Positions 1-46,879 of a stretch of DNA of 46,879 bases are shown here, in pieces. The stretch comes from a virus. Position 1 is the stretch's first letter. Each line of letters opens with the position of its first letter. The notes beneath the pieces are model-generated. The model was not told the DNA's origin. It saw only the letters and a list, made by a program, of their open reading frames with translations, and ran no database searches. The position numbers and the translations under genes are program-made. The stretch lies in the IMG/VR virus record IMGVR_UViG_3300050120_000434, positions 1-46,879 of that record. One strand, written 5' to 3'.

Positions 1-1218
1 ATGTACAATTTTTCAAGCAAACTGTGGTTTAACCCGAGAGCGGTTAATATGGCCACAGGTGAAGCTTCTGTTTACCTGCAGGTAGTACTGAATGGTAAGC
101 ATGGTGAATTTTCTTTAAAATTTAAATGGCCGTCTAAAAAGATCGACCTGGTTAATAGTGTGCTGTTGGCGAGGTTTAAGGATGATAAGCAAGCTGCTGA
201 TCATAACTTGTTTATTATGCGGGAACGTGCCAGGCATAATGAAATCGTATTTGATTACAGGTACAAACGCCAGTATATTGATATTCCCATTTTCAGACGC
301 GAGCTAAGTGTGTTTGACTCAAGGGAATCGTTTTCTGCTTATATGGAAAGGGAAATTGTGGCCAGATTTAATAAAAAAGAAATTGATCTTAAAACAAAGC
401 AGAACGCAATGGCGGCATACCACTTACTCATCCAATATGATAAAACTGCTTTGTTTAATAATATTAATTTGAAGTGGATGAAGGCGCTAAAGCAATATCT
501 GCAAAATACAGAATACAAGCCTGGTAAAAAATATACACCTGGCACCATTTGGACGCGCATCAAAGAGGTTAAAACGTATTTGATTTTAGCCAATAAAGAA
601 CCAACGCTGCGGGTACATACCGAGGTATTGGAGTTCCCTAATCCCAAACCACCTACCGAAACTACTTACTGTAATGAAGATGAGGTTAGGCGCCTGATGA
701 TCGTTAACAGATCTGGCGAGCTTACGATCACACAAAAGCAGGTATTGAGTGCTTTTCTTTTCGCATGCTTTACAGGCCTGCGGATCTCGGATGTTTACCG
801 GGTTAATTACTCCTGGATAATAACACCCGGGTATCTCGACTTTATACCCAAAAAGAACTTAAAAAAGGGCAAGAAACTACATATAGCTATTATGCCCATG
901 GCGCAACTGTTTATCCAAAAGATGGCCGGAAACTATTTTGAACTGCCGACGGAAGCGGAATATAACCGGTCGTTAAAAGAGATCGCTATTAAGGCTGAGA
1001 TCAATAAGCGGCTGACAAGCCACGTAGGACGGCATACTTATGGCTACTTATACATGACAAAGGTTGGTAACATTTACGGCTTGCAGAAAGCCCTGGGACA
1101 TTCTAAATTAGAAACTACCGAGCGGTATGCGCACTTAGATGACGAGTATCAAACGGCCAGTGCAAAAACTATCCAGGGAGACTTTGAAGATCTACTCCCT
1201 GGTAAGTTCGAGTTTTAA
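1..1218 (+). CDS. int: Tyrosine recombinase (phage integrase)
   Basis: Site-specific recombinase of 405 aa, expected to integrate and excise the prophage by strand exchange between attP and attB. The N-terminal ~100 residues look like the arm-binding region typical of Bacteroidota integrases. A SAM-like core-binding domain follows (about 105-210), then the catalytic domain. The catalytic set is complete: Arg261 in TGLRISD, a Lys in the 284-291 lysine cluster, His341 and Arg344 in HVGRH, His367 in LGHSKLETT and the nucleophile Tyr376 in ERYAHL. The first ATG is the first base of the window, so a slightly longer upstream start and any attL site would be out of view. It is the only plus-strand gene before 31.8 kb, and a hairpin terminator follows it. 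Assignment to this prophage rests on position. Confidence 0.93.
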   Translation: MYNFSSKLWFNPRAVNMATGEASVYLQVVLNGKHGEFSLKFKWPSKKIDLVNSVLLARFKDDKQAADHNLFIMRERARHNEIVFDYRYKRQYIDIPIFRRELSVFDSRESFSAYMEREIVARFNKKEIDLKTKQNAMAAYHLLIQYDKTALFNNINLKWMKALKQYLQNTEYKPGKKYTPGTIWTRIKEVKTYLILANKEPTLRVHTEVLEFPNPKPPTETTYCNEDEVRRLMIVNRSGELTITQKQVLSAFLFACFTGLRISDVYRVNYSWIITPGYLDFIPKKNLKKGKKLHIAIMPMAQLFIQKMAGNYFELPTEAEYNRSLKEIAIKAEINKRLTSHVGRHTYGYLYMTKVGNIYGLQKALGHSKLETTERYAHLDDEYQTASAKTIQGDFEDLLPGKFEF

Positions 1219-1239
1219 AAGCCGGTTTAAGCCGGCTTT
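1218..1239 (+). terminator. Terminator after the integrase
   Basis: AAAGCCGG, a 6-nt loop, then CCGGCTTT forms a perfect 8-bp stem that overlaps the integrase stop codon. The U-run is short (three T). It may also limit antisense readthrough from the converging 1263-1784 gene. Confidence 0.6.
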
Positions 1240-1262
1240 GGCAATAGTATAATTAAGGGGAA

Positions 1263-1784
1263 TTATAGCGCTAAAAGTTTCTTTTTTTGAGCATCGTATT
1301 CTTCTTGAGTAATCGCGCCTGCGTCAAGTAGTTTTTTCAACTTTCCAATTTGATCGGCAACGTCAATTTTCTGAACTGGTGCGTTTATTTGTTTAGGGTC
1401 ATAACCTGGAATAACAATCTCACCAGATTCAATGGCTGGTTCAAGTTCAACTATTGTGTTAGCAAGTCCACCAACATTTATAACCGTCCAGTATTTAATT
1501 CCGGTGCGGTCACTTTCGAGCTTCTTGAAAAACTTAATAACAACTTGTGAGCCGCCTAATCCTTTTGGCAATGATTGTTGTGGAGTCCCCCAAAAACCAT
1601 TTGGAGGTGTATAAATAAACTTAAAATCACCATTAGGATTAGTGCCATAACCAACTTTCAATGTGTCCCCTTCGTGAAACACGCCATATTTAATAGTTAA
1701 AGGCCCTTTAATTTTGGAGCCACCTATTTGAGCGTTAGACAAAAATGGAATTATAATAAAAATTAGCAGTAGTATTTTTTTCAT
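1263..1784 (-). CDS. Secreted SHOCT-domain protein
   Basis: A 173-aa protein with a clear N-terminal signal peptide: MKKILLLIFIIIPF followed by a small-residue cleavage region near SNAQ (about residue 18). The middle (25-130) is beta-rich with several Gly/Pro and is not recognised. The last ~30 residues, with KKLLDAGAITQEEYDAQKKK, are a SHOCT motif, a short C-terminal helical module seen on many unrelated bacterial proteins and thought to mediate oligomerisation. It faces the integrase and has its own promoter at 1803-1835, so it is not part of the late operon. It may be a lysogenic-conversion (moron) gene acting in the periplasm or at the surface; that role is inference. Confidence 0.8.
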   Translation of the reverse strand: MKKILLLIFIIIPFLSNAQIGGSKIKGPLTIKYGVFHEGDTLKVGYGTNPNGDFKFIYTPPNGFWGTPQQSLPKGLGGSQVVIKFFKKLESDRTGIKYWTVINVGGLANTIVELEPAIESGEIVIPGYDPKQINAPVQKIDVADQIGKLKKLLDAGAITQEEYDAQKKKLLAL

Positions 1785-1802
1785 GTTATAAGGTTTAAGG
1801 CA

Positions 1803-1835
1803 TAAATATATAATAATAAAAAATAAAAGCCCAAA
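1803..1835 (-). promoter_or_regulatory. Bacteroidota-type promoter of the SHOCT gene
   Basis: On the minus strand, TTTG (1835-1832), a 21-bp spacer and TATATTTA (1810-1803) match the Bacteroidota sigma-A consensus (TTTG, ~20, TAnnTTTG) with one mismatch. The predicted start near 1797 leaves a leader of about 13 nt before the ATG at 1784. Confidence 0.6.
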
Positions 1836-1841
1836 TCAACT

Positions 1842-1930
1842 GTTACACTGTGTTTTTTGTTACAAGTCGCCTTAACTTATTGAAGCTAAAAATATTAAGC
1901 AGTAACAATACGGGTAACAAATGCAGTAAC
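1842..1930. repeat. Left cluster of GTTAC/GTAAC motifs
   Basis: Five copies of GTTAC or its complement GTAAC lie in 89 bp: 1842, 1859, 1902, 1914 and 1926 (first base). Each is part of (T/A/G)GTAACA read on one strand or the other. The same motif is clustered at 30785-30996. Next to the integrase these could be arm-type or regulator binding sites. Confidence 0.55.
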
Positions 1931-1941
1931 AAAATAAAAAA

Positions 1942-1964
1942 CCCGGCGCCTATAAGCAACCGGG
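1942..1964 (-). terminator. Terminator of the late operon
   Basis: On the minus strand CCCGG ... CCGGG, with an inner GC/GC pair, is followed at once by TTTTTTATT. This is an intrinsic terminator 33 bp after the tape-measure stop, where the late transcription unit should end. Confidence 0.75.
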
Positions 1965-1996
1965 ATATAATTAACTAAATGTGAACTCAAATATAG

Positions 1997-4900
1997 TTAA
2001 TAGGTAGCATCATCTTTAATCTGTGCAACTTTCCGGTTATTTTCATTGAACTGAGCCATACTAAGGATGACCTTTTGATCCTTTATTGCTTTGGTGTTTA
2101 ATTGCATTTCGGCAAGCAATGGGCTTAAATCGATTCCTGGTGTTTGTGCTGCAGCAATTGGCGATCCTGTAGAACCACCGGCTGCAAAGGCGCGTTTATC
2201 CTGTCGAGCGCTCTCCAGCATTCCAATCACGTTGGCATAACGGGGGCTTTTTACCATCCAGTTTGGCGCTATCCATTCTTTACCAGCCTCACCGGCCATA
2301 ATAGGGCGACCTGATGCTGAATTCGTGAATACTGTTGGCTGGCCAACATAGCCGGCAGGATCCTCATCTGTTAAACCACCACCAGCAAAGGCCGGTGGTT
2401 TTTGGGATGCTGCGGTTGCTAATTGAACTGCTGTTTCAACTACTATTCCTGGAATGACAAATGAACCCAATGGCCCAACCTGGGCGAGTGCCTTTACAAC
2501 GGCTAATGCGCCGTTGATTACGATTTGTTCTTCAGACGCTAATTGATCAGCTTTCCATGCCTGTAATTTTACTTCAGCTTCTTTTTGGGCATAAGTGGCA
2601 TTAATGGTGGCCTTTTGACCTTGTGTAAGCCCAACAACATTTAACTCGGCTGTTTTTTGGGCTTCCAGTGTTTTAATCTGTGCATCTGTGTCAGCCTGTC
2701 TGTTTTTGGAAGTGATAGAAAATATTTCGTTTGCTGTCTTCTGGGCAGCCTCAATTTCAAAATCTTCTATCTTTTGTGTTTGTTCCTGCTGTTTCTTTAT
2801 TGCAGGATCATCAGCTTTGGCATCTGCTATAGCTTTAGTTTTGCCGGCTAATATTAAAGCTTCAGCATCTTTAAAGGCTTGTGTGGCCTGGAGTTCTAAG
2901 CTGTATTTCTTTTTTAGGTTGACGAGCTGTTGATCCCAATCGGCAGCAATTTTATTCAGCCTTACTTTTTGCTTATCCGCATCAGATATTGCGCCCTCAT
3001 CCTTTAATTTTTGGATCTCATCCTGTAAACTTTTTGCTTCCGATATTTTGGCGTTTGTAATATCTGTTTGCCGTGCTGCCTCAATGGTGATCTGCTCCCG
3101 ATAGTCACTCCCTGCCGCTTTAGCCTTAGCATCATAAAACTCATTTATTTTATCCAGTTGCTTCTGCAGTTCCGTAGCATGAACATCGGTTAGTGTTTGC
3201 TGAAATTTTACAATCTGATCGTTTAGATCTTGTTCCTGTCTTTCACGAATAGCATTGGTTGAAGCCTGTTTATCAATTATAAGCTTATCAATGTTAGCCT
3301 GGATCGCTGTTCTTTCAGCTTGTGTGGATTTTTTATTTTGCTGAAGTTTTTTGAGGCCAGCTGTTTGTTTAGCTATTTCGGCATCATATTTATCTGAATC
3401 AGCTTTAACCTCTTTATCATTTGCCGCTAACTTTTCAGTAAGTTCACTTGCATTAAATGCCCTGGCTTGCTCAATCAAACTGGCATATAGTTCCTTTGCC
3501 TTTTGTGCTTGTGATTCAGCTTTAGCCTGGTCAGCTAATGAAGGCCCGGATTTAGGTGTAACCACTATCCCAAGTGTATCGTCCTTTTCCTTTTTTAAGC
3601 GGTCTATCTCCGTTTGATCATTTGCCTTTTTATCAGGGTTCTTTTCTGCAGCTTTTAATTTTTCAACCGCTGCAATCTCTTTATCAATATCAGCTACTCG
3701 TTGTTGTGTAACCTTATTTTGATAAACAGCGTTGGCGCCCATTAGGTCAGCTTCCTCTTTAAAGCTGTCTTCGATACGCTTGCGGCCGTCTAATATTAAA
3801 GTTAGATCGCCGCGTGCCTGGGCTTCTTTGGATGATCCGGATGTGGTACCGGCGAACGTACCTTGGCCGGCAGACATATTCGCCATTTTTGATTCTTCGG
3901 CAAATTGTGTGGCTGCTAAATTCTTTACCTGCGCATCCGTTAATTTGGCTAATTCTGTCGCCGATAAGCCCGAGGCCTTAGCAACCCTTTCCCTGGCATC
4001 TGCTTCATCTTTTATAGCTTTAGTCCGGTCCTCCTGGATAGTTTTTAATTTATCTTCATTAGCGGCCATGAATATTTTTAGCCGGTACTGATCATTTGCA
4101 GCGGAAAGCCTCCGAGTCAATAATTCGTTAGCCGCATCTTCGGCTTTGATATTCCCTAAAAAATCCGGGTATTTTGCCTGCAGTTCAGCGATCAGCTGAT
4201 TCCTGATCGTCTGATTTTGATTGGTTGAAATGATAGCGCCTACCAGACTATTTAAACCTTCCTCTTCTTCCTTTAATTTTTCGGGTAATGACGTATTAAC
4301 GGCTTTATCCAGCCATTCCAGGAAAGGAGCCATTACACCGGCCATCGCAGCCTTGCCCCGGATCATCATTCTACCGAACCCTTCGGAGATACTATCTATT
4401 ACTGTGGCTTGTTTTTGCAGAGTACCTACGTCAGTCTGCGCCATTGCCTGCGCCACACCGCCAAATTCTTTACTTAAAGCTGCCAATATTACTTTTTGGG
4501 CATCCATCATCCGGTTGCTATCCATAAAGTTTTTGATCTGCGCCTTTTGCGCATCGGAGAAATCAACACCAACTTTACGCAATTGCGCCATTCCTTTGAT
4601 GGGATCATTCAGCGCCTTGCCAACCTGCTCAGATGTTTTCTGAATGGTATCCATGCTCACGGTGCCCTGGTTAAGGGCTGCGGTCATATCCACAATGGCC
4701 GGCATGGCCTCCTGGAATATTTTACCACGTACATTGGTAAACGTGAGCAACATTTCTTGCCCCTTGGTGATTACTTTACTTTGAACGCCATACATCCCGC
4801 TCATGGATGATGACATTTTATCCAGACCTTCTTTGGTTTGGCCAGCAACGCCCCCTGTTGATTTTAGAACAGCATCTAATTGCGCTTCAGCTTTTACCTG

Positions 4901-5305
4901 CGCTGTATAAGCAGCTTCTGCTTCGTTCCAAACATCTTTAATGCCCTCTATCGCAGAACGTACGCCTAAGCCAATAATAGTACCAATGGTTACTTTCTCA
5001 ACCAGTTCCTTGATCTCACCGAAACCTTCTTTATAATCTGAGAAGAACCCACCCGATTCATCCCTGAGCTGCTTCATGGCGGCGCCCAGGTTGTTGGCTT
5101 CGTTTTTGATAAGTTGCAGGTTGGCAGCGCCAAGCTTCCACTTCTCCATTGCAGCGTTGTACTCGTCGGATCCAACCTTAAGGCTGTCCAGATCGCGGCG
5201 CAGGCTTTGCACATTTTGCGAAAGTTCTTTTGTGGTGCCAATCGCGGGCTTACCGTCGATATAAATACTGGCATGTATGGATTTTGGGGCTTCTCCTGCG
5301 GGCAT
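1997..5305 (-). CDS. Tail tape measure protein
   Basis: At 1102 aa this is the longest protein of the window. It is predominantly alpha-helical, with long coiled-coil stretches rich in Ala, Lys, Gln and Glu (about 380-900), a hydrophobic stretch near residues 100-115 (TIGTIIGLGVRSAIEG) and a C-terminal Gly-rich FAGGG / AGEAGKEWIAP region. All are hallmarks of siphovirus tape measures, which set tail length and are carried to the host envelope. At the usual ~0.15 nm per residue the tail would be about 165 nm. It follows the gp10-like gene with a 2-base gap and is the last gene of the late operon. No separate muramidase domain was recognised inside it. Confidence 0.92.
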   Translation of the reverse strand: MPAGEAPKSIHASIYIDGKPAIGTTKELSQNVQSLRRDLDSLKVGSDEYNAAMEKWKLGAANLQLIKNEANNLGAAMKQLRDESGGFFSDYKEGFGEIKELVEKVTIGTIIGLGVRSAIEGIKDVWNEAEAAYTAQVKAEAQLDAVLKSTGGVAGQTKEGLDKMSSSMSGMYGVQSKVITKGQEMLLTFTNVRGKIFQEAMPAIVDMTAALNQGTVSMDTIQKTSEQVGKALNDPIKGMAQLRKVGVDFSDAQKAQIKNFMDSNRMMDAQKVILAALSKEFGGVAQAMAQTDVGTLQKQATVIDSISEGFGRMMIRGKAAMAGVMAPFLEWLDKAVNTSLPEKLKEEEEGLNSLVGAIISTNQNQTIRNQLIAELQAKYPDFLGNIKAEDAANELLTRRLSAANDQYRLKIFMAANEDKLKTIQEDRTKAIKDEADARERVAKASGLSATELAKLTDAQVKNLAATQFAEESKMANMSAGQGTFAGTTSGSSKEAQARGDLTLILDGRKRIEDSFKEEADLMGANAVYQNKVTQQRVADIDKEIAAVEKLKAAEKNPDKKANDQTEIDRLKKEKDDTLGIVVTPKSGPSLADQAKAESQAQKAKELYASLIEQARAFNASELTEKLAANDKEVKADSDKYDAEIAKQTAGLKKLQQNKKSTQAERTAIQANIDKLIIDKQASTNAIRERQEQDLNDQIVKFQQTLTDVHATELQKQLDKINEFYDAKAKAAGSDYREQITIEAARQTDITNAKISEAKSLQDEIQKLKDEGAISDADKQKVRLNKIAADWDQQLVNLKKKYSLELQATQAFKDAEALILAGKTKAIADAKADDPAIKKQQEQTQKIEDFEIEAAQKTANEIFSITSKNRQADTDAQIKTLEAQKTAELNVVGLTQGQKATINATYAQKEAEVKLQAWKADQLASEEQIVINGALAVVKALAQVGPLGSFVIPGIVVETAVQLATAASQKPPAFAGGGLTDEDPAGYVGQPTVFTNSASGRPIMAGEAGKEWIAPNWMVKSPRYANVIGMLESARQDKRAFAAGGSTGSPIAAAQTPGIDLSPLLAEMQLNTKAIKDQKVILSMAQFNENNRKVAQIKDDATY

Positions 5306-5307
5306 TG

Positions 5308-5739
5308 TTAGTCGATTAAAACACGTTGAATATTGAGCATGATCTTTTGGCCGTGATAGCTGGCCACGATTTCGGATAGTTGCGGGAAGGCGGCTTCTAT
5401 TACTGGGTTAAACCAAGGCTTTGGCTGGCGTTGGCCGCTACCAATTTTACCCATGGAGCTTTGGTTGGTGTTGCGCTTCCCTCCTGTCGCTGTAGTATAT
5501 TTCCCGGATTTAAAACCGCCATAACCACGGCCGGCGCCTTTATGCACAAATACCATGTAATAGGGAAATGTGAAGGCAATACGGCTCGCTTCCCCGTAGT
5601 ATTTTTTAGTTGCTCCGGAAAGATTGTTGTAGCCAGGGCCGATGTTGAGCACCAGGCGCAGCACCTCGTTTCGTAGTTTGCGGGTGCTGTCTCGGGTCCA
5701 GCCGCTAACGTCCTGGTTATACTGATCAACTAACGACAT
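5308..5739 (-). CDS. HK97 gp10-like tail completion protein
   Basis: A 143-aa basic protein with the layout of the HK97 gp10 / minor tail family: an N-terminal helix (KLRNEVLRLVLNI), a central Gly/Lys-rich segment and PKPWFNPVIEAAFPQL near the C-terminus. The last resembles the conserved RPFxxPAl segment of that family. Such proteins complete the tail or the head-tail joint. It sits directly upstream of the tape measure and has a TGTCGTTTA element 46 nt before its ATG, so it may open the last late transcript. The family call is by pattern only. Confidence 0.65.
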   Translation of the reverse strand: MSLVDQYNQDVSGWTRDSTRKLRNEVLRLVLNIGPGYNNLSGATKKYYGEASRIAFTFPYYMVFVHKGAGRGYGGFKSGKYTTATGGKRNTNQSSMGKIGSGQRQPKPWFNPVIEAAFPQLSEIVASYHGQKIMLNIQRVLID

Positions 5740-5794
5740 CGCTTTTTAATTAGGAAAGCTAAAATCGTTGAGGAGTGCCGAGTGGTAAACGACA
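5740..5794 (-). promoter_or_regulatory. Late promoter P-late1 (TGTCGTTTA element)
   Basis: TGTCGTTTA at 5794-5786 (minus) is followed after 19 nt by GATTTTAG, a -7-like box (nAnnTTnG). It drives the gp10-like gene, with 46 nt to the ATG. It is the only copy whose spacing predicts a short leader (about 15 nt). Confidence 0.6.
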
Positions 5795-5803
5795 GGCTAA
5801 GTT

Positions 5804-7825
5804 TTAAAAAAATATGGTATAATTATCAATAAAGGCCGTATCCGTTAATTGCACCTGCACATCTACATAATAGTAACCGGTTGCCCGGATGAACGGCAGG
5901 CGTTGCCCACGGTACACCATGTATTGCGGTACGCCCTGGCTAATGCGGAACTGGATGAGTGTGGTGCCAGGGCCTTCGTTTTGCAGGGCGTACACGGTTG
6001 ATATGCTGCCGCCGGCGCCTTTAATATTGGCTGGTATCAGGATTGGTGCAACGGTAAATAAGTGCGAACCAACGTCCCAGGTTACCGCGCTGATGTTTAC
6101 CTGGGTAATGCCGTGAATCAACGGATCAAAATAAGCTTTAACGTGAGCCATTGAATGCACTATATCATCGCCATCTACCGTTTGCAACGTTGTGGGTAGT
6201 GTATTGATCACGGCCGGGGTTACTACGTTATAGGTTAGTGTACGCACGTAAATTTTGCAGGGCACCAGCTCGTCGGTAGCGCCCATATCGTAACTCAGCT
6301 GCTCCATAATAAAGTAGGTGTAATTGTAGCCGGCTGTTTTAAAGCAGTATTTACCGGTGGTTTTCAGGGTCGACAAAACAGCCGGCGGGATATTGGCATA
6401 AATAATCAGCCTTTTGCTATCATTCAGAAACTGGTAATATTTCAGGTCGTCGGCACCCAGTTGTACCGGTTGCGAGGTTGGATAAGAGTTGCCGGGCGTG
6501 ATCTCGTTAAAACCGGTGTACTCCATCAGGCGCAGCGGCCAGTTATTTTTGGTTGATGCGTCGTTTGGGTCGGTATAGCTAATATCGGGCGGCAGTTGGC
6601 TGTTGTTGAACGGCGGGTCGGGCGTGCTGAAAAGTGCGGCATCCTGGCAAATAACGGATTGATTAACCGCGCATGATACCGCGCCGGTGATGCCTGATCC
6701 GTCGTGAATTATTTGATTGGTGGTAGCGCAATCCAGCTCTACCGCGTCGCTGCCATCGCCAACCTGTATTTCGTACAATGGTGGGTAAGTCATGTCGGCG
6801 CCCACTTCTACCTGGAACGATACATCTTGCTGATCGGTTTTTAAACTGACTGTATAGCCTGTTTGATCGGGCAATTCCTGTTCTAAAGTATTGGTGACGT
6901 ATGGCGTTAGATCAACCACATCCAGGCTATCGCTAATTCCCTGGAACGATTCGACCGTCATTTCCTGCGTAGTTACATTGAAATCGAATATCAGGTGCAG
7001 CCGGTCCCGCAAAAATTTAAATAAATCAGTGATCAGGATGTTTGGCAGGTACTGGGCCATTTGTTCTACCTGCCATACGTCTAATGATTCGCCACCTTGC
7101 CGGGTATAGATACAATAATTGGTAAATTTAGGATCCGAAAAGAAACCGCCAACCGGGTTAAAGCCTAAGTATTTGGCTACCTGCTTAATTACGTAGCTTA
7201 ATTTAAAAAACGGCGAAGTAGCATACAGGCTGATACTCACACCAAGATCGGAGCGGTCGAGCGTGAAACCTTTCTCCGTCAGATCGAAATTATTGACAAA
7301 GCCCGTCATGATGTAAAATTCCGTACCGGGCGGTACAGGCAAAGCAATGTAACCCGGATTATACACTGGGAAAAACACATAATTGAACTTATCCGGGTTT
7401 TTAGCGGTGTCGAGTAGATGGGCCTCAAAGTCGGCCTGGTTGGTAAACGATGGATAAGTCTCTTCTGTAATGATCTCGGTTAGCCGGATATTGGCCAGCA
7501 GCGCCGTAATGGTGGTTAAATTAAGCTCCAAATTATATTCAAACCCATCGGTACCGATGCGGTACTTAATATTACCGTTTAAAAACAGATCGCCGCCGGC
7601 AAACATTTGGATAGGGAAAACATAAGCCGTATTACTGGCCTCAACCAGGTGGCCAAGCCCAAAAAAAGCTTTGTTGTTATCGGTTAAGCCAGCAACGCCG
7701 GCATAGCTCACATCCTGCAGTAAATCGTTGGTATCGTTAAACAGGGGGCTGTTTTTTTCAATGGTGATCACATTGGTAGGATCCAACTCTAATATCAGGC
7801 CCTGGGCGTTTTGGATCTTGATCAT
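5804..7825 (-). CDS. Probable tail hub / tail-associated protein
   Basis: A 673-aa protein between the fibre gene and the gp10/tape-measure pair. It opens with MIKIQNAQGLILELDP, a beta-rich start like those of distal-tail proteins. The middle (about 165-330) has segments such as GFTLDRSDLGVSISLY and LSYVIKQVAKYLGF, and the C-terminal 150 residues are beta-rich. I recognise the type from Bacteroidota prophages, where a large beta-rich protein sits next to the tape measure, but not a named family. A tail-tip role (Dit/Tal-like) is inferred from position. It is separated by one base from the upstream fibre gene, so they are co-transcribed. Confidence 0.5.
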   Translation of the reverse strand: MIKIQNAQGLILELDPTNVITIEKNSPLFNDTNDLLQDVSYAGVAGLTDNNKAFFGLGHLVEASNTAYVFPIQMFAGGDLFLNGNIKYRIGTDGFEYNLELNLTTITALLANIRLTEIITEETYPSFTNQADFEAHLLDTAKNPDKFNYVFFPVYNPGYIALPVPPGTEFYIMTGFVNNFDLTEKGFTLDRSDLGVSISLYATSPFFKLSYVIKQVAKYLGFNPVGGFFSDPKFTNYCIYTRQGGESLDVWQVEQMAQYLPNILITDLFKFLRDRLHLIFDFNVTTQEMTVESFQGISDSLDVVDLTPYVTNTLEQELPDQTGYTVSLKTDQQDVSFQVEVGADMTYPPLYEIQVGDGSDAVELDCATTNQIIHDGSGITGAVSCAVNQSVICQDAALFSTPDPPFNNSQLPPDISYTDPNDASTKNNWPLRLMEYTGFNEITPGNSYPTSQPVQLGADDLKYYQFLNDSKRLIIYANIPPAVLSTLKTTGKYCFKTAGYNYTYFIMEQLSYDMGATDELVPCKIYVRTLTYNVVTPAVINTLPTTLQTVDGDDIVHSMAHVKAYFDPLIHGITQVNISAVTWDVGSHLFTVAPILIPANIKGAGGSISTVYALQNEGPGTTLIQFRISQGVPQYMVYRGQRLPFIRATGYYYVDVQVQLTDTAFIDNYTIFF

Positions 7826-7826
7826 G

Positions 7827-10442
7827 TTAATTAATGATTATCCAGTTAACCGTGCTGGTATCCGCAGCGTTTCCGCTATTAATAACAAAAGATGTTCCGG
7901 CGACGAAGCTTGCAATAGGTGCAGATAGATCGCCAATTGTGCCGCCCGGTGTATTTCTGGTTAGCATCACGATGCTACCTGTTTTTATAGCTGTTGTGTT
8001 GATGGTAACTGTACCTGCTACTAATGTGGCCGTGCCTGCCGCCGCGTTTGCGCCTGTGGTTGGGATGTTTAATTTATTGCCGGTGATTTCGCCGCCCGAT
8101 GCGATTCCGCCTGATGTCCGGAGCGACAAATAAGACGTACCTGTTAACCCAATGGTTGAAACAGGTACAGAAAAGCCCGTTCCACCGCCGATTGATGAAG
8201 ATGATAGGGTATCGCCGATGGTATATCCTGAACCGTGATTAACCAATGTCACACCGGTTACAACACCACCTGCTACGGTGATATTAGCCGTTGCTCCCGT
8301 ACCTGTACCACCGGTTAATGGAACAGCAGCCCAGGTGCCGTTACCGTGCCCTGTGCCGCCGGTGATGGTGCCCAATGCCTGTATGGCTGTAGGGCCTAAA
8401 TTAAATGTGTTATTAATATCCAGGCCAACCAATACATCGTTGTTGGTTATAGGTGCTAATGAGTTATTAAAATAATTACCCCTGGCAATGTTGGAAGCCG
8501 CTGTTATTGCACCCGTTGTTCTTATACTCCCGGTTGTTCCGGCGGCTAAATCTAATTTATAACCGGCATCGGTTAATGTACCATTCATTTGGATATTAGC
8601 TGATCCGGTACTTAAATTCATTACCAATATGCCGCTTTGATCTCGAAAGTCAATGGCATGTCCGTAAGCAAATACACTGTTTGTGTACACCCTACCTATA
8701 TACGCTATGTTATAAGCAAGTGCTGAAGAGCCGATATTATTAGCAGCACCCATATTAACTGACGGAATCATCGAGTTACAGCGTAAATTAACTGGAGTTA
8801 CCCCGGTAAAAGTTAAGTTTGCGGCCAATAAAGTAACACTAAAACCACTACCACTACCTCCCAAATTTGTATTCGAAGCAGATAAAACATCACCTACCTT
8901 ATAACCATTACCAACGCCTTGCGATATAGTAACTAAAATACCCGTTACACCACCACCACTTACTACTATCTGAACAGTAGCGCCTGTGCCACTACCACCT
9001 GTTAAGGGTACACTATTATATGTGCCATTAACATACCCACTGCCACCTACTAAACTTGAAAATGATACTATTGAACCGCCTCCTGTGGCTGCATCGAATG
9101 TTGTTGCGGTTAAGTCTAAGCCGAACAGGCTATCATTATTAGCGGTCGCCTGAACTGTTGCATTGTAATTAATAGCTGTACCGATACCAGCCACGGCCAA
9201 TGATGTGCCGCCAAAGCTTACTTTAGCGCTGAAAGTTGTGTTTCCGTTAAATGTTTTATTACCGGCAATGGTTTGCGCACCTGTAGTAACATGCCCAGGC
9301 TGCGTAGCACTTGCCGCTTGTGAGCTTACAATGCCCGTTGTATTATCATATAAAATAGGTGCGGTGGCTGATATGCCAGTTAAATTAATTTTACTATTTA
9401 ATTGCGCCTGTATTTTGCCGAAAGCGGCTAATACCGTATCGGTAGCGGCTAAGGCTGTGTTGGTTCCCAGGCCATAGCCAGTTAGAGCCGAGCCAAGTAC
9501 TCGGGCAATAGTAAAATAGAGGTTAGTTGTGCCTTCGATTAACTTATCACTTGTTTTGTTGAAATTTCCGGATGGATCTAACCCGGCATAGCCGCTGTTC
9601 GCATCTTTGTTATTTTGCGTTTCTACGGCATTCCCGCCAGATTGCAAACCGCCGGTGAAGTTCCATGCCCCGGTTATCGTCTGAGCAATGGCAACTAATC
9701 GGGCTATACCTAACCAAAACTTTTTTGTAGTAACAACGGCGGCATCATCTGTTGATGTTTCGGTTTGGATGGTAGCTTGATCTACTATTTTTGCCGTTCC
9801 GCGGTTGGTTTCTGTGGCTTGCTGCGTGTTATGCTCGCTCACTGCCCAATTGGCTACCGTTTGGCCTGGTGTATCTATCAGGGCACGTATAATATCACCC
9901 ACATCAAAAGATTCGCCCGCTGCTGTACCTGCAACGGAAACCTCAAAGGCGTTGCCAGATTTGATGGCTCCTGCCGCGCCGGTTCCGCCTGTTGTGGGGA
10001 AACTTCCGGTACTGGCATCCCAGTTGCCGCAATCTTTATAAACCGAAACTAATAAACCATCGGCATAAGACTTAGCACTCGTTAAAGTCGCGGCATCGCC
10101 GGCAGTTAAGTTGCCTGCAATAGTGGTATCGGCAGCTGCTCTGGCCGTAGCCTCGGCGGTATCCTGCGAATCGACGTAAGTTATATCTGCCTTGCCACTC
10201 AGGTCGGCTGTTTTAACGATCAGATCGCCATCGGCCACCGAGCCTGATGTTGGCCACCAGTATTCTACAATAACGCCCGAAATATATACGCCAACGGTTT
10301 TGCCCGGCCTGATAGCAGCCGGTACGCCTGCTTTTGCGGAGGCCAGGTCTGTCCAGGCTTCGTTATCGCCACCGTAATACCAGTCGGCATCACCTTGTTG
10401 GGTTCTTTTTACGGCTCCGCCGATCTCTAAATTAGCTGCCAT
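7827..10442 (-). CDS. Long tail fibre with two beta-rich repeats
   Basis: An 871-aa Gly/Thr/Ala/Asn-rich protein of fibre composition. The N-terminus (MAANLEIGGAVKRT) and the 60-330 region, with repeated ATxxLTS and TDxVLAAFGKIQAQL patterns, look like shaft segments. Two copies of a ~130-residue unit follow, each with NGT(Y/W)xxVPLTGG(S/T)GTGAT, then GxGYxxGDxLS and a GFSV end. The two copies differ in base composition, the first being more AT-rich, which suggests recombination. A C-terminal Gly/Thr region ends in SGNAADTSTVNWIIIN. Likely role: host-surface binding at the tail tip. It overlaps neither neighbour and is spaced by 1-2 bases from both. Confidence 0.7.
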   Translation of the reverse strand: MAANLEIGGAVKRTQQGDADWYYGGDNEAWTDLASAKAGVPAAIRPGKTVGVYISGVIVEYWWPTSGSVADGDLIVKTADLSGKADITYVDSQDTAEATARAAADTTIAGNLTAGDAATLTSAKSYADGLLVSVYKDCGNWDASTGSFPTTGGTGAAGAIKSGNAFEVSVAGTAAGESFDVGDIIRALIDTPGQTVANWAVSEHNTQQATETNRGTAKIVDQATIQTETSTDDAAVVTTKKFWLGIARLVAIAQTITGAWNFTGGLQSGGNAVETQNNKDANSGYAGLDPSGNFNKTSDKLIEGTTNLYFTIARVLGSALTGYGLGTNTALAATDTVLAAFGKIQAQLNSKINLTGISATAPILYDNTTGIVSSQAASATQPGHVTTGAQTIAGNKTFNGNTTFSAKVSFGGTSLAVAGIGTAINYNATVQATANNDSLFGLDLTATTFDAATGGGSIVSFSSLVGGSGYVNGTYNSVPLTGGSGTGATVQIVVSGGGVTGILVTISQGVGNGYKVGDVLSASNTNLGGSGSGFSVTLLAANLTFTGVTPVNLRCNSMIPSVNMGAANNIGSSALAYNIAYIGRVYTNSVFAYGHAIDFRDQSGILVMNLSTGSANIQMNGTLTDAGYKLDLAAGTTGSIRTTGAITAASNIARGNYFNNSLAPITNNDVLVGLDINNTFNLGPTAIQALGTITGGTGHGNGTWAAVPLTGGTGTGATANITVAGGVVTGVTLVNHGSGYTIGDTLSSSSIGGGTGFSVPVSTIGLTGTSYLSLRTSGGIASGGEITGNKLNIPTTGANAAAGTATLVAGTVTINTTAIKTGSIVMLTRNTPGGTIGDLSAPIASFVAGTSFVINSGNAADTSTVNWIIIN

Positions 10443-10444
10443 GA

Positions 10445-11521
10445 TTATGCGATTGTTATGTTATGCCTGTGACTGGATGAATAAGGAACCGACTGGCTCA
10501 TGCTGTAAAGGGTATAGCTTACACCTGTACCGGCAGCATCATTTACAGTAATTGCGCTGGATAGGTATTGCGCGGTGATGTCGAGGTTTAAAGCGTCCTG
10601 ATCTACCACGCTCACCAGGCTTTTGCCCGGCGGCAATACAATACAGAATTTGGTTAGCGTGCTGCCGGTATTTAAAGTGAAGGTATTGCCGGCATTGCTG
10701 AACCTAACATTACTCAAAGCCCTGGCTGCAGCGCTGCTGGTTGGGAAAGTGGCTACGCAATCGTAAAAAAGTTTATAAAATCCCTGGTACGATAGTGAAT
10801 TACTATTGACGTTGCCGCCGAATATTTGCCCTGCAGCATCTGGAATGCCTAAAATGTTATTTTTTACGGGACCCGCTGAATAAGCAATATTAGCCTGGTA
10901 AACCACGGCCGCAGCCGACATTAATATACCGGAATCCGTATAGGGCGAAACGGTAGCTATTTGCACACCGGCTTTTTTCATGCTGATCGCGCCAGCTGCG
11001 CCACCATCGTTCTGGTTAAAAAACGCGCTTAACGGGATATTGATCGTTTGGCCTATTTCCAACCCTGCAGTGGTTTGCGTGGATGTTAAATTGACATTCG
11101 GCGGGAAATAGGTAGGATGCGGGATGAGCGCGTTGCTCAAGGCCGTTACCTGGCTTTGCACCGCTGCGATAGCATTGGTTATGGTAGTAGCAAAGTTGGG
11201 ATCATCGCCCAGCGCGTCGGCCAGCTCCTTTAAAGTGTCCAGCGCACCGGGTGCGGAATCAACCAGGTTATTAATGGCCGTAGTGATGGCCGCGTTTACG
11301 GCTGTCATATCCACACCAGGCTCGGCCCAAATGCCGGCGCCCTGGTAAACTATAAAAGTACCGGTATCGCTAATCGCGATTGGGCCTATTTCGTCCGGAT
11401 TATTATTTAAGCCGGGCGCGCCTGTAAACACCGGTATTTTTAAATACTTGGCTATGGCCAGGTTATTATCTATTAACCGGTTATTGCCGTCGGCGCTGCG
11501 TATGTAATCTATTTTTGCCAT
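10445..11521 (-). CDS. Tail fibre / tip protein
   Basis: A 358-aa protein with a fibre-like start (MAKIDYIRSADGNNRLIDNN) and a helical segment near residues 75-130 in which NLVDSAPGALDTLKELADAL and a following run resemble the phage tail fibre repeat of P2-type and other fibres. The C-terminal half (150-358) is beta-rich and unrecognised, ending in SSSHRHNITIA. The SAPGALDTLKEL motif is common in fibres of many phages, so this is probably the fibre partner of the 7827-10442 protein. It is followed two bases later by that gene. Confidence 0.65.
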   Translation of the reverse strand: MAKIDYIRSADGNNRLIDNNLAIAKYLKIPVFTGAPGLNNNPDEIGPIAISDTGTFIVYQGAGIWAEPGVDMTAVNAAITTAINNLVDSAPGALDTLKELADALGDDPNFATTITNAIAAVQSQVTALSNALIPHPTYFPPNVNLTSTQTTAGLEIGQTINIPLSAFFNQNDGGAAGAISMKKAGVQIATVSPYTDSGILMSAAAVVYQANIAYSAGPVKNNILGIPDAAGQIFGGNVNSNSLSYQGFYKLFYDCVATFPTSSAAARALSNVRFSNAGNTFTLNTGSTLTKFCIVLPPGKSLVSVVDQDALNLDITAQYLSSAITVNDAAGTGVSYTLYSMSQSVPYSSSHRHNITIA

Positions 11522-11542
11522 TTTGATTGTATAATGGTTATT

Positions 11543-11585
11543 GAACCCGCCGCGATCTCGAACCGCGGTGACTTCCAGTCGGGTT
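11543..11585 (-). other. tRNA-like minihelix between fibre genes
   Basis: On the minus strand a 43-nt element has outer arms AACCCG/CGGGTT (6 bp) enclosing CGCGG, the 7-nt loop TTCGAGA, then TCGCG. This has exact T-arm geometry: a 5-bp stem with a TTCRANN loop. It overlaps the stop codon of the upstream gene. It has no D-arm, anticodon arm or U-tract, so it is neither a complete tRNA nor a terminator. It could be a tRNA remnant or a processing signal. Confidence 0.4.
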
Positions 11586-11832
11586 AATTAATTTGTGGCC
11601 AATCCCAATAATTTTGCCCTTCAAGGGCATTCGATTTGTGATGCACCGAATAGCGCAAAACATTAGTTGCATCCGGATTCATTGGAAATACTGATAGGTT
11701 AGCCAAGTCTCCTCCAAATGTTTGAACTACAATTGCAGGAACGAACTCGGCATTATTGGCTGAGGCGATCTTGTCTGAATCGCTGGGAAAGTAGTGTACT
11801 ATTCTACCAACTGACGGTTTTTTTATATCCAT
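11584..11832 (-). CDS. Small protein of the fibre cluster
   Basis: I chose the start MDIKKPSVGRIVHYFP at 11832 (82 aa) rather than the longer frame reaching 11910. The longer frame would run into the upstream collar gene, and its first 26 residues look like an out-of-frame leader. The sequence ends in SNALEGQNYWDWPQIN. The PSVGRIVHYF opening and the Tyr-Trp-rich tail suggest a compact beta-barrel-like domain. I have seen similar short proteins in Bacteroidota phages but know of no function. A fibre chaperone or accessory is possible from context. Confidence 0.6.
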   Translation of the reverse strand: MDIKKPSVGRIVHYFPSDSDKIASANNAEFVPAIVVQTFGGDLANLSVFPMNPDATNVLRYSVHHKSNALEGQNYWDWPQIN

Positions 11833-11878
11833 TTTTATTTGTTTAATTATTGGCTTTAGTGCCAAATCTTTTGATTCA

Positions 11879-12676
11879 TTATAAGCCTGTCCATTTGATG
11901 TAGCGTACACCGGAAAATTTCGGGATAATAGAGAAAGGGTCGGCTGATCCTATACTTGATGTGGTGCCAGTACTTTTTGGGGAACTGTTATTATCGGTCA
12001 CAGCTGGGTAAAGGCTGCTGTTACCGGTGCCATTCTCATTTAATTGAATAGTGTGTGCGTGCGGAGGTAAATTAGCAATAGATAATGTGACGGTTGAATC
12101 CCCGCCAATATCGCCAACAGCACCCATAGCCGGATCGCCAGGCACAACGCCAACCAAGAAACGGCCGGTATAATCGGTTACTTCTACAAATCCCGCAGGC
12201 GGCGATTTACTTAGATCCGGTTCAATCCAGATCATCACCGTTGAGCTATTTGCAACAACCGCCAGCATGGCCTCAACTGCTGTTAGGCGATCGGATAAGG
12301 AACTGGTATCAGATCCCACGGTACCAACCGAAAAAATAGTAATGACCTGGTCGGTTAGTAAATTAAAACCGGTAATGGTTACGGTACCCGTGGTTGTATT
12401 GTAGCTCAGATCGGCCGGGCGAAACTGCACATTGCTTTGCGTGGTGAATACCGGGTAACCTGTTTTACCGATCAAGCGAATATCTGTTATAGAGCAATTA
12501 ATGCCTGCATCTTCGTAACCTGAATCGGTATTTTCCACGGTAAAAATAGCATCGCTTGCACCTATGCCTTCGCTGGCAACCGCGCCGGCGATTAAGGCGG
12601 ATATTTCGGCTCGGGTATAGGTTTGCCCCTGTTCGTAAAAATAATTTTCGAGAGCGCTTAAAATACCTACTGCCAT
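11879..12676 (-). CDS. Tail fibre with phage tail-collar domain
   Basis: A 265-aa protein whose C-terminal 110 residues match the phage tail-collar (microcystin-dependent-protein-like) pattern: a Pro-Gly-Phe (PPAGF) turn, DYTGRFLVGV, VGDIGGDSTVTLSIANLP, PPHAHTIQ with the conserved His pair, and a final FSGVRYIKWTGL. The N-terminus (residues 1-130) is a beta-rich adaptor. Collar domains cap fibres or short spikes and often bind the receptor. It lies one base after the upstream 12678-14309 gene. Function as a fibre is well supported; the receptor is unknown. Confidence 0.8.
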   Translation of the reverse strand: MAVGILSALENYFYEQGQTYTRAEISALIAGAVASEGIGASDAIFTVENTDSGYEDAGINCSITDIRLIGKTGYPVFTTQSNVQFRPADLSYNTTTGTVTITGFNLLTDQVITIFSVGTVGSDTSSLSDRLTAVEAMLAVVANSSTVMIWIEPDLSKSPPAGFVEVTDYTGRFLVGVVPGDPAMGAVGDIGGDSTVTLSIANLPPHAHTIQLNENGTGNSSLYPAVTDNNSSPKSTGTTSSIGSADPFSIIPKFSGVRYIKWTGL

Positions 12677-12677
12677 A

Positions 12678-14309
12678 TTAAATTTCGTTTAATGATTGTT
12701 GTGGTTGATTCAGCTGCGGTACGATTAGCGCCCCGGTGCTGCCGGTATAGTTATTGTTCTGGTAAGCCAGTTGATATTCCACTTTAAAGGCGCTTTGGTT
12801 AACGCCATCGGAGGAGTAATCGAATTTTTCGCTGGTGATCACGATTGGCACCAACGCCGCGCCGATCACACGGAAAGCCTTTTTGGCCAGCATGAGTTCT
12901 TTAATGGAATCGAAAGCGTTTGAACCAACGATATAGCCGGTGTTCACCGCGTCCGATTCGATTGATTCAATGTTATACCGGGTGATGTTGCCTTTAGTCG
13001 GCGTATTCTGATCCGGGAAAGCGTAAGCCTGCGCATCGGTTAAATTGCTGGTTAATTGCGATTTTCCGTACATCTGTAGTGTTTTGAAGTTTCCGGATGA
13101 ATCGCCGTAGATAATGTACCTGGTATAAGCCTGGTAAGAACGGTCGACTGTGAATGTTTTTGTTAAACTGCGCGGTGTACCGGTAGTGGTTTCGATCAGC
13201 GTTACCGTATAACCGGTTACTTTTTTTGTGTCGTTGGTATAGGTTGTTAACCCTAATGCCTGGTAACTGCAGTTAACGCATACTTTGTTAAATGGCTGCA
13301 GTAAGCCGCCGGCGATAACGATAGTTTGCGGGCCAACGGTGTCAAACGCGATCACTACCTGCAGTGCCAGTGTTTCGGCTATGCTTCGGTTGTTTACGAA
13401 GTATAAAAACAAAGGCGTATTAGTACGGATGCAGAAATTATCAACCGGAAAAGATTCGAACCAACGTTGAAATTGATATAAGCCACCGGGCATTAAATAA
13501 TTTTGCAGGTGATTGTCATCGGCTATAACACCCAACGCGGGATTGCTATAGCCACCCAGGTAAGCAAAATAGCTACCTGTTTTGTAGGCACGCTGAGCCA
13601 GTGTTAATTCGCCAAAAATTTCTGCGTAACGCAAATAATATTGCATATACGACAATACGCAAGGCTGCCAAACAGCGTTCAGATCGGGAATATCATAGTC
13701 TAAAAAGGTGGTTAAAACATCCGAAAGGTCTTTCGTGGTGGTGCCGTCGATAGGATAGTCTAATTGCAGGTTCTGATCGTATAAAGCCACATCCGGACTG
13801 CCAACCTTCCACACCTGCAGCAAATGCCTGAAATTGCTTTGCATTAAAGTGTTGACACCCGGTGTAACGGCAAAGGTCATCCCGAAACTGGCTGTAACGG
13901 TTAAATTGTAAACGATGCCGAAAACGTTAGCGGTAATACTAATGGAAGGCTGCGGATCTGTACCAATCATCACCTGGGTAACGGTATAATCCCGGTTGAT
14001 GTAGAAATTATTGTTTAGCCAGGTAACTACCGTGGCCACGTGCGCCGGCGAACCATCGCCCGATGGCAGTTGCGCGCCCGAATTGTCCGGAGCATCGGCA
14101 AAGGTGAAGGCCACACTGGCCGCACTCCAGCTAAATGTTAACGTTTTACCGGCGGCAATGGGCGTAGCGAAATCTATAATCACGCTTGCGGCGCTGCCTG
14201 AATTAGCCAGGTAATCGTCGCTTTGCAGCGCGATCGGCAGGGGATTGCGGCTAAAGGCTACGGCCGGCGGTGGTGTGTTGAGGATAATGCTCAAAGCAGA
14301 TCCCCCCAT
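12678..14309 (-). CDS. Large structural protein, probably tail
   Basis: A 543-aa protein not assigned to a family. It is rich in Thr, Asn, Tyr and beta-strand patterns. The N-terminal 160 residues contain TFSWSAASVAFTFADAP and the NFYINRDYTV region and look like one domain. Residues 200-330 are aromatic-rich (YMQYYLRYAEIF), and the C-terminus carries a Gln/Asn-rich tail (QLNQPQQSLNEI). It overlaps the 14291-14782 gene by 19 nt and precedes the collar fibre by one base, so it belongs to the tail operon. A role in the baseplate or tail tip is inferred from position only. Confidence 0.6.
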   Translation of the reverse strand: MGGSALSIILNTPPPAVAFSRNPLPIALQSDDYLANSGSAASVIIDFATPIAAGKTLTFSWSAASVAFTFADAPDNSGAQLPSGDGSPAHVATVVTWLNNNFYINRDYTVTQVMIGTDPQPSISITANVFGIVYNLTVTASFGMTFAVTPGVNTLMQSNFRHLLQVWKVGSPDVALYDQNLQLDYPIDGTTTKDLSDVLTTFLDYDIPDLNAVWQPCVLSYMQYYLRYAEIFGELTLAQRAYKTGSYFAYLGGYSNPALGVIADDNHLQNYLMPGGLYQFQRWFESFPVDNFCIRTNTPLFLYFVNNRSIAETLALQVVIAFDTVGPQTIVIAGGLLQPFNKVCVNCSYQALGLTTYTNDTKKVTGYTVTLIETTTGTPRSLTKTFTVDRSYQAYTRYIIYGDSSGNFKTLQMYGKSQLTSNLTDAQAYAFPDQNTPTKGNITRYNIESIESDAVNTGYIVGSNAFDSIKELMLAKKAFRVIGAALVPIVITSEKFDYSSDGVNQSAFKVEYQLAYQNNNYTGSTGALIVPQLNQPQQSLNEI

Positions 14310-14782
14310 TTTGATGGATCGACAACGGCGTTGTAGCCCTGGTCAAATCCGAGGTTAACACCCCAACCGTACAACTGATCGCCGATTGGCCCGACAATTC
14401 CTTCGGCGGTATTGGTTAAGCCACCGTCGAACATACCGTTATCGGTATCCAACAATAACCGGTTATAGATCTCATCGGAGATATTTTTACAGTCCTGAAT
14501 GATACCAGGCTTTAATGATAAGTCACGTTTAGGCAATGGCTTTAACACCATAAAAGCGAACTCGTATTGCTCTATGGTGCTGTCGTGTTCGCCCTGTTTA
14601 ACAATTTCGGGCGTTTGCAGTAAAATACAAGGAAATTTTACGCCGTTTTTAATGATCTCGTTAATGTTCTCGAGATCAAAAAGCGCGAAGGCTGTTTGCG
14701 ATTTTTCAGCCGGATCGTGTAAAACATCCTGATGCTCCTGGGCGTAAAATAAGAAACGTGCAACAAGGCCTGCAATATCCAT
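14291..14782 (-). CDS. Tail completion or terminator-like protein
   Basis: A 163-aa protein opening with MDIAGLVARFLFYAQEHQDV. It has a central CILLQTPEIVKQGEHD segment and LLLDTDNGMFDGGL. Its size and mixed alpha/beta pattern fit tail-terminator or neck proteins, but I recognise no specific motif. Its ATG lies 31 nt after a TGTCGTTTA element with almost nothing between the -7-like box and the start, so the mRNA is predicted to be leaderless. It starts the tail part of the late region. Confidence 0.5.
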   Translation of the reverse strand: MDIAGLVARFLFYAQEHQDVLHDPAEKSQTAFALFDLENINEIIKNGVKFPCILLQTPEIVKQGEHDSTIEQYEFAFMVLKPLPKRDLSLKPGIIQDCKNISDEIYNRLLLDTDNGMFDGGLTNTAEGIVGPIGDQLYGWGVNLGFDQGYNAVVDPSKWGDLL

Positions 14783-14822
14783 GAACCGAATATCGCAAGG
14801 CCATTAGGGCTGTTAAACGACA
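14783..14822 (-). promoter_or_regulatory. Late promoter P-late2 (TGTCGTTTA element)
   Basis: TGTCGTTTA (14822-14814, minus), a 19-nt spacer and GATATTCG, with the ATG 31 nt after the element. The ATATTCGGTTCATG junction closely resembles ATATTCGTTTCATG at P-late3. Confidence 0.7.
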
Positions 14823-14830
14823 CTAAGAGT

Positions 14831-15664
14831 TTAGCTATTTGCGGGCCGCATAGACTTTTCGTATTCGATACGCGTCTCCTCCAGGCCATCCAGCACAAAC
14901 ATGGCGTTGGTGTATTTGAGTTCTTTTGTGGTACCCCACTTAGGCCCGAGCAGCTCGCGGAAAATGGTTAGCCAGGTGCGGCCATCGTCCGGATCGGAGT
15001 CATTGTCTGTCTGATCATTTGGATTAACCGGTGGGAAAGCGTGCGGCCTGCGTTCCATTACCTCGAACAAGGCGGATCCGAACCAGGTATAAATACCCAG
15101 CTTTAATTTCTCCGGAATATCCGCCACCAGGCGCGCCCGGTTATCTATCAGGTTCTCGTTAAATATTTCGCGTATATCGCCGCTGTAATTAATGTCATCC
15201 GGATGTTGAGCCGGATCCGGCAAGCGGTATAGCGTAGCGATCAGTTTATCCAGGAAGATCATATCATTTGTTTCTCGGAAATACTTGGCAAACTGGTAAA
15301 CAAAGCACCATTCGCCAAAACCAATATTACCCAGGTTATCTGCAGGCGCCAGGTAAAACTTCTTATTCAGTTTGATTTTTGGAAACTTATTGATGGCTGA
15401 CGGCCGCTCGTTAAAGATAAAATTAGTGCACGAAGCCAGGCCGTGCAGATCATCGGCTGATATATCGGCCAAAATATCCCAATGCCCCTCAAATAAGATA
15501 TACAGCAGCTTGTCTGTTTTTAAAAACTTATCGCCATCATGGTGCAATACCTGCAGGATATAGGCATGCTGATAGTAAGAAAGCTCGTCCCAACTGGATG
15601 GAATAGTGAAATTATAGTCGATGATTTGGCCTTTAAGCAGGCGGTTACCGGAGATTTGGCGCAT
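14831..15664 (-). CDS. Late protein, possible tail assembly factor
   Basis: A 277-aa mostly helical protein. It starts MRQISGNRLLKGQIIDYNF, then IPSSWDELSYYQ. The pattern of a Pro/Trp-containing phrase followed by a helix that counts residues of a layer is typical of an assembly-factor-like protein in Bacteroidota phages. An acidic stretch near residues 228-240 (NPNDQTDNDSDPDD) precedes the C-terminal helix. I do not recognise an enzymatic motif. It sits between the lysis cassette and the tail genes, and a late promoter (P-late2) lies just after its stop. A chaperone role is a guess from this position. Confidence 0.5.
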   Translation of the reverse strand: MRQISGNRLLKGQIIDYNFTIPSSWDELSYYQHAYILQVLHHDGDKFLKTDKLLYILFEGHWDILADISADDLHGLASCTNFIFNERPSAINKFPKIKLNKKFYLAPADNLGNIGFGEWCFVYQFAKYFRETNDMIFLDKLIATLYRLPDPAQHPDDINYSGDIREIFNENLIDNRARLVADIPEKLKLGIYTWFGSALFEVMERRPHAFPPVNPNDQTDNDSDPDDGRTWLTIFRELLGPKWGTTKELKYTNAMFVLDGLEETRIEYEKSMRPANS

Positions 15665-15695
15665 GGTTGAGTAGTTATGGAATCAATAAAATTAA

Positions 15696-15809
15696 TTAAA
15701 TGGTGAAGTTGCCCGGCGGTTTTGGCCGGTTAAAATAAAAGTAAAGCAGTATAGCCAGCCCCGCTACGGTGCCGGCTATAACTGTATAATCAAATAGGCC
15801 GAATTCCAT
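15696..15809 (-). CDS. 37-aa single-pass membrane protein
   Basis: A short frame, MEFGLFDYTVIAGTV followed by a hydrophobic helix (about residues 9-26) and a basic/Pro-rich tail ending NRPKPPGNFTI. The ATG is 2 nt after the stop of the u-spanin gene, so it looks translationally coupled to the lysis cassette. Its size and topology fit a holin partner or pinholin-like peptide, which is inference. The frame is complete and uninterrupted, and no other frame competes here. Confidence 0.55.
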   Translation of the reverse strand: MEFGLFDYTVIAGTVAGLAILLYFYFNRPKPPGNFTI

Positions 15810-15811
15810 TT

Positions 15812-16288
15812 TTAAAAGAATAAGAGTTTAACATTGACAATGATACTCGCGGCCAGCACAATGGCCAGCGCAAGGATGATGAACAACCTGGTTGCGCTTT
15901 GCTTCGTTTCGGTGCCTAACGAATTGGTTAAGCTTTCGTTAGTTTGCCCGAGCGTATTGTTTTGAAGCGTCAGCACGTTTACTTTGGCGGCGTCTACCTG
16001 GTAAAGGGTATCAACTACAATCCTATCCCTGTAAACGTTTTTTGAACCGGGGCAATTAACAATGGCACCTGGCGGGCAAGTGATCACCGGCCCTGGTGTG
16101 GTTACGGTATCAACATGCGTAACGGTATCATGCCCGGTTACTAACCTGTCTTGCGGAGGATAGTTTGCGGCGCATAATTTGGCCAGCTCGTTAGGGTATT
16201 GCGTATAAAATGCTTCCGCTGCCTTTTGCTGTTTTTGGAATGTGGCACATCCTGCCAGGAGCAGGCAAATACATAGTAACTTTTTCAT
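15812..16288 (-). CDS. Lipoprotein with C-terminal TM, probable u-spanin
   Basis: A 158-aa protein with a lipobox at the start, MKKLLCICLLLAGC, with acylated Cys14. A long soluble stretch follows (VTHVDTVTTPGPV and the NVYRDRIVV region). One hydrophobic helix near the end (about 134-156, LFIILALAIVLAASIIV) precedes a short tail. An outer-membrane lipoprotein anchor plus an inner-membrane helix in one chain is the architecture of unimolecular spanins (for example T1 gp11), which fuse the two membranes at the last step of lysis. It overlaps the holin candidate by 4 nt (ATGA), strengthening the reading. Coiled-coil content in the middle is modest. Confidence 0.7.
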   Translation of the reverse strand: MKKLLCICLLLAGCATFQKQQKAAEAFYTQYPNELAKLCAANYPPQDRLVTGHDTVTHVDTVTTPGPVITCPPGAIVNCPGSKNVYRDRIVVDTLYQVDAAKVNVLTLQNNTLGQTNESLTNSLGTETKQSATRLFIILALAIVLAASIIVNVKLLFF

Positions 16289-16515
16289 TTCTTAATGATT
16301 TTGTTTTTAATGATGGTAACGGTTTCCCAGATCTTGATGGCCAGGGTTAGGATAGCCACGAGCGCGCCTGCCCACACGCCAACAGCGGCCATCACGCGGA
16401 GCCAAACTTCGTTAGTGAAGACATTCTGAATAAACAGAATGCCCCCGCTGCTGAAGCCGGAAATAATACCCATGTGGGGATTATTGCCTAAATAATTAAA
16501 TGTTTGCCTAAACAT
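16285..16515 (-). CDS. Holin candidate
   Basis: A 76-aa protein with two predicted membrane segments: residues ~15-33 (MGIISGFSSGGILFIQNVF) and ~38-62 (WLRVMAAVGVWAGALVAIL...). It ends in a very basic tail (KNKIIKK), a common holin layout. It overlaps both neighbours (8 nt upstream, 4 nt downstream) between the muramidase region and the u-spanin. Holins time lysis by permeabilising the inner membrane so that the endolysin reaches the peptidoglycan. Which of the two membrane proteins here acts as holin and which as antiholin cannot be told from the sequence. Confidence 0.6.
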   Translation of the reverse strand: MFRQTFNYLGNNPHMGIISGFSSGGILFIQNVFTNEVWLRVMAAVGVWAGALVAILTLAIKIWETVTIIKNKIIKK

Positions 16516-16960
16516 TTGGAGTAGCTATTGGAGCCGACACTATAACAGGCGCAACGGCTACAGGTGCAACATAAACCGGAGTAGGCGCCGGAGCAGGTGG
16601 CGCAGGTGCAACCGCGGCAACAGTCGGTGCTATAATTGCCATTAAAGGTGCTGCTGCTTCTTTTGCTTCAACAACTTGTTCAGCGATCTGCGGGATAGCG
16701 GCGATAACGTTTTCTGTTGTTAAGCCACCGGAAAACAGGGTTGAATCCTTAATGGCGAACTCGGAAATTACCGATAAGGTACCGCCGATAGATCCGACGA
16801 TGGTTACAGCCATGACCGGCACGCCGGCAACTACGGATAAAGCGGCGGCTATGGCCACTAAGGCCAAACCGAATAGGTGTACATTTTTCCAAAATACAGG
16901 CATATCCGCGTACAGGCGCTGTATTAATGATGGTGATGTGGTGGAGGTTGTAGTGCTCAT
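16508..16960 (-). CDS. Holin-like membrane protein with Pro/Ala tail
   Basis: I take the start MSTTTSTTSP at 16960 (150 aa). A longer frame to 17071 would overlap the gene at 16980-17294 and adds 37 unlikely residues. The protein has a hydrophobic region at about residues 26-65 (FGLALVAIAAALSVVAG and a second span) and a C-terminal third very rich in Pro, Ala and Val (VAPAPPAPAPTPVYVAPV), probably periplasm-spanning or unstructured. Its place next to the muramidase points to the lysis cassette. The AT-rich context TTTTAATTAGG before the ATG fits Bacteroidota starts. Confidence 0.6.
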   Translation of the reverse strand: MSTTTSTTSPSLIQRLYADMPVFWKNVHLFGLALVAIAAALSVVAGVPVMAVTIVGSIGGTLSVISEFAIKDSTLFSGGLTTENVIAAIPQIAEQVVEAKEAAAPLMAIIAPTVAAVAPAPPAPAPTPVYVAPVAVAPVIVSAPIATPNV

Positions 16961-16979
16961 TTTAATTAGGGTTTTTAAA

Positions 16980-17294
16980 TTATTCTGTGAAATATATTTT
17001 GCCAATTGCCATTTCTGTCTTCGTACATTCATGCGTGTAGGTTCCTTCTTTTCTGAATGGCTTTTTATCACATTCTACAGCATAGTGAATTTGGCAGCCT
17101 GCGAGAATCATTGAATTTTCACCTTCGCCAACCTGTAAAAACCAGTTGGTTGATGGCCTTTGCGGTACAAATCCAAATTGTTCTTTGGCCTCAACAACCT
17201 TGCATTTTCCCCATACGCCGCGATACTCTTCGCCATCAGGTGCTAAAAACCAATGATCTGCGGTAATCAAATACCTTTTTCCGGGAGTGATCAT
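16980..17294 (-). CDS. Small late protein of unknown function
   Basis: A 104-aa protein not recognised. MITPGKRYLITADHWFL opens a beta-rich domain containing the segments YRGVWGKCKVVEAKE and PQRPSTNWFLQVGEGENS. Four Cys lie in the C-terminal half (near CQIHYAVECDKK and HECTKTE), which could bind metal. It overlaps the muramidase stop by 4 nt (ATGA) and is followed by the membrane proteins, so it is co-transcribed with the lysis genes. A regulatory or endolysin-accessory role is possible but untested. Confidence 0.55.
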   Translation of the reverse strand: MITPGKRYLITADHWFLAPDGEEYRGVWGKCKVVEAKEQFGFVPQRPSTNWFLQVGEGENSMILAGCQIHYAVECDKKPFRKEGTYTHECTKTEMAIGKIYFTE

Positions 17295-17875
17295 ACTGCA
17301 GGGGTTTTAAATGATAAATAGTATTTAGCCAGGTCAGTGTCGTAATGATTCACCTTATAGCGGGACCCGTTGTAATGCTCGGCGAATAAAGCGGTAGCAA
17401 TTGCAAGTTCTGTAGCAAATTCGCGCAAGTATTTGTCCAGGCCCTGTGTTTTGCAGTAGGTGCAAAAAGCATCTAATTGATTGTCTTCACCTAACTTTAA
17501 GCCGGTTACAAAGGCATCAATCGTTGCAAAACCACAGCTCGAATAGTTTTCGCCCATGATTTGAAACATTCCCCAGCTGGTGGCCATCATGGCCGCGTGC
17601 GGATCCAATGTAAAGGCCTGGTCGAACCGGATATAAGCGGCATCACCAAACTGGCTGTATTTTTCAGTCCATGCCGGGTATGAGATGGTCGGGTGGCTCT
17701 CATCGTATCTGCCCTGGGTAAACTCATGAAAGACATGACCCTCAAACTTGAGGATGATCTTACCTGACTTGTAAAAGCCCTCGCCTGCAGCTTCGGTATG
17801 GGTAACCGATTTGATAGCCGCTTCCTCGCAATTCAGCTTCTGAGCTGCGGTTGTATATTCCTGTTCTGAAATCAT
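17291..17875 (-). CDS. N-acetylmuramidase-type endolysin
   Basis: A 194-aa protein matching the N-acetylmuramidase (DUF3380-like) lysozyme fold. The catalytic-type Glu lies in VTHTEAAGEGF (about residue 28), followed by ILKFEGHVFHEFT, SWGMFQIMGENY and the ALFAEHYNGSRY region. It has no signal peptide, so it needs a holin to reach the cell wall. It cleaves the glycan backbone. It overlaps its neighbours by 4 nt on both sides, tying the DUF6712-like gene, this endolysin and the small gene at 16980 into one transcript. It is a complete, normal-length member of the family. Confidence 0.85.
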   Translation of the reverse strand: MISEQEYTTAAQKLNCEEAAIKSVTHTEAAGEGFYKSGKIILKFEGHVFHEFTQGRYDESHPTISYPAWTEKYSQFGDAAYIRFDQAFTLDPHAAMMATSWGMFQIMGENYSSCGFATIDAFVTGLKLGEDNQLDAFCTYCKTQGLDKYLREFATELAIATALFAEHYNGSRYKVNHYDTDLAKYYLSFKTPAV

Positions 17876-18858
17876 AATCCAAATAATCCCTTGCGAGGGT
17901 CGTTTTTAAATTTGAACCTGCGGCGCGGTTCCGGCGCTACGTAGGTTGTAAAATCTGTTGGGTTAGCCAGCACGTGTTCGATCCCGTCCTGTAAAAATTG
18001 ATTGCCATCACAGATCAGCTGATCTGTGGTTGTGGCTATTTGCTCACCAGTTGGCGACAGGCTCTCTTTAATATTCTCATACCGGCCACGGAAGTTGACG
18101 CCCACCGTTCCATCCTGGAAGGCGATCACGCGCTCCACAATGCCTTTGGCCACGGTAAGCAACACAATGCCCGGTTTGATATAATTATCTACCAGGTATT
18201 GCTGCGCATCGGTTAATGTTGGGCCTTTGAGCGATTGGAAAAAGTCGATACCGAAGATGCGCTGCACCGTTTGATCTTCCACCCGCTTCATGATATAGGC
18301 GATGGTTTGGAATACGTAGCGGGAATTATTGATATTGTACTGGTCGCTAAAATCACATGCCGACCTGATGAGCAGCTTATTAATTTTGGCCTGCTGTGTA
18401 GAAAATGCGAACTGCGCGAACTTATCCGTGTCGCTCTCCAGCAGCTCCAGTAATTCTTCAATACCGTTAAAGCCCAGGTCGAGTAGCGAAGACTTTAAAT
18501 CTTCTACCTGCCATTGAAAGGCCTGTTTGGTGTTTTCGTTAGAGTTGATCTGTATCCCGGATGAACCGATGGACAGACTCAATACCGGTATGGCCAGAAA
18601 ATAACCCAGGTTGGCAATTACCTTTTGGCAATAAAGCACAGCCTGTTTAATTTCAGGATCTGTGATCGCGCCGGCATTATCACCGGCAGCGGCATAAGCT
18701 TCCTGCAGATCCGCGAACTGTCCGGATCCGATGAGCTTAACCAAATACATATTTTCGGCCGAAGCCAGGAAGGGCGATACTGTGTCGATGTCGCTCGTCA
18801 TATTCACAGGCACATAGTCCTGGATCTCGGTGATGGTTTGAATTAGCTGCGCCCTCAT
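17872..18858 (-). CDS. DUF6712-like phage structural protein
   Basis: A 328-aa mostly helical protein that follows the portal by TAATG overlap. Its opening (MRAQLIQTITEIQDYVP) and the AENMYLVKLIGSGQFADL segment fit the DUF6712 family of Bacteroidota prophage proteins found beside the portal. The C-terminus carries a basic patch (APEPRRRFKFKNDPRKG). Its position suggests a head-tail connector or a head protein. The family name is from memory of the type and needs a profile search to confirm. Confidence 0.6.
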   Translation of the reverse strand: MRAQLIQTITEIQDYVPVNMTSDIDTVSPFLASAENMYLVKLIGSGQFADLQEAYAAAGDNAGAITDPEIKQAVLYCQKVIANLGYFLAIPVLSLSIGSSGIQINSNENTKQAFQWQVEDLKSSLLDLGFNGIEELLELLESDTDKFAQFAFSTQQAKINKLLIRSACDFSDQYNINNSRYVFQTIAYIMKRVEDQTVQRIFGIDFFQSLKGPTLTDAQQYLVDNYIKPGIVLLTVAKGIVERVIAFQDGTVGVNFRGRYENIKESLSPTGEQIATTTDQLICDGNQFLQDGIEHVLANPTDFTTYVAPEPRRRFKFKNDPRKGLFGL

Positions 18859-20228
18859 TAGCTTAATACTCCCTTCGTGCCGGCGCCCTGATCAAGCGTG
18901 GTTAAAACCATATCCTGAACTCCCAGGCAGATGTCGGGATCTATGTTGTTGTATTGTTTGAAAAAATTAAAATAGCCGAGGGTAATATCGCGGTCGGCCT
19001 GCAGCATACTGCGCAATTGCAAACCGCTTTCGCGGATGTTTGATCCGCCGTTGTTCGCGCCGCCTGTATAGTCGCCACCGGTATTGCCCTGGCCAATGGT
19101 GGCCGGGTTAACCAGCATGGAAAACAGGATCTCCGAATTGGCGGCTGCAGCGTCAGGCAGGTAGGCATCATTTTTCATGATGTCGTCAATAGCCTTGATG
19201 ATCCATTGACCCATTGGCTTACCGTCCTTACCGGTACTGTAAAATGAAAGGATAGCCTTCTGAGCGTTTTCGGCACCGGTAAGGTTGCTCACGATCTCGT
19301 CATACAGCTCGTCAACGATCTTATCCTTTTCCTCGATCGGCATTCCCTGAAAGTTTGGATACATGGTTGTCATGTATTCCATCGGGATCTGAATATCATA
19401 CTTGAGGCTCATCTGGTTTTTAAAGAGTGCCTTTTTGTATGCGGGTATCGAAGTGGCAATTTCTATCCAGTCGCGGCTGCTGTCCCAGTACACCACCGGG
19501 TAATAGTCGTTCAGCACGTCCGGCCAGTAAAGCGGCATTACATATTTAAAATCCGTGTAATTGCTTTTTATTTCCGCGATCTGATCATAGTAACGGATCG
19601 GGTCGATAACCGGTAGCTGTTGGGTATCCGCGATGCTCACCTGGTAAGGCCAGCGCCCGGAGATAAATACATTTGGTATGCGGCCGTTATCCGGATCAAT
19701 AGGCGCGAACCTGGTATGTGTGGCCTTGTGGTAATCAATTCCCCACACCTGCGTTTTATTTCCGTTGAAGCGGATCTCCGGAAAGCAAATGCCGAAATAA
19801 GTATAGTCCTGGATAAGGCCCAGGCGAACCATATTAAAGTTTGAGCGTGCGGTAACGGCATCCCACTCTGGGAGCGCCACCGTTTGGATGATCGGCTGAC
19901 CGTTATCTTTGGTATCAACTACCTTGTAAGTGTACAGGCGTTGCCCGTAGATCGCTTTGGATAGCAATTGCAAGCCAGAGCGGCCGACAGTACTCCTTCG
20001 CATCAGCAGAGCGATCTTGCGCGGGAAGTCGTTGGTGTCTCCCCAGGGGATGAACCATGTTTTGCCCAGCTCCTCTTCGGGAGACGCTCCGCCCTGGTTA
20101 AACTCTGCAGGGGAAGATATTGAAGATTTCTTGCCGGCAGATGCTTCGAAGTTCAGCAATGCTGTGCCTCCGGGCTTGTACGCGAACATTGGGCCGGCGC
20201 TGCCGTGCTTTACTACAACATTACTCAT
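18858..20228 (-). CDS. Portal protein
   Basis: A 456-aa protein next to the terminase region and in the usual size range. It contains TWFIPWGDTNDFPRKIALLM, GRSGLQLLSKAIYGQRL, a beta-rich middle with FRAPxxP-like phrases (THTRFAPIDPDNGRIPN), a helical part (KIVDELYDEIVSN) and a C-terminal FNFFKQYNN segment. This fits phage portals, which form the dodecameric ring through which DNA enters. It overlaps the upstream small gene by 4 nt. No frameshift or missing segment is seen. The call rests on size, position and general pattern rather than a strict motif. Confidence 0.75.
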   Translation of the reverse strand: MSNVVVKHGSAGPMFAYKPGGTALLNFEASAGKKSSISSPAEFNQGGASPEEELGKTWFIPWGDTNDFPRKIALLMRRSTVGRSGLQLLSKAIYGQRLYTYKVVDTKDNGQPIIQTVALPEWDAVTARSNFNMVRLGLIQDYTYFGICFPEIRFNGNKTQVWGIDYHKATHTRFAPIDPDNGRIPNVFISGRWPYQVSIADTQQLPVIDPIRYYDQIAEIKSNYTDFKYVMPLYWPDVLNDYYPVVYWDSSRDWIEIATSIPAYKKALFKNQMSLKYDIQIPMEYMTTMYPNFQGMPIEEKDKIVDELYDEIVSNLTGAENAQKAILSFYSTGKDGKPMGQWIIKAIDDIMKNDAYLPDAAAANSEILFSMLVNPATIGQGNTGGDYTGGANNGGSNIRESGLQLRSMLQADRDITLGYFNFFKQYNNIDPDICLGVQDMVLTTLDQGAGTKGVLS

Positions 20229-20497
20229 ACCCAGTATATCTCCTGTTTGTTAATTTGAAAAAGTAGCTTATTGTGAACGGCGTAAGGTTTGCCGGTTTGC
20301 ATATCCTTGATGCCGATCATGTCGTGATCTTTACAGGTAGGCGGCAAGCCGCAACCGCAGGCTTCGGTAAGTTCAATCAACTCCCCTCCTGTTCTATCAG
20401 TACGGTTGCAAGTGAGAAACACTACGCCGAATGATCCGTTACCGTCGCGGTAATCATGTTGCCTAATTATCTTGAGTGCATCTGCCAAAGCGATCAT
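20225..20497 (-). CDS. Small Cys-rich late protein
   Basis: I choose ATG 20497 (MIALADALKIIRQHDY, 90 aa) over a start at 20524. It lies exactly 31 nt after a TGTCGTTTA element, matching four other genes. The longer N-terminus would place the start inside the predicted promoter. The protein has five Cys (CNRTDR, ACGCG, TCKDHD), suggesting metal binding, and a C-terminal hydrophobic end (YWV). It overlaps the portal by 4 nt. Function unknown; a leaderless mRNA is predicted. Confidence 0.55.
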   Translation of the reverse strand: MIALADALKIIRQHDYRDGNGSFGVVFLTCNRTDRTGGELIELTEACGCGLPPTCKDHDMIGIKDMQTGKPYAVHNKLLFQINKQEIYWV

Positions 20498-20537
20498 GAA
20501 ACGAATATGCGCAGCCTTAAACACGGGGTAAACGACA
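20498..20537 (-). promoter_or_regulatory. Late promoter P-late3 (TGTCGTTTA element)
   Basis: TGTCGTTTA (20537-20529, minus), 19 nt, CATATTCG, with the ATG 31 nt after the element. It identifies the true start of the 20225-20497 gene. Confidence 0.7.
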
Positions 20538-20807
20538 ATACGGGAAGGCGCAATCGGCAGGGATTGAAGGGAATTAATTAAAATCTCAAATTTTTATCGG
20601 TTTTTCTTCTGAATTAATTAAAAAACAGCCATTTAAGTCAAACTAAAACTTTAATTCGTATCAAATATTTGTTTGCCCTCCAACGCCTGCCCTATCGAAG
20701 AAAGGCAATTGCCATTTTGAAAAATGCACGTTATATGATACGACGTTGCCGATTGACGTCGCATCGTCGCAACGATGATGATCATAGATGTGGTGGTGTG
20801 GTGTGGC
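20538..20807. other. Gene-poor stretch between terminase and P-late3
   Basis: This is about 270 bp with at most one small frame (20651-20785). It holds an AT-rich block with GAATTAATTAAAA twice (near 20570 and 20611), a CATCGT/ACGATG hairpin near 20763-20778 and a copy of GGCAATTGCCATTTT that is inverted at the terminase-operon promoter (23.58-23.60 kb). No protein with clear support lies here. Confidence 0.4.
20651..20785 (-). CDS. Possible 44-aa small protein after terminase
   Basis: A short complete frame starting MIIIVATMRRQSATSYH and ending QALEGKQIFDTN, 22 nt after the terminase stop. Its composition is plausible for coding, but nothing else supports it. It may be a chance frame inside the gene-poor region. 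Confidence 0.25.
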   Translation of the reverse strand: MIIIVATMRRQSATSYHITCIFQNGNCLSSIGQALEGKQIFDTN

Positions 20808-22319
20808 TTACCTACCCAGGCGCGGGCGTATGGCGCCGGCATTGGTGTTAGTGCGTGATCCATACTTGCCGAGCGCAAGCGTATCCATCGCATCAGAGAA
20901 GTGTGTTGTTGTGCGCTGATCTATCGCATGATTCGCTTCGTCCCGCTTATCCTTTTCGAATCCGTTGCGCCCTTGACGAACGTTTGCGCCATTAACCGAT
21001 ATGATCAGATACTTACAATGATGACGATTATACCAGAACTTTGGCAGGTTAGGATGATCGCCTTTGTGCGCATAACCCCAAAATCTATACCGGTCATCCG
21101 GATTCGGTTGCGCGCCGATATACATCTCGATCACGTTCCAACCGTAAGAGCGCAGCACTCTGCTAACGATCACCGGATATATATCAGTTCGTCTGTCATT
21201 ATCCAATGCGGTATGATCATACCAATAGTACACTGTCTTATCGCGATGGAAGCGGTAATACGTACACCATTTGTTTAGTAAATCCTCGAAGGTTTCAGTT
21301 TCATTGATCGACATTCCGGATAAGAAATAGAAAGCATTGTCCTGTTCCTGACCGGTAACGATACCATTAAACCAGGCACCATAATCCATAGAGATCTCAA
21401 GCGGTTCATCAAAAACAATATCATCATCTTGCAATGATGTTAAGTTTTCAAAGTCTTCCGTATTATAACCGCTTGCATTACTGATCAAACTATCTAAATG
21501 CGTGTTGTTAAACTTCACATAGGTTTGAACCTTATCATTAAACATCGGATAAAAACCGCCGATAACTTTTTGTGGCCTGATATTGCAGATCTCAATATCA
21601 TATTCAGATGGCAATAAAATACGTTTCTGATCCGTAAACCAACCTGGTGGCAGATTATGTGAGTTGATACTTGAAGGCCCGGAAATATATAAATGTTCTT
21701 TTGGGAAATTTTTTGCTAATTCTTCGTATTCAAATATCCATTCAGCACGACGCATTCTGGGCATTGAGCAATAGAGACTTAAACGCCGGTAGGTATGTTT
21801 TAACTTGAAGCGCTCATATTCCAAACGCATAGTCGGAATTACCTGCGATTCGAATTTTTGCTGATCGCCATCTTGCGCCTCGTCAAACATGCCGCTGGCA
21901 TAATTACCACCGCGCGAATTCGTGTCCTGGCTCAATAGATCCCAAACTGTACCGTTATAGAAAAATATAGAATGCTGCGGATCTAATGGCGGTTCATAGC
22001 ATTCAGGCCATTTCCACGATTTAGGCGGATAACGACCGATAAAATAATGCAGATCCTTATAAAAACCAATCATCGCCAATGCTTTGATCGTTGATGGCAA
22101 AGTGCGCGTTAATATTTGCTGGTAAGTTTGACCTAAAATAAAATTTTTCGACATGGGCATGTCGTACAGCACATTTTTAATATCTAAAGCCGCACCGGTT
22201 GATTTACCACCACCACGTCCAACCTGCACTACACGAATTCGCTGTGGTGCCAATTCGAGCATTAATTGCATCGGATTTAAAACAACCGTTTTTCTTGGAC
22301 GCGGATCAGGAATTATCAT
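20808..22319 (-). CDS. terL: Terminase large subunit
   Basis: Packaging motor ATPase/nuclease. With the start MIIPDPRPRKT at 22319 it is 503 aa. A longer frame to 22358 would overlap the upstream gene by 53 nt. Walker A is VGRGGGKST (residues 33-41), Walker B is GMFDE (143-147) and an adenine-type GQTYQQ lies nearby. The C-terminal nuclease half shows SMDYGAWFNG and a late DAMDTLALG segment with acidic residues. It overlaps the small-subunit candidate by 14 nt. It cuts and translocates concatemeric DNA into the prohead at the portal. Confidence 0.93.
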   Translation of the reverse strand: MIIPDPRPRKTVVLNPMQLMLELAPQRIRVVQVGRGGGKSTGAALDIKNVLYDMPMSKNFILGQTYQQILTRTLPSTIKALAMIGFYKDLHYFIGRYPPKSWKWPECYEPPLDPQHSIFFYNGTVWDLLSQDTNSRGGNYASGMFDEAQDGDQQKFESQVIPTMRLEYERFKLKHTYRRLSLYCSMPRMRRAEWIFEYEELAKNFPKEHLYISGPSSINSHNLPPGWFTDQKRILLPSEYDIEICNIRPQKVIGGFYPMFNDKVQTYVKFNNTHLDSLISNASGYNTEDFENLTSLQDDDIVFDEPLEISMDYGAWFNGIVTGQEQDNAFYFLSGMSINETETFEDLLNKWCTYYRFHRDKTVYYWYDHTALDNDRRTDIYPVIVSRVLRSYGWNVIEMYIGAQPNPDDRYRFWGYAHKGDHPNLPKFWYNRHHCKYLIISVNGANVRQGRNGFEKDKRDEANHAIDQRTTTHFSDAMDTLALGKYGSRTNTNAGAIRPRLGR

Positions 22320-22899
22320 CAGGCAGATTTTTAGTTTCTTCCAGGATGACAGCTTCATCAGCTTCCAAAGCCATTTTGTTCACCATTTCGCTCAGGTCAA
22401 TTTTACCAGCACCTATCATGGCCATGATTGCTTTTAATACCGGTTGCGGTAAATTGATCTCGTAAGTGTGCGGTTCTATTTTTTCAAAATCTGGCAGATC
22501 TGGATCGGTTACATTAACACCGTTAATTTTGGCAATTGCCAATGCAGCTTTGATAATTGCATTCGGGCTACCCATGCTCCGGGCTATCACAGCAGCATCT
22601 TTCACCATTTCTGTGGTCAGGTGCTTAATCCCGTCTTTTGATGATTTTGAAATATCACCGAATAAATTAATGGCGTTACTGCAGTCGCGATAAGCAGTTG
22701 CACGACTTAAACCAGGAAAGCGTTTCATTAAAATCGCTGCAGCGTCTGCAGTAGAATTATAATTGCGTAATAAAGTATAGGCTTCGTTCCAACGATTAAT
22801 TAAATTTCGCTCATGTTCAGTTAGTTCGCTTTCTGCTAACCGGTCTGTCATAAAAGCGACTATACGCTCATAATTGGAAGTTTTGCCTAAGAGTTTCAT
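22306..22899 (-). CDS. Small terminase subunit candidate
   Basis: A 197-aa helical protein directly upstream of terL (14-nt overlap), in the position of a small terminase subunit. It contains HERNLINRWNEAYTLLRNY, the helix-turn-helix-like AILMKRFPGLSRATAYRD and a middle GDISKSSKDGIKHLT region. Its HTH-like N-terminal half and length match DNA-recognition subunits of terminases. The sequence alone does not separate this from another DNA-binding late protein, so the call is by position plus motif. Confidence 0.6.
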   Translation of the reverse strand: MKLLGKTSNYERIVAFMTDRLAESELTEHERNLINRWNEAYTLLRNYNSTADAAAILMKRFPGLSRATAYRDCSNAINLFGDISKSSKDGIKHLTTEMVKDAAVIARSMGSPNAIIKAALAIAKINGVNVTDPDLPDFEKIEPHTYEINLPQPVLKAIMAMIGAGKIDLSEMVNKMALEADEAVILEETKNLPDDNS

Positions 22900-23579
22900 T
22901 TAAACTCGGCCTCCATTCGTTGCTTTATAATTTCATAGCGACGTTCCAGCATGTGCAGCCTGGCGGATGCTTTAACCTGGGATGTTGGTGTTTTAGCCTT
23001 GGCAAGTTTGGTTTTTGCTTTCGAGATATACGATGGCAGGTTTTTCGATTCTTTCAACAGATCCGGAATACACAGATCTGCAATTTCAATCGTGCTTTGT
23101 TTTTCCTCAATTTCGCGGATAACGCCATTGGCCTTCCATTCATCAATAACCGCCCAGCTCTCATTCACAAAATCCATGTGGTCGAGCATTTCTAAGGCGG
23201 CTTGTTTTCGCAGATCTGCGCTATCTAATACCCGGATCATTTCAAACAGCTTGCGGGCCTGCGCATACCGGTTTGTTTTAAGGTCCCGTATCTGCAATAT
23301 TTTTTCGGGAGCATCTTTATAGTCATGCGCCGTTTTACCTGGTGAAACCAATTGCTCAGGAATAAATTGGCTGATCACAATAGGCTTTGGCACCAGGTTG
23401 CTTTTTTTGTTCACTTCCTCCAGGCCTGCTTTCAGCTTCGCCAGGTGATACGATGTTGATCCGCTTTTCAGCAGAACCTTTAAAACAGGATTATCACCAT
23501 ACTGCTCATATAGTGCATGTCCCTGATGGTACGTTTTGTGGGGATTATTTAGCCAGCCAGTGATTGATGCAATTGCCAT
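22896..23579 (-). CDS. Late protein preceding the terminase
   Basis: A 227-aa protein with a basic, helical second half (IDEWKANGVIREIEE, YISKAKTKLAKAKT) and an ASARLHMLERRYEIIKQRME tail. It overlaps the small terminase candidate by 4 nt. I do not recognise it. A possible DNA-binding or packaging-accessory role follows from its position as first gene of the terminase operon. It starts 31 nt after a TGTCGTTTA element, with a predicted leaderless mRNA. Its ATG is part of a repeat, GCAATTGCCAT, found again inverted nearby. Confidence 0.55.
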   Translation of the reverse strand: MAIASITGWLNNPHKTYHQGHALYEQYGDNPVLKVLLKSGSTSYHLAKLKAGLEEVNKKSNLVPKPIVISQFIPEQLVSPGKTAHDYKDAPEKILQIRDLKTNRYAQARKLFEMIRVLDSADLRKQAALEMLDHMDFVNESWAVIDEWKANGVIREIEEKQSTIEIADLCIPDLLKESKNLPSYISKAKTKLAKAKTPTSQVKASARLHMLERRYEIIKQRMEAEFK

Positions 23580-23619
23580 TGCACGAATGTGAAAAATGGC
23601 AATTGCCGGCTAAACGACA
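23580..23619 (-). promoter_or_regulatory. Late promoter P-late4 (TGTCGTTTA element)
   Basis: TGTCGTTTA (23619-23611, minus), a 19-nt spacer and CACATTCG, with the ATG 31 nt after the element. The spacer holds GGCAATTGCC, which is shared in part by P-late5. It opens the terminase operon. Confidence 0.7.
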
Positions 23620-23635
23620 GGTAAGGGAATGAATA

Positions 23636-23816
23636 ATTAAGCCCCGCTTCAAAAGAAACGAGGCTAATGGGTTGATCTTTATGACCCACTACGTCGACAT
23701 CTGTCTAAAATATATAGGCTGTGCACTAATCCTGAATATTCTATTAGCCGCCGGTTGGCTCAGTCCCCTACACCCGTGTGGGAATTGCTGATGTTGCGCC
23801 GTCATAAAACTTTGTG
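23636..23816 (-). ncRNA. Candidate structured RNA with promoter and terminator
   Basis: On the minus strand TACATTTG (23829-23822) is a perfect TAnnTTTG -7 box, predicting a start near 23816. The transcript would run about 180 nt to a fully paired 11-bp hairpin (23665-23640: AGCCTCGTTTC, TTTT loop, GAAGCGGGGCT). That hairpin pairs better on the minus than on the plus strand, pointing to this direction; the T-run after it is weak. In between is a CCCACA/TGTAGGG stem-loop and a closing pairing between about 23691-23701 and 23790-23802. No good CDS competes (only a 39-aa chance frame). I cannot name the RNA. Confidence 0.5.
23640..23665 (-). terminator. Hairpin ending the candidate RNA
   Basis: Minus strand: AGCCTCGTTTC, the loop TTTT, then GAAGCGGGGCT; 11 pairs of which two are G-U. 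It is followed by TAATTATT, a weak U-tract. It separates the RNA from P-late4. Confidence 0.5.
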
Positions 23817-23837
23817 AACTTCAAATGTATTAAAAAA

Positions 23838-23859
23838 AGCCATGCAGATTTGCATGGCT
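23838..23859 (-). terminator. Terminator after the 23973-24284 gene
   Basis: Minus strand: AGCCATGCA, a 4-nt loop, TGCATGGCT (perfect 9-bp stem) followed by TTTTTT. It ends the transcript of the two small genes at 24.0-24.6 kb. The next promoter box begins 9 nt further on. Confidence 0.8.
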
Positions 23860-23972
23860 AAATTGATAACTAAACGTAAAAAGCACAAGGTTGTGCGGTG
23901 GCGCCCAAAGTACGTTCTATTAAACAGCGTGTTGTCCGTCTTACCTCTTACTGTAGTGTCCTGGTTCAAATA

Positions 23973-24284
23973 TTACAGGCCATCATTATCAATATGCGGT
24001 CTTAAAGCTAATAATCCCGAATCTGTCAACGGAATGACCATTGTTTCTTTTAATTTTATCAGTTCCGCCTCTTTTTCCATAAAATACTCAAATACCTTAA
24101 TTAGCATCAAATTTAAATTATCATCGTCGTTGCAAAGCAATTTATACCGACCATTGGTACCGAAATTAACCTGCATAGTGGCTTTGGCCTCTCCGTATAG
24201 TCGCCCCCAGTTCTCACGATCTTCTTGAATTGATTTTACAATCTCCCATATTTCAGGGTTCTTAAAGTCTTTTTCTATCGCCAT
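23973..24284 (-). CDS. Small helical protein, unknown
   Basis: A 103-aa protein opening MAIEKDFKNPEIWEIVKSIQ. It is largely helical with many charged residues, and its middle NLMLIKVFEYFMEKEAELIKL is a likely coiled-coil. No motif is recognised. It overlaps the upstream 24275-24553 gene by 10 nt, so the two are translated from one mRNA, and it ends at a strong terminator. It may be a regulator or DNA-modification accessory, given the neighbouring methylase. Confidence 0.55.
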   Translation of the reverse strand: MAIEKDFKNPEIWEIVKSIQEDRENWGRLYGEAKATMQVNFGTNGRYKLLCNDDDNLNLMLIKVFEYFMEKEAELIKLKETMVIPLTDSGLLALRPHIDNDGL

Positions 24285-24553
24285 TTAGCCAGGTAATAAA
24301 ATTTATTATTATGCTCATTACGCTCAAAAGACACATTCATATCAAATAGCGCTAATTTTAAATCGTCAAACGTATAAGCAACGCCAGGGAACGAATTACT
24401 AAATTTTTCGGCCATGCCGCTTACCGATTCAATTATATCAGCATCTGTCCAGTCTTTAGCCGGCTGAATGACTTGAGCGAACAGATCGCGTATAGCTGGC
24501 CAGTTCTCTGGTTTTTCGTCCTCATCATCTTCGTCATGATATTTTTTGCCCAT
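24275..24553 (-). CDS. Small acidic protein, unknown
   Basis: I place the start at MGKKYHDEDDEDE (ATG 24553, 92 aa) and not at 24589. A perfect -7 box TATATTTG (24564-24557) ends three bases before this ATG, so the mRNA is probably leaderless. The longer N-terminus would lie inside the promoter and the overlapping RNA gene. The rest is helical (DLFAQVIQPAKDW) with FERNEHNNKFYYLAKWR at the end. Function unknown. Its promoter overlaps the divergent RNA promoter, so the two are likely co-regulated. Confidence 0.55.
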   Translation of the reverse strand: MGKKYHDEDDEDEKPENWPAIRDLFAQVIQPAKDWTDADIIESVSGMAEKFSNSFPGVAYTFDDLKLALFDMNVSFERNEHNNKFYYLAKWR

Positions 24554-24576
24554 ACCCAAATATAACCATATCTTTG
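24545..24576 (+). promoter_or_regulatory. Consensus promoter of the small RNA gene
   Basis: TTTG (24545-24548), a 20-bp spacer and TATCTTTG (24569-24576) match the Bacteroidota consensus perfectly. The predicted start is near 24581-24582, exactly at the first base of the RNA stem. The opposite-strand box at 24557-24564 overlaps this promoter. Confidence 0.75.
24557..24564 (-). promoter_or_regulatory. -7 box of the 24275-24553 gene
   Basis: TATATTTG on the minus strand, a perfect TAnnTTTG, three bases before the ATG. A weak -33 (TTTC, 24586-24583) lies 18 bp upstream. Polymerase here and at the opposing RNA promoter could not bind at the same time. Confidence 0.6.
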
Positions 24577-24580
24577 CAAC

Positions 24581-24715
24581 GCGAAACATTCTTCATAACT
24601 ATCCGTGTGCCTTGTCTACTCTCAGCAGATATAGCCCGGACGCATACTCGTCTTCGGGCGAGTTTGTTATGATGAATGTTTCGCAAAAACCTTTTGTCTG
24701 TCCGGGCTTCTTTTT
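24581..24715 (+). ncRNA. Small RNA gene with long stem and pseudoknot terminator
   Basis: No CDS lies here. The transcript (about 135 nt) begins at the consensus promoter. Stem 1: 24581-24599 pairs with 24666-24684, 18 of 19 bp, with one central U-U. A 7-bp hairpin with a UUCG tetraloop spans 24646-24663. A 9-bp stem pairs 24633-24641 (AGCCCGGAC, inside stem 1) with 24700-24708 (GTCCGGGCT), followed by TCTTTTT, a terminator. The two stems interleave, so the RNA would form a pseudoknot unless they are alternatives. The 3' end meets the methylase stop. It does not match an RNA family I know. Confidence 0.65.
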
Positions 24716-25514
24716 AATCTATTGGATAATTAGCCGTCAGCACCTCAATTTTCCTTTTCATATAACCTCCTTTTTTGTTCACTGATACGCCCGATTCCAC
24801 ACTCCACATGTGCCAGTTATGCTGTTTGGCATACTTTAATAATATTTCCGATGGATAAGACGATAACAGGAATTTACCTTTGATCGATGCGATCTTGATT
24901 AACAGGTTTTCAAAGTCCTGCATCGAATAACCATCATAGTGCCCGCAATCGCTATTATAATACGGCGGATCCAAATAAAAAAAGCTTTCTTGAGTATCCC
25001 GGCTGCTGATCACGTATAAAGCGTCGGCGCATTCCAGGTTAACGTTCTGCAGCCTGATGGCAAATTCTTCTGTAAAACGGTCCCGGTTATTAATGATCTT
25101 TTTGGTAGTGGTATTATCCGTTTTATCATAGCCAAACGAGCTATCTAACTGCGCACTGAAACTCTGGGCGCTCAACACCCAAACTGCCCAGGCGCGCTTG
25201 ATCTCGGTAAACATATCCGGATGATTGTAGATCACCGAAGCCTTGCGGTGCAGATCACGGCTGTGCAGCGTTATCCTGATCTCTTTCTCCAGTCCTACAA
25301 AATCATTTTGTACCACCCGGTAAAAGTTCATTAGTTCCTTGTTCGTGTCGTTCAGTACCTCAACCCTGGAGGCTTGCTTTGCAAAAAACACGGCAGCGCC
25401 ACCGGTAAACGGTTCAGCATACAACGTATGCGGCGGAATAACAGATAAAATTTTTGTGGCCAGCTTTTGTTTACCGCCATAATAGCTGATAGGCGTTTTT
25501 AAATTAATTTTCAT
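24714..25514 (-). CDS. dam: Dam-type DNA adenine methyltransferase
   Basis: A 266-aa N6-adenine methyltransferase of the D12 class. It shows SYYGGKQKLATKI (about residues 10-22), the AdoMet-binding motif EPFTGGAAVFF (34-44) and the catalytic DPPYYNS (about 178-184), then FLLSSYPSEILLKY. The usual Dam target would be GATC, but this cannot be proven from sequence. The protein is complete. Phages use such enzymes to escape restriction or to time packaging and transcription. It is separated from the capsid genes by a terminator and converges on the small RNA gene. Confidence 0.9.
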   Translation of the reverse strand: MKINLKTPISYYGGKQKLATKILSVIPPHTLYAEPFTGGAAVFFAKQASRVEVLNDTNKELMNFYRVVQNDFVGLEKEIRITLHSRDLHRKASVIYNHPDMFTEIKRAWAVWVLSAQSFSAQLDSSFGYDKTDNTTTKKIINNRDRFTEEFAIRLQNVNLECADALYVISSRDTQESFFYLDPPYYNSDCGHYDGYSMQDFENLLIKIASIKGKFLLSSYPSEILLKYAKQHNWHMWSVESGVSVNKKGGYMKRKIEVLTANYPID

Positions 25515-25565
25515 TTTCTTAATTTTTAGGGTGATTCCTTGTCTACCCAGGCATTAAGAAAAAAA

Positions 25566-25585
25566 CCCGGCCTTACGGGGCCAGG
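25566..25585 (-). terminator. Terminator at the end of the capsid operon
   Basis: Minus strand: CCTGGCC, loop CCGTAA, GGCCGGG (seven pairs, one G-U), followed by TTTTTTT. It separates the capsid genes from the methylase. Confidence 0.8.
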
Positions 25586-25612
25586 TCTATCTAACTGATT
25601 TTTAAAAGTTCA

Positions 25613-25849
25613 TTAAGCCTGCGTTGGGGGTATCACAGGTTTAACTTCAGCTTTCGGCCTCGCGCTTTCAGCTTTCACGTCCTTACGTACCAGGTGATGG
25701 AGGCCACGTTTATGCAGCACCTCTGCCTGCGCAAGGTCAATCTCAGTCAGATCAATTACGCCGAACCCATTAAAATGGTGTTTTCCTGGTTGTATTTTAA
25801 CCAGCTCAAATACTTCGGCGACTTCAGGTTTTAATTCTCTTACTTTCAT
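25613..25849 (-). CDS. Small structural-region protein, unknown
   Basis: A 78-aa protein. MKVRELKPEVAEVFELVKIQP opens it, and AQAEVLHKRGLHHLVRKD in the middle is a helical segment. The C-terminus is Lys/Pro/Glu-rich (KAESARPKAEVKPVIPP) and likely disordered. It lies last in the capsid operon, before the terminator. The family is not recognised. It may be a head completion or decoration protein, by place only. Confidence 0.5.
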   Translation of the reverse strand: MKVRELKPEVAEVFELVKIQPGKHHFNGFGVIDLTEIDLAQAEVLHKRGLHHLVRKDVKAESARPKAEVKPVIPPTQA

Positions 25850-25871
25850 GATTATTTAATGATTATGATTT

Positions 25872-26420
25872 TTATGCCACAGCCGGTACCAGCAATGTAC
25901 TGATGTCCATTGTATAAATCGGACAAGCCGTTTCTGCCGGGGCCTTAAAACTCATTTTGGTTGTACGGGCATCGGCAACCTTAGCGCCCGATGTGGCCGT
26001 GTCTGTGTCCAGGTAAGCCGGATCATCTAGGCTACCCAGCACGCGCAACTTTCCGTTTTTCTCTTTGATCAGGAAAACGAAGTCGTTGTATGGCGCAATG
26101 GCGTCAAAGCCCAGGAAGTTAGAGTCGTTACCGGGATAAGATATATCCAACGAGTTTTCCCGTCCCTTGCCGTCACGTACGCCCGATAAGGTCGATTTTA
26201 ACTCGGCCGTTTCCAAAGTGGAATACAACGGCCAAAACTGTTTGCCTGTCGCCATGGTTATCGCGTCGGAATATTCAACCAGGCTGCTTAACGTGGTTGC
26301 GGTACCCGGATCGGCCAGTACCGGGAAAGTGGCAATATCTGCTGCCAAAGCATAATAAATTTGAATTACACCGGCCGGGTTATATATGCCTTTGGTGTAG
26401 TTTACTGCGGATGCGTTCAT
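25872..26420 (-). CDS. Tail-tube-like structural protein B
   Basis: A 182-aa protein, MNASAVNYTKGIYNPAGV at the start, rich in beta-strand patterns. The C-terminal third has EKNGKLRVLGSLDDPAYL and SGAKVADARTTKMSFKAP. The layout resembles the 29598-30077 protein (DAQKKLRLVGSPAVPLIF and SGALKSDLKAFTFTF), suggesting a paralogous pair with the same fold. Tail-tube or head-tail joining protein is the best guess. It precedes the 25613-25849 gene in the same operon. Confidence 0.5.
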   Translation of the reverse strand: MNASAVNYTKGIYNPAGVIQIYYALAADIATFPVLADPGTATTLSSLVEYSDAITMATGKQFWPLYSTLETAELKSTLSGVRDGKGRENSLDISYPGNDSNFLGFDAIAPYNDFVFLIKEKNGKLRVLGSLDDPAYLDTDTATSGAKVADARTTKMSFKAPAETACPIYTMDISTLLVPAVA

Positions 26421-26450
26421 CTTTAATTTTTGATTAATTGGGGTTAAAAA

Positions 26451-26876
26451 TTAAACAGTTGCTGCAGCTGTATTATCAGCCACCAGGATCAGCGCTCCTG
26501 ATCCTTTGGAGACCATGAGCCTTAACTGATCTTCATTTTGGCTCAGTTGCTCTGCAGTTACCGGTTCAGCATTACCTTTAATCAAAAAGCGGTTGCCTAT
26601 GATCTTGTAATCCTTACCGTCTACAGTGGCGATAACTGCGCCGCCGGCTTTATTTTTCTCTAACACGTCCAGGCGCTTGCCCAGCTCGGCCACCTGCTCC
26701 AGGCTTGCGGTAACGGTTGTGTTCGCGGTTTCTAAAGAAGCCTGCGTACTGGCCAATGCCGTTTCAGAAGCGGCCAAAGCGGTAATACCCCGGCCGGCAA
26801 TAGCTGCTATCACTTCGGGGGTTGTTGCGGCCTGCAGTTCTATGGTCAGGCTCGCTGATGTATCTTTTGTTTCCAT
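26451..26876 (-). CDS. Structural protein with helical N-terminus
   Basis: A 141-aa protein following the major capsid gene. Residues 1-75 are Ala/Thr/Glu-rich and helical (coiled-coil-like, ALASTQASLETANTTVTAS and QVAELGKRLDVLEKN). The C-terminal part (about 80-141) has GKDYKIIGNRFLIKGN and GSGALILVADN, compact and beta-like. The helical part resembles a scaffold C-terminus, and the small C-terminal domain may decorate the capsid. The role is not proven. A 12-bp hairpin precedes its ATG. Confidence 0.5.
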   Translation of the reverse strand: METKDTSASLTIELQAATTPEVIAAIAGRGITALAASETALASTQASLETANTTVTASLEQVAELGKRLDVLEKNKAGGAVIATVDGKDYKIIGNRFLIKGNAEPVTAEQLSQNEDQLRLMVSKGSGALILVADNTAAATV

Positions 26877-26901
26877 GATGGATTTTAAAATTTGGGTTTA
26901 A

Positions 26902-26929
26902 AACCAAAGAGGCTTTCGCCTCTTTGGTT
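26902..26929 (-). terminator. Perfect 12-bp hairpin after the capsid gene
   Basis: Minus strand: AACCAAAGAGGC, a GAAA tetraloop, then GCCTCTTTGGTT, followed by TTAAACCC. There is no strong U-run, so it is more likely an mRNA-stabilising or partial-termination element than a full terminator. It may set the ratio of capsid protein to the downstream genes. Confidence 0.55.
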
Positions 26930-26946
26930 AAATTTGGGATGAATGA

Positions 26947-28077
26947 TTAAACCAGGTCTACGTCGTTGTAAACCAAATATTGAGATATCCAGAAGCCGAA
27001 ACCTTTAAAGTAATCGGTATAGGCCTTCACATTCCGGTCTACATTTTCAACCTGGAATATTTTTTCGTTACCTGGCTTTTTAAAGCCTGCCTGGCGGTTC
27101 CACAATGGTGTGGCCCATATTTTGTTGTTGCCTACCATACTTGGCAGCGCAGCTAATTGGATGTTGTAATTACGCAGCTTGGTGATTTTGTTATCATCAA
27201 CATCAGCGTAATAGGTATTGTATTTGGTACGCATCCCGTCGCGGAATAAATTCCGGTTCGTTTGGTTCAAAAACACAAAATCCAATTCGTTACGCAATAG
27301 CTCCGGAACGGCCTCTATCATTTCTTCCACATAATCAACTACGCCAACAGCGTCTGTAGGTACAGCGCCCATGGTGATCATGCTGCCGGTACCGGCAGTA
27401 TTAATATCGTTGATCTGTTTGCGGATGCCCAGCAAACTGGTGCCTGCAGCGTTAGCGGTACCAGCTGTAACGGTTCCCGGTACACCAGCCCAAATTTCGC
27501 TCAGTTCCAAATCTTTATCGGCCTGATCTAAAGCGTTGGCTAAATACCATTTGATGAACGGCCAGTCCTTACGGGTTAAGCTGTTATCGGCTAAAAAGCC
27601 CAACCAGGTTTCCTCAATATCGTCCGGAGTTTCCATCAGGTCGATCTTTAATTTGTAAAGCTGTATCCTCATCGGCTCGAAAGTTGTTGAGCCTATTGGT
27701 GTAAAGCCTTTTTGGAACCGCTGCAATACCCTGGCGAATTCCGCGCTTACCTTTTCTAAAATGGTGTTATTGGTAAAACGGGTGGGGAAATAACCGGCTG
27801 TAACCGATTTTTGCATTAATTTTTTAACGATGTCCTGGAACGTTTGGCCTTGCTGCCTGTAATACGCTCCCCATTCCGTAACCACATCGGCGGCTATAAT
27901 GGTGAACATGGATCCGCGCAATGCTGTGCCGCGCGGTATTAAACAAATACAGGCCAGTACCGTACCAGCGGTAAGGGCCATTTGCGGAACTCCCAGCACC
28001 TGGGCAGCGAGTACACCGAATAAAAACGCCAACGCTACTAAAACGATGGTTTTTAAGGTTAAGATTAATGGTTTCAT
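26947..28077 (-). CDS. Major capsid protein with hydrophobic leader
   Basis: A 376-aa protein with the HK97-fold style I recognise for Bacteroidota phages: a helical part (EFARVLQRFQKGFTPIG, MRIQLYKLKIDLMETP), the WPFIKWYLANALDQADKDL region and a C-terminal PSMVGNNKIWATPLWN. Unusually, the first ~50 residues hold two hydrophobic segments (8-27 and 32-48) that look like membrane spans. They may be a delta-like leader removed by the protease, or the true start may be M57 (27909). The gene follows the protease-scaffold gene, as expected. Confidence 0.8.
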   Translation of the reverse strand: MKPLILTLKTIVLVALAFLFGVLAAQVLGVPQMALTAGTVLACICLIPRGTALRGSMFTIIAADVVTEWGAYYRQQGQTFQDIVKKLMQKSVTAGYFPTRFTNNTILEKVSAEFARVLQRFQKGFTPIGSTTFEPMRIQLYKLKIDLMETPDDIEETWLGFLADNSLTRKDWPFIKWYLANALDQADKDLELSEIWAGVPGTVTAGTANAAGTSLLGIRKQINDINTAGTGSMITMGAVPTDAVGVVDYVEEMIEAVPELLRNELDFVFLNQTNRNLFRDGMRTKYNTYYADVDDNKITKLRNYNIQLAALPSMVGNNKIWATPLWNRQAGFKKPGNEKIFQVENVDRNVKAYTDYFKGFGFWISQYLVYNDVDLV

Positions 28078-28133
28078 TTGTTATTAATTAATTAGGGGAT
28101 TTGAAAATTTAATTGCTTCCGATGCCTATAACT

Positions 28134-28571
28134 TTATTTTACAAAGCCACCAAGCATCTTATCAGCCGATTGATTATGAGGCATCGCGTCTAACACGGCC
28201 TGGAAGTCAGCATCCGGATCAGCAGCATTGGTATCCTTACCAGCTTCGCTTTTGTGGTTTGCACCTGCGTTCTTACCAAAGGCCTCAACCTGAGCTTCAA
28301 GGGTTACTATTTTACTTTCGGCAGCTGTTAATGCTGTTTTAGATGTTGCTAATTCGCCTTCAACCTTCGTTTTGGCCGTTGTTAAAGTGGCTACCTCGGT
28401 GGTTAGTGTCGCGTTCGCTGTGGTTACTTCGGCCGCGTTTTGGATCAGGCCGTCATCTACCAGTGTGGCGCCAGTAATTCCGGCTTCGGTTAATTCGGCG
28501 TTTGCGCCTTCAAGTTGTTCTGCTGTGGGTTTGGCTATTCCAGCCAACGATTCTACTTTTGTAAATTTCAT
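28134..28571 (-). CDS. Possible nested scaffold protein
   Basis: An in-frame ATG at codon 328 of the protease gene opens MKFTKVESLAGIAKPT, which looks like an independent protein start directly after the peptidase domain. It would yield a 145-aa scaffold with the coiled-coil region. The preceding bases (AAAACTCCATAGAC) are AT-leaning but carry no strong ribosome site, so this is a candidate, not a proven start. Confidence 0.45.
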   Translation of the reverse strand: MKFTKVESLAGIAKPTAEQLEGANAELTEAGITGATLVDDGLIQNAAEVTTANATLTTEVATLTTAKTKVEGELATSKTALTAAESKIVTLEAQVEAFGKNAGANHKSEAGKDTNAADPDADFQAVLDAMPHNQSADKMLGGFVK

Positions 28572-29552
28572 GTCTATGGAGTTTTGTGGGGTTTTATTCT
28601 GTGTTCGGGATGTAGCGGCTAACTGGCGCACCCGGGCAACGGCATCATTCAGCGTGCCCATGGTATCAACCATGCCCAGGCTTTGGGCAACGGTGCCAAA
28701 AAATGTTTCGCCCTGTAGGATGGTTTTGTTGTTAGAAAGGTTTTTACCACGCTGCTCTTTTACATCACCTATAAAATCATCGTTTATCGGGTTCAGCATT
28801 TTATCAAGTATAGGTTTGTAATTCCCTTTCAGGGCCTCATTCGTGGTTTTGTTTTTTAAACTGGATGCCGTGGCATTGATGTCATGGAACTTTACGCCCA
28901 TCTTTTCCCACACCGGTTTCATATCCATAAAGGATATTTTGGTGCCTATGCTGCCGATAACGGCTTTAGGATGCTCAAAGAAGATCTCTTCGGTATAAAC
29001 GGCCAGGTAATAGGCCGCGCTGCATAAATAATCACCGGCCAGGGTAACTAATGGCTTCTTAGCTTTAAAGCGTTTAAACGCCTCGGTTAAAGGGCGTACG
29101 GCGTAAAATTCTCCGCCACCGCTTTCGCAATGGAACACGGCGCCCACAATATTGGGGTCGTTCGCCATCTTGTCAACCTCGGCCGACAGATCCAGCGTAC
29201 CACGGGGCCCGCAGAACTGGGAGTATTTTAAAACCGGGCCGCGTAAACGGAAAACAGCAACCGCGCCGGTACTGATCGGCTCCGGAGCATCGGTGCTTTC
29301 GTCATCCTCAACATCCGGATCTACCAGGTCATCATTACCATCATCATCTACATGATCATCGTCGGTAGTGGTGTCATCCTGGTCGAGATAAACTAAAAGG
29401 GTTTTGTTGCGGGCCTTCCATTCGCTTTTGCTTAATGCGGGGAACGCCTGCTTTCCGGCCAGTAAATTGGCAATGCCCTGGCCATAACTAATAGCGTAAT
29501 CACTATCAATTGCCCAGGGCTGCGATAAAATTCGTTCGACAAGATCTACCAT
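28134..29552 (-). CDS. S49-like prohead protease fused to scaffold
   Basis: A 472-aa protein. After a short helix-rich N-terminus and a very acidic linker (about 58-90), residues 95-315 are an S49/ClpP-type serine peptidase: SGGGEFYAVRPLTEAF and AGDYLCSAAYYLA with the likely nucleophile Ser178. Residues ~330-472 form an Ala/Thr/Glu-rich coiled-coil (EVATLTTAKTKVEGELATSK), the scaffold. The protease processes the prohead. The internal ATG at 28571 (MKFTKVESLAGI) could give a free scaffold, as with lambda C/Nu3. The gene starts 32 nt after P-late5. Confidence 0.85.
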   Translation of the reverse strand: MVDLVERILSQPWAIDSDYAISYGQGIANLLAGKQAFPALSKSEWKARNKTLLVYLDQDDTTTDDDHVDDDGNDDLVDPDVEDDESTDAPEPISTGAVAVFRLRGPVLKYSQFCGPRGTLDLSAEVDKMANDPNIVGAVFHCESGGGEFYAVRPLTEAFKRFKAKKPLVTLAGDYLCSAAYYLAVYTEEIFFEHPKAVIGSIGTKISFMDMKPVWEKMGVKFHDINATASSLKNKTTNEALKGNYKPILDKMLNPINDDFIGDVKEQRGKNLSNNKTILQGETFFGTVAQSLGMVDTMGTLNDAVARVRQLAATSRTQNKTPQNSIDMKFTKVESLAGIAKPTAEQLEGANAELTEAGITGATLVDDGLIQNAAEVTTANATLTTEVATLTTAKTKVEGELATSKTALTAAESKIVTLEAQVEAFGKNAGANHKSEAGKDTNAADPDADFQAVLDAMPHNQSADKMLGGFVK

Positions 29553-29593
29553 CCCTGCAATGATATTTCAATTGCCAGGGGCTATAAACGACA
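29553..29593 (-). promoter_or_regulatory. Late promoter P-late5 (TGTCGTTTA element)
   Basis: TGTCGTTTA (29593-29585, minus), 19 nt, TATCATTG, the copy closest to the TAnnTTTG consensus. There are 32 nt to the protease ATG. Confidence 0.7.
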
Positions 29594-29597
29594 GTAA

Positions 29598-30077
29598 TTA
29601 CACGTTATACTGCGGTGCGCGGTATAAACATTGGCCGGTAAACGTAAATGTGAAGGCTTTGAGGTCGCTCTTTAGCGCGCCTGATGAGAAGTTGGAGCTG
29701 AATATTAAGGGAACGGCAGGGCTGCCTACCAAACGTAATTTTTTTTGAGCGTCGCGTAGCAACACCAAAAACGGTACATTATTTTCCATGCCTTGCATCT
29801 GATCGAACAATTCGGACTTATCACCAGGTGCAATACCGGTAATGGATATATTGTAGATGATGCCATTTTCGTCCGATGTTGGCTGTTCCGTTAAAAGCAA
29901 CGTGCCTGGTGTGGAGTAACCATTTAACCAGCTGGTGCCGGCTACCAGTGTAACCGGTGCAAGCACCTCGCCGGCAGCTATGGCCGGGTAGGTTAATACA
30001 TTATAGTAAGGCACAAACTGGAAGGCGGTGTAGCCGCCGGTATTGTAAATCTTTTTAGCTGGGAAATCTGTGATCAT
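29598..30077 (-). CDS. Tail-tube-like structural protein A
   Basis: A 159-aa protein, beta-rich. It contains YTAFQFVPYYNVLTYPAI, DAQKKLRLVGSPAVPLIF and SGALKSDLKAFTFTFTG, the last two echoed in the 25872-26420 protein. Such a size and strand content suit a tail-tube or head-tail protein. It has its own late promoter (P-late6) and lies alone between a terminator at 30131-30159 and the protease operon. Its role is inferred from pattern and place. Confidence 0.5.
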   Translation of the reverse strand: MITDFPAKKIYNTGGYTAFQFVPYYNVLTYPAIAAGEVLAPVTLVAGTSWLNGYSTPGTLLLTEQPTSDENGIIYNISITGIAPGDKSELFDQMQGMENNVPFLVLLRDAQKKLRLVGSPAVPLIFSSNFSSGALKSDLKAFTFTFTGQCLYRAPQYNV

Positions 30078-30117
30078 TTTACCAATTTGATGATAGGTTT
30101 TAAAGTGCTAAACGACA
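30078..30117 (-). promoter_or_regulatory. Late promoter P-late6 (TGTCGTTTA element)
   Basis: TGTCGTTTA (30117-30109, minus), 19 nt, CAAATTGG, with the ATG 31 nt after the element. The -7-like box is the weakest of the set. Confidence 0.65.
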
Positions 30118-30130
30118 GCTCGGGATGCCG

Positions 30131-30159
30131 AAAAAACGCTCAATTTTGACCCGTTTTTT
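30131..30159. terminator. AU-rich hairpin after the 30172-30645 gene
   Basis: AAAAAACG, a 13-nt loop, then CGTTTTTT: an 8-bp stem with U-runs on either strand. It separates the 30172-30645 gene from P-late6. Confidence 0.5.
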
Positions 30160-30171
30160 ACTTAAATTTTA

Positions 30172-30645
30172 TCAGGCTGATTGATAAGCTGTTACGCGCG
30201 CCTGTTCGCGTTGGAAAGCTCTTTGTATAGTTTTGAACGATAATTCGTCTTCGCAGATGTCAAAACTTTCTCTAAAACTCATAATCGCGGAATTGATACT
30301 GCCCTTTTTTCCGATACGCATCGACACGTATTTAAAGAACTCCTCATGAAAATCGTACTCAATTAATTTATTAAAATCGAGCTGCTTTTGGCTCAGGATA
30401 CAACCGCCTTTTTTTTGCCAGTAATTTTCGCTGATCGATACTTCCAGCGTGTCCGAATATTCGTCCAGGTCAATAATCTCCGGATCTATGCTCCGTACCA
30501 TCTTTGGGCCTGGCTTACTGAGGCAGTTATACAGGAAAATTCCGTACTTGTTGGTTTTGGTAATAGTAAACGGAGATACCGGGAGCCGGTGCCCGATATA
30601 CTTTTTAATGAAGGGTTTAATTGCGACCGGGTGGATCAGCTGCAT
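30172..30645 (-). CDS. Protein at the late/early junction, unknown
   Basis: A 157-aa protein that stands alone: own upstream region and own terminator. It holds VAIKPFIKKYIGHRLPVSPF, an acidic DPEIIDLDEYSDTLE stretch and a helical C-terminus (SMRIGKKGSINSAIMSF and FKTIQRAFQREQARV). Basic and helical, it may be a small regulator or nucleic-acid binding protein. A degenerate TGTCGTTTT lies ~75 nt upstream. It is adjacent to the GTTAC cluster, so it could be controlled by the factor that binds there. No family recognised. Confidence 0.5.
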   Translation of the reverse strand: MQLIHPVAIKPFIKKYIGHRLPVSPFTITKTNKYGIFLYNCLSKPGPKMVRSIDPEIIDLDEYSDTLEVSISENYWQKKGGCILSQKQLDFNKLIEYDFHEEFFKYVSMRIGKKGSINSAIMSFRESFDICEDELSFKTIQRAFQREQARVTAYQSA

Positions 30646-31388
30646 TTTAAATTGTTCAGGGTTTTTAAATATACAGTAAAAGGCAATAATTTAAAAGTAC
30701 AACGTTGCCCTCATTCAAAAAACGACACGGTGTTTTTGAGAAAAAATAAAAAATCCCTTAAAAAAAAAGAATTGAAATCGCTTTGTTACGCGTTCCAACT
30801 GTTACAAAACGTGTTACCGCTTTGATTATTAATATTTTATACTCGTAACACTTCGTAACATCTGTAACAGTTGCGAAACAGTACGTAACGTTACATTTTG
30901 TTTTGTTACTTAAAGTGTTACGGTAGCACATGCCACTTAACTAACAGTTAATCATAAGTATTATTTTTTATGATTTCAATTTGTAACAACTGTAACTATT
31001 TTTCTTCTATATAGAAAGAAAATAATAAATAGTGCAAAATAAAATTCTGTAGTAAAATAAAAAATTTCGAGGGAGCCACCTCTCCCCAACAAAAAAGGGG
31101 CGCGAAAGCTCGCCAGTCGGCGAGTCAAAAAAGTGATTAGGAGTTCGCTATCGCTCACCAGGTGCGTTGTTTCAATGTGAAGCAAAAATCACGCCCTCGT
31201 TCGTTCCTCACTCCGTCATGCTTTCCGCTGTCACAAAGAAACGAACGCGCGAGGTGCCCACTCTCTCCAGTCAAAGAAAGCTGCTCTGGCGCAGGTTAAA
31301 CAAGAAAAGAGATATGGTATTCGCCTGGCCTATGGCCAGCTCATGGGTGCGTTAGGCTATGCTGCGCAAAGCCATAACGCCAGGGCGG
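30646..31388. other. Gene-free region with motif cluster, AT-rich stretch and hairpins
   Basis: I see no supported CDS in these 743 bp. The region holds twelve GTTAC/GTAAC motifs (30785-30996), an AT-rich block (about 30935-31070), a CTCGCC-AGTC-GGCGAG hairpin (near 31109-31124) and a CCCC-rich hairpin (31083-31099). Small frames on either strand look accidental. Candidate roles: replication origin, or control region of the 30172-30645 gene. Confidence 0.45.
30785..30996. repeat. Cluster of twelve GTTAC/GTAAC motifs
   Basis: First bases of GTTAC or GTAAC are 30785, 30801, 30813, 30845, 30855, 30864, 30885, 30890, 30905, 30917, 30983 and 30992. Most extend to TGTTACN or CGTAACA. The palindrome GTAACGTTAC sits at 30885-30894. 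Chance would give well under one in this length. The core matches the left cluster at 1842-1930, implying one DNA-binding protein. Confidence 0.7.
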
Positions 31389-31679
31389 CTAATTATATAC
31401 CGGGCGCGGATCGAACGGGGACACTTCCATTTGCCGGCGATCGCGGCACTGCGCATACCAGTTGATGGCCGGTGCCAGCTCGAGGGCCGTGTCTGCAGAT
31501 ACGCCTTCCGTTTCGAAGGCCATGAGTGTGCCCTGGTCGTTGCCAAACAAATGGATCTCATTCGGCTGCGCTTTAAATGGGGTGTGCTTTAAAAAAAATA
31601 CATGTACACGTAACGCTGTAACGGTATTCACTATAATATCGTGCCCTGCATTGGGGATGAGTTGGAAGGGTGTGGCCAT
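31389..31679 (-). CDS. Small hypothetical protein between late region and hicAB
   Basis: A 96-aa protein starting MATPFQLIPNAGHDIIV. It contains NEIHLFGNDQGTLMAFETEG and ends CRDRRQMEVSPFDPRPVYN. The frame is coding-like, but the family is not recognised. A perfect -7 box TATCTTTG ends 4 nt before its ATG, with a weak -33, so the mRNA is predicted leaderless. It reads away from hicAB and towards the late region. It may be part of the phage or a host remnant. Confidence 0.5.
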   Translation of the reverse strand: MATPFQLIPNAGHDIIVNTVTALRVHVFFLKHTPFKAQPNEIHLFGNDQGTLMAFETEGVSADTALELAPAINWYAQCRDRRQMEVSPFDPRPVYN

Positions 31680-31737
31680 GCTTCAAAGATAAGCAAGTGG
31701 CCATAGTACCGACTGACTTTTTGCAACTAAAAATAAA

Positions 31738-31786
31738 GTAATAAATAAATTACTTTTTACTTGTGTAAAAGTAATAAAAACATTAC
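31738..31786 (+). promoter_or_regulatory. Paired palindromic operators upstream of hicAB
   Basis: Two 16-bp dyads, GTAATAAATAAATTAC (31738-31753) and GTAATAAAAACATTAC (31771-31786), have identical GTAAT/ATTAC arms and centres 33 bp apart. A near-consensus -7 box TACCTTTA (31784-31791) overlaps the second. These are likely HicB/HicAB autoregulation sites. Confidence 0.7.
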
Positions 31787-31811
31787 CTTTATATCAACAA
31801 TAAAAGAAAGG

Positions 31812-31997
31812 ATGAAATGTTCGGAATTACTCAGAAAGTTACAAAAAGGCGGATGGCAGACAGTCCGGCAAACAGGGAGCCATTTAATTATGGAGCATCC
31901 TGACAAAAGTGGACAAATCATCTTCCCCAGCCACGGTTCAAAAGAAATGAAAAAGGGGTTGGCAGAAAAATTACTAAAACAGGCGGGGCTTAAATAG
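31812..31997 (+). CDS. hicA: HicA toxin (mRNA interferase)
   Basis: A 61-aa HicA protein with the start MKCSELLRKLQKGGW at 31812; a frame opening at 31761 is upstream of the palindromes and is unlikely. It has the double-stranded RNA-binding-like fold with the catalytic His region in RQTGSHLIMEHP and the conserved IIFPSHGSKEMKKGLAEKLLKQAG. HicA cleaves mRNA when free; HicB neutralises it. Encoded 46 nt before hicB on the same strand. Confidence 0.92.
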   Translation: MKCSELLRKLQKGGWQTVRQTGSHLIMEHPDKSGQIIFPSHGSKEMKKGLAEKLLKQAGLK

Positions 31998-32043
31998 CCC
32001 CACCTTTACTAAATTATATTTTACGTTTAAATTTCAATCAGTT

Positions 32044-32445
32044 ATGAAAAAATTAGTTTTTATTGTGGGAAAGGACGAAGATGGCTTTTCGGCTTCTGCA
32101 GAAGACTTTGACAACCATTCCATTGTTACCATGGGGGATGATTTAACAGAATTAAAGGCCAATATTTTAGATGCCATAAATTTACAGCTGCAGCATAATG
32201 GCGAGGCGCTGGCCACGGAAGACGCTATCGTATTAAAATATGATATGCCTTCATTTTTTGAATACTATACAGTGATCAACTCAACGGCCCTGGCTAAGAG
32301 AATTGGAATGAACCCGGCCTTATTGTCGCAATACACCAATGGCATCAAGCCGGCGAGCGAAAAGCAAGCAAAAAGGGTATTTGAGGGCATAAGGCAATTG
32401 GGAAGAGAACTGAGCGTGTTGGATTATGCCTTTGCTTCAAAATAA
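32044..32445 (+). CDS. hicB: HicB antitoxin with C-terminal HTH
   Basis: A 133-aa antitoxin. The N-terminal ~65 residues form the HicB-type partial RNase H fold (MKKLVFIVGKDEDGFSAS and MGDDLTELKANILDAINLQ). The C-terminal part (about 80-133, AKRIGMNPALLSQYTNG) is an XRE-type helix-turn-helix that likely binds the dyads at 31738-31786. It inhibits HicA and represses the operon. Such pairs stabilise prophages or act as abortive-infection or stress modules. It is the last gene before the shared terminator at 32456-32483. Confidence 0.92.
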   Translation: MKKLVFIVGKDEDGFSASAEDFDNHSIVTMGDDLTELKANILDAINLQLQHNGEALATEDAIVLKYDMPSFFEYYTVINSTALAKRIGMNPALLSQYTNGIKPASEKQAKRVFEGIRQLGRELSVLDYAFASK

Positions 32446-32455
32446 GAAGCGCATA

Positions 32456-32483
32456 AAAAAAGCCCTGTAAAAAGGGCTTTTTT
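32456..32483. terminator. Bidirectional terminator between hicAB and early genes
   Basis: AAAAAAGCCCT, a 6-nt loop, AGGGCTTTTTT: a perfect 11-bp stem with A- and T-runs at the two ends. It serves hicB (plus) and the early operon (minus), whose last gene ends at 32550. Confidence 0.85.
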
Positions 32484-32549
32484 CTTAATGTTTTAGTTGT
32501 ATATTAAATTAATTATTGTATATTTATGTGTCTGTAGTTTGGCCTTAAA

Positions 32550-32837
32550 CTATCCCTTTTTAGGCCAAAAACTAACGCCCTCAGAAGCGCTGATACTGTG
32601 AAACTTCGACGCGCTACTCATTAAAACCTGTAATTCTTCAATACTTACCCTAACCGGTTCTTCCATTCCCTTTTCTAAAAAATCTACGTCCTCCACCATA
32701 CCATGCTCATCGTGCCACAGCTGAACAACCACATACACACGGCCCATGGTAGACTGCCACCAGCTGAACTTGCCGAACAGATTTTGAAACCTGCAGCGCT
32801 CCTTGTGTAATGCTTCTTCCGGCGTGAGGTAATTCAT
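32550..32837 (-). CDS. Last early-operon gene, unknown
   Basis: A 95-aa protein, MNYLTPEEALHKERCRFQNL at the start, with KFSWWQSTMGRVYVVVQLW and acidic EDVDFLEKGMEE. A helix near VSIEELQVLMSS and a short Trp-containing end follow. It overlaps the recombinase by 4 nt. Function unknown. It may modulate the upstream serine recombinase, by position only. Confidence 0.5.
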   Translation of the reverse strand: MNYLTPEEALHKERCRFQNLFGKFSWWQSTMGRVYVVVQLWHDEHGMVEDVDFLEKGMEEPVRVSIEELQVLMSSASKFHSISASEGVSFWPKKG

Positions 32838-33721
32838 ATATTTAAGCTAATTCGCGTATCGGTCTTTAAATAAATATTCCTGCCGTCAGGATTTTTAACC
32901 TTTACATATTCGTCGCCCTGGCTAACAATCTCATATACTTCATTTATTTCGTATTCATCATACGGAAAAAATTTTGTACCAGGTAACAAACCGAACAGGC
33001 TCGTTTCATATTTCCTGGAATGATTCAAAGTAATATTCTCTCTTATGATCTGATGTTTTTGGATAATCTCTAAGCGACCATATTTTGATAAACCAGTATT
33101 GACTTTATTTAATTTGGCTTTTACCAAGGCTGGGCTATCATTAACAAATGAAGCCACGGTTAAACGATGCACGCCGAGTATCCTACCAATAACACTCGCA
33201 GGAACACCTCGGCGTAATAACTCCTCGATTTCAAAATCCCTGCCGGTAAGTTTCTTTTGAGATGATTTACTTCCTTTAGGCCTTCCGAGTATCTGGCCTT
33301 CCGCTTTACGCCTGGCCAGCGCTTCTTTAGTCCGTTGTGAGATCAGCTGACGTTCAATCTGGGCTGATAGTCCGAAAGCAAACGCCAGTACCTGGGACTG
33401 AATGTCGTTACCCAATCTATAATTATCTTTTATGGTATGTACCTGTAATCCTCTTTCCATGCAATTTGAAAGGATACCCATTATTTGCATTAGATTGCGC
33501 CCTATCCTGGATAGCTCAGAGCATATTAATAGGTCGCCTTTATTCATCTTTTTTATCAATGGTGTTATTTCGCGTTTATTTATATCCTTTGTGGAACTAA
33601 TTGTTTCTTCTATCCAGGAATCAACTATATATTCGTTTTTTGTAGCATAATTTAAAATTTCAAACTTTTGATTTTCGTAATTCTGCTTATCTGTGCTAAC
33701 CCTGATGTAACCGTATGTCAT
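32834..33721 (-). CDS. Serine recombinase (resolvase/invertase family)
   Basis: A 295-aa protein. Residues 1-140 are the resolvase catalytic domain: Tyr-x-Arg-Val-Ser9 (MTYGYIRVSTDK) with the nucleophile Ser, and SELSRIGRN near residue 70 with the two Arg residues of the active site. A helical hinge (SQRTKEALARRKAEG) and an HTH (VPASVIGRILGVHRLTV) follow. It then carries an ~85-residue C-terminal extension ending in IYLKTDTRISLNI, absent from short resolvases. It may invert a DNA segment or resolve concatemers. It overlaps neighbours by 4 nt. Confidence 0.88.
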   Translation of the reverse strand: MTYGYIRVSTDKQNYENQKFEILNYATKNEYIVDSWIEETISSTKDINKREITPLIKKMNKGDLLICSELSRIGRNLMQIMGILSNCMERGLQVHTIKDNYRLGNDIQSQVLAFAFGLSAQIERQLISQRTKEALARRKAEGQILGRPKGSKSSQKKLTGRDFEIEELLRRGVPASVIGRILGVHRLTVASFVNDSPALVKAKLNKVNTGLSKYGRLEIIQKHQIIRENITLNHSRKYETSLFGLLPGTKFFPYDEYEINEVYEIVSQGDEYVKVKNPDGRNIYLKTDTRISLNI

Positions 33722-33963
33722 GAGATACTATCTAAAAATTTAAAAGCCTGTTCTGAATATTTATTAATTAGCAATGTTTTTAGGCTATATCCCATGCTCT
33801 CATAATCGCCATGTTGCTGATGCAACCAAGCATCGAATCGAACAATATCAATTTGTATCCTTTGAAAGCCAACAGACATTTCCTGCTCATAAAAATCGCT
33901 TAACCTTAGATCAAAAAAGTTCGTAAACAAGCCTTTAGCTTTAGTATATTCAGTTAATTTCAT
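33718..33963 (-). CDS. Small early gene, unknown
   Basis: An 81-aa protein, MKLTEYTKAKGLFTNFFDL at the start, with QIDIVRFDAWLHQQHGDY and a helical end (LLINKYSEQAFKFLDS). It overlaps the recombinase start by 4 nt and the J-domain stop by one base. It is compact and helix-rich. No known motif. Confidence 0.5.
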   Translation of the reverse strand: MKLTEYTKAKGLFTNFFDLRLSDFYEQEMSVGFQRIQIDIVRFDAWLHQQHGDYESMGYSLKTLLINKYSEQAFKFLDSIS

Positions 33964-34556
33964 TATCCTTTTGCTTTTATAGCTTCTTCAAAAGCCCTGG
34001 ACAGATCTAAAAACTTTTCCTTACTACCGGTATGCTTATTATCCGGATGCAAAACTTTGGCTTTCGCATGATAGGCCGACTTGATCATCGTGGTCGACGC
34101 GCTTTGATCCACGCCAAGCACCTGCCACCAGGCCGGGTGGCTTTCACCGGCGTTTTGAGGCAATTCTTTACGTTCGCTCAGCGCCTGGCTAATAATGTTG
34201 GTGCAGCGCCAGCGTTCCAGGCTGCGGATGGCCTCTAAGCTGTTCTGTACGGCGCGCATGTTCTCATGGAGATACTTCCAATTGTCGCAGGCTACAATTG
34301 ATTCCTGATTGCTGTATTTGAAATATACGGCCACGCCCGGGTTGTCGTAAACCAGCCGGCCACTCGCCGGGATCAGCCCGCGCCGGTCTACCTGCACATT
34401 TGAGGTAATTACAATATCGGTAGCTTTAAGCCGGCTTAGTTCGTACAAAACACCGTCCCGGGCTTCGGCCAACGTGCATTTAAATTTTGAATATTCGCGG
34501 TCATAAGTAACCGGGTAACCTTGCGGCCATTGGAGTGGAAACGGTTCTATGATCAT
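33963..34556 (-). CDS. J-domain protein (DnaJ-type co-chaperone)
   Basis: A 197-aa protein with a C-terminal J domain (about 140-197): PAWWQVLGVDQSASTTMIKS, AYHAKAKVLHPDNKHTG with the diagnostic HPD triad at 170-172, and FLDLSRAFEEAI. The N-terminal ~130 residues (PFPLQWPQGYPVTYDREY, VVITSNVQVDRRG-like) form an unknown domain. J proteins recruit and stimulate DnaK-type Hsp70. In phages they assist replication or capsid folding (lambda uses host DnaJ). The overlap of 4 nt with the small gene upstream is typical here. Confidence 0.75.
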   Translation of the reverse strand: MIIEPFPLQWPQGYPVTYDREYSKFKCTLAEARDGVLYELSRLKATDIVITSNVQVDRRGLIPASGRLVYDNPGVAVYFKYSNQESIVACDNWKYLHENMRAVQNSLEAIRSLERWRCTNIISQALSERKELPQNAGESHPAWWQVLGVDQSASTTMIKSAYHAKAKVLHPDNKHTGSKEKFLDLSRAFEEAIKAKG

Positions 34557-34732
34557 GATTTAAAGTATTTTTGTTTAACAGCATCAACCCTATCCGGGCT
34601 TACCATGATGATTGTTTTGGCATCAATATGTACCGGTACCAACTCATCCAGGTTGCGCTGGAGCGTTGGCACCTTCTTTCGCTGCCGCGCCTGATCGCGC
34701 TTGATCCCCCGGGCGTGTTCTCCTAACCTCAT
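34553..34732 (-). CDS. 59-aa basic protein
   Basis: A short complete frame, MRLGEHARGIKRDQARQRKK at the start, then VPTLQRNLDELVPVHID and TIIMVSPDRVDAVKQKYF. Very basic N-terminus, ATGA overlap with the J-domain gene, and 3 nt after the upstream stop. These make translation very likely. It may bind nucleic acid; nothing else can be said. Confidence 0.6.
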   Translation of the reverse strand: MRLGEHARGIKRDQARQRKKVPTLQRNLDELVPVHIDAKTIIMVSPDRVDAVKQKYFKS

Positions 34733-34735
34733 AGA

Positions 34736-35014
34736 TTAATTGGGGTTTAGTTTTAAAAAATAACCACCTGAATTATTGGCTGCTGTGTCAATTCCCGTAC
34801 AATTGCCATAAATCTGTTGGATAATGATGTAGAAAATCACTTTTGGTAGTGGCTTATTGATATAAGCAACATAATCTTCAAATAATAAGTGCTGCGCCCG
34901 GCAAGTGTCCGATTTTTCAAAACATTGTTCTAAAGGCTTAAAGTCAAGTCCATGCGCTTTCGGATCGGTTATTAATGTTTTGTAGGCCTCAACGGCTTCC
35001 TTTGATAAAATCAT
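34736..35014 (-). CDS. Small early gene, unknown
   Basis: A 92-aa protein, MILSKEAVEAYKTLITDPKA at the start. Its helical LEQCFEKSDTCRAQHLLFEDY segment has two Cys, then KVIFYIIIQQIYGNC and a Gly/Asn end. The first half could form a small helical domain. It overlaps the upstream gene by 4 nt. Unknown function. Confidence 0.5.
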   Translation of the reverse strand: MILSKEAVEAYKTLITDPKAHGLDFKPLEQCFEKSDTCRAQHLLFEDYVAYINKPLPKVIFYIIIQQIYGNCTGIDTAANNSGGYFLKLNPN

Positions 35015-35208
35015 TGTTTTGTGGGATTTATAAATTCGTTAAGTTGTTTTGATAGCTCGCTAACATTGAATTGCACATCTTCCAGGTAGTAATAATCATC
35101 GTCGTGGGCTACACCCCGGCGTTCGTTTTTAACAGTGCAAATTATTTCCTCAGCCTGGTCTAAAAGTTTTTCCGCTCTGCTTAGCCGTTCTTTTTGTTTT
35201 TTCGTCAT
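35011..35208 (-). CDS. Small early gene with coiled coil, unknown
   Basis: A 65-aa protein, MTKKQKERLSRAEKLLDQAE at the start, a basic/amphipathic helix, followed by EIICTVKNERRG and a second helix (NVSELSKQLNEFI). Likely a short coiled coil. 4-nt overlaps on both sides. Unknown. Confidence 0.5.
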   Translation of the reverse strand: MTKKQKERLSRAEKLLDQAEEIICTVKNERRGVAHDDDYYYLEDVQFNVSELSKQLNEFINPTKQ

Positions 35209-35522
35209 GGCGTAACTTTGGAATTTGGTAAATTTTCTGAACCTAATTTGGTACTAATGCCCAGCTGCTTTAACTGCTTTTCGTGCTCAATGGCCAGGGC
35301 CTCGAGCTTGCCGGCAAATTCCGCCAACAAGGCCTGGTACTGCTTCCAGATATGCGCGGGGAAATAATCCTTACTGAAATTTACCCGTTCGATAAAGGGC
35401 CCTTTGCCTTCAATATTTACCCATTCAATCAAATCAGGATCATTAAGCTCCCTGGCAAATTTTTTGACTTCCCATATATTAAATGGCAGCATGTTTTGCG
35501 TGTACTTGTTTAGCACGTTCAT
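35205..35522 (-). CDS. Early gene, unknown
   Basis: A 105-aa protein, MNVLNKYTQNMLPFNIWEV at the start, with IKKFARELNDPDLI-like helices, then VNFSKDYFPAHIWKQYQ and a C-terminal helix (LEALAIEHEKQLKQLG). Helical, mixed charge. It overlaps the ASCH-like gene by 4 nt. No family recognised. Confidence 0.5.
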   Translation of the reverse strand: MNVLNKYTQNMLPFNIWEVKKFARELNDPDLIEWVNIEGKGPFIERVNFSKDYFPAHIWKQYQALLAEFAGKLEALAIEHEKQLKQLGISTKLGSENLPNSKVTP

Positions 35523-36220
35523 GGCAGCGCTCCTTCCAACTCAGCTATCTCCGGCATACCCTTGCGCGATAGTTCTTTAAAACAGATCACCCATACCCAG
35601 GGATTAGCTTGCCAGCTTCCAGGGTTATTAATTAACTCCCACAGGCTGCGGAACGATTCCACAGCGGTTTTAAAAAGACCGTCTTCGCATAAGCCGTCGA
35701 GCATATCGCCGCGATGCCCGTTTTTATCACACAGGTAGCACTTCCAGCCGTCAATATAGTGGTCTGATTGAGCTATGCCTTCGGCAATAGCATCTGCTTC
35801 CGATATGTTTTGCAACCGCTCAATTCTTAACTCTGTATTTTCTAACCAGAATCTCGCTTTGTCGCGTTTTAAATAGATTGATGGCGACAGTGCTATACCT
35901 CTACGAGCTGCTTCCGGAATCAAATCGGGGAAGGCCACGTAATACGGTGGATTGCCTTCACCTTTTAATGGTATTTTAATAAACGACTCGCGAACCCAAA
36001 GCAATGAACCAGGTACGCCATAAGGCTTTTTAAATTTAACCTGATCTATTGGCCATTGAATAGCCGGCGAATTTGTACCGTGTAATGCAATACGCTCAAC
36101 CTCATCCAAATAAGTAAGAATGTGCTGATCGGTAATAATTCGCCTGGTTTGTGTTTTGTGGCCGGCTAACAAGGCCTTGACCATTGATTGACTAAAAAGT
36201 ATCGGTGTTATTTTTTTCAT
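35519..36220 (-). CDS. ASCH/PUA-like phage protein
   Basis: A 233-aa protein with the KTQTRR motif (ALLAGHKTQTRRIITDQ), GSLLWVRESF, and W/P-rich NPWVWVICFK at the end. This fits the ASCH-like phage protein type, an RNA-binding-related fold. A CYLCDKNGHRGDMLDGLC segment (about 161-178) could hold zinc. It has a strong Shine-Dalgarno sequence, AAGGAGG, 7 nt before ATG 36220, which is rare in Bacteroidota. Function in phage is unknown. Confidence 0.6.
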   Translation of the reverse strand: MKKITPILFSQSMVKALLAGHKTQTRRIITDQHILTYLDEVERIALHGTNSPAIQWPIDQVKFKKPYGVPGSLLWVRESFIKIPLKGEGNPPYYVAFPDLIPEAARRGIALSPSIYLKRDKARFWLENTELRIERLQNISEADAIAEGIAQSDHYIDGWKCYLCDKNGHRGDMLDGLCEDGLFKTAVESFRSLWELINNPGSWQANPWVWVICFKELSRKGMPEIAELEGALP

Positions 36221-36237
36221 GCGATTTCCTCCTTATG

Positions 36238-36447
36238 TTATGGTTTTATTCCTGGCCAAATAACATTAGCCTCCTTTGAAAAAATAAACGTGTATTTGTT
36301 ACCTTTTTGGAAATTTTCGAGCAGTAAAACGTCGGTATCGGTGCCGTAAAGCAGACTTCGCGCCTGCTCAATGGTTACCGGTGTTTTAGAGGTTAACGTT
36401 ACACTCAGCGCATCAGGGCATTGTTGTTGATGTTGCTTAAACGTCAT
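36238..36447 (-). CDS. Small early gene with strong RBS, unknown
   Basis: A 69-aa protein, MTFKQHQQQCPDALSVTLTS at the start, with IEQARSLLYGTDTDVLLLENF and KGNKYTFIFSKEANV. Mixed alpha/beta. It has AAGGAGG 7 nt before its ATG at 36447. Unknown function. Confidence 0.55.
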   Translation of the reverse strand: MTFKQHQQQCPDALSVTLTSKTPVTIEQARSLLYGTDTDVLLLENFQKGNKYTFIFSKEANVIWPGIKP

Positions 36448-36620
36448 GAATTTTCCTCCTTATCTTTAATTCCAACCATACCCGTCAGCTTTTTAACTGA
36501 ATCCACAAAACATTCAGCCAAAGCCTTTGTGTCTTTGAAAAAAAGGTCCCGTTGCAGTACTTCGCAAATGTCTTCCCAGGTTAATACTTTTGTTGGTTTT
36601 AAGTTATTATAGATTAAAAT
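36444..36620 (-). other. 58-codon ORF without an ATG start
   Basis: Directly after the TAA of the 36621-37031 gene, and in the same frame, lies an open frame containing KPTKVLTWEDICEVLQRD and AECFVDSVKKLTGMVGIK, ending NS-TGA at the ATG of 36447. It has coding-like composition but no ATG, GTG or TTG near its start. The only in-frame ATG is near the end. Options: readthrough of the stop, a non-ATG start, or a decayed gene. Its end encodes the AAGGAGG of the next gene. Confidence 0.35.
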
Positions 36621-37031
36621 TTAGGATTGTTTATTAATCAGAATTACCATGTGGCAATCCAGGTATAACTGCGGAAACTGGTTAATTATGTACCTCGCCA
36701 GTTCATCCGAAAGCAGCAAAAAGCGGGCGCCGACATCCGTGCCCGCGTGATCGCAGTGCGTGAGCGTGTACGTGAACCGAAACCCCGTGGGATTGGTAGC
36801 GTCTTCTACTACATAACCGTAGTTCCAAAACTTTTTTTGAGTTTGGTTTTTAAAATCAGCTACCCATGTAGGGTCGTTAGCAAAGTTGTGTGCCTTAATT
36901 ACTTTGGCAAGTACCCAATCGCTTACCGAGTACGAGCGGTCTTCTTCCGGAAAGCCTGAGGCATCAGGGCGGTAATCTGGCTCATATCCTAATGATACCA
37001 GGCATTCTTCAATCGTTTTAAATGTTTGCAT
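36621..37031 (-). CDS. Early gene, unknown
   Basis: A 136-aa protein starting MQTFKTIEECLVSLGYEPDYR. Its middle, VLAKVIKAHNFANDPTWVADF and NYGYVVEDATNPTGFRFTYT, suggests a single alpha/beta domain. It ends VILINKQS at a TAA after which the same frame stays open for 58 codons. Five bases separate it from the upstream gene. Unknown function. Confidence 0.5.
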   Translation of the reverse strand: MQTFKTIEECLVSLGYEPDYRPDASGFPEEDRSYSVSDWVLAKVIKAHNFANDPTWVADFKNQTQKKFWNYGYVVEDATNPTGFRFTYTLTHCDHAGTDVGARFLLLSDELARYIINQFPQLYLDCHMVILINKQS

Positions 37032-37036
37032 ATAAT

Positions 37037-37330
37037 TTATTTTTTAGTGAACATGATTATTTCGGGGTTCGGGTAGCTTTTAAAATCCCATTCTTGTATG
37101 CACAGGCTATTGATGAGCTGCTGTTTAAAAATGAAATTTTGCTCATCTAATTTGCCCATCATTACCGATTCCCAATCGGGCGATTGCCTGGACACGATGT
37201 GATCCACACTTCCCAGGGCTGTAAAATCGCAGCCGATCACATAGCAGATCTGTTGATCATTCATCTGAAACAGGCAGCACGGTACTTCATCTATGGAGCC
37301 ATCCGCGTTTTTAATTTCGAAAATGTCCAT
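37037..37330 (-). CDS. Early gene, unknown
   Basis: A 97-aa protein, MDIFEIKNADGSIDEVPCCL at the start, with FQMNDQQICYVIGCDF, WESVMMGKLDEQNF and a C-terminal QEWDFKSYPNPEIIMFTK. Four Cys in the first half may bind metal. Mixed alpha/beta. It overlaps the upstream duplicated-domain gene by one base. Unknown. Confidence 0.5.
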   Translation of the reverse strand: MDIFEIKNADGSIDEVPCCLFQMNDQQICYVIGCDFTALGSVDHIVSRQSPDWESVMMGKLDEQNFIFKQQLINSLCIQEWDFKSYPNPEIIMFTKK

Positions 37331-37980
37331 TATGAAGCCGTATCTTCTAAATTAACCTCAGGCAGCGGATCTAATGGGTCTCTATTTCCCCAATTAGTAT
37401 CAATTACCACAAAAGCCGTTACCCTCTGTCCATCTTCCATCACGATAGTTGCTACCTCCTCCATTATCCTATCAGGTAAAGGCTCATCATTCTCAATACA
37501 TTCAGCAATCTGATCCTGAAATACCATGGCTAAAGCTTTAACCATAGGCAGGCATTTCGCTTTATGTGGAAATGGATGAGGGGTATTTTGATTAATATCA
37601 CGACTAACGGGAAGCTGAGTATAATCAATGTATTCGTTCAATTCACAAGTGATCTCATCCTCGGTTAAAAAATCTTGAATACGAAATTCATAACATCGGG
37701 CTATTTTAGAATACTTTGCGCCAAAATCTACGAATTCTTCCTCGCGTGGCTGTGAATATCTGCCCATTCGTGGCATTAAGCCAAAATTGTTCTGTAGTTC
37801 GTCCCTGATAGCCTTTGCGCGGAACCTGACAGCGCAATTAGGATTATTGATTAGTGCTATCACCTCTGTAAGTGTGTAATACAAAGCGACACATTTGTAT
37901 TTAAAAAACAATTCTGTTATTATTACCTTGATCTCACCGGTTAACCAGTTCGTAGATTCATTTTCGTTTTTTGTTTCCAT
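37330..37980 (-). CDS. Standalone copy of the primase C-terminal domain
   Basis: I choose METKNENEST at 37980 (216 aa). The longer frame to 38016 overlaps the primase by 26 nt. Its first ~115 residues repeat the C-terminal domain of the primase-helicase: GEIKVIITELFFK, NPNCAVRFRAKAIRDEL and RCYEFRIQDFLTEDEI match GEIKEIITELFFK, GPNSGVRFRKNAIRNDL and RCYEFRIEDFLTEDEI. I count 40 identities in 68 aligned positions. It then has its own C-terminus (about 130-216). Likely a replication partner arising by tandem duplication. Confidence 0.7.
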   Translation of the reverse strand: METKNENESTNWLTGEIKVIITELFFKYKCVALYYTLTEVIALINNPNCAVRFRAKAIRDELQNNFGLMPRMGRYSQPREEEFVDFGAKYSKIARCYEFRIQDFLTEDEITCELNEYIDYTQLPVSRDINQNTPHPFPHKAKCLPMVKALAMVFQDQIAECIENDEPLPDRIMEEVATIVMEDGQRVTAFVVIDTNWGNRDPLDPLPEVNLEDTAS

Positions 37981-37990
37981 ACCTTTAATT

Positions 37991-40399
37991 TTAAAATACC
38001 TCCTCTGTTGTTTCACCCGGTGCCGGTGGCCGGAATTCTATATTATTTGCCGGTAGCTGCTTAAACACTTCTTTAATCTCTATTGATCGCTTACCGTGGA
38101 TCTTGTCATAATCAATATATTCATGCAATTCTGTACGGATCTCGTCTTCGGTTAAAAAGTCCTCTATCCGGAATTCATAGCAACGGCCGTGTTTTTCTGA
38201 TGTTAGTGCATTATTAGGCACATCCGGATCATTGGGCTGCTGATAACGACCGTTACGGGGTCTTAAACCAAATTTTTCTTCTAAATCATTCCTGATGGCG
38301 TTTTTGCGAAACCTGACGCCGGAGTTAGGCCCGTTAACCATATCCGATATTTCAGAAATCGTATAGTAAAGTGTGTCGTGCTTAAATTTGAAGAACAGCT
38401 CTGTTATAATTTCCTTGATCTCGCCGGCGAACCATCCACGCGAATTTTCTTTTAGCTTTTTGAGCGCTTCGTTATCCATCAGCTCAGTTGCAAACCAAAA
38501 CCTGGTTTTTTCTTCATGCACCATTTTCCGGTGCTTTAAATAAAAAAGGAATGCGGGAATCTCATTTTTCATTTTCTCGCGCATGTGCGGATCCTCTTCT
38601 TTATATACAGGTACCTTATTTACCCAAAAACGAATTTCCTTCTGACTAATGGCGGCAAAGTTTTTCTCATCATTACTGGTCAGAATAAACCAGCCAAAAA
38701 AGCTAACGTCGGTACGCCCGGCATATAGGGCCCGGAGTTTGATCTTATCGTTAGTAGATTGCGACTTAATTTTCTCCAGGATAACTTTCTTTTCAATAAA
38801 GCCCTCATCAATGCCTATCACCGCTTTTGAGGCCCAATCGTCATTATATTGGTCGTTGATCTCCTGGTTACCCATCACCGTGGCATTCTCCTGGAAGAGA
38901 TCCCGCATAAACCATAAAAAAGTTGATTTACCTGTATTATTTTCTTCGCTAACCAGGCAAAGTATGGGCAGCTTTTGTGTTGGATTTAAATATTTAAGCT
39001 GCAGGCAGTCCAATGCCATGTCCAAGTTAGTAGAGCCGCCGTCACCGATCGGCTTTTCTCCGAAAATGTGTTTCAGGAATTTGCTAATCGTCGGGAAATC
39101 GCCTTCCTCTACTTTGTGTTCCAGTTTAAAATACAAGTTAAAACATTGATTTATTACCTGCTCATAGGTTTCAGTATTATTGGGCACATTGCAGAAAGCA
39201 TCGTATTTGTCAATGTCATCAATAAACGAAGTATAGCCCTTTTTTACATAGTCTTCACTTAGCGTACCCTTATCCCAGGCTATACGGCGCATTTCCATGA
39301 TGCGTTTTGAATTGGGAACCTTGATTATTTTGATGTAATTGGTACCGATACGTTTGTAGAGGTCGGTATCTTCGTGCCTGATGATGTTTAAGCCGTCTTC
39401 CTTATCATTCTGATAAATGGCGCCATTGAATTTGAACTTTTTATCGGTGATCTCATCAACAAACCATTCGTAAAAGTCCTCCGGAACATAGCCGAGCGGA
39501 TGCTTCTTATAGGCTAATAGAAAATCAGCTTTAATTTTGGTGCTGCTGGTTGTGGTGAGGTTGCGCCCGGTGAAATAAATAGTTGAATTGGATAGCGCTA
39601 ACAGATCGCCGATGATACGCTCATGCAGGTCCTTTTTTGCAAACAGTAAGTCGTCCAGCCCTTTGATATTTTCTTTAAGCAGTTGATACCTGAGCTGTAC
39701 AAAATGAACGTCCTTAACGCTGAATTTCTCTTTAGTAACCTCACGGAAGCGCACTACCGTTTGATAAAATGAGTTTAACCGTTTAGCCAGGTCTTTTAAC
39801 GGCTCGTCTTCCTGGTTCCAGTTTAGCGTATAAACGTCGCCATCCAATAGCAGGCAAAAATCTTCTACCTCGCAAACCTTTAATATTTCTTTCAAGTCCG
39901 GATGCAGATCACCGTCCTGTCCCTTGAATAGATCCTTACCACCAAGTCCGCAAATGTCAAGGCCAGCCAGGTAACCGGCATAAGCCTTAAACTCGCCTTC
40001 AACAACAAAAAGTTTTTTTATTTTGGTTTCGTTGTTAAACTTTTCGATCACGCCGGGCGTGTGAAAAATATGTACCCCGCTCTTTGCCTCCTGGAAGTAT
40101 TTACGGTCGGGTTCCTTTTGGTTATCCGGATGATACCGGGCGCGGAAAAAATCCGTCTCGGTGCCGGCAATATATTCCGGGCCTCCGTATAGCGACGGGT
40201 AATTGATGTGGATGTTACCGTTTACATTTTCCGTAAATATGGGCTGCTTGTAATCGGTACCGGGATGTTCCACTTCTACTTTAAAAAAATGATCGTCCGG
40301 GTTAGTGATCCCGATCTCGAACATGCGCTTTTTAAAGTAAGTGTCGAGGTTTTCAGGATCAAGGTCGCCGGTACCTTTTTTAAGTCGATTTTTAGACAT
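37991..40399 (-). CDS. TOPRIM primase / SF3-type helicase
   Basis: An 802-aa replication protein. A TOPRIM-like part carries FVVEGEFKAYAGYLAG (Glu134) and CLLLDGDVY (186-188). The helicase domain has Walker A SEENNTGKST (484-493), Walker B VIGIDE (527-532) and the sensor FILTSND (571-577), all consistent with a DUF5906/SF3-type motor. Residues ~655-763 form an extra C-terminal domain that recurs in the next gene. It unwinds and primes phage DNA in the cytoplasm. It is the largest early gene and of normal length for the type. Confidence 0.85.
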   Translation of the reverse strand: MSKNRLKKGTGDLDPENLDTYFKKRMFEIGITNPDDHFFKVEVEHPGTDYKQPIFTENVNGNIHINYPSLYGGPEYIAGTETDFFRARYHPDNQKEPDRKYFQEAKSGVHIFHTPGVIEKFNNETKIKKLFVVEGEFKAYAGYLAGLDICGLGGKDLFKGQDGDLHPDLKEILKVCEVEDFCLLLDGDVYTLNWNQEDEPLKDLAKRLNSFYQTVVRFREVTKEKFSVKDVHFVQLRYQLLKENIKGLDDLLFAKKDLHERIIGDLLALSNSTIYFTGRNLTTTSSTKIKADFLLAYKKHPLGYVPEDFYEWFVDEITDKKFKFNGAIYQNDKEDGLNIIRHEDTDLYKRIGTNYIKIIKVPNSKRIMEMRRIAWDKGTLSEDYVKKGYTSFIDDIDKYDAFCNVPNNTETYEQVINQCFNLYFKLEHKVEEGDFPTISKFLKHIFGEKPIGDGGSTNLDMALDCLQLKYLNPTQKLPILCLVSEENNTGKSTFLWFMRDLFQENATVMGNQEINDQYNDDWASKAVIGIDEGFIEKKVILEKIKSQSTNDKIKLRALYAGRTDVSFFGWFILTSNDEKNFAAISQKEIRFWVNKVPVYKEEDPHMREKMKNEIPAFLFYLKHRKMVHEEKTRFWFATELMDNEALKKLKENSRGWFAGEIKEIITELFFKFKHDTLYYTISEISDMVNGPNSGVRFRKNAIRNDLEEKFGLRPRNGRYQQPNDPDVPNNALTSEKHGRCYEFRIEDFLTEDEIRTELHEYIDYDKIHGKRSIEIKEVFKQLPANNIEFRPPAPGETTEEVF

Positions 40400-40434
40400 G
40401 TGATTAGGTTAGTTGGGTAGTTAGGTATTCGGTA

Positions 40435-40569
40435 TTATTTAAAATTGTTTTTTTTATATTCCTCGTGCCGGCGTTCCTTTTCTCGCTTGTGCGCGATACG
40501 CTTATATTCGATAATTGCGGGGTACGCAACCACGCAGCCAAATACGATGATGATGTAAAGCATGATCAT
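40435..40569 (-). CDS. 44-aa single-pass membrane protein
   Basis: A short frame, MIMLYIIIVFGCVVAYPAII (one hydrophobic helix, 1-20) followed by a strongly basic EYKRIAHKREKERRHEEYKK tail. It lies 11 nt after the upstream gene's stop, in the operon direction, with no competing frame. It resembles small phage inner-membrane proteins such as superinfection-exclusion or replication-anchoring peptides. The second Met (40563) could be the start. Confidence 0.6.
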   Translation of the reverse strand: MIMLYIIIVFGCVVAYPAIIEYKRIAHKREKERRHEEYKKNNFK

Positions 40570-40580
40570 GGCCGTAAGAT

Positions 40581-40907
40581 TTACCAGCTATCAGATGAAC
40601 CGCCGCCGCCGGCATCGCCACCGCCAAAACCATCAAAGCCAGAGCCACTATCACAACCGGAATCGGAGCCGCCGGTATCCGGAGTATCATCCAGGCCAAA
40701 GAAAGTTTCTTCGTTAACCAATGGAGCATCGGCCACGCCCGAAAAATCATTATTGCAGTTGGTATCTAACTCATCTTCATCAAAAGCGCTGTCGCGGTAC
40801 CGAGGCTCGAGGTGATAAAGTATCTGAGTTTCTGCCGGCAAGCATTGATAAGTGTGATCATCAATTTCAGTAGCCAGTAAGGGGTTAGGTAAAGTTAAAA
40901 TGTACAT
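40581..40907 (-). CDS. Low-complexity Gly/Asp/Ser-tailed protein
   Basis: A 108-aa protein. After MYILTLPNPLLATEIDDHTY and a short acidic, helical middle, the C-terminal third consists of Gly, Asp and Ser repeats ending GGGDAGGGGSSDSW. This is an acidic, disordered tail. It has no motif. Such tails are seen in phage proteins that coat DNA or mimic nucleic acid. That is only a suggestion. Confidence 0.5.
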   Translation of the reverse strand: MYILTLPNPLLATEIDDHTYQCLPAETQILYHLEPRYRDSAFDEDELDTNCNNDFSGVADAPLVNEETFFGLDDTPDTGGSDSGCDSGSGFDGFGGGDAGGGGSSDSW

Positions 40908-40920
40908 ATTTTAGGGGTTT

Positions 40921-41154
40921 TTAGTTAACGTTTTTGTCACTTGGTTCTCTGTGCATGTTTACACTTATAGCCGGTATAGAAGCGCCTTCTGGCCTTCGAC
41001 CGGTTGCTTCATGGATCAGATCAGTTTTTAACTTTTCCAGATCATCTACCAGCTTGAGATATTCCTCCGGACTGGGTGGGATAGCGCCATTTGAGGATAT
41101 TTTAAAAGATACGCCATAGGGCATTCTGATTACTTCAATTTGAAAGTTTCGCAT
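40921..41154 (-). CDS. Small early gene, unknown
   Basis: A 77-aa protein, MRNFQIEVIRMPYGVSFKIS at the start, with PSPEEYLKLVDDLEKLKTDL, a long amphipathic helix, and a basic/acidic end. The start lies after a terminator-like hairpin at 41188-41207, so it may have its own promoter in the AT-rich bases 41155-41187. Unknown. Confidence 0.5.
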   Translation of the reverse strand: MRNFQIEVIRMPYGVSFKISSNGAIPPSPEEYLKLVDDLEKLKTDLIHEATGRRPEGASIPAISVNMHREPSDKNVN

Positions 41155-41187
41155 ATATTTTAATATTAATGGTTACTATTAAATAAA

Positions 41188-41207
41188 CCCCGGCACATTT
41201 ACCGGGG
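41188..41207 (-). terminator. Hairpin after the tRNA segment
   Basis: Minus strand: CCCCGG, loop TAAATGTG, CCGGGG followed by TTTATTTAA, a plausible intrinsic terminator for the tRNA transcript. Confidence 0.65.
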
Positions 41208-41316
41208 TGGCTTACTGATACTTCGCGGTACCATGGGGAAATCAACATACCGGCGGCGCTGCCGATCTCAAAACAATTATTATTACTTAAACCTTATAAA
41301 GAACATTGCGCCTGCG

Positions 41317-41389
41317 CAGGTAAGAAAGGCATCGAACCTTTAACCTTCGGTTTTGGAGACCGACGCTCTACCAATTGAGCTACTTACCC
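41317..41389 (-). tRNA. tRNA-Trp (anticodon CCA)
   Basis: A complete 73-nt cloverleaf read on the minus strand: acceptor GGGTAAG with CTTACCT (one G-U), D-arm GCTC/GAGC, anticodon arm TCGGT-CTCCAAA-ACCGA with CCA, a 5-nt variable loop, T-arm AAAGG-TTCGATG-CCTTT and discriminator G73. CCA is not encoded. It lies between early genes in the operon direction, with a 7-bp hairpin just upstream (41398-41419). Confidence 0.95.
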
Positions 41390-41397
41390 TTTTAATA

Positions 41398-41419
41398 AGT
41401 CCGGAAGCGTAACCGGACT
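41398..41419 (-). repeat. Hairpin just upstream of the tRNA
   Basis: Minus strand: AGTCCGG, an 8-nt loop, CCGGACT; a perfect 7-bp stem ending 8 nt before the tRNA 5' end. There is no U-tract, so it may be a processing signal or an mRNA stabiliser rather than a terminator. Confidence 0.5.
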
Positions 41420-41487
41420 GTAGTGTTTTACCTCCCTCCCGATCTGACAAACCTTATCACAATTCCGACCGACATGGGGTTAAAGAA

Positions 41488-41763
41488 CTATTCACTTTTT
41501 AATACCATTGGCGGTAATACCTTGCTTATATCTATGTTTTTAATTACCTGATCAATGCCCTGGTCTATCACCTGAACTTCCCATCGTAAAGCATCTTCAC
41601 CATCCAGGTTGTATGATTGCAGCAGCCGCACATAATAAGTGCTACCCATTAGCCGCATCATTTTTCCGCGGGTACCGGCATACGCGTTCATAAAGCGTAA
41701 ATACCTGCGGATCTCCATGCGCTCCAACAAAAAGCCATGTAGCATAGCCAGCGTGTTATTCAT
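41488..41763 (-). CDS. Small early gene, unknown
   Basis: A 91-aa protein, MNNTLAMLHGFLLERMEIRR at the start, basic and helical (RYLRFMNAYAGTRGKMMRL), with a beta/helical C-terminal half (ALRWEVQVIDQGIDQVIKN). It overlaps the upstream 41760 gene by 4 nt. It is the last gene before the tRNA region. Unknown function. Confidence 0.5.
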   Translation of the reverse strand: MNNTLAMLHGFLLERMEIRRYLRFMNAYAGTRGKMMRLMGSTYYVRLLQSYNLDGEDALRWEVQVIDQGIDQVIKNIDISKVLPPMVLKSE

Positions 41764-42182
41764 GATAAAATCCCTTTCATATAATCACCGCAAAAGGTGA
41801 TAATGGGCAATATGGTAGTTAAGTAATGTTTGCGATGGGCTGAGTCGGAACCGGGCGCGAAACTTTTGAAGTATTCGGCGTGCTTGTCAACCATTTTGCA
41901 AATGTTATCCAGGTTGGTTTGCTCGTAAAAGATGATCATGTTTTGAGCCTGCAGCAGCGAATTAACCAGTGAGGTATTGTTGCCCATCCTGGCGGCATAA
42001 ACCCGCTGGCCGAGCCAGCTCTTTAGTTTGGAAGTAATATATTTCCGGTTATGGAAATATATCAGGCGCTGCGCATTCTCCCAGCCATGTACGGTAGCGT
42101 ACTCCTTGCGTGGGCTGGCCGGGAAGTTTAGCTCCAGGCAGTAATAACCATTGGGCGCTTCAATGTAATTTGCTGTAATCAT
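41760..42182 (-). CDS. Early gene, unknown
   Basis: A 140-aa protein, MITANYIEAPNGYYCLELNF at the start, with RKEYATVHGWENAQRLIYF and a helical, basic middle (KLKSWLGQRVYAARMG). A C-terminal YLTTILPIITFCGDYMK segment follows. It overlaps the LuxR gene by 4 nt. I see no known motif. Confidence 0.5.
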   Translation of the reverse strand: MITANYIEAPNGYYCLELNFPASPRKEYATVHGWENAQRLIYFHNRKYITSKLKSWLGQRVYAARMGNNTSLVNSLLQAQNMIIFYEQTNLDNICKMVDKHAEYFKSFAPGSDSAHRKHYLTTILPIITFCGDYMKGILS

Positions 42183-42751
42183 GATAAAAGGTTTTTTTGA
42201 TAGGCCAGTATGATCAGATCCTTTTTGTTATCCAGTTCGGCCTTAGCCTGGATATTGGTAATATGTATTTTAACTGTTTGCTCGCTGATGCCCAGCGAAG
42301 CAGCTATTTCTTTATTGAGCCACCCCAACCCTACCAGTTTAAAAATTTGGATCTCACGTGGCGTTAATATTTTCCCTTGCGAACCAACTCGCAGCGGGTT
42401 GCATAATATGCCGTGTCCTGGGCAGCTATCGCTCACAGGGCATGGCGAATATTCCAGGTGATAAAACACACCATTGATATAATCGGGTTGCGAATCAAAT
42501 GCGGCGAACCCGCAACCTATATATTTTTCGCGCCTGGTGTCCGGCGTGTGATACCCCATCGCGCTAAGCATAGCGCCCTTAACGGGGAAGGCCAATATAT
42601 CGGCATCAATTTCCTGCTTCAAAGTTGCCGGCAGATCATTGATCCGCAGCACCTGGCGCGAAGCCACACCGTAAGCTTTCTCCAGATCAACCGGGTCCCG
42701 GAAAAACTCGACGCCGGCGCCCAGTAAACCTGCAGGGAGCTGGCGTATCAT
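42179..42751 (-). CDS. LuxR-type transcriptional regulator with Cys-rich segment
   Basis: A 190-aa protein. The C-terminal ~65 residues are a clear LuxR/FixJ-type HTH: LTPREIQIFKLVGLGWLNKE, IAASLGISEQTVKIHITN with a typical recognition helix. The N-terminal ~125 residues are not a receiver domain. They end in a motif CPVSDSCPGHGILCNP (C-x5-C-x6-C), which could bind a metal or an Fe-S cluster as a sensor. It overlaps the Cro-like gene by 4 nt, so it is expressed from the main early promoter, and could switch on the TGTCGTTTA late promoters. That role is inference. Confidence 0.8.
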   Translation of the reverse strand: MIRQLPAGLLGAGVEFFRDPVDLEKAYGVASRQVLRINDLPATLKQEIDADILAFPVKGAMLSAMGYHTPDTRREKYIGCGFAAFDSQPDYINGVFYHLEYSPCPVSDSCPGHGILCNPLRVGSQGKILTPREIQIFKLVGLGWLNKEIAASLGISEQTVKIHITNIQAKAELDNKKDLIILAYQKNLLS

Positions 42752-42984
42752 AAGGTTGATGCCGCCTCCCTGGCTGCGCGAATTTTATCCTGTAGATCCT
42801 TAGCTATTTCAACTGCGCGAATGAGCACCAAATCATTTTTAGTTAAGCCGCTCAGCACATTTTTTATAGCACCAGGTGTTAGTTCAAATTCACTGGCCAG
42901 TATATCTTTCCAGCCCTTCGGCAGATTCGCCCGGAGATTCTTTAGCTCCATTTTCGACCACACAATTGCTTCAATTTCAGACAT
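42748..42984 (-). CDS. Cro-like HTH protein, first early gene
   Basis: A 78-aa protein whose helix-turn-helix lies at about residues 22-55: GWKDILASEFELTPGAIKNVL and GLTKNDLVLIRAVEIA. Small size and position as the first gene of the early operon, divergent from the repressor candidate, match a Cro-type regulator. It likely binds the operator region 43056-43094. Start MSEIEAIVWSKME is supported by the upstream promoter with a leader of about 65 nt. Confidence 0.65.
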   Translation of the reverse strand: MSEIEAIVWSKMELKNLRANLPKGWKDILASEFELTPGAIKNVLSGLTKNDLVLIRAVEIAKDLQDKIRAAREAASTL

Positions 42985-43055
42985 AGGACTTTATTACTAT
43001 TTTACTAATGACTTTTTTATGATTAATTTGTACTGTTTTTGCACTTATTACATGA

Positions 43056-43087
43056 CAATTCTATGCAGAATTTTGCGGTAACGCAAA
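43056..43087 (-). promoter_or_regulatory. Early promoter
   Basis: On the minus strand TTTG (43087-43084), a 20-bp spacer and TAGAATTG (43063-43056) match the Bacteroidota consensus with one mismatch. Transcription starts near 43050, driving the early operon from the Cro-like gene. Confidence 0.7.
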
Positions 43088-43094
43088 TATTTGC
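43083..43094. promoter_or_regulatory. Operator candidate (palindrome)
   Basis: GCAAATATTTGC, a perfect 12-bp palindrome, overlaps the -33 box of the early promoter. A bound repressor would block it. A second dyad-like GCGGTAACGC lies beside it (43075-43084). Confidence 0.6.
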
Positions 43095-43136
43095 AATGTA
43101 TATTATTGCTTTTTTTGTTAACGTACTGAAAAACAG

Positions 43137-43538
43137 ATGAATAATTTTGTGGAATATCCTATAGCATATAAGATAAAAGAGCGTCTGCACGAACTTGAGA
43201 AGACTGCAATATGGCTCGCGGCCGAGATGGACATGAGCCAAAGATGGGTTCAGGGAATAAAAAGTCTTGAGAAATTGAGCTTAGATGAAATTTTATTGCT
43301 ATCTAAAATTTTGGAAATTAATTTCTTGCAGGATTATAAAGACTGGATGCTAATAAATGCAAATACCCAGATCAATATTGCCTCTGATGTACAACATCCT
43401 TATGTGACAAAAAAGGCAAAACCATTTACAATCACTCTGACTGTTGAGGGTCCTGAAAATAGAATCGAAACAAACTTCGGTAAGTTCTTTAAAAGTGTAA
43501 AACAGGCTGCAGAAGACAATGGGTTTGAGGTGAAATAA
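43137..43538 (+). CDS. Repressor candidate (lysogeny switch)
   Basis: A 133-aa protein on the opposite strand from the early genes. Its N-terminal half is an HTH-like fold (YKIKERLHELEKTAIWLAA, MDMSQRWVQGIKSLEKLSL and LSKILEIN). The C-terminal half is beta-rich (FTITLTVEGPENRIETNFG), perhaps a dimer domain. Divergent arrangement with a Cro-like gene and an operator between them is the classical immunity layout. No Ser/Lys self-cleavage pair is visible, so induction may not go through RecA cleavage. The family is not one I can name. Confidence 0.6.
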   Translation: MNNFVEYPIAYKIKERLHELEKTAIWLAAEMDMSQRWVQGIKSLEKLSLDEILLLSKILEINFLQDYKDWMLINANTQINIASDVQHPYVTKKAKPFTITLTVEGPENRIETNFGKFFKSVKQAAEDNGFEVK

Positions 43539-43623
43539 TGAAAGATAAAACGCCTCTACTCCGAACTATTATATAACTAACTGATTAATAAACCATAAAA
43601 ACAGGAAAGCTACTCCCGCTCTG

Positions 43624-43640
43624 GGTACTCAGAATCGAAC
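43624..43640 (-). other. Possible attachment-site remnant (tRNA T-loop)
   Basis: Minus strand reads GTTCGATTCTGAGTACC, which contains the invariant T-loop pattern GTTCGATTC of a tRNA 3' end. The sequence upstream does not pair, as if the 5' half had been replaced by recombination. It lies between the repressor and the terminator where the prophage right end is expected. No matching copy at the left end is visible in the window. Confidence 0.3.
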
Positions 43641-43671
43641 AAAAAGGCTGGCATTTAATGTCGGCCTTTTT
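43641..43671. terminator. Bidirectional terminator near the prophage right end
   Basis: AAAAAGGCTGGCAT, loop TTA, ATGTCGGCCTTTTT: a 14-bp stem with two G-U pairs and A/T runs on either side. It ends the repressor transcript and the converging gene at 43709. Confidence 0.8.
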
Positions 43672-43708
43672 TGTTGGTCGAACATTGGCGAAACATTTGT
43701 AAGATTTC

Positions 43709-44143
43709 TCAAAATTCACTACTATGTCGGACGTAATTATCGCTAAGATTAATTTTGACGTTTCCAATGGATAATTCACACTCTTTATAAACATTAATCA
43801 ATTCCAGTTCATTGATTTCTTTTGCTTTAAACTTTAAGTAGGCATTACTCAAAACTCGCCATGCATGACGAAAAGCGTTTTTGCGCTGTACAATATTAAA
43901 TGAGCTAAGGGTGGTTAGAGAAGCCGCAGAGATAAACGATACTACTTTGAATACAATATTAGGAATATGGTAGTCATTATCCGAATAGCCAAGAAATGTT
44001 GTTACAAATAACGAGCCGCCAATTGCAACTACTCCCAAAAAAGAGATTAGTAAGCCTAAACGGATCGAATTATAATGCCATTCATTAAGCAGACCTGCAA
44101 TTTTTTCGTCAATTGCTCCATCAAGTTGAGATTTGTAAATCAT
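43709..44143 (-). CDS. Two-helix membrane protein (SLATT/DUF4231-like)
   Basis: A 144-aa protein. Two membrane segments (about 31-51, LGLLISFLGVVAIGGSLFV, and 66-84, VFKVVSFISAASLTTLSSF) are followed by a helical, charged tail (NAFRHAWRVLSNAYLKFKA, ELELINVYKECELSIG). This layout resembles SLATT or DUF4231-type proteins, thought to act as membrane effectors in bacterial conflict systems. Divergent from the KAP operon. The call is by topology only. Confidence 0.5.
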   Translation of the reverse strand: MIYKSQLDGAIDEKIAGLLNEWHYNSIRLGLLISFLGVVAIGGSLFVTTFLGYSDNDYHIPNIVFKVVSFISAASLTTLSSFNIVQRKNAFRHAWRVLSNAYLKFKAKEINELELINVYKECELSIGNVKINLSDNYVRHSSEF

Positions 44144-44168
44144 TAAGTTATAATTAGTATAGCTAATT

Positions 44169-44188
44169 TACTCAATTGATTTTGAGTA
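44169..44188. promoter_or_regulatory. Operator-like dyad between divergent genes
   Basis: TACTCAA, TTGATT, TTGAGTA: a perfect 7-bp inverted repeat. A second imperfect dyad (AATTAG, TATAG, CTAATT) lies at 44152-44168. They may serve the HTH protein at 44244-44513. Confidence 0.5.
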
Positions 44189-44214
44189 GCAAAGCAATAT
44201 TAAATATCATTTAT

Positions 44215-44222
44215 TATATTTG
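44215..44222 (+). promoter_or_regulatory. -7 box of the KAP operon
   Basis: TATATTTG matches TAnnTTTG perfectly. There is no TTTG at the usual distance upstream. The predicted start near 44229 gives a leader of about 15 nt before the ATG at 44244. Confidence 0.5.
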
Positions 44223-44243
44223 AGAAACCACAATCACAATTAC

Positions 44244-44513
44244 ATGCAAGTTATCTGTCTTGAAGAACCCGCCTTTTATGAGCTGGTCGAAAAAGTCGTT
44301 GCAAGGCTCAAAGATCAAAACAAAATCACAGAGGATAAATGGATTTCTACCGAGGAAGCCATGAGCAAATTGCGCATTACCAGCAAAACCACATTAATCA
44401 AAATCAGGGATGAAGGCAAAATTAGTTTTGTTTACGCATCACCTCGTGTAATCCTATACGATACGGATTCAATCAATGAATACCTAAGTAAAAAATCATT
44501 CGATACTTTTTAA
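44244..44513 (+). CDS. Excisionase/MerR-like HTH protein
   Basis: I use ATG 44244 (MQVICLEEPAFYELV, 89 aa); the longer frame begins upstream of a plausible leader. The C-terminal half is an HTH_17-type domain: DKWISTEEAMSKLRITSKTT, LIKIRDEGKISFVYASPR and ILYDTDSINEYLSK. Such winged HTH proteins act as excisionases or regulators in Bacteroidota mobile elements. It is the first gene of the KAP operon, 3 nt before the next. Confidence 0.75.
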   Translation: MQVICLEEPAFYELVEKVVARLKDQNKITEDKWISTEEAMSKLRITSKTTLIKIRDEGKISFVYASPRVILYDTDSINEYLSKKSFDTF

Positions 44514-44516
44514 TTT

Positions 44517-44744
44517 ATGGGCGAAGAAGAAAACGACAAACAAATTGCTGCCGCTTTTAATGCAGGCTATTTAATGGATAAATATGAGCCTGAATTACTC
44601 AAAAAGGTTTTAAAGTCCAATGATGGAAAAAATGAATATATGCAAGTAATGGAAGAGGGTAAAAAGCAAAATGAACTTGAAAAGGTAATTGCTCAACAAC
44701 AGCGTATTAAAGAGAAGCAGCAAACAAAAAAACGCACTCGATAA
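44517..44744 (+). CDS. 75-aa protein of the KAP operon
   Basis: A 75-aa protein: MGEEENDKQIAAAFNAGYLM at the start, then YEPELLKKVLKSNDGKNEYM and a highly charged Gln/Lys-rich end (QQQRIKEKQQTKKRTR). Helical, with a basic tail. It sits between the HTH gene and the KAP gene (17 nt gap), so it is probably a partner or antidote of the KAP protein. No known motif. Confidence 0.55.
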   Translation: MGEEENDKQIAAAFNAGYLMDKYEPELLKKVLKSNDGKNEYMQVMEEGKKQNELEKVIAQQQRIKEKQQTKKRTR

Positions 44745-44761
44745 TTTAATATACCACCATA

Positions 44762-46168
44762 ATGAATATTAAACACAATGAAATTGTAATACCATCGGAT
44801 AAGCCTTTCAAAAACTGTAAACTTGGTAGAGAAAAATACGCTGATGCCTTAACCAGTATTGTATCCTCTTTTTCAGGTGGTTTTGTATTAGCAATTAATA
44901 ATCAATGGGGAACCGGTAAAACCACATTTATAAAAATGTGGCAGCAGCATCTTAATAATGCGGGATTTAAAACTTTATACTTTAATGCGTGGGAAAACGA
45001 TTTTGATAGTAATCCTCTTGTTGCATTTTTATCAGAATTAAAAAATTTGCTAAAAGACTCCGAGAGTGAGTCTTTTAAGTCTTTAGTGAAAAATGGTGCT
45101 AAAATAGCCCAAAGTATATTACCCATACTCTTAAAAGCAGTTGCCGAAAAATATGTTAAAACAAAAGTTATAACCGATGCAATTGAAAAAATCACACAGG
45201 CTTCAACTGAAATTTTAAAAGATGAAATAGATGAATATATAAAAAAGAAAAAGGGATTAGTTGAGTTTAGAAGCGATTTACAAAACTTTGTAAGTGCGCA
45301 TAGCGATGGGAAGCCTCTGATTTTTATTATTGATGAATTAGATAGATGTAGGCCTGACTATGCAGTCGAAGTATTAGAAAAGGTAAAACATTTCTTTAAT
45401 GTTCCAGGAATAGCCTTTGTTCTTTCAATAGATAAAGTGCAACTCGGTAATGCAATAAAAGGATTTTATGGGAGTGATCAAATTGATGGTACAGAATATT
45501 TAAGAAGATTTATTGATATAGAATATAGCATACCATTACCTAATCCAGGGCATTATAGCGAATATCTGTATGATTTTTTTGATTTTAATAGTTTTTTTAC
45601 GAACCCTCGCAGAACATCACATCACGAATTGGTGGAAGATGGTGGAGCATTTATAAAGTTTGCTACATTATTATTCTCAAAAACAAACATTACATTAAGA
45701 CAACAAGAAAAGATATTTTCGCATGCAAATGTTGTTTTAAAATCATTAAAACCGGATAATTATTTGTTTCCCTCTTTGTTTGTCTTCCTTATATACACTA
45801 AGGAGCTTTATCCCGAAACATATCGAAAATTACAGTTACGACAATCAACTGTTCAGCATATCTTAGAAGAGGTAGAAAATATATTACCACAGGGGCTTAA
45901 TAAATGGGATATGGGTACAGTCTTAAATGTTGCTGCTCTTATATCAGTTTTCTACAACAACAATTATTCAGAACTGAACCCTGAAAATCTTATAAAGGTC
46001 AACGAAGAAGACAACAAAAAAACTCTACTAATAAAATCAAAGTTGGATAACGTAAATAATAATAATTTTTTAAGCTCAATAGAGAAGATTCAACAACAAC
46101 GATGGGGCGATTTTAAATTAAATTTTCTCTTAGATAAAATTGATTTATTAAGTAACGCAACTTTTTAA
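44762..46168 (+). CDS. KAP-family P-loop NTPase
   Basis: A 468-aa NTPase. Walker A is INNQWGTGKTTF (residues ~46-57), Walker B is LIFIIDELDRCRPDYAVEVL (about 184-203), followed by KHFFNVPGIAFVLSIDKVQL, the KAP signature. The usual transmembrane insertion of KAP proteins is not evident, so this may be a soluble member. KAP NTPases are repeatedly found in defence islands and as prophage cargo. The segment is AT-richer than the phage genes, suggesting separate origin. Complete. Confidence 0.85.
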   Translation: MNIKHNEIVIPSDKPFKNCKLGREKYADALTSIVSSFSGGFVLAINNQWGTGKTTFIKMWQQHLNNAGFKTLYFNAWENDFDSNPLVAFLSELKNLLKDSESESFKSLVKNGAKIAQSILPILLKAVAEKYVKTKVITDAIEKITQASTEILKDEIDEYIKKKKGLVEFRSDLQNFVSAHSDGKPLIFIIDELDRCRPDYAVEVLEKVKHFFNVPGIAFVLSIDKVQLGNAIKGFYGSDQIDGTEYLRRFIDIEYSIPLPNPGHYSEYLYDFFDFNSFFTNPRRTSHHELVEDGGAFIKFATLLFSKTNITLRQQEKIFSHANVVLKSLKPDNYLFPSLFVFLIYTKELYPETYRKLQLRQSTVQHILEEVENILPQGLNKWDMGTVLNVAALISVFYNNNYSELNPENLIKVNEEDNKKTLLIKSKLDNVNNNNFLSSIEKIQQQRWGDFKLNFLLDKIDLLSNATF

Positions 46169-46202
46169 TGTGTTTAGTTTGTTCAGTATGAGATGCATAA
46201 AT

Positions 46203-46230
46203 AAAAAGCAGGTATATACCCCTGCTTTTT
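46203..46230. terminator. Bidirectional terminator
   Basis: AAAAAGCAGG, 8-nt loop, CCTGCTTTTT: a perfect 10-bp stem with A/T runs on both sides. It separates the converging KAP and TOPRIM genes. Confidence 0.85.
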
Positions 46231-46234
46231 TGTT

Positions 46235-46879
46235 TTATAACGTAAGGTTGAGATTATGCATGTGCCATGCATTAACATCTTTATGCGGCCTGTAAACATC
46301 ATTCATCGGCTTGTGTATTAGATTATCCTCTGTCTTGAAAAACGCTGCCAGTGCTTCTGTTGCCTTATGCCCGGACAAGTCATTGTCCAGCCATGTATAA
46401 GCTTTTTTATAGCCATACCCTTTAATATAAGGCGTGGCTTTATTAAGGCAGGCCAATGAGTTTAGAATTATAACATCATACTCATGTGTCTTTTTAATGG
46501 TTAGGAACGTCAGATAGTCCGTCATTCCCTCAAACAAATGAATACCATCGGGTTTCGGTACAGTCCCACGAATAAAAGTAATGTGTTTTTTACCGACACA
46601 ACCTTTAAAGTTCGGATTGCGTAATTCGTATCCATTTTCTTCATTTTGTAAGCCGAGGGCATAAAAATCACTTTGTGTTTTTTTATTTGTAACAGTAACC
46701 TGTTTCAAATGACGTTTTGCCAAAGCAGCGTCAATGCCTCTGTTTTCGAGATAGTGAATAAGGGCTTTGTGTTTTATTGCTCCTACCGATTTCCGGGTAA
46801 GAGTTTTATCGGTTTCGGTGCTTCCGGCAGCATCATAGGTGTATATTATGGAGATAGTGACCACCCTATTTCGGGCCAA
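46235..46879 (-). CDS. TOPRIM-domain protein, cut by the window edge
   Basis: A 214-aa open part; the frame runs off the right edge (a TTG at the edge is not a believable start). A TOPRIM fold is visible: HLFEGMTDYLTFLTIKK with the Glu, AYTWLDNDLSGHKATEALA with the DxD-type residues, and NSLACLNKA in between. This form resembles the CHC2/TOPRIM primases of Bacteroidota mobilisable and conjugative elements, whose N-terminal zinc finger would be outside the window. It marks an ICE-like neighbour rather than the phage. Confidence 0.75.
   Translation of the reverse strand: MARNRVVTISIIYTYDAAGSTETDKTLTRKSVGAIKHKALIHYLENRGIDAALAKRHLKQVTVTNKKTQSDFYALGLQNEENGYELRNPNFKGCVGKKHITFIRGTVPKPDGIHLFEGMTDYLTFLTIKKTHEYDVIILNSLACLNKATPYIKGYGYKKAYTWLDNDLSGHKATEALAAFFKTEDNLIHKPMNDVYRPHKDVNAWHMHNLNLTL

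Follow-up and report, generated by a model that had tools for sequence, protein, structure and literature searches.

Organization of the RNA locus

The window, i.e. the complete stretch of DNA analysed here, is a virus record of 46,879 bases with genes for a tyrosine integrase, a terminase, a portal protein, a tape-measure protein and a protease, and no match to a Mu-type transposase was found in it. It further contains a tRNA-Trp gene (CCA; 41316-41389, minus strand), a gene for a KAP-family P-loop NTPase near the contig end (44762-46168, plus strand), possibly a defence or accessory gene, and a gene at 32834-33721 whose product matches the DNA invertase and integrase families phrog_125 and phrog_95.

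At a mid-genome position a small RNA unit lies on the plus strand, and the genes around it run on the minus strand, so that the RNA opposes the direction of phage transcription, as the sequence-only reading of this DNA had pointed out. Tail-to-tail with the RNA stands a gene for a D12 (Dam-family) N6-adenine DNA methyltransferase (24714-25514, minus strand; Pfam PF02086, 5e-24; phrog_56), for which the match to NCBIfam TIGR00571 (2.4e-23) is under the cut-off of that model. At the other end, the start region of a 92-aa gene of unknown family (24275-24553, minus strand) overlaps the RNA promoter (the earlier reading spoke of two overlapping promoters), with its start codon beneath the promoter at 24553. 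A search for relatives of this neighbour found none, and it is thus not a conserved partner of the RNA.

The small RNA gene itself spans about 135 nt from the predicted start to the end of the T-run (24581-24715, plus strand). Its large stem P1 (24581-24599 with 24666-24684, both arms assigned by fold and covariation) begins at the predicted transcription start, where an 18/19-bp stem had been described; 18 of the 19 positions pair and one is a T-T mismatch. Inside P1 lies P3, the 7-bp hairpin with UUCG loop noticed before (24646-24663). The 9-bp stem P4 has its 5' arm AGCCCGGAC within the P1 loop (24633-24641) and its 3' arm GTCCGGGCT beyond P1 (24700-24708); the arms interleave with those of P1 and are followed by the terminator tail TCTTTTT (24709-24715), which on the opposite strand overlaps the stop codon of the methylase gene, and this arrangement is read in the sequence just as it had been proposed. 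The earlier inventory missed the family of relatives described below and the mini-hairpin P2 (24607-24636), which is clear as GGCU...AGCC in relatives, weak and divergent in the window. P2 competes with P4; its 3' strand doubles as the beginning of the P4 5' arm.

Folding of 24545-24715 gave -51 kcal/mol versus a shuffled mean of -31.2 (z -5.0), and the hairpin alone gave -45.3 versus -22.3 (z -7.8); no shuffled sequence equalled the native one in either comparison. As in an intrinsic terminator, P4 is a GC-rich stem with a T-run directly behind it. With the P1 3' arm lying in its loop of about 58 nt, P4 differs from an ordinary terminator hairpin, and T-runs are poor in some relatives. The topology, together with a P1-P4 linker of 6-15 nt in members from the topology scan, allows a putative H-type pseudoknot, which the long P1 of some members would strain.

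The promoter had been called perfect. A TTTG (24545-24548, plus strand), a weak candidate for a -33 element, is indeed separated by N20 from a Bacteroidota-type -7 box, TATCTTTG (24569-24576, plus strand), at a place where the family carries TAnnTTYG. The wording was nevertheless too strong: this pattern occurs twice in the window versus 1.26 times expected, and the match is therefore not significant alone. In 49 relatives a TAnnTTYG box, itself a requirement of the topology scan by which they were found, lies 1-6 nt 5' of the stem, most commonly as TATATTTG. A TTG at a spacing of 19-21 nt was present in only about 4 of these 49, so the -33 part is not conserved.

Relatives and covariation of the RNA

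Relatives of like topology and mostly different sequence were found in about 100 viral contigs, and also in prophages of Pedobacter, Mucilaginibacter and Arcticibacter, the lysogens with the RNA including Mucilaginibacter lappiensis ATCC BAA-1855 (L037) and Arcticibacter pallidicorallinus (L035). Membership was defined by a -7 box, a P1 of at least 12 bp at the start, a loop-to-tail P4 of at least 7 bp and a T-rich tail; the window copy, read in L001, has all of these and a topology score of 20. At loci fetched via the methylase, the RNA unit stands just behind the methylase gene on the opposite strand, with other P1 sequences. A covariance model built from four of the loci found every other one, matching the window at 5.6e-16. 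A second model, based on 17 sequences, added further copies, some of them in front of the methylase. By sequence and predicted fold, the RNA is a member of a large, widespread and previously unannotated family in Bacteroidota phages.

In an alignment of 31 sequences, which is fitted to the covariance model, all 23 modelled pairs showed double changes and 94.4% of cells were paired, compared with 59.4% in shuffles; the native alignment surpassed all 500 shuffles and all slid versions. For P1, double changes were seen in 12/12 modelled pairs and 98.1% of cells were paired. P4 lies outside the model; seven of its nine pairs showed double changes with 95.4% of cells paired, none of 500 shuffles was as good, and P4 covariation was also assessed on 17 sequences. 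At positions beside P4 that the search pattern leaves free, 98 of 102 were Watson-Crick, whereas 2000 shuffles reached 84 at most. Compensatory changes were thus seen in P1, P2, P3 and P4, with P2 alternating between GGC/GCC, GAC/GUC and GGU/ACC. Uncompensated variation of the paired arms in homologues had been named beforehand as evidence against the RNA; the arms do compensate, and covariation strongly supports the prediction that the small RNA is structured, has a gene of its own and includes an interleaved stem resembling a terminator.

The strand assigned here is favoured by an excess of G-U over A-C in P1. Since a count over the whole of P1 is biased by the scan, the pairs were recounted outside the scanned part, where the excess was modest (37:20, p 0.03). 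Minimum free energy folding of whole hairpins gave no strand preference.

Two loci illustrate how these RNAs change. In L182 and L184 the methylase genes are 85% identical at the DNA level, whereas identity between their RNAs is only 55%, which looks as if the RNA had been swapped or were diversifying fast. A decayed copy (L057:1501-1644; G200:C1:2672320-2672463) has both P1 and P4 broken, and only the last part of the adjoining methylase gene is left. This locus reads as a natural control, in which a decayed methylase accompanies a decayed RNA. In the patterned class (L261-L311, apical loop and tail) P4 is CCUCC/GGAGG, the letters of anti-SD and SD; this is probably chance, because other members use unrelated letters.

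Orientation towards DNA-modification genes

Across 1.83 Mb of loci, a sequence-free descriptor (-7 box, P1, loop-to-tail P4 and T-run) matched 57 times, compared with 7 times in locally shuffled sequence. The 49 good matches were all antisense to the neighbouring methylase, 28 of them behind and 21 in front of it, locus counts being inflated through shared descent. In the first class the RNA usually lies within a few bases of the methylase stop codon, in the second its promoter is about 20 bases from the methylase start codon. The methylase tree requires at least 6 changes between the two placements; the antisense orientation has therefore been kept through several moves. Common ancestry of the two classes is weakly suggested by their architecture and by weak model matches.

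Independently of any gene, all viral contigs were scanned for a DNA pattern drawn from the in-front class and covering its apical loop and tail. Among the 51 contigs matched, 47 had a modification-type gene on the promoter side, antisense to the RNA in every case (47/47); two further contigs encode Mom-like proteins (phrog_1384, 4e-43) and the last two had too little flank. All 49 loci with enough flank thus carry a DNA-modification-type gene beside the RNA on the opposite strand. P1 was present in 46 of 49 testable loci. On the far side of the RNA stands the last gene of the preceding run, co-directional with the modification gene and ending about 20 bases from the RNA tail in most loci. Placement of an RNA gene opposite to an adjacent target gene, by which a cis-antisense RNA is recognised, was accordingly seen in 49/49 topology matches and in 47/47 matches of the gene-blind scan.

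The first kind of D12 methylase stood beside only 7 of the 51 matches. The other partners were a second D12 type, a C5 methylase, a thymidylate-synthase-like protein, an ABC-ATPase with a GNAT protein, and combinations of these. The partner genes as a whole belong to at least five unrelated families. A constant association with the D12 methylase was dropped as search bias, since the gene-blind pattern found other modification genes, and the partner of the RNA is DNA modification in general rather than one protein family.

Within these loci, L267, L306 and other loci at the place of mom carry an ABC-ATPase gene followed by a GNAT gene, both assigned to phrog_11143 (unknown function); we regard the two as a candidate DNA-modification pair. 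In L265 and others of L261-L311, a short thymidylate-synthase-like protein is encoded at the partner place, often beside a D12-type gene, and may make an unusual base.

Phages and genomes that carry the RNA

Several carriers encode a Mu-type transposase (PF09299), in L258 followed by an AAA ATPase of MuB type. In such Mu-like carriers the RNA and the modification gene lie near the end opposite the transposase, where Mu carries mom. This right-end position of the modification gene in a transposable phage applies to several relatives; it does not apply to the window phage. The window phage, and probably also the carriers L010 and L022, belong to another phage type, judged by terminase-like genes beside the cassette and no Mu-type transposase match, so that the RNA accompanies the methylase outside Mu-like phages too.

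In Flavobacterium phage fF4 and Winogradskyella phage Peternella_1 (both Winoviridae) the RNA lies between the methylase and the preceding gene, and no RNA is annotated in these gaps of the two records. For fF4 and related prophages, a DNA-methylase gene close to the right end has been described, and the fF4 study likened it to mom (PMC7761591). The RNA is common to fF4, Peternella_1 and the window phage, although the latter is of another type than the fF4-like transposable phages.

The RNA of several prophages sits near the phage end. Repeated TTTAAA-containing motifs, possibly transposase-binding sites or end repeats, occur upstream of the RNA in L007, L009, L012 and L018, near contig or prophage ends. 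Judged by translation only, the gene just past the RNA in L034 (7039-7932) looks like what is left of a host enzyme gene disrupted by the phage; transposable phages, which insert at random, would be expected to leave such remnants.

In a sample of Sphingobacteriaceae, 5 of 400 genomes had the RNA, all beside a methylase or its remnant. Models and patterns gave no matches in 395 Bacteroidota genomes sampled across the phylum, a result that, with such narrow queries, says little beyond rarity.

Possible function of the RNA

The constant position of the RNA, antisense beside a DNA-modification gene, suggests control over when a potentially harmful gene turns on. As the best explanation, which in our judgement could as easily fail as hold, we propose that the RNA is an antisense riboregulator acting on the DNA-modification genes of phages, a counterpart to the layers of control on mom in Mu. 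The -7 box promoter would be read by the main RNA polymerase of the host, in the lysogen and early in infection, and P4 would act as a terminator of the loop-tail (pseudoknot) type. Until late in infection, expression of the modification gene would then be held down by the RNA or by its transcription as such, through convergent transcription and through base pairing with the leader or trailer of the modification mRNA, to which the RNA is complementary. In the in-front class, mRNA coming from the preceding genes would carry the full RNA complement as a leader; in the behind class, to which the window copy belongs, the complement would be an mRNA trailer or an intergenic part. Of the earlier suggestion that the RNA could regulate late gene timing or the methylase, the second part gains weight from the invariable antisense linkage, as far as sequence can tell; late timing has gained no separate support.

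Some observations count against control of the modification gene by the RNA. In the strict scan 82 of 134 methylase relatives had no RNA, of which a relaxed scan recovers a number. Contact with the trailer only, as in the window, is a less usual place for control. The linkage may also partly reflect the mom-like end of transposable phages as a site of accessory genes.

A structured RNA that acts in trans (as anti-defence RNA, host regulator or immunity RNA against incoming phages) and merely rides in the anti-restriction locus is doubtful, if still deserving attention; it would be antisense only because it needs an early promoter of its own outside the late operon. Its own promoter box fits this idea, as do the richness of the locus in anti-restriction modification genes of unrelated families and a complex conserved fold whose sequence can diverge wholly between close relatives, like RNAs that determine specificity. 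However, there is no conserved single-stranded seed for a common target, and the orientation does not vary between the two placements or among unrelated partner genes, a constancy that a trans-acting RNA does not need. We consider it unlikely that the unit is transcription punctuation with an inert RNA product, in which promoter and terminator insulate the modification gene through convergent or divergent transcription. Promoter and T-rich end are constant parts, and the RNA ends abut the stop codon of the preceding gene; yet insulation needs no covariation in P1, P2 or P3, and every modelled pair covaries.

Strand exchange between P2 and P4, set by a ligand or protein and deciding termination or stability, would turn the RNA into a conformational switch. 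P2 (GGCU...AGCC) covaries and shares the AGCC strand with P4 in both classes; the P4 5' arm opens with AGCC, and the 3' end of P4 repeats GGCU, the P2 5' strand, so that the exchange is built into most members. Against a switch, which we hold to be quite improbable, stand the weak P2 of the window copy and the absence of a downstream sense gene for read-through control. Very improbable indeed are chance inverted repeats or an element acting at the DNA level, such as a cruciform or a phage end: P1 is a near-perfect inverted repeat and the RNA lies near the phage end in several prophages, but the fold z-scores, the covariation, the fixed spacing of promoter box and T-run, the 57 topology matches versus 7 in shuffles and the G-U excess in P1 all speak for an RNA, and the window copy sits mid-genome.

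For the antisense riboregulator, a wider version can be put forward only tentatively, as one that we would sooner expect to fail. The family would be a general control cassette for unrelated modification chemistries (N6A, C5, Mom and thymidylate-synthase-like), with a pseudoknot terminator and P2/P4 strand exchange making termination or activity conditional. Silencing of phage DNA-modifying anti-restriction enzymes until they are useful is, to our knowledge, well studied only for mom in Mu. If the proposal is true, Bacteroidota phages would have a general solution to this task in a small RNA that accompanies many unrelated modification genes, and the RNA would be a strong case of a terminator built by loop-tail pairing. 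It could then also serve as a marker for finding new DNA-modification genes, e.g. the ABC-ATPase and GNAT pair (phrog_11143).

Comparison with known RNAs and systems

Against Rfam 15, at gathering as well as permissive thresholds, only the tRNA of the window scored above threshold, so the earlier statement that the RNA matches none known to that reader holds for this collection. Seven relatives compared with Rfam likewise gave no match, including to RF02278 and RF01715, and BLAST of the RNA in annotated phages returned chance matches only. The best sub-threshold match was Betaproteobacteria_toxic_sRNA (RF02278), a weak one over the terminator arms (24.1 bits versus a gathering score of 50). 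Pedo-repair (RF01715) and the GUCCY-hairpin are candidate RNAs reported from Bacteroidetes, Pedo-repair from Pedobacter (Weinberg 2010, PMC2864571). Pedo-repair matched neither the window nor the seven relatives; the GUCCY-hairpin is listed without an Rfam entry in the table of PMC2864571 and hence falls outside the Rfam comparison. A riboswitch does not fit the layout, as the plus strand downstream of the RNA is antisense to the methylase, in relatives as in the window. A retron, a CRISPR-type RNA and a type III antitoxin RNA were dropped, no matching partner protein being present among the neighbours examined.

Control of mom in Mu involves Dam methylation with OxyR, the activator C and the translation factor Com, and we know of no separate structured small RNA at this gene. 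In several relatives, though not in the window phage, the RNA-linked modification gene shares with mom its place at the right end of a transposable phage, and a need for tight control would be common to both. Mom is toxic if produced early or in excess, and its negative control in Mu is elaborate (PMC4461284), which suggests a comparable need for control at the RNA-linked modification genes. For the mom promoter region, several RNA polymerase sites were reported (Balke 1992, as cited in PMC4461284).

Among cis-encoded antisense RNAs of mobile elements are CopA, RNAI, Sok and the c4 antisense RNA (RF01695). Like these, the RNA described here is small and highly structured, has its own predicted promoter opposite the presumed target and can drift in sequence along with that target. 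Unlike these, it has no Rfam match, its loop-tail stem P4 is interleaved with P1, with the terminator merged with the putative pseudoknot, and it is tied to DNA-modification genes of many families.
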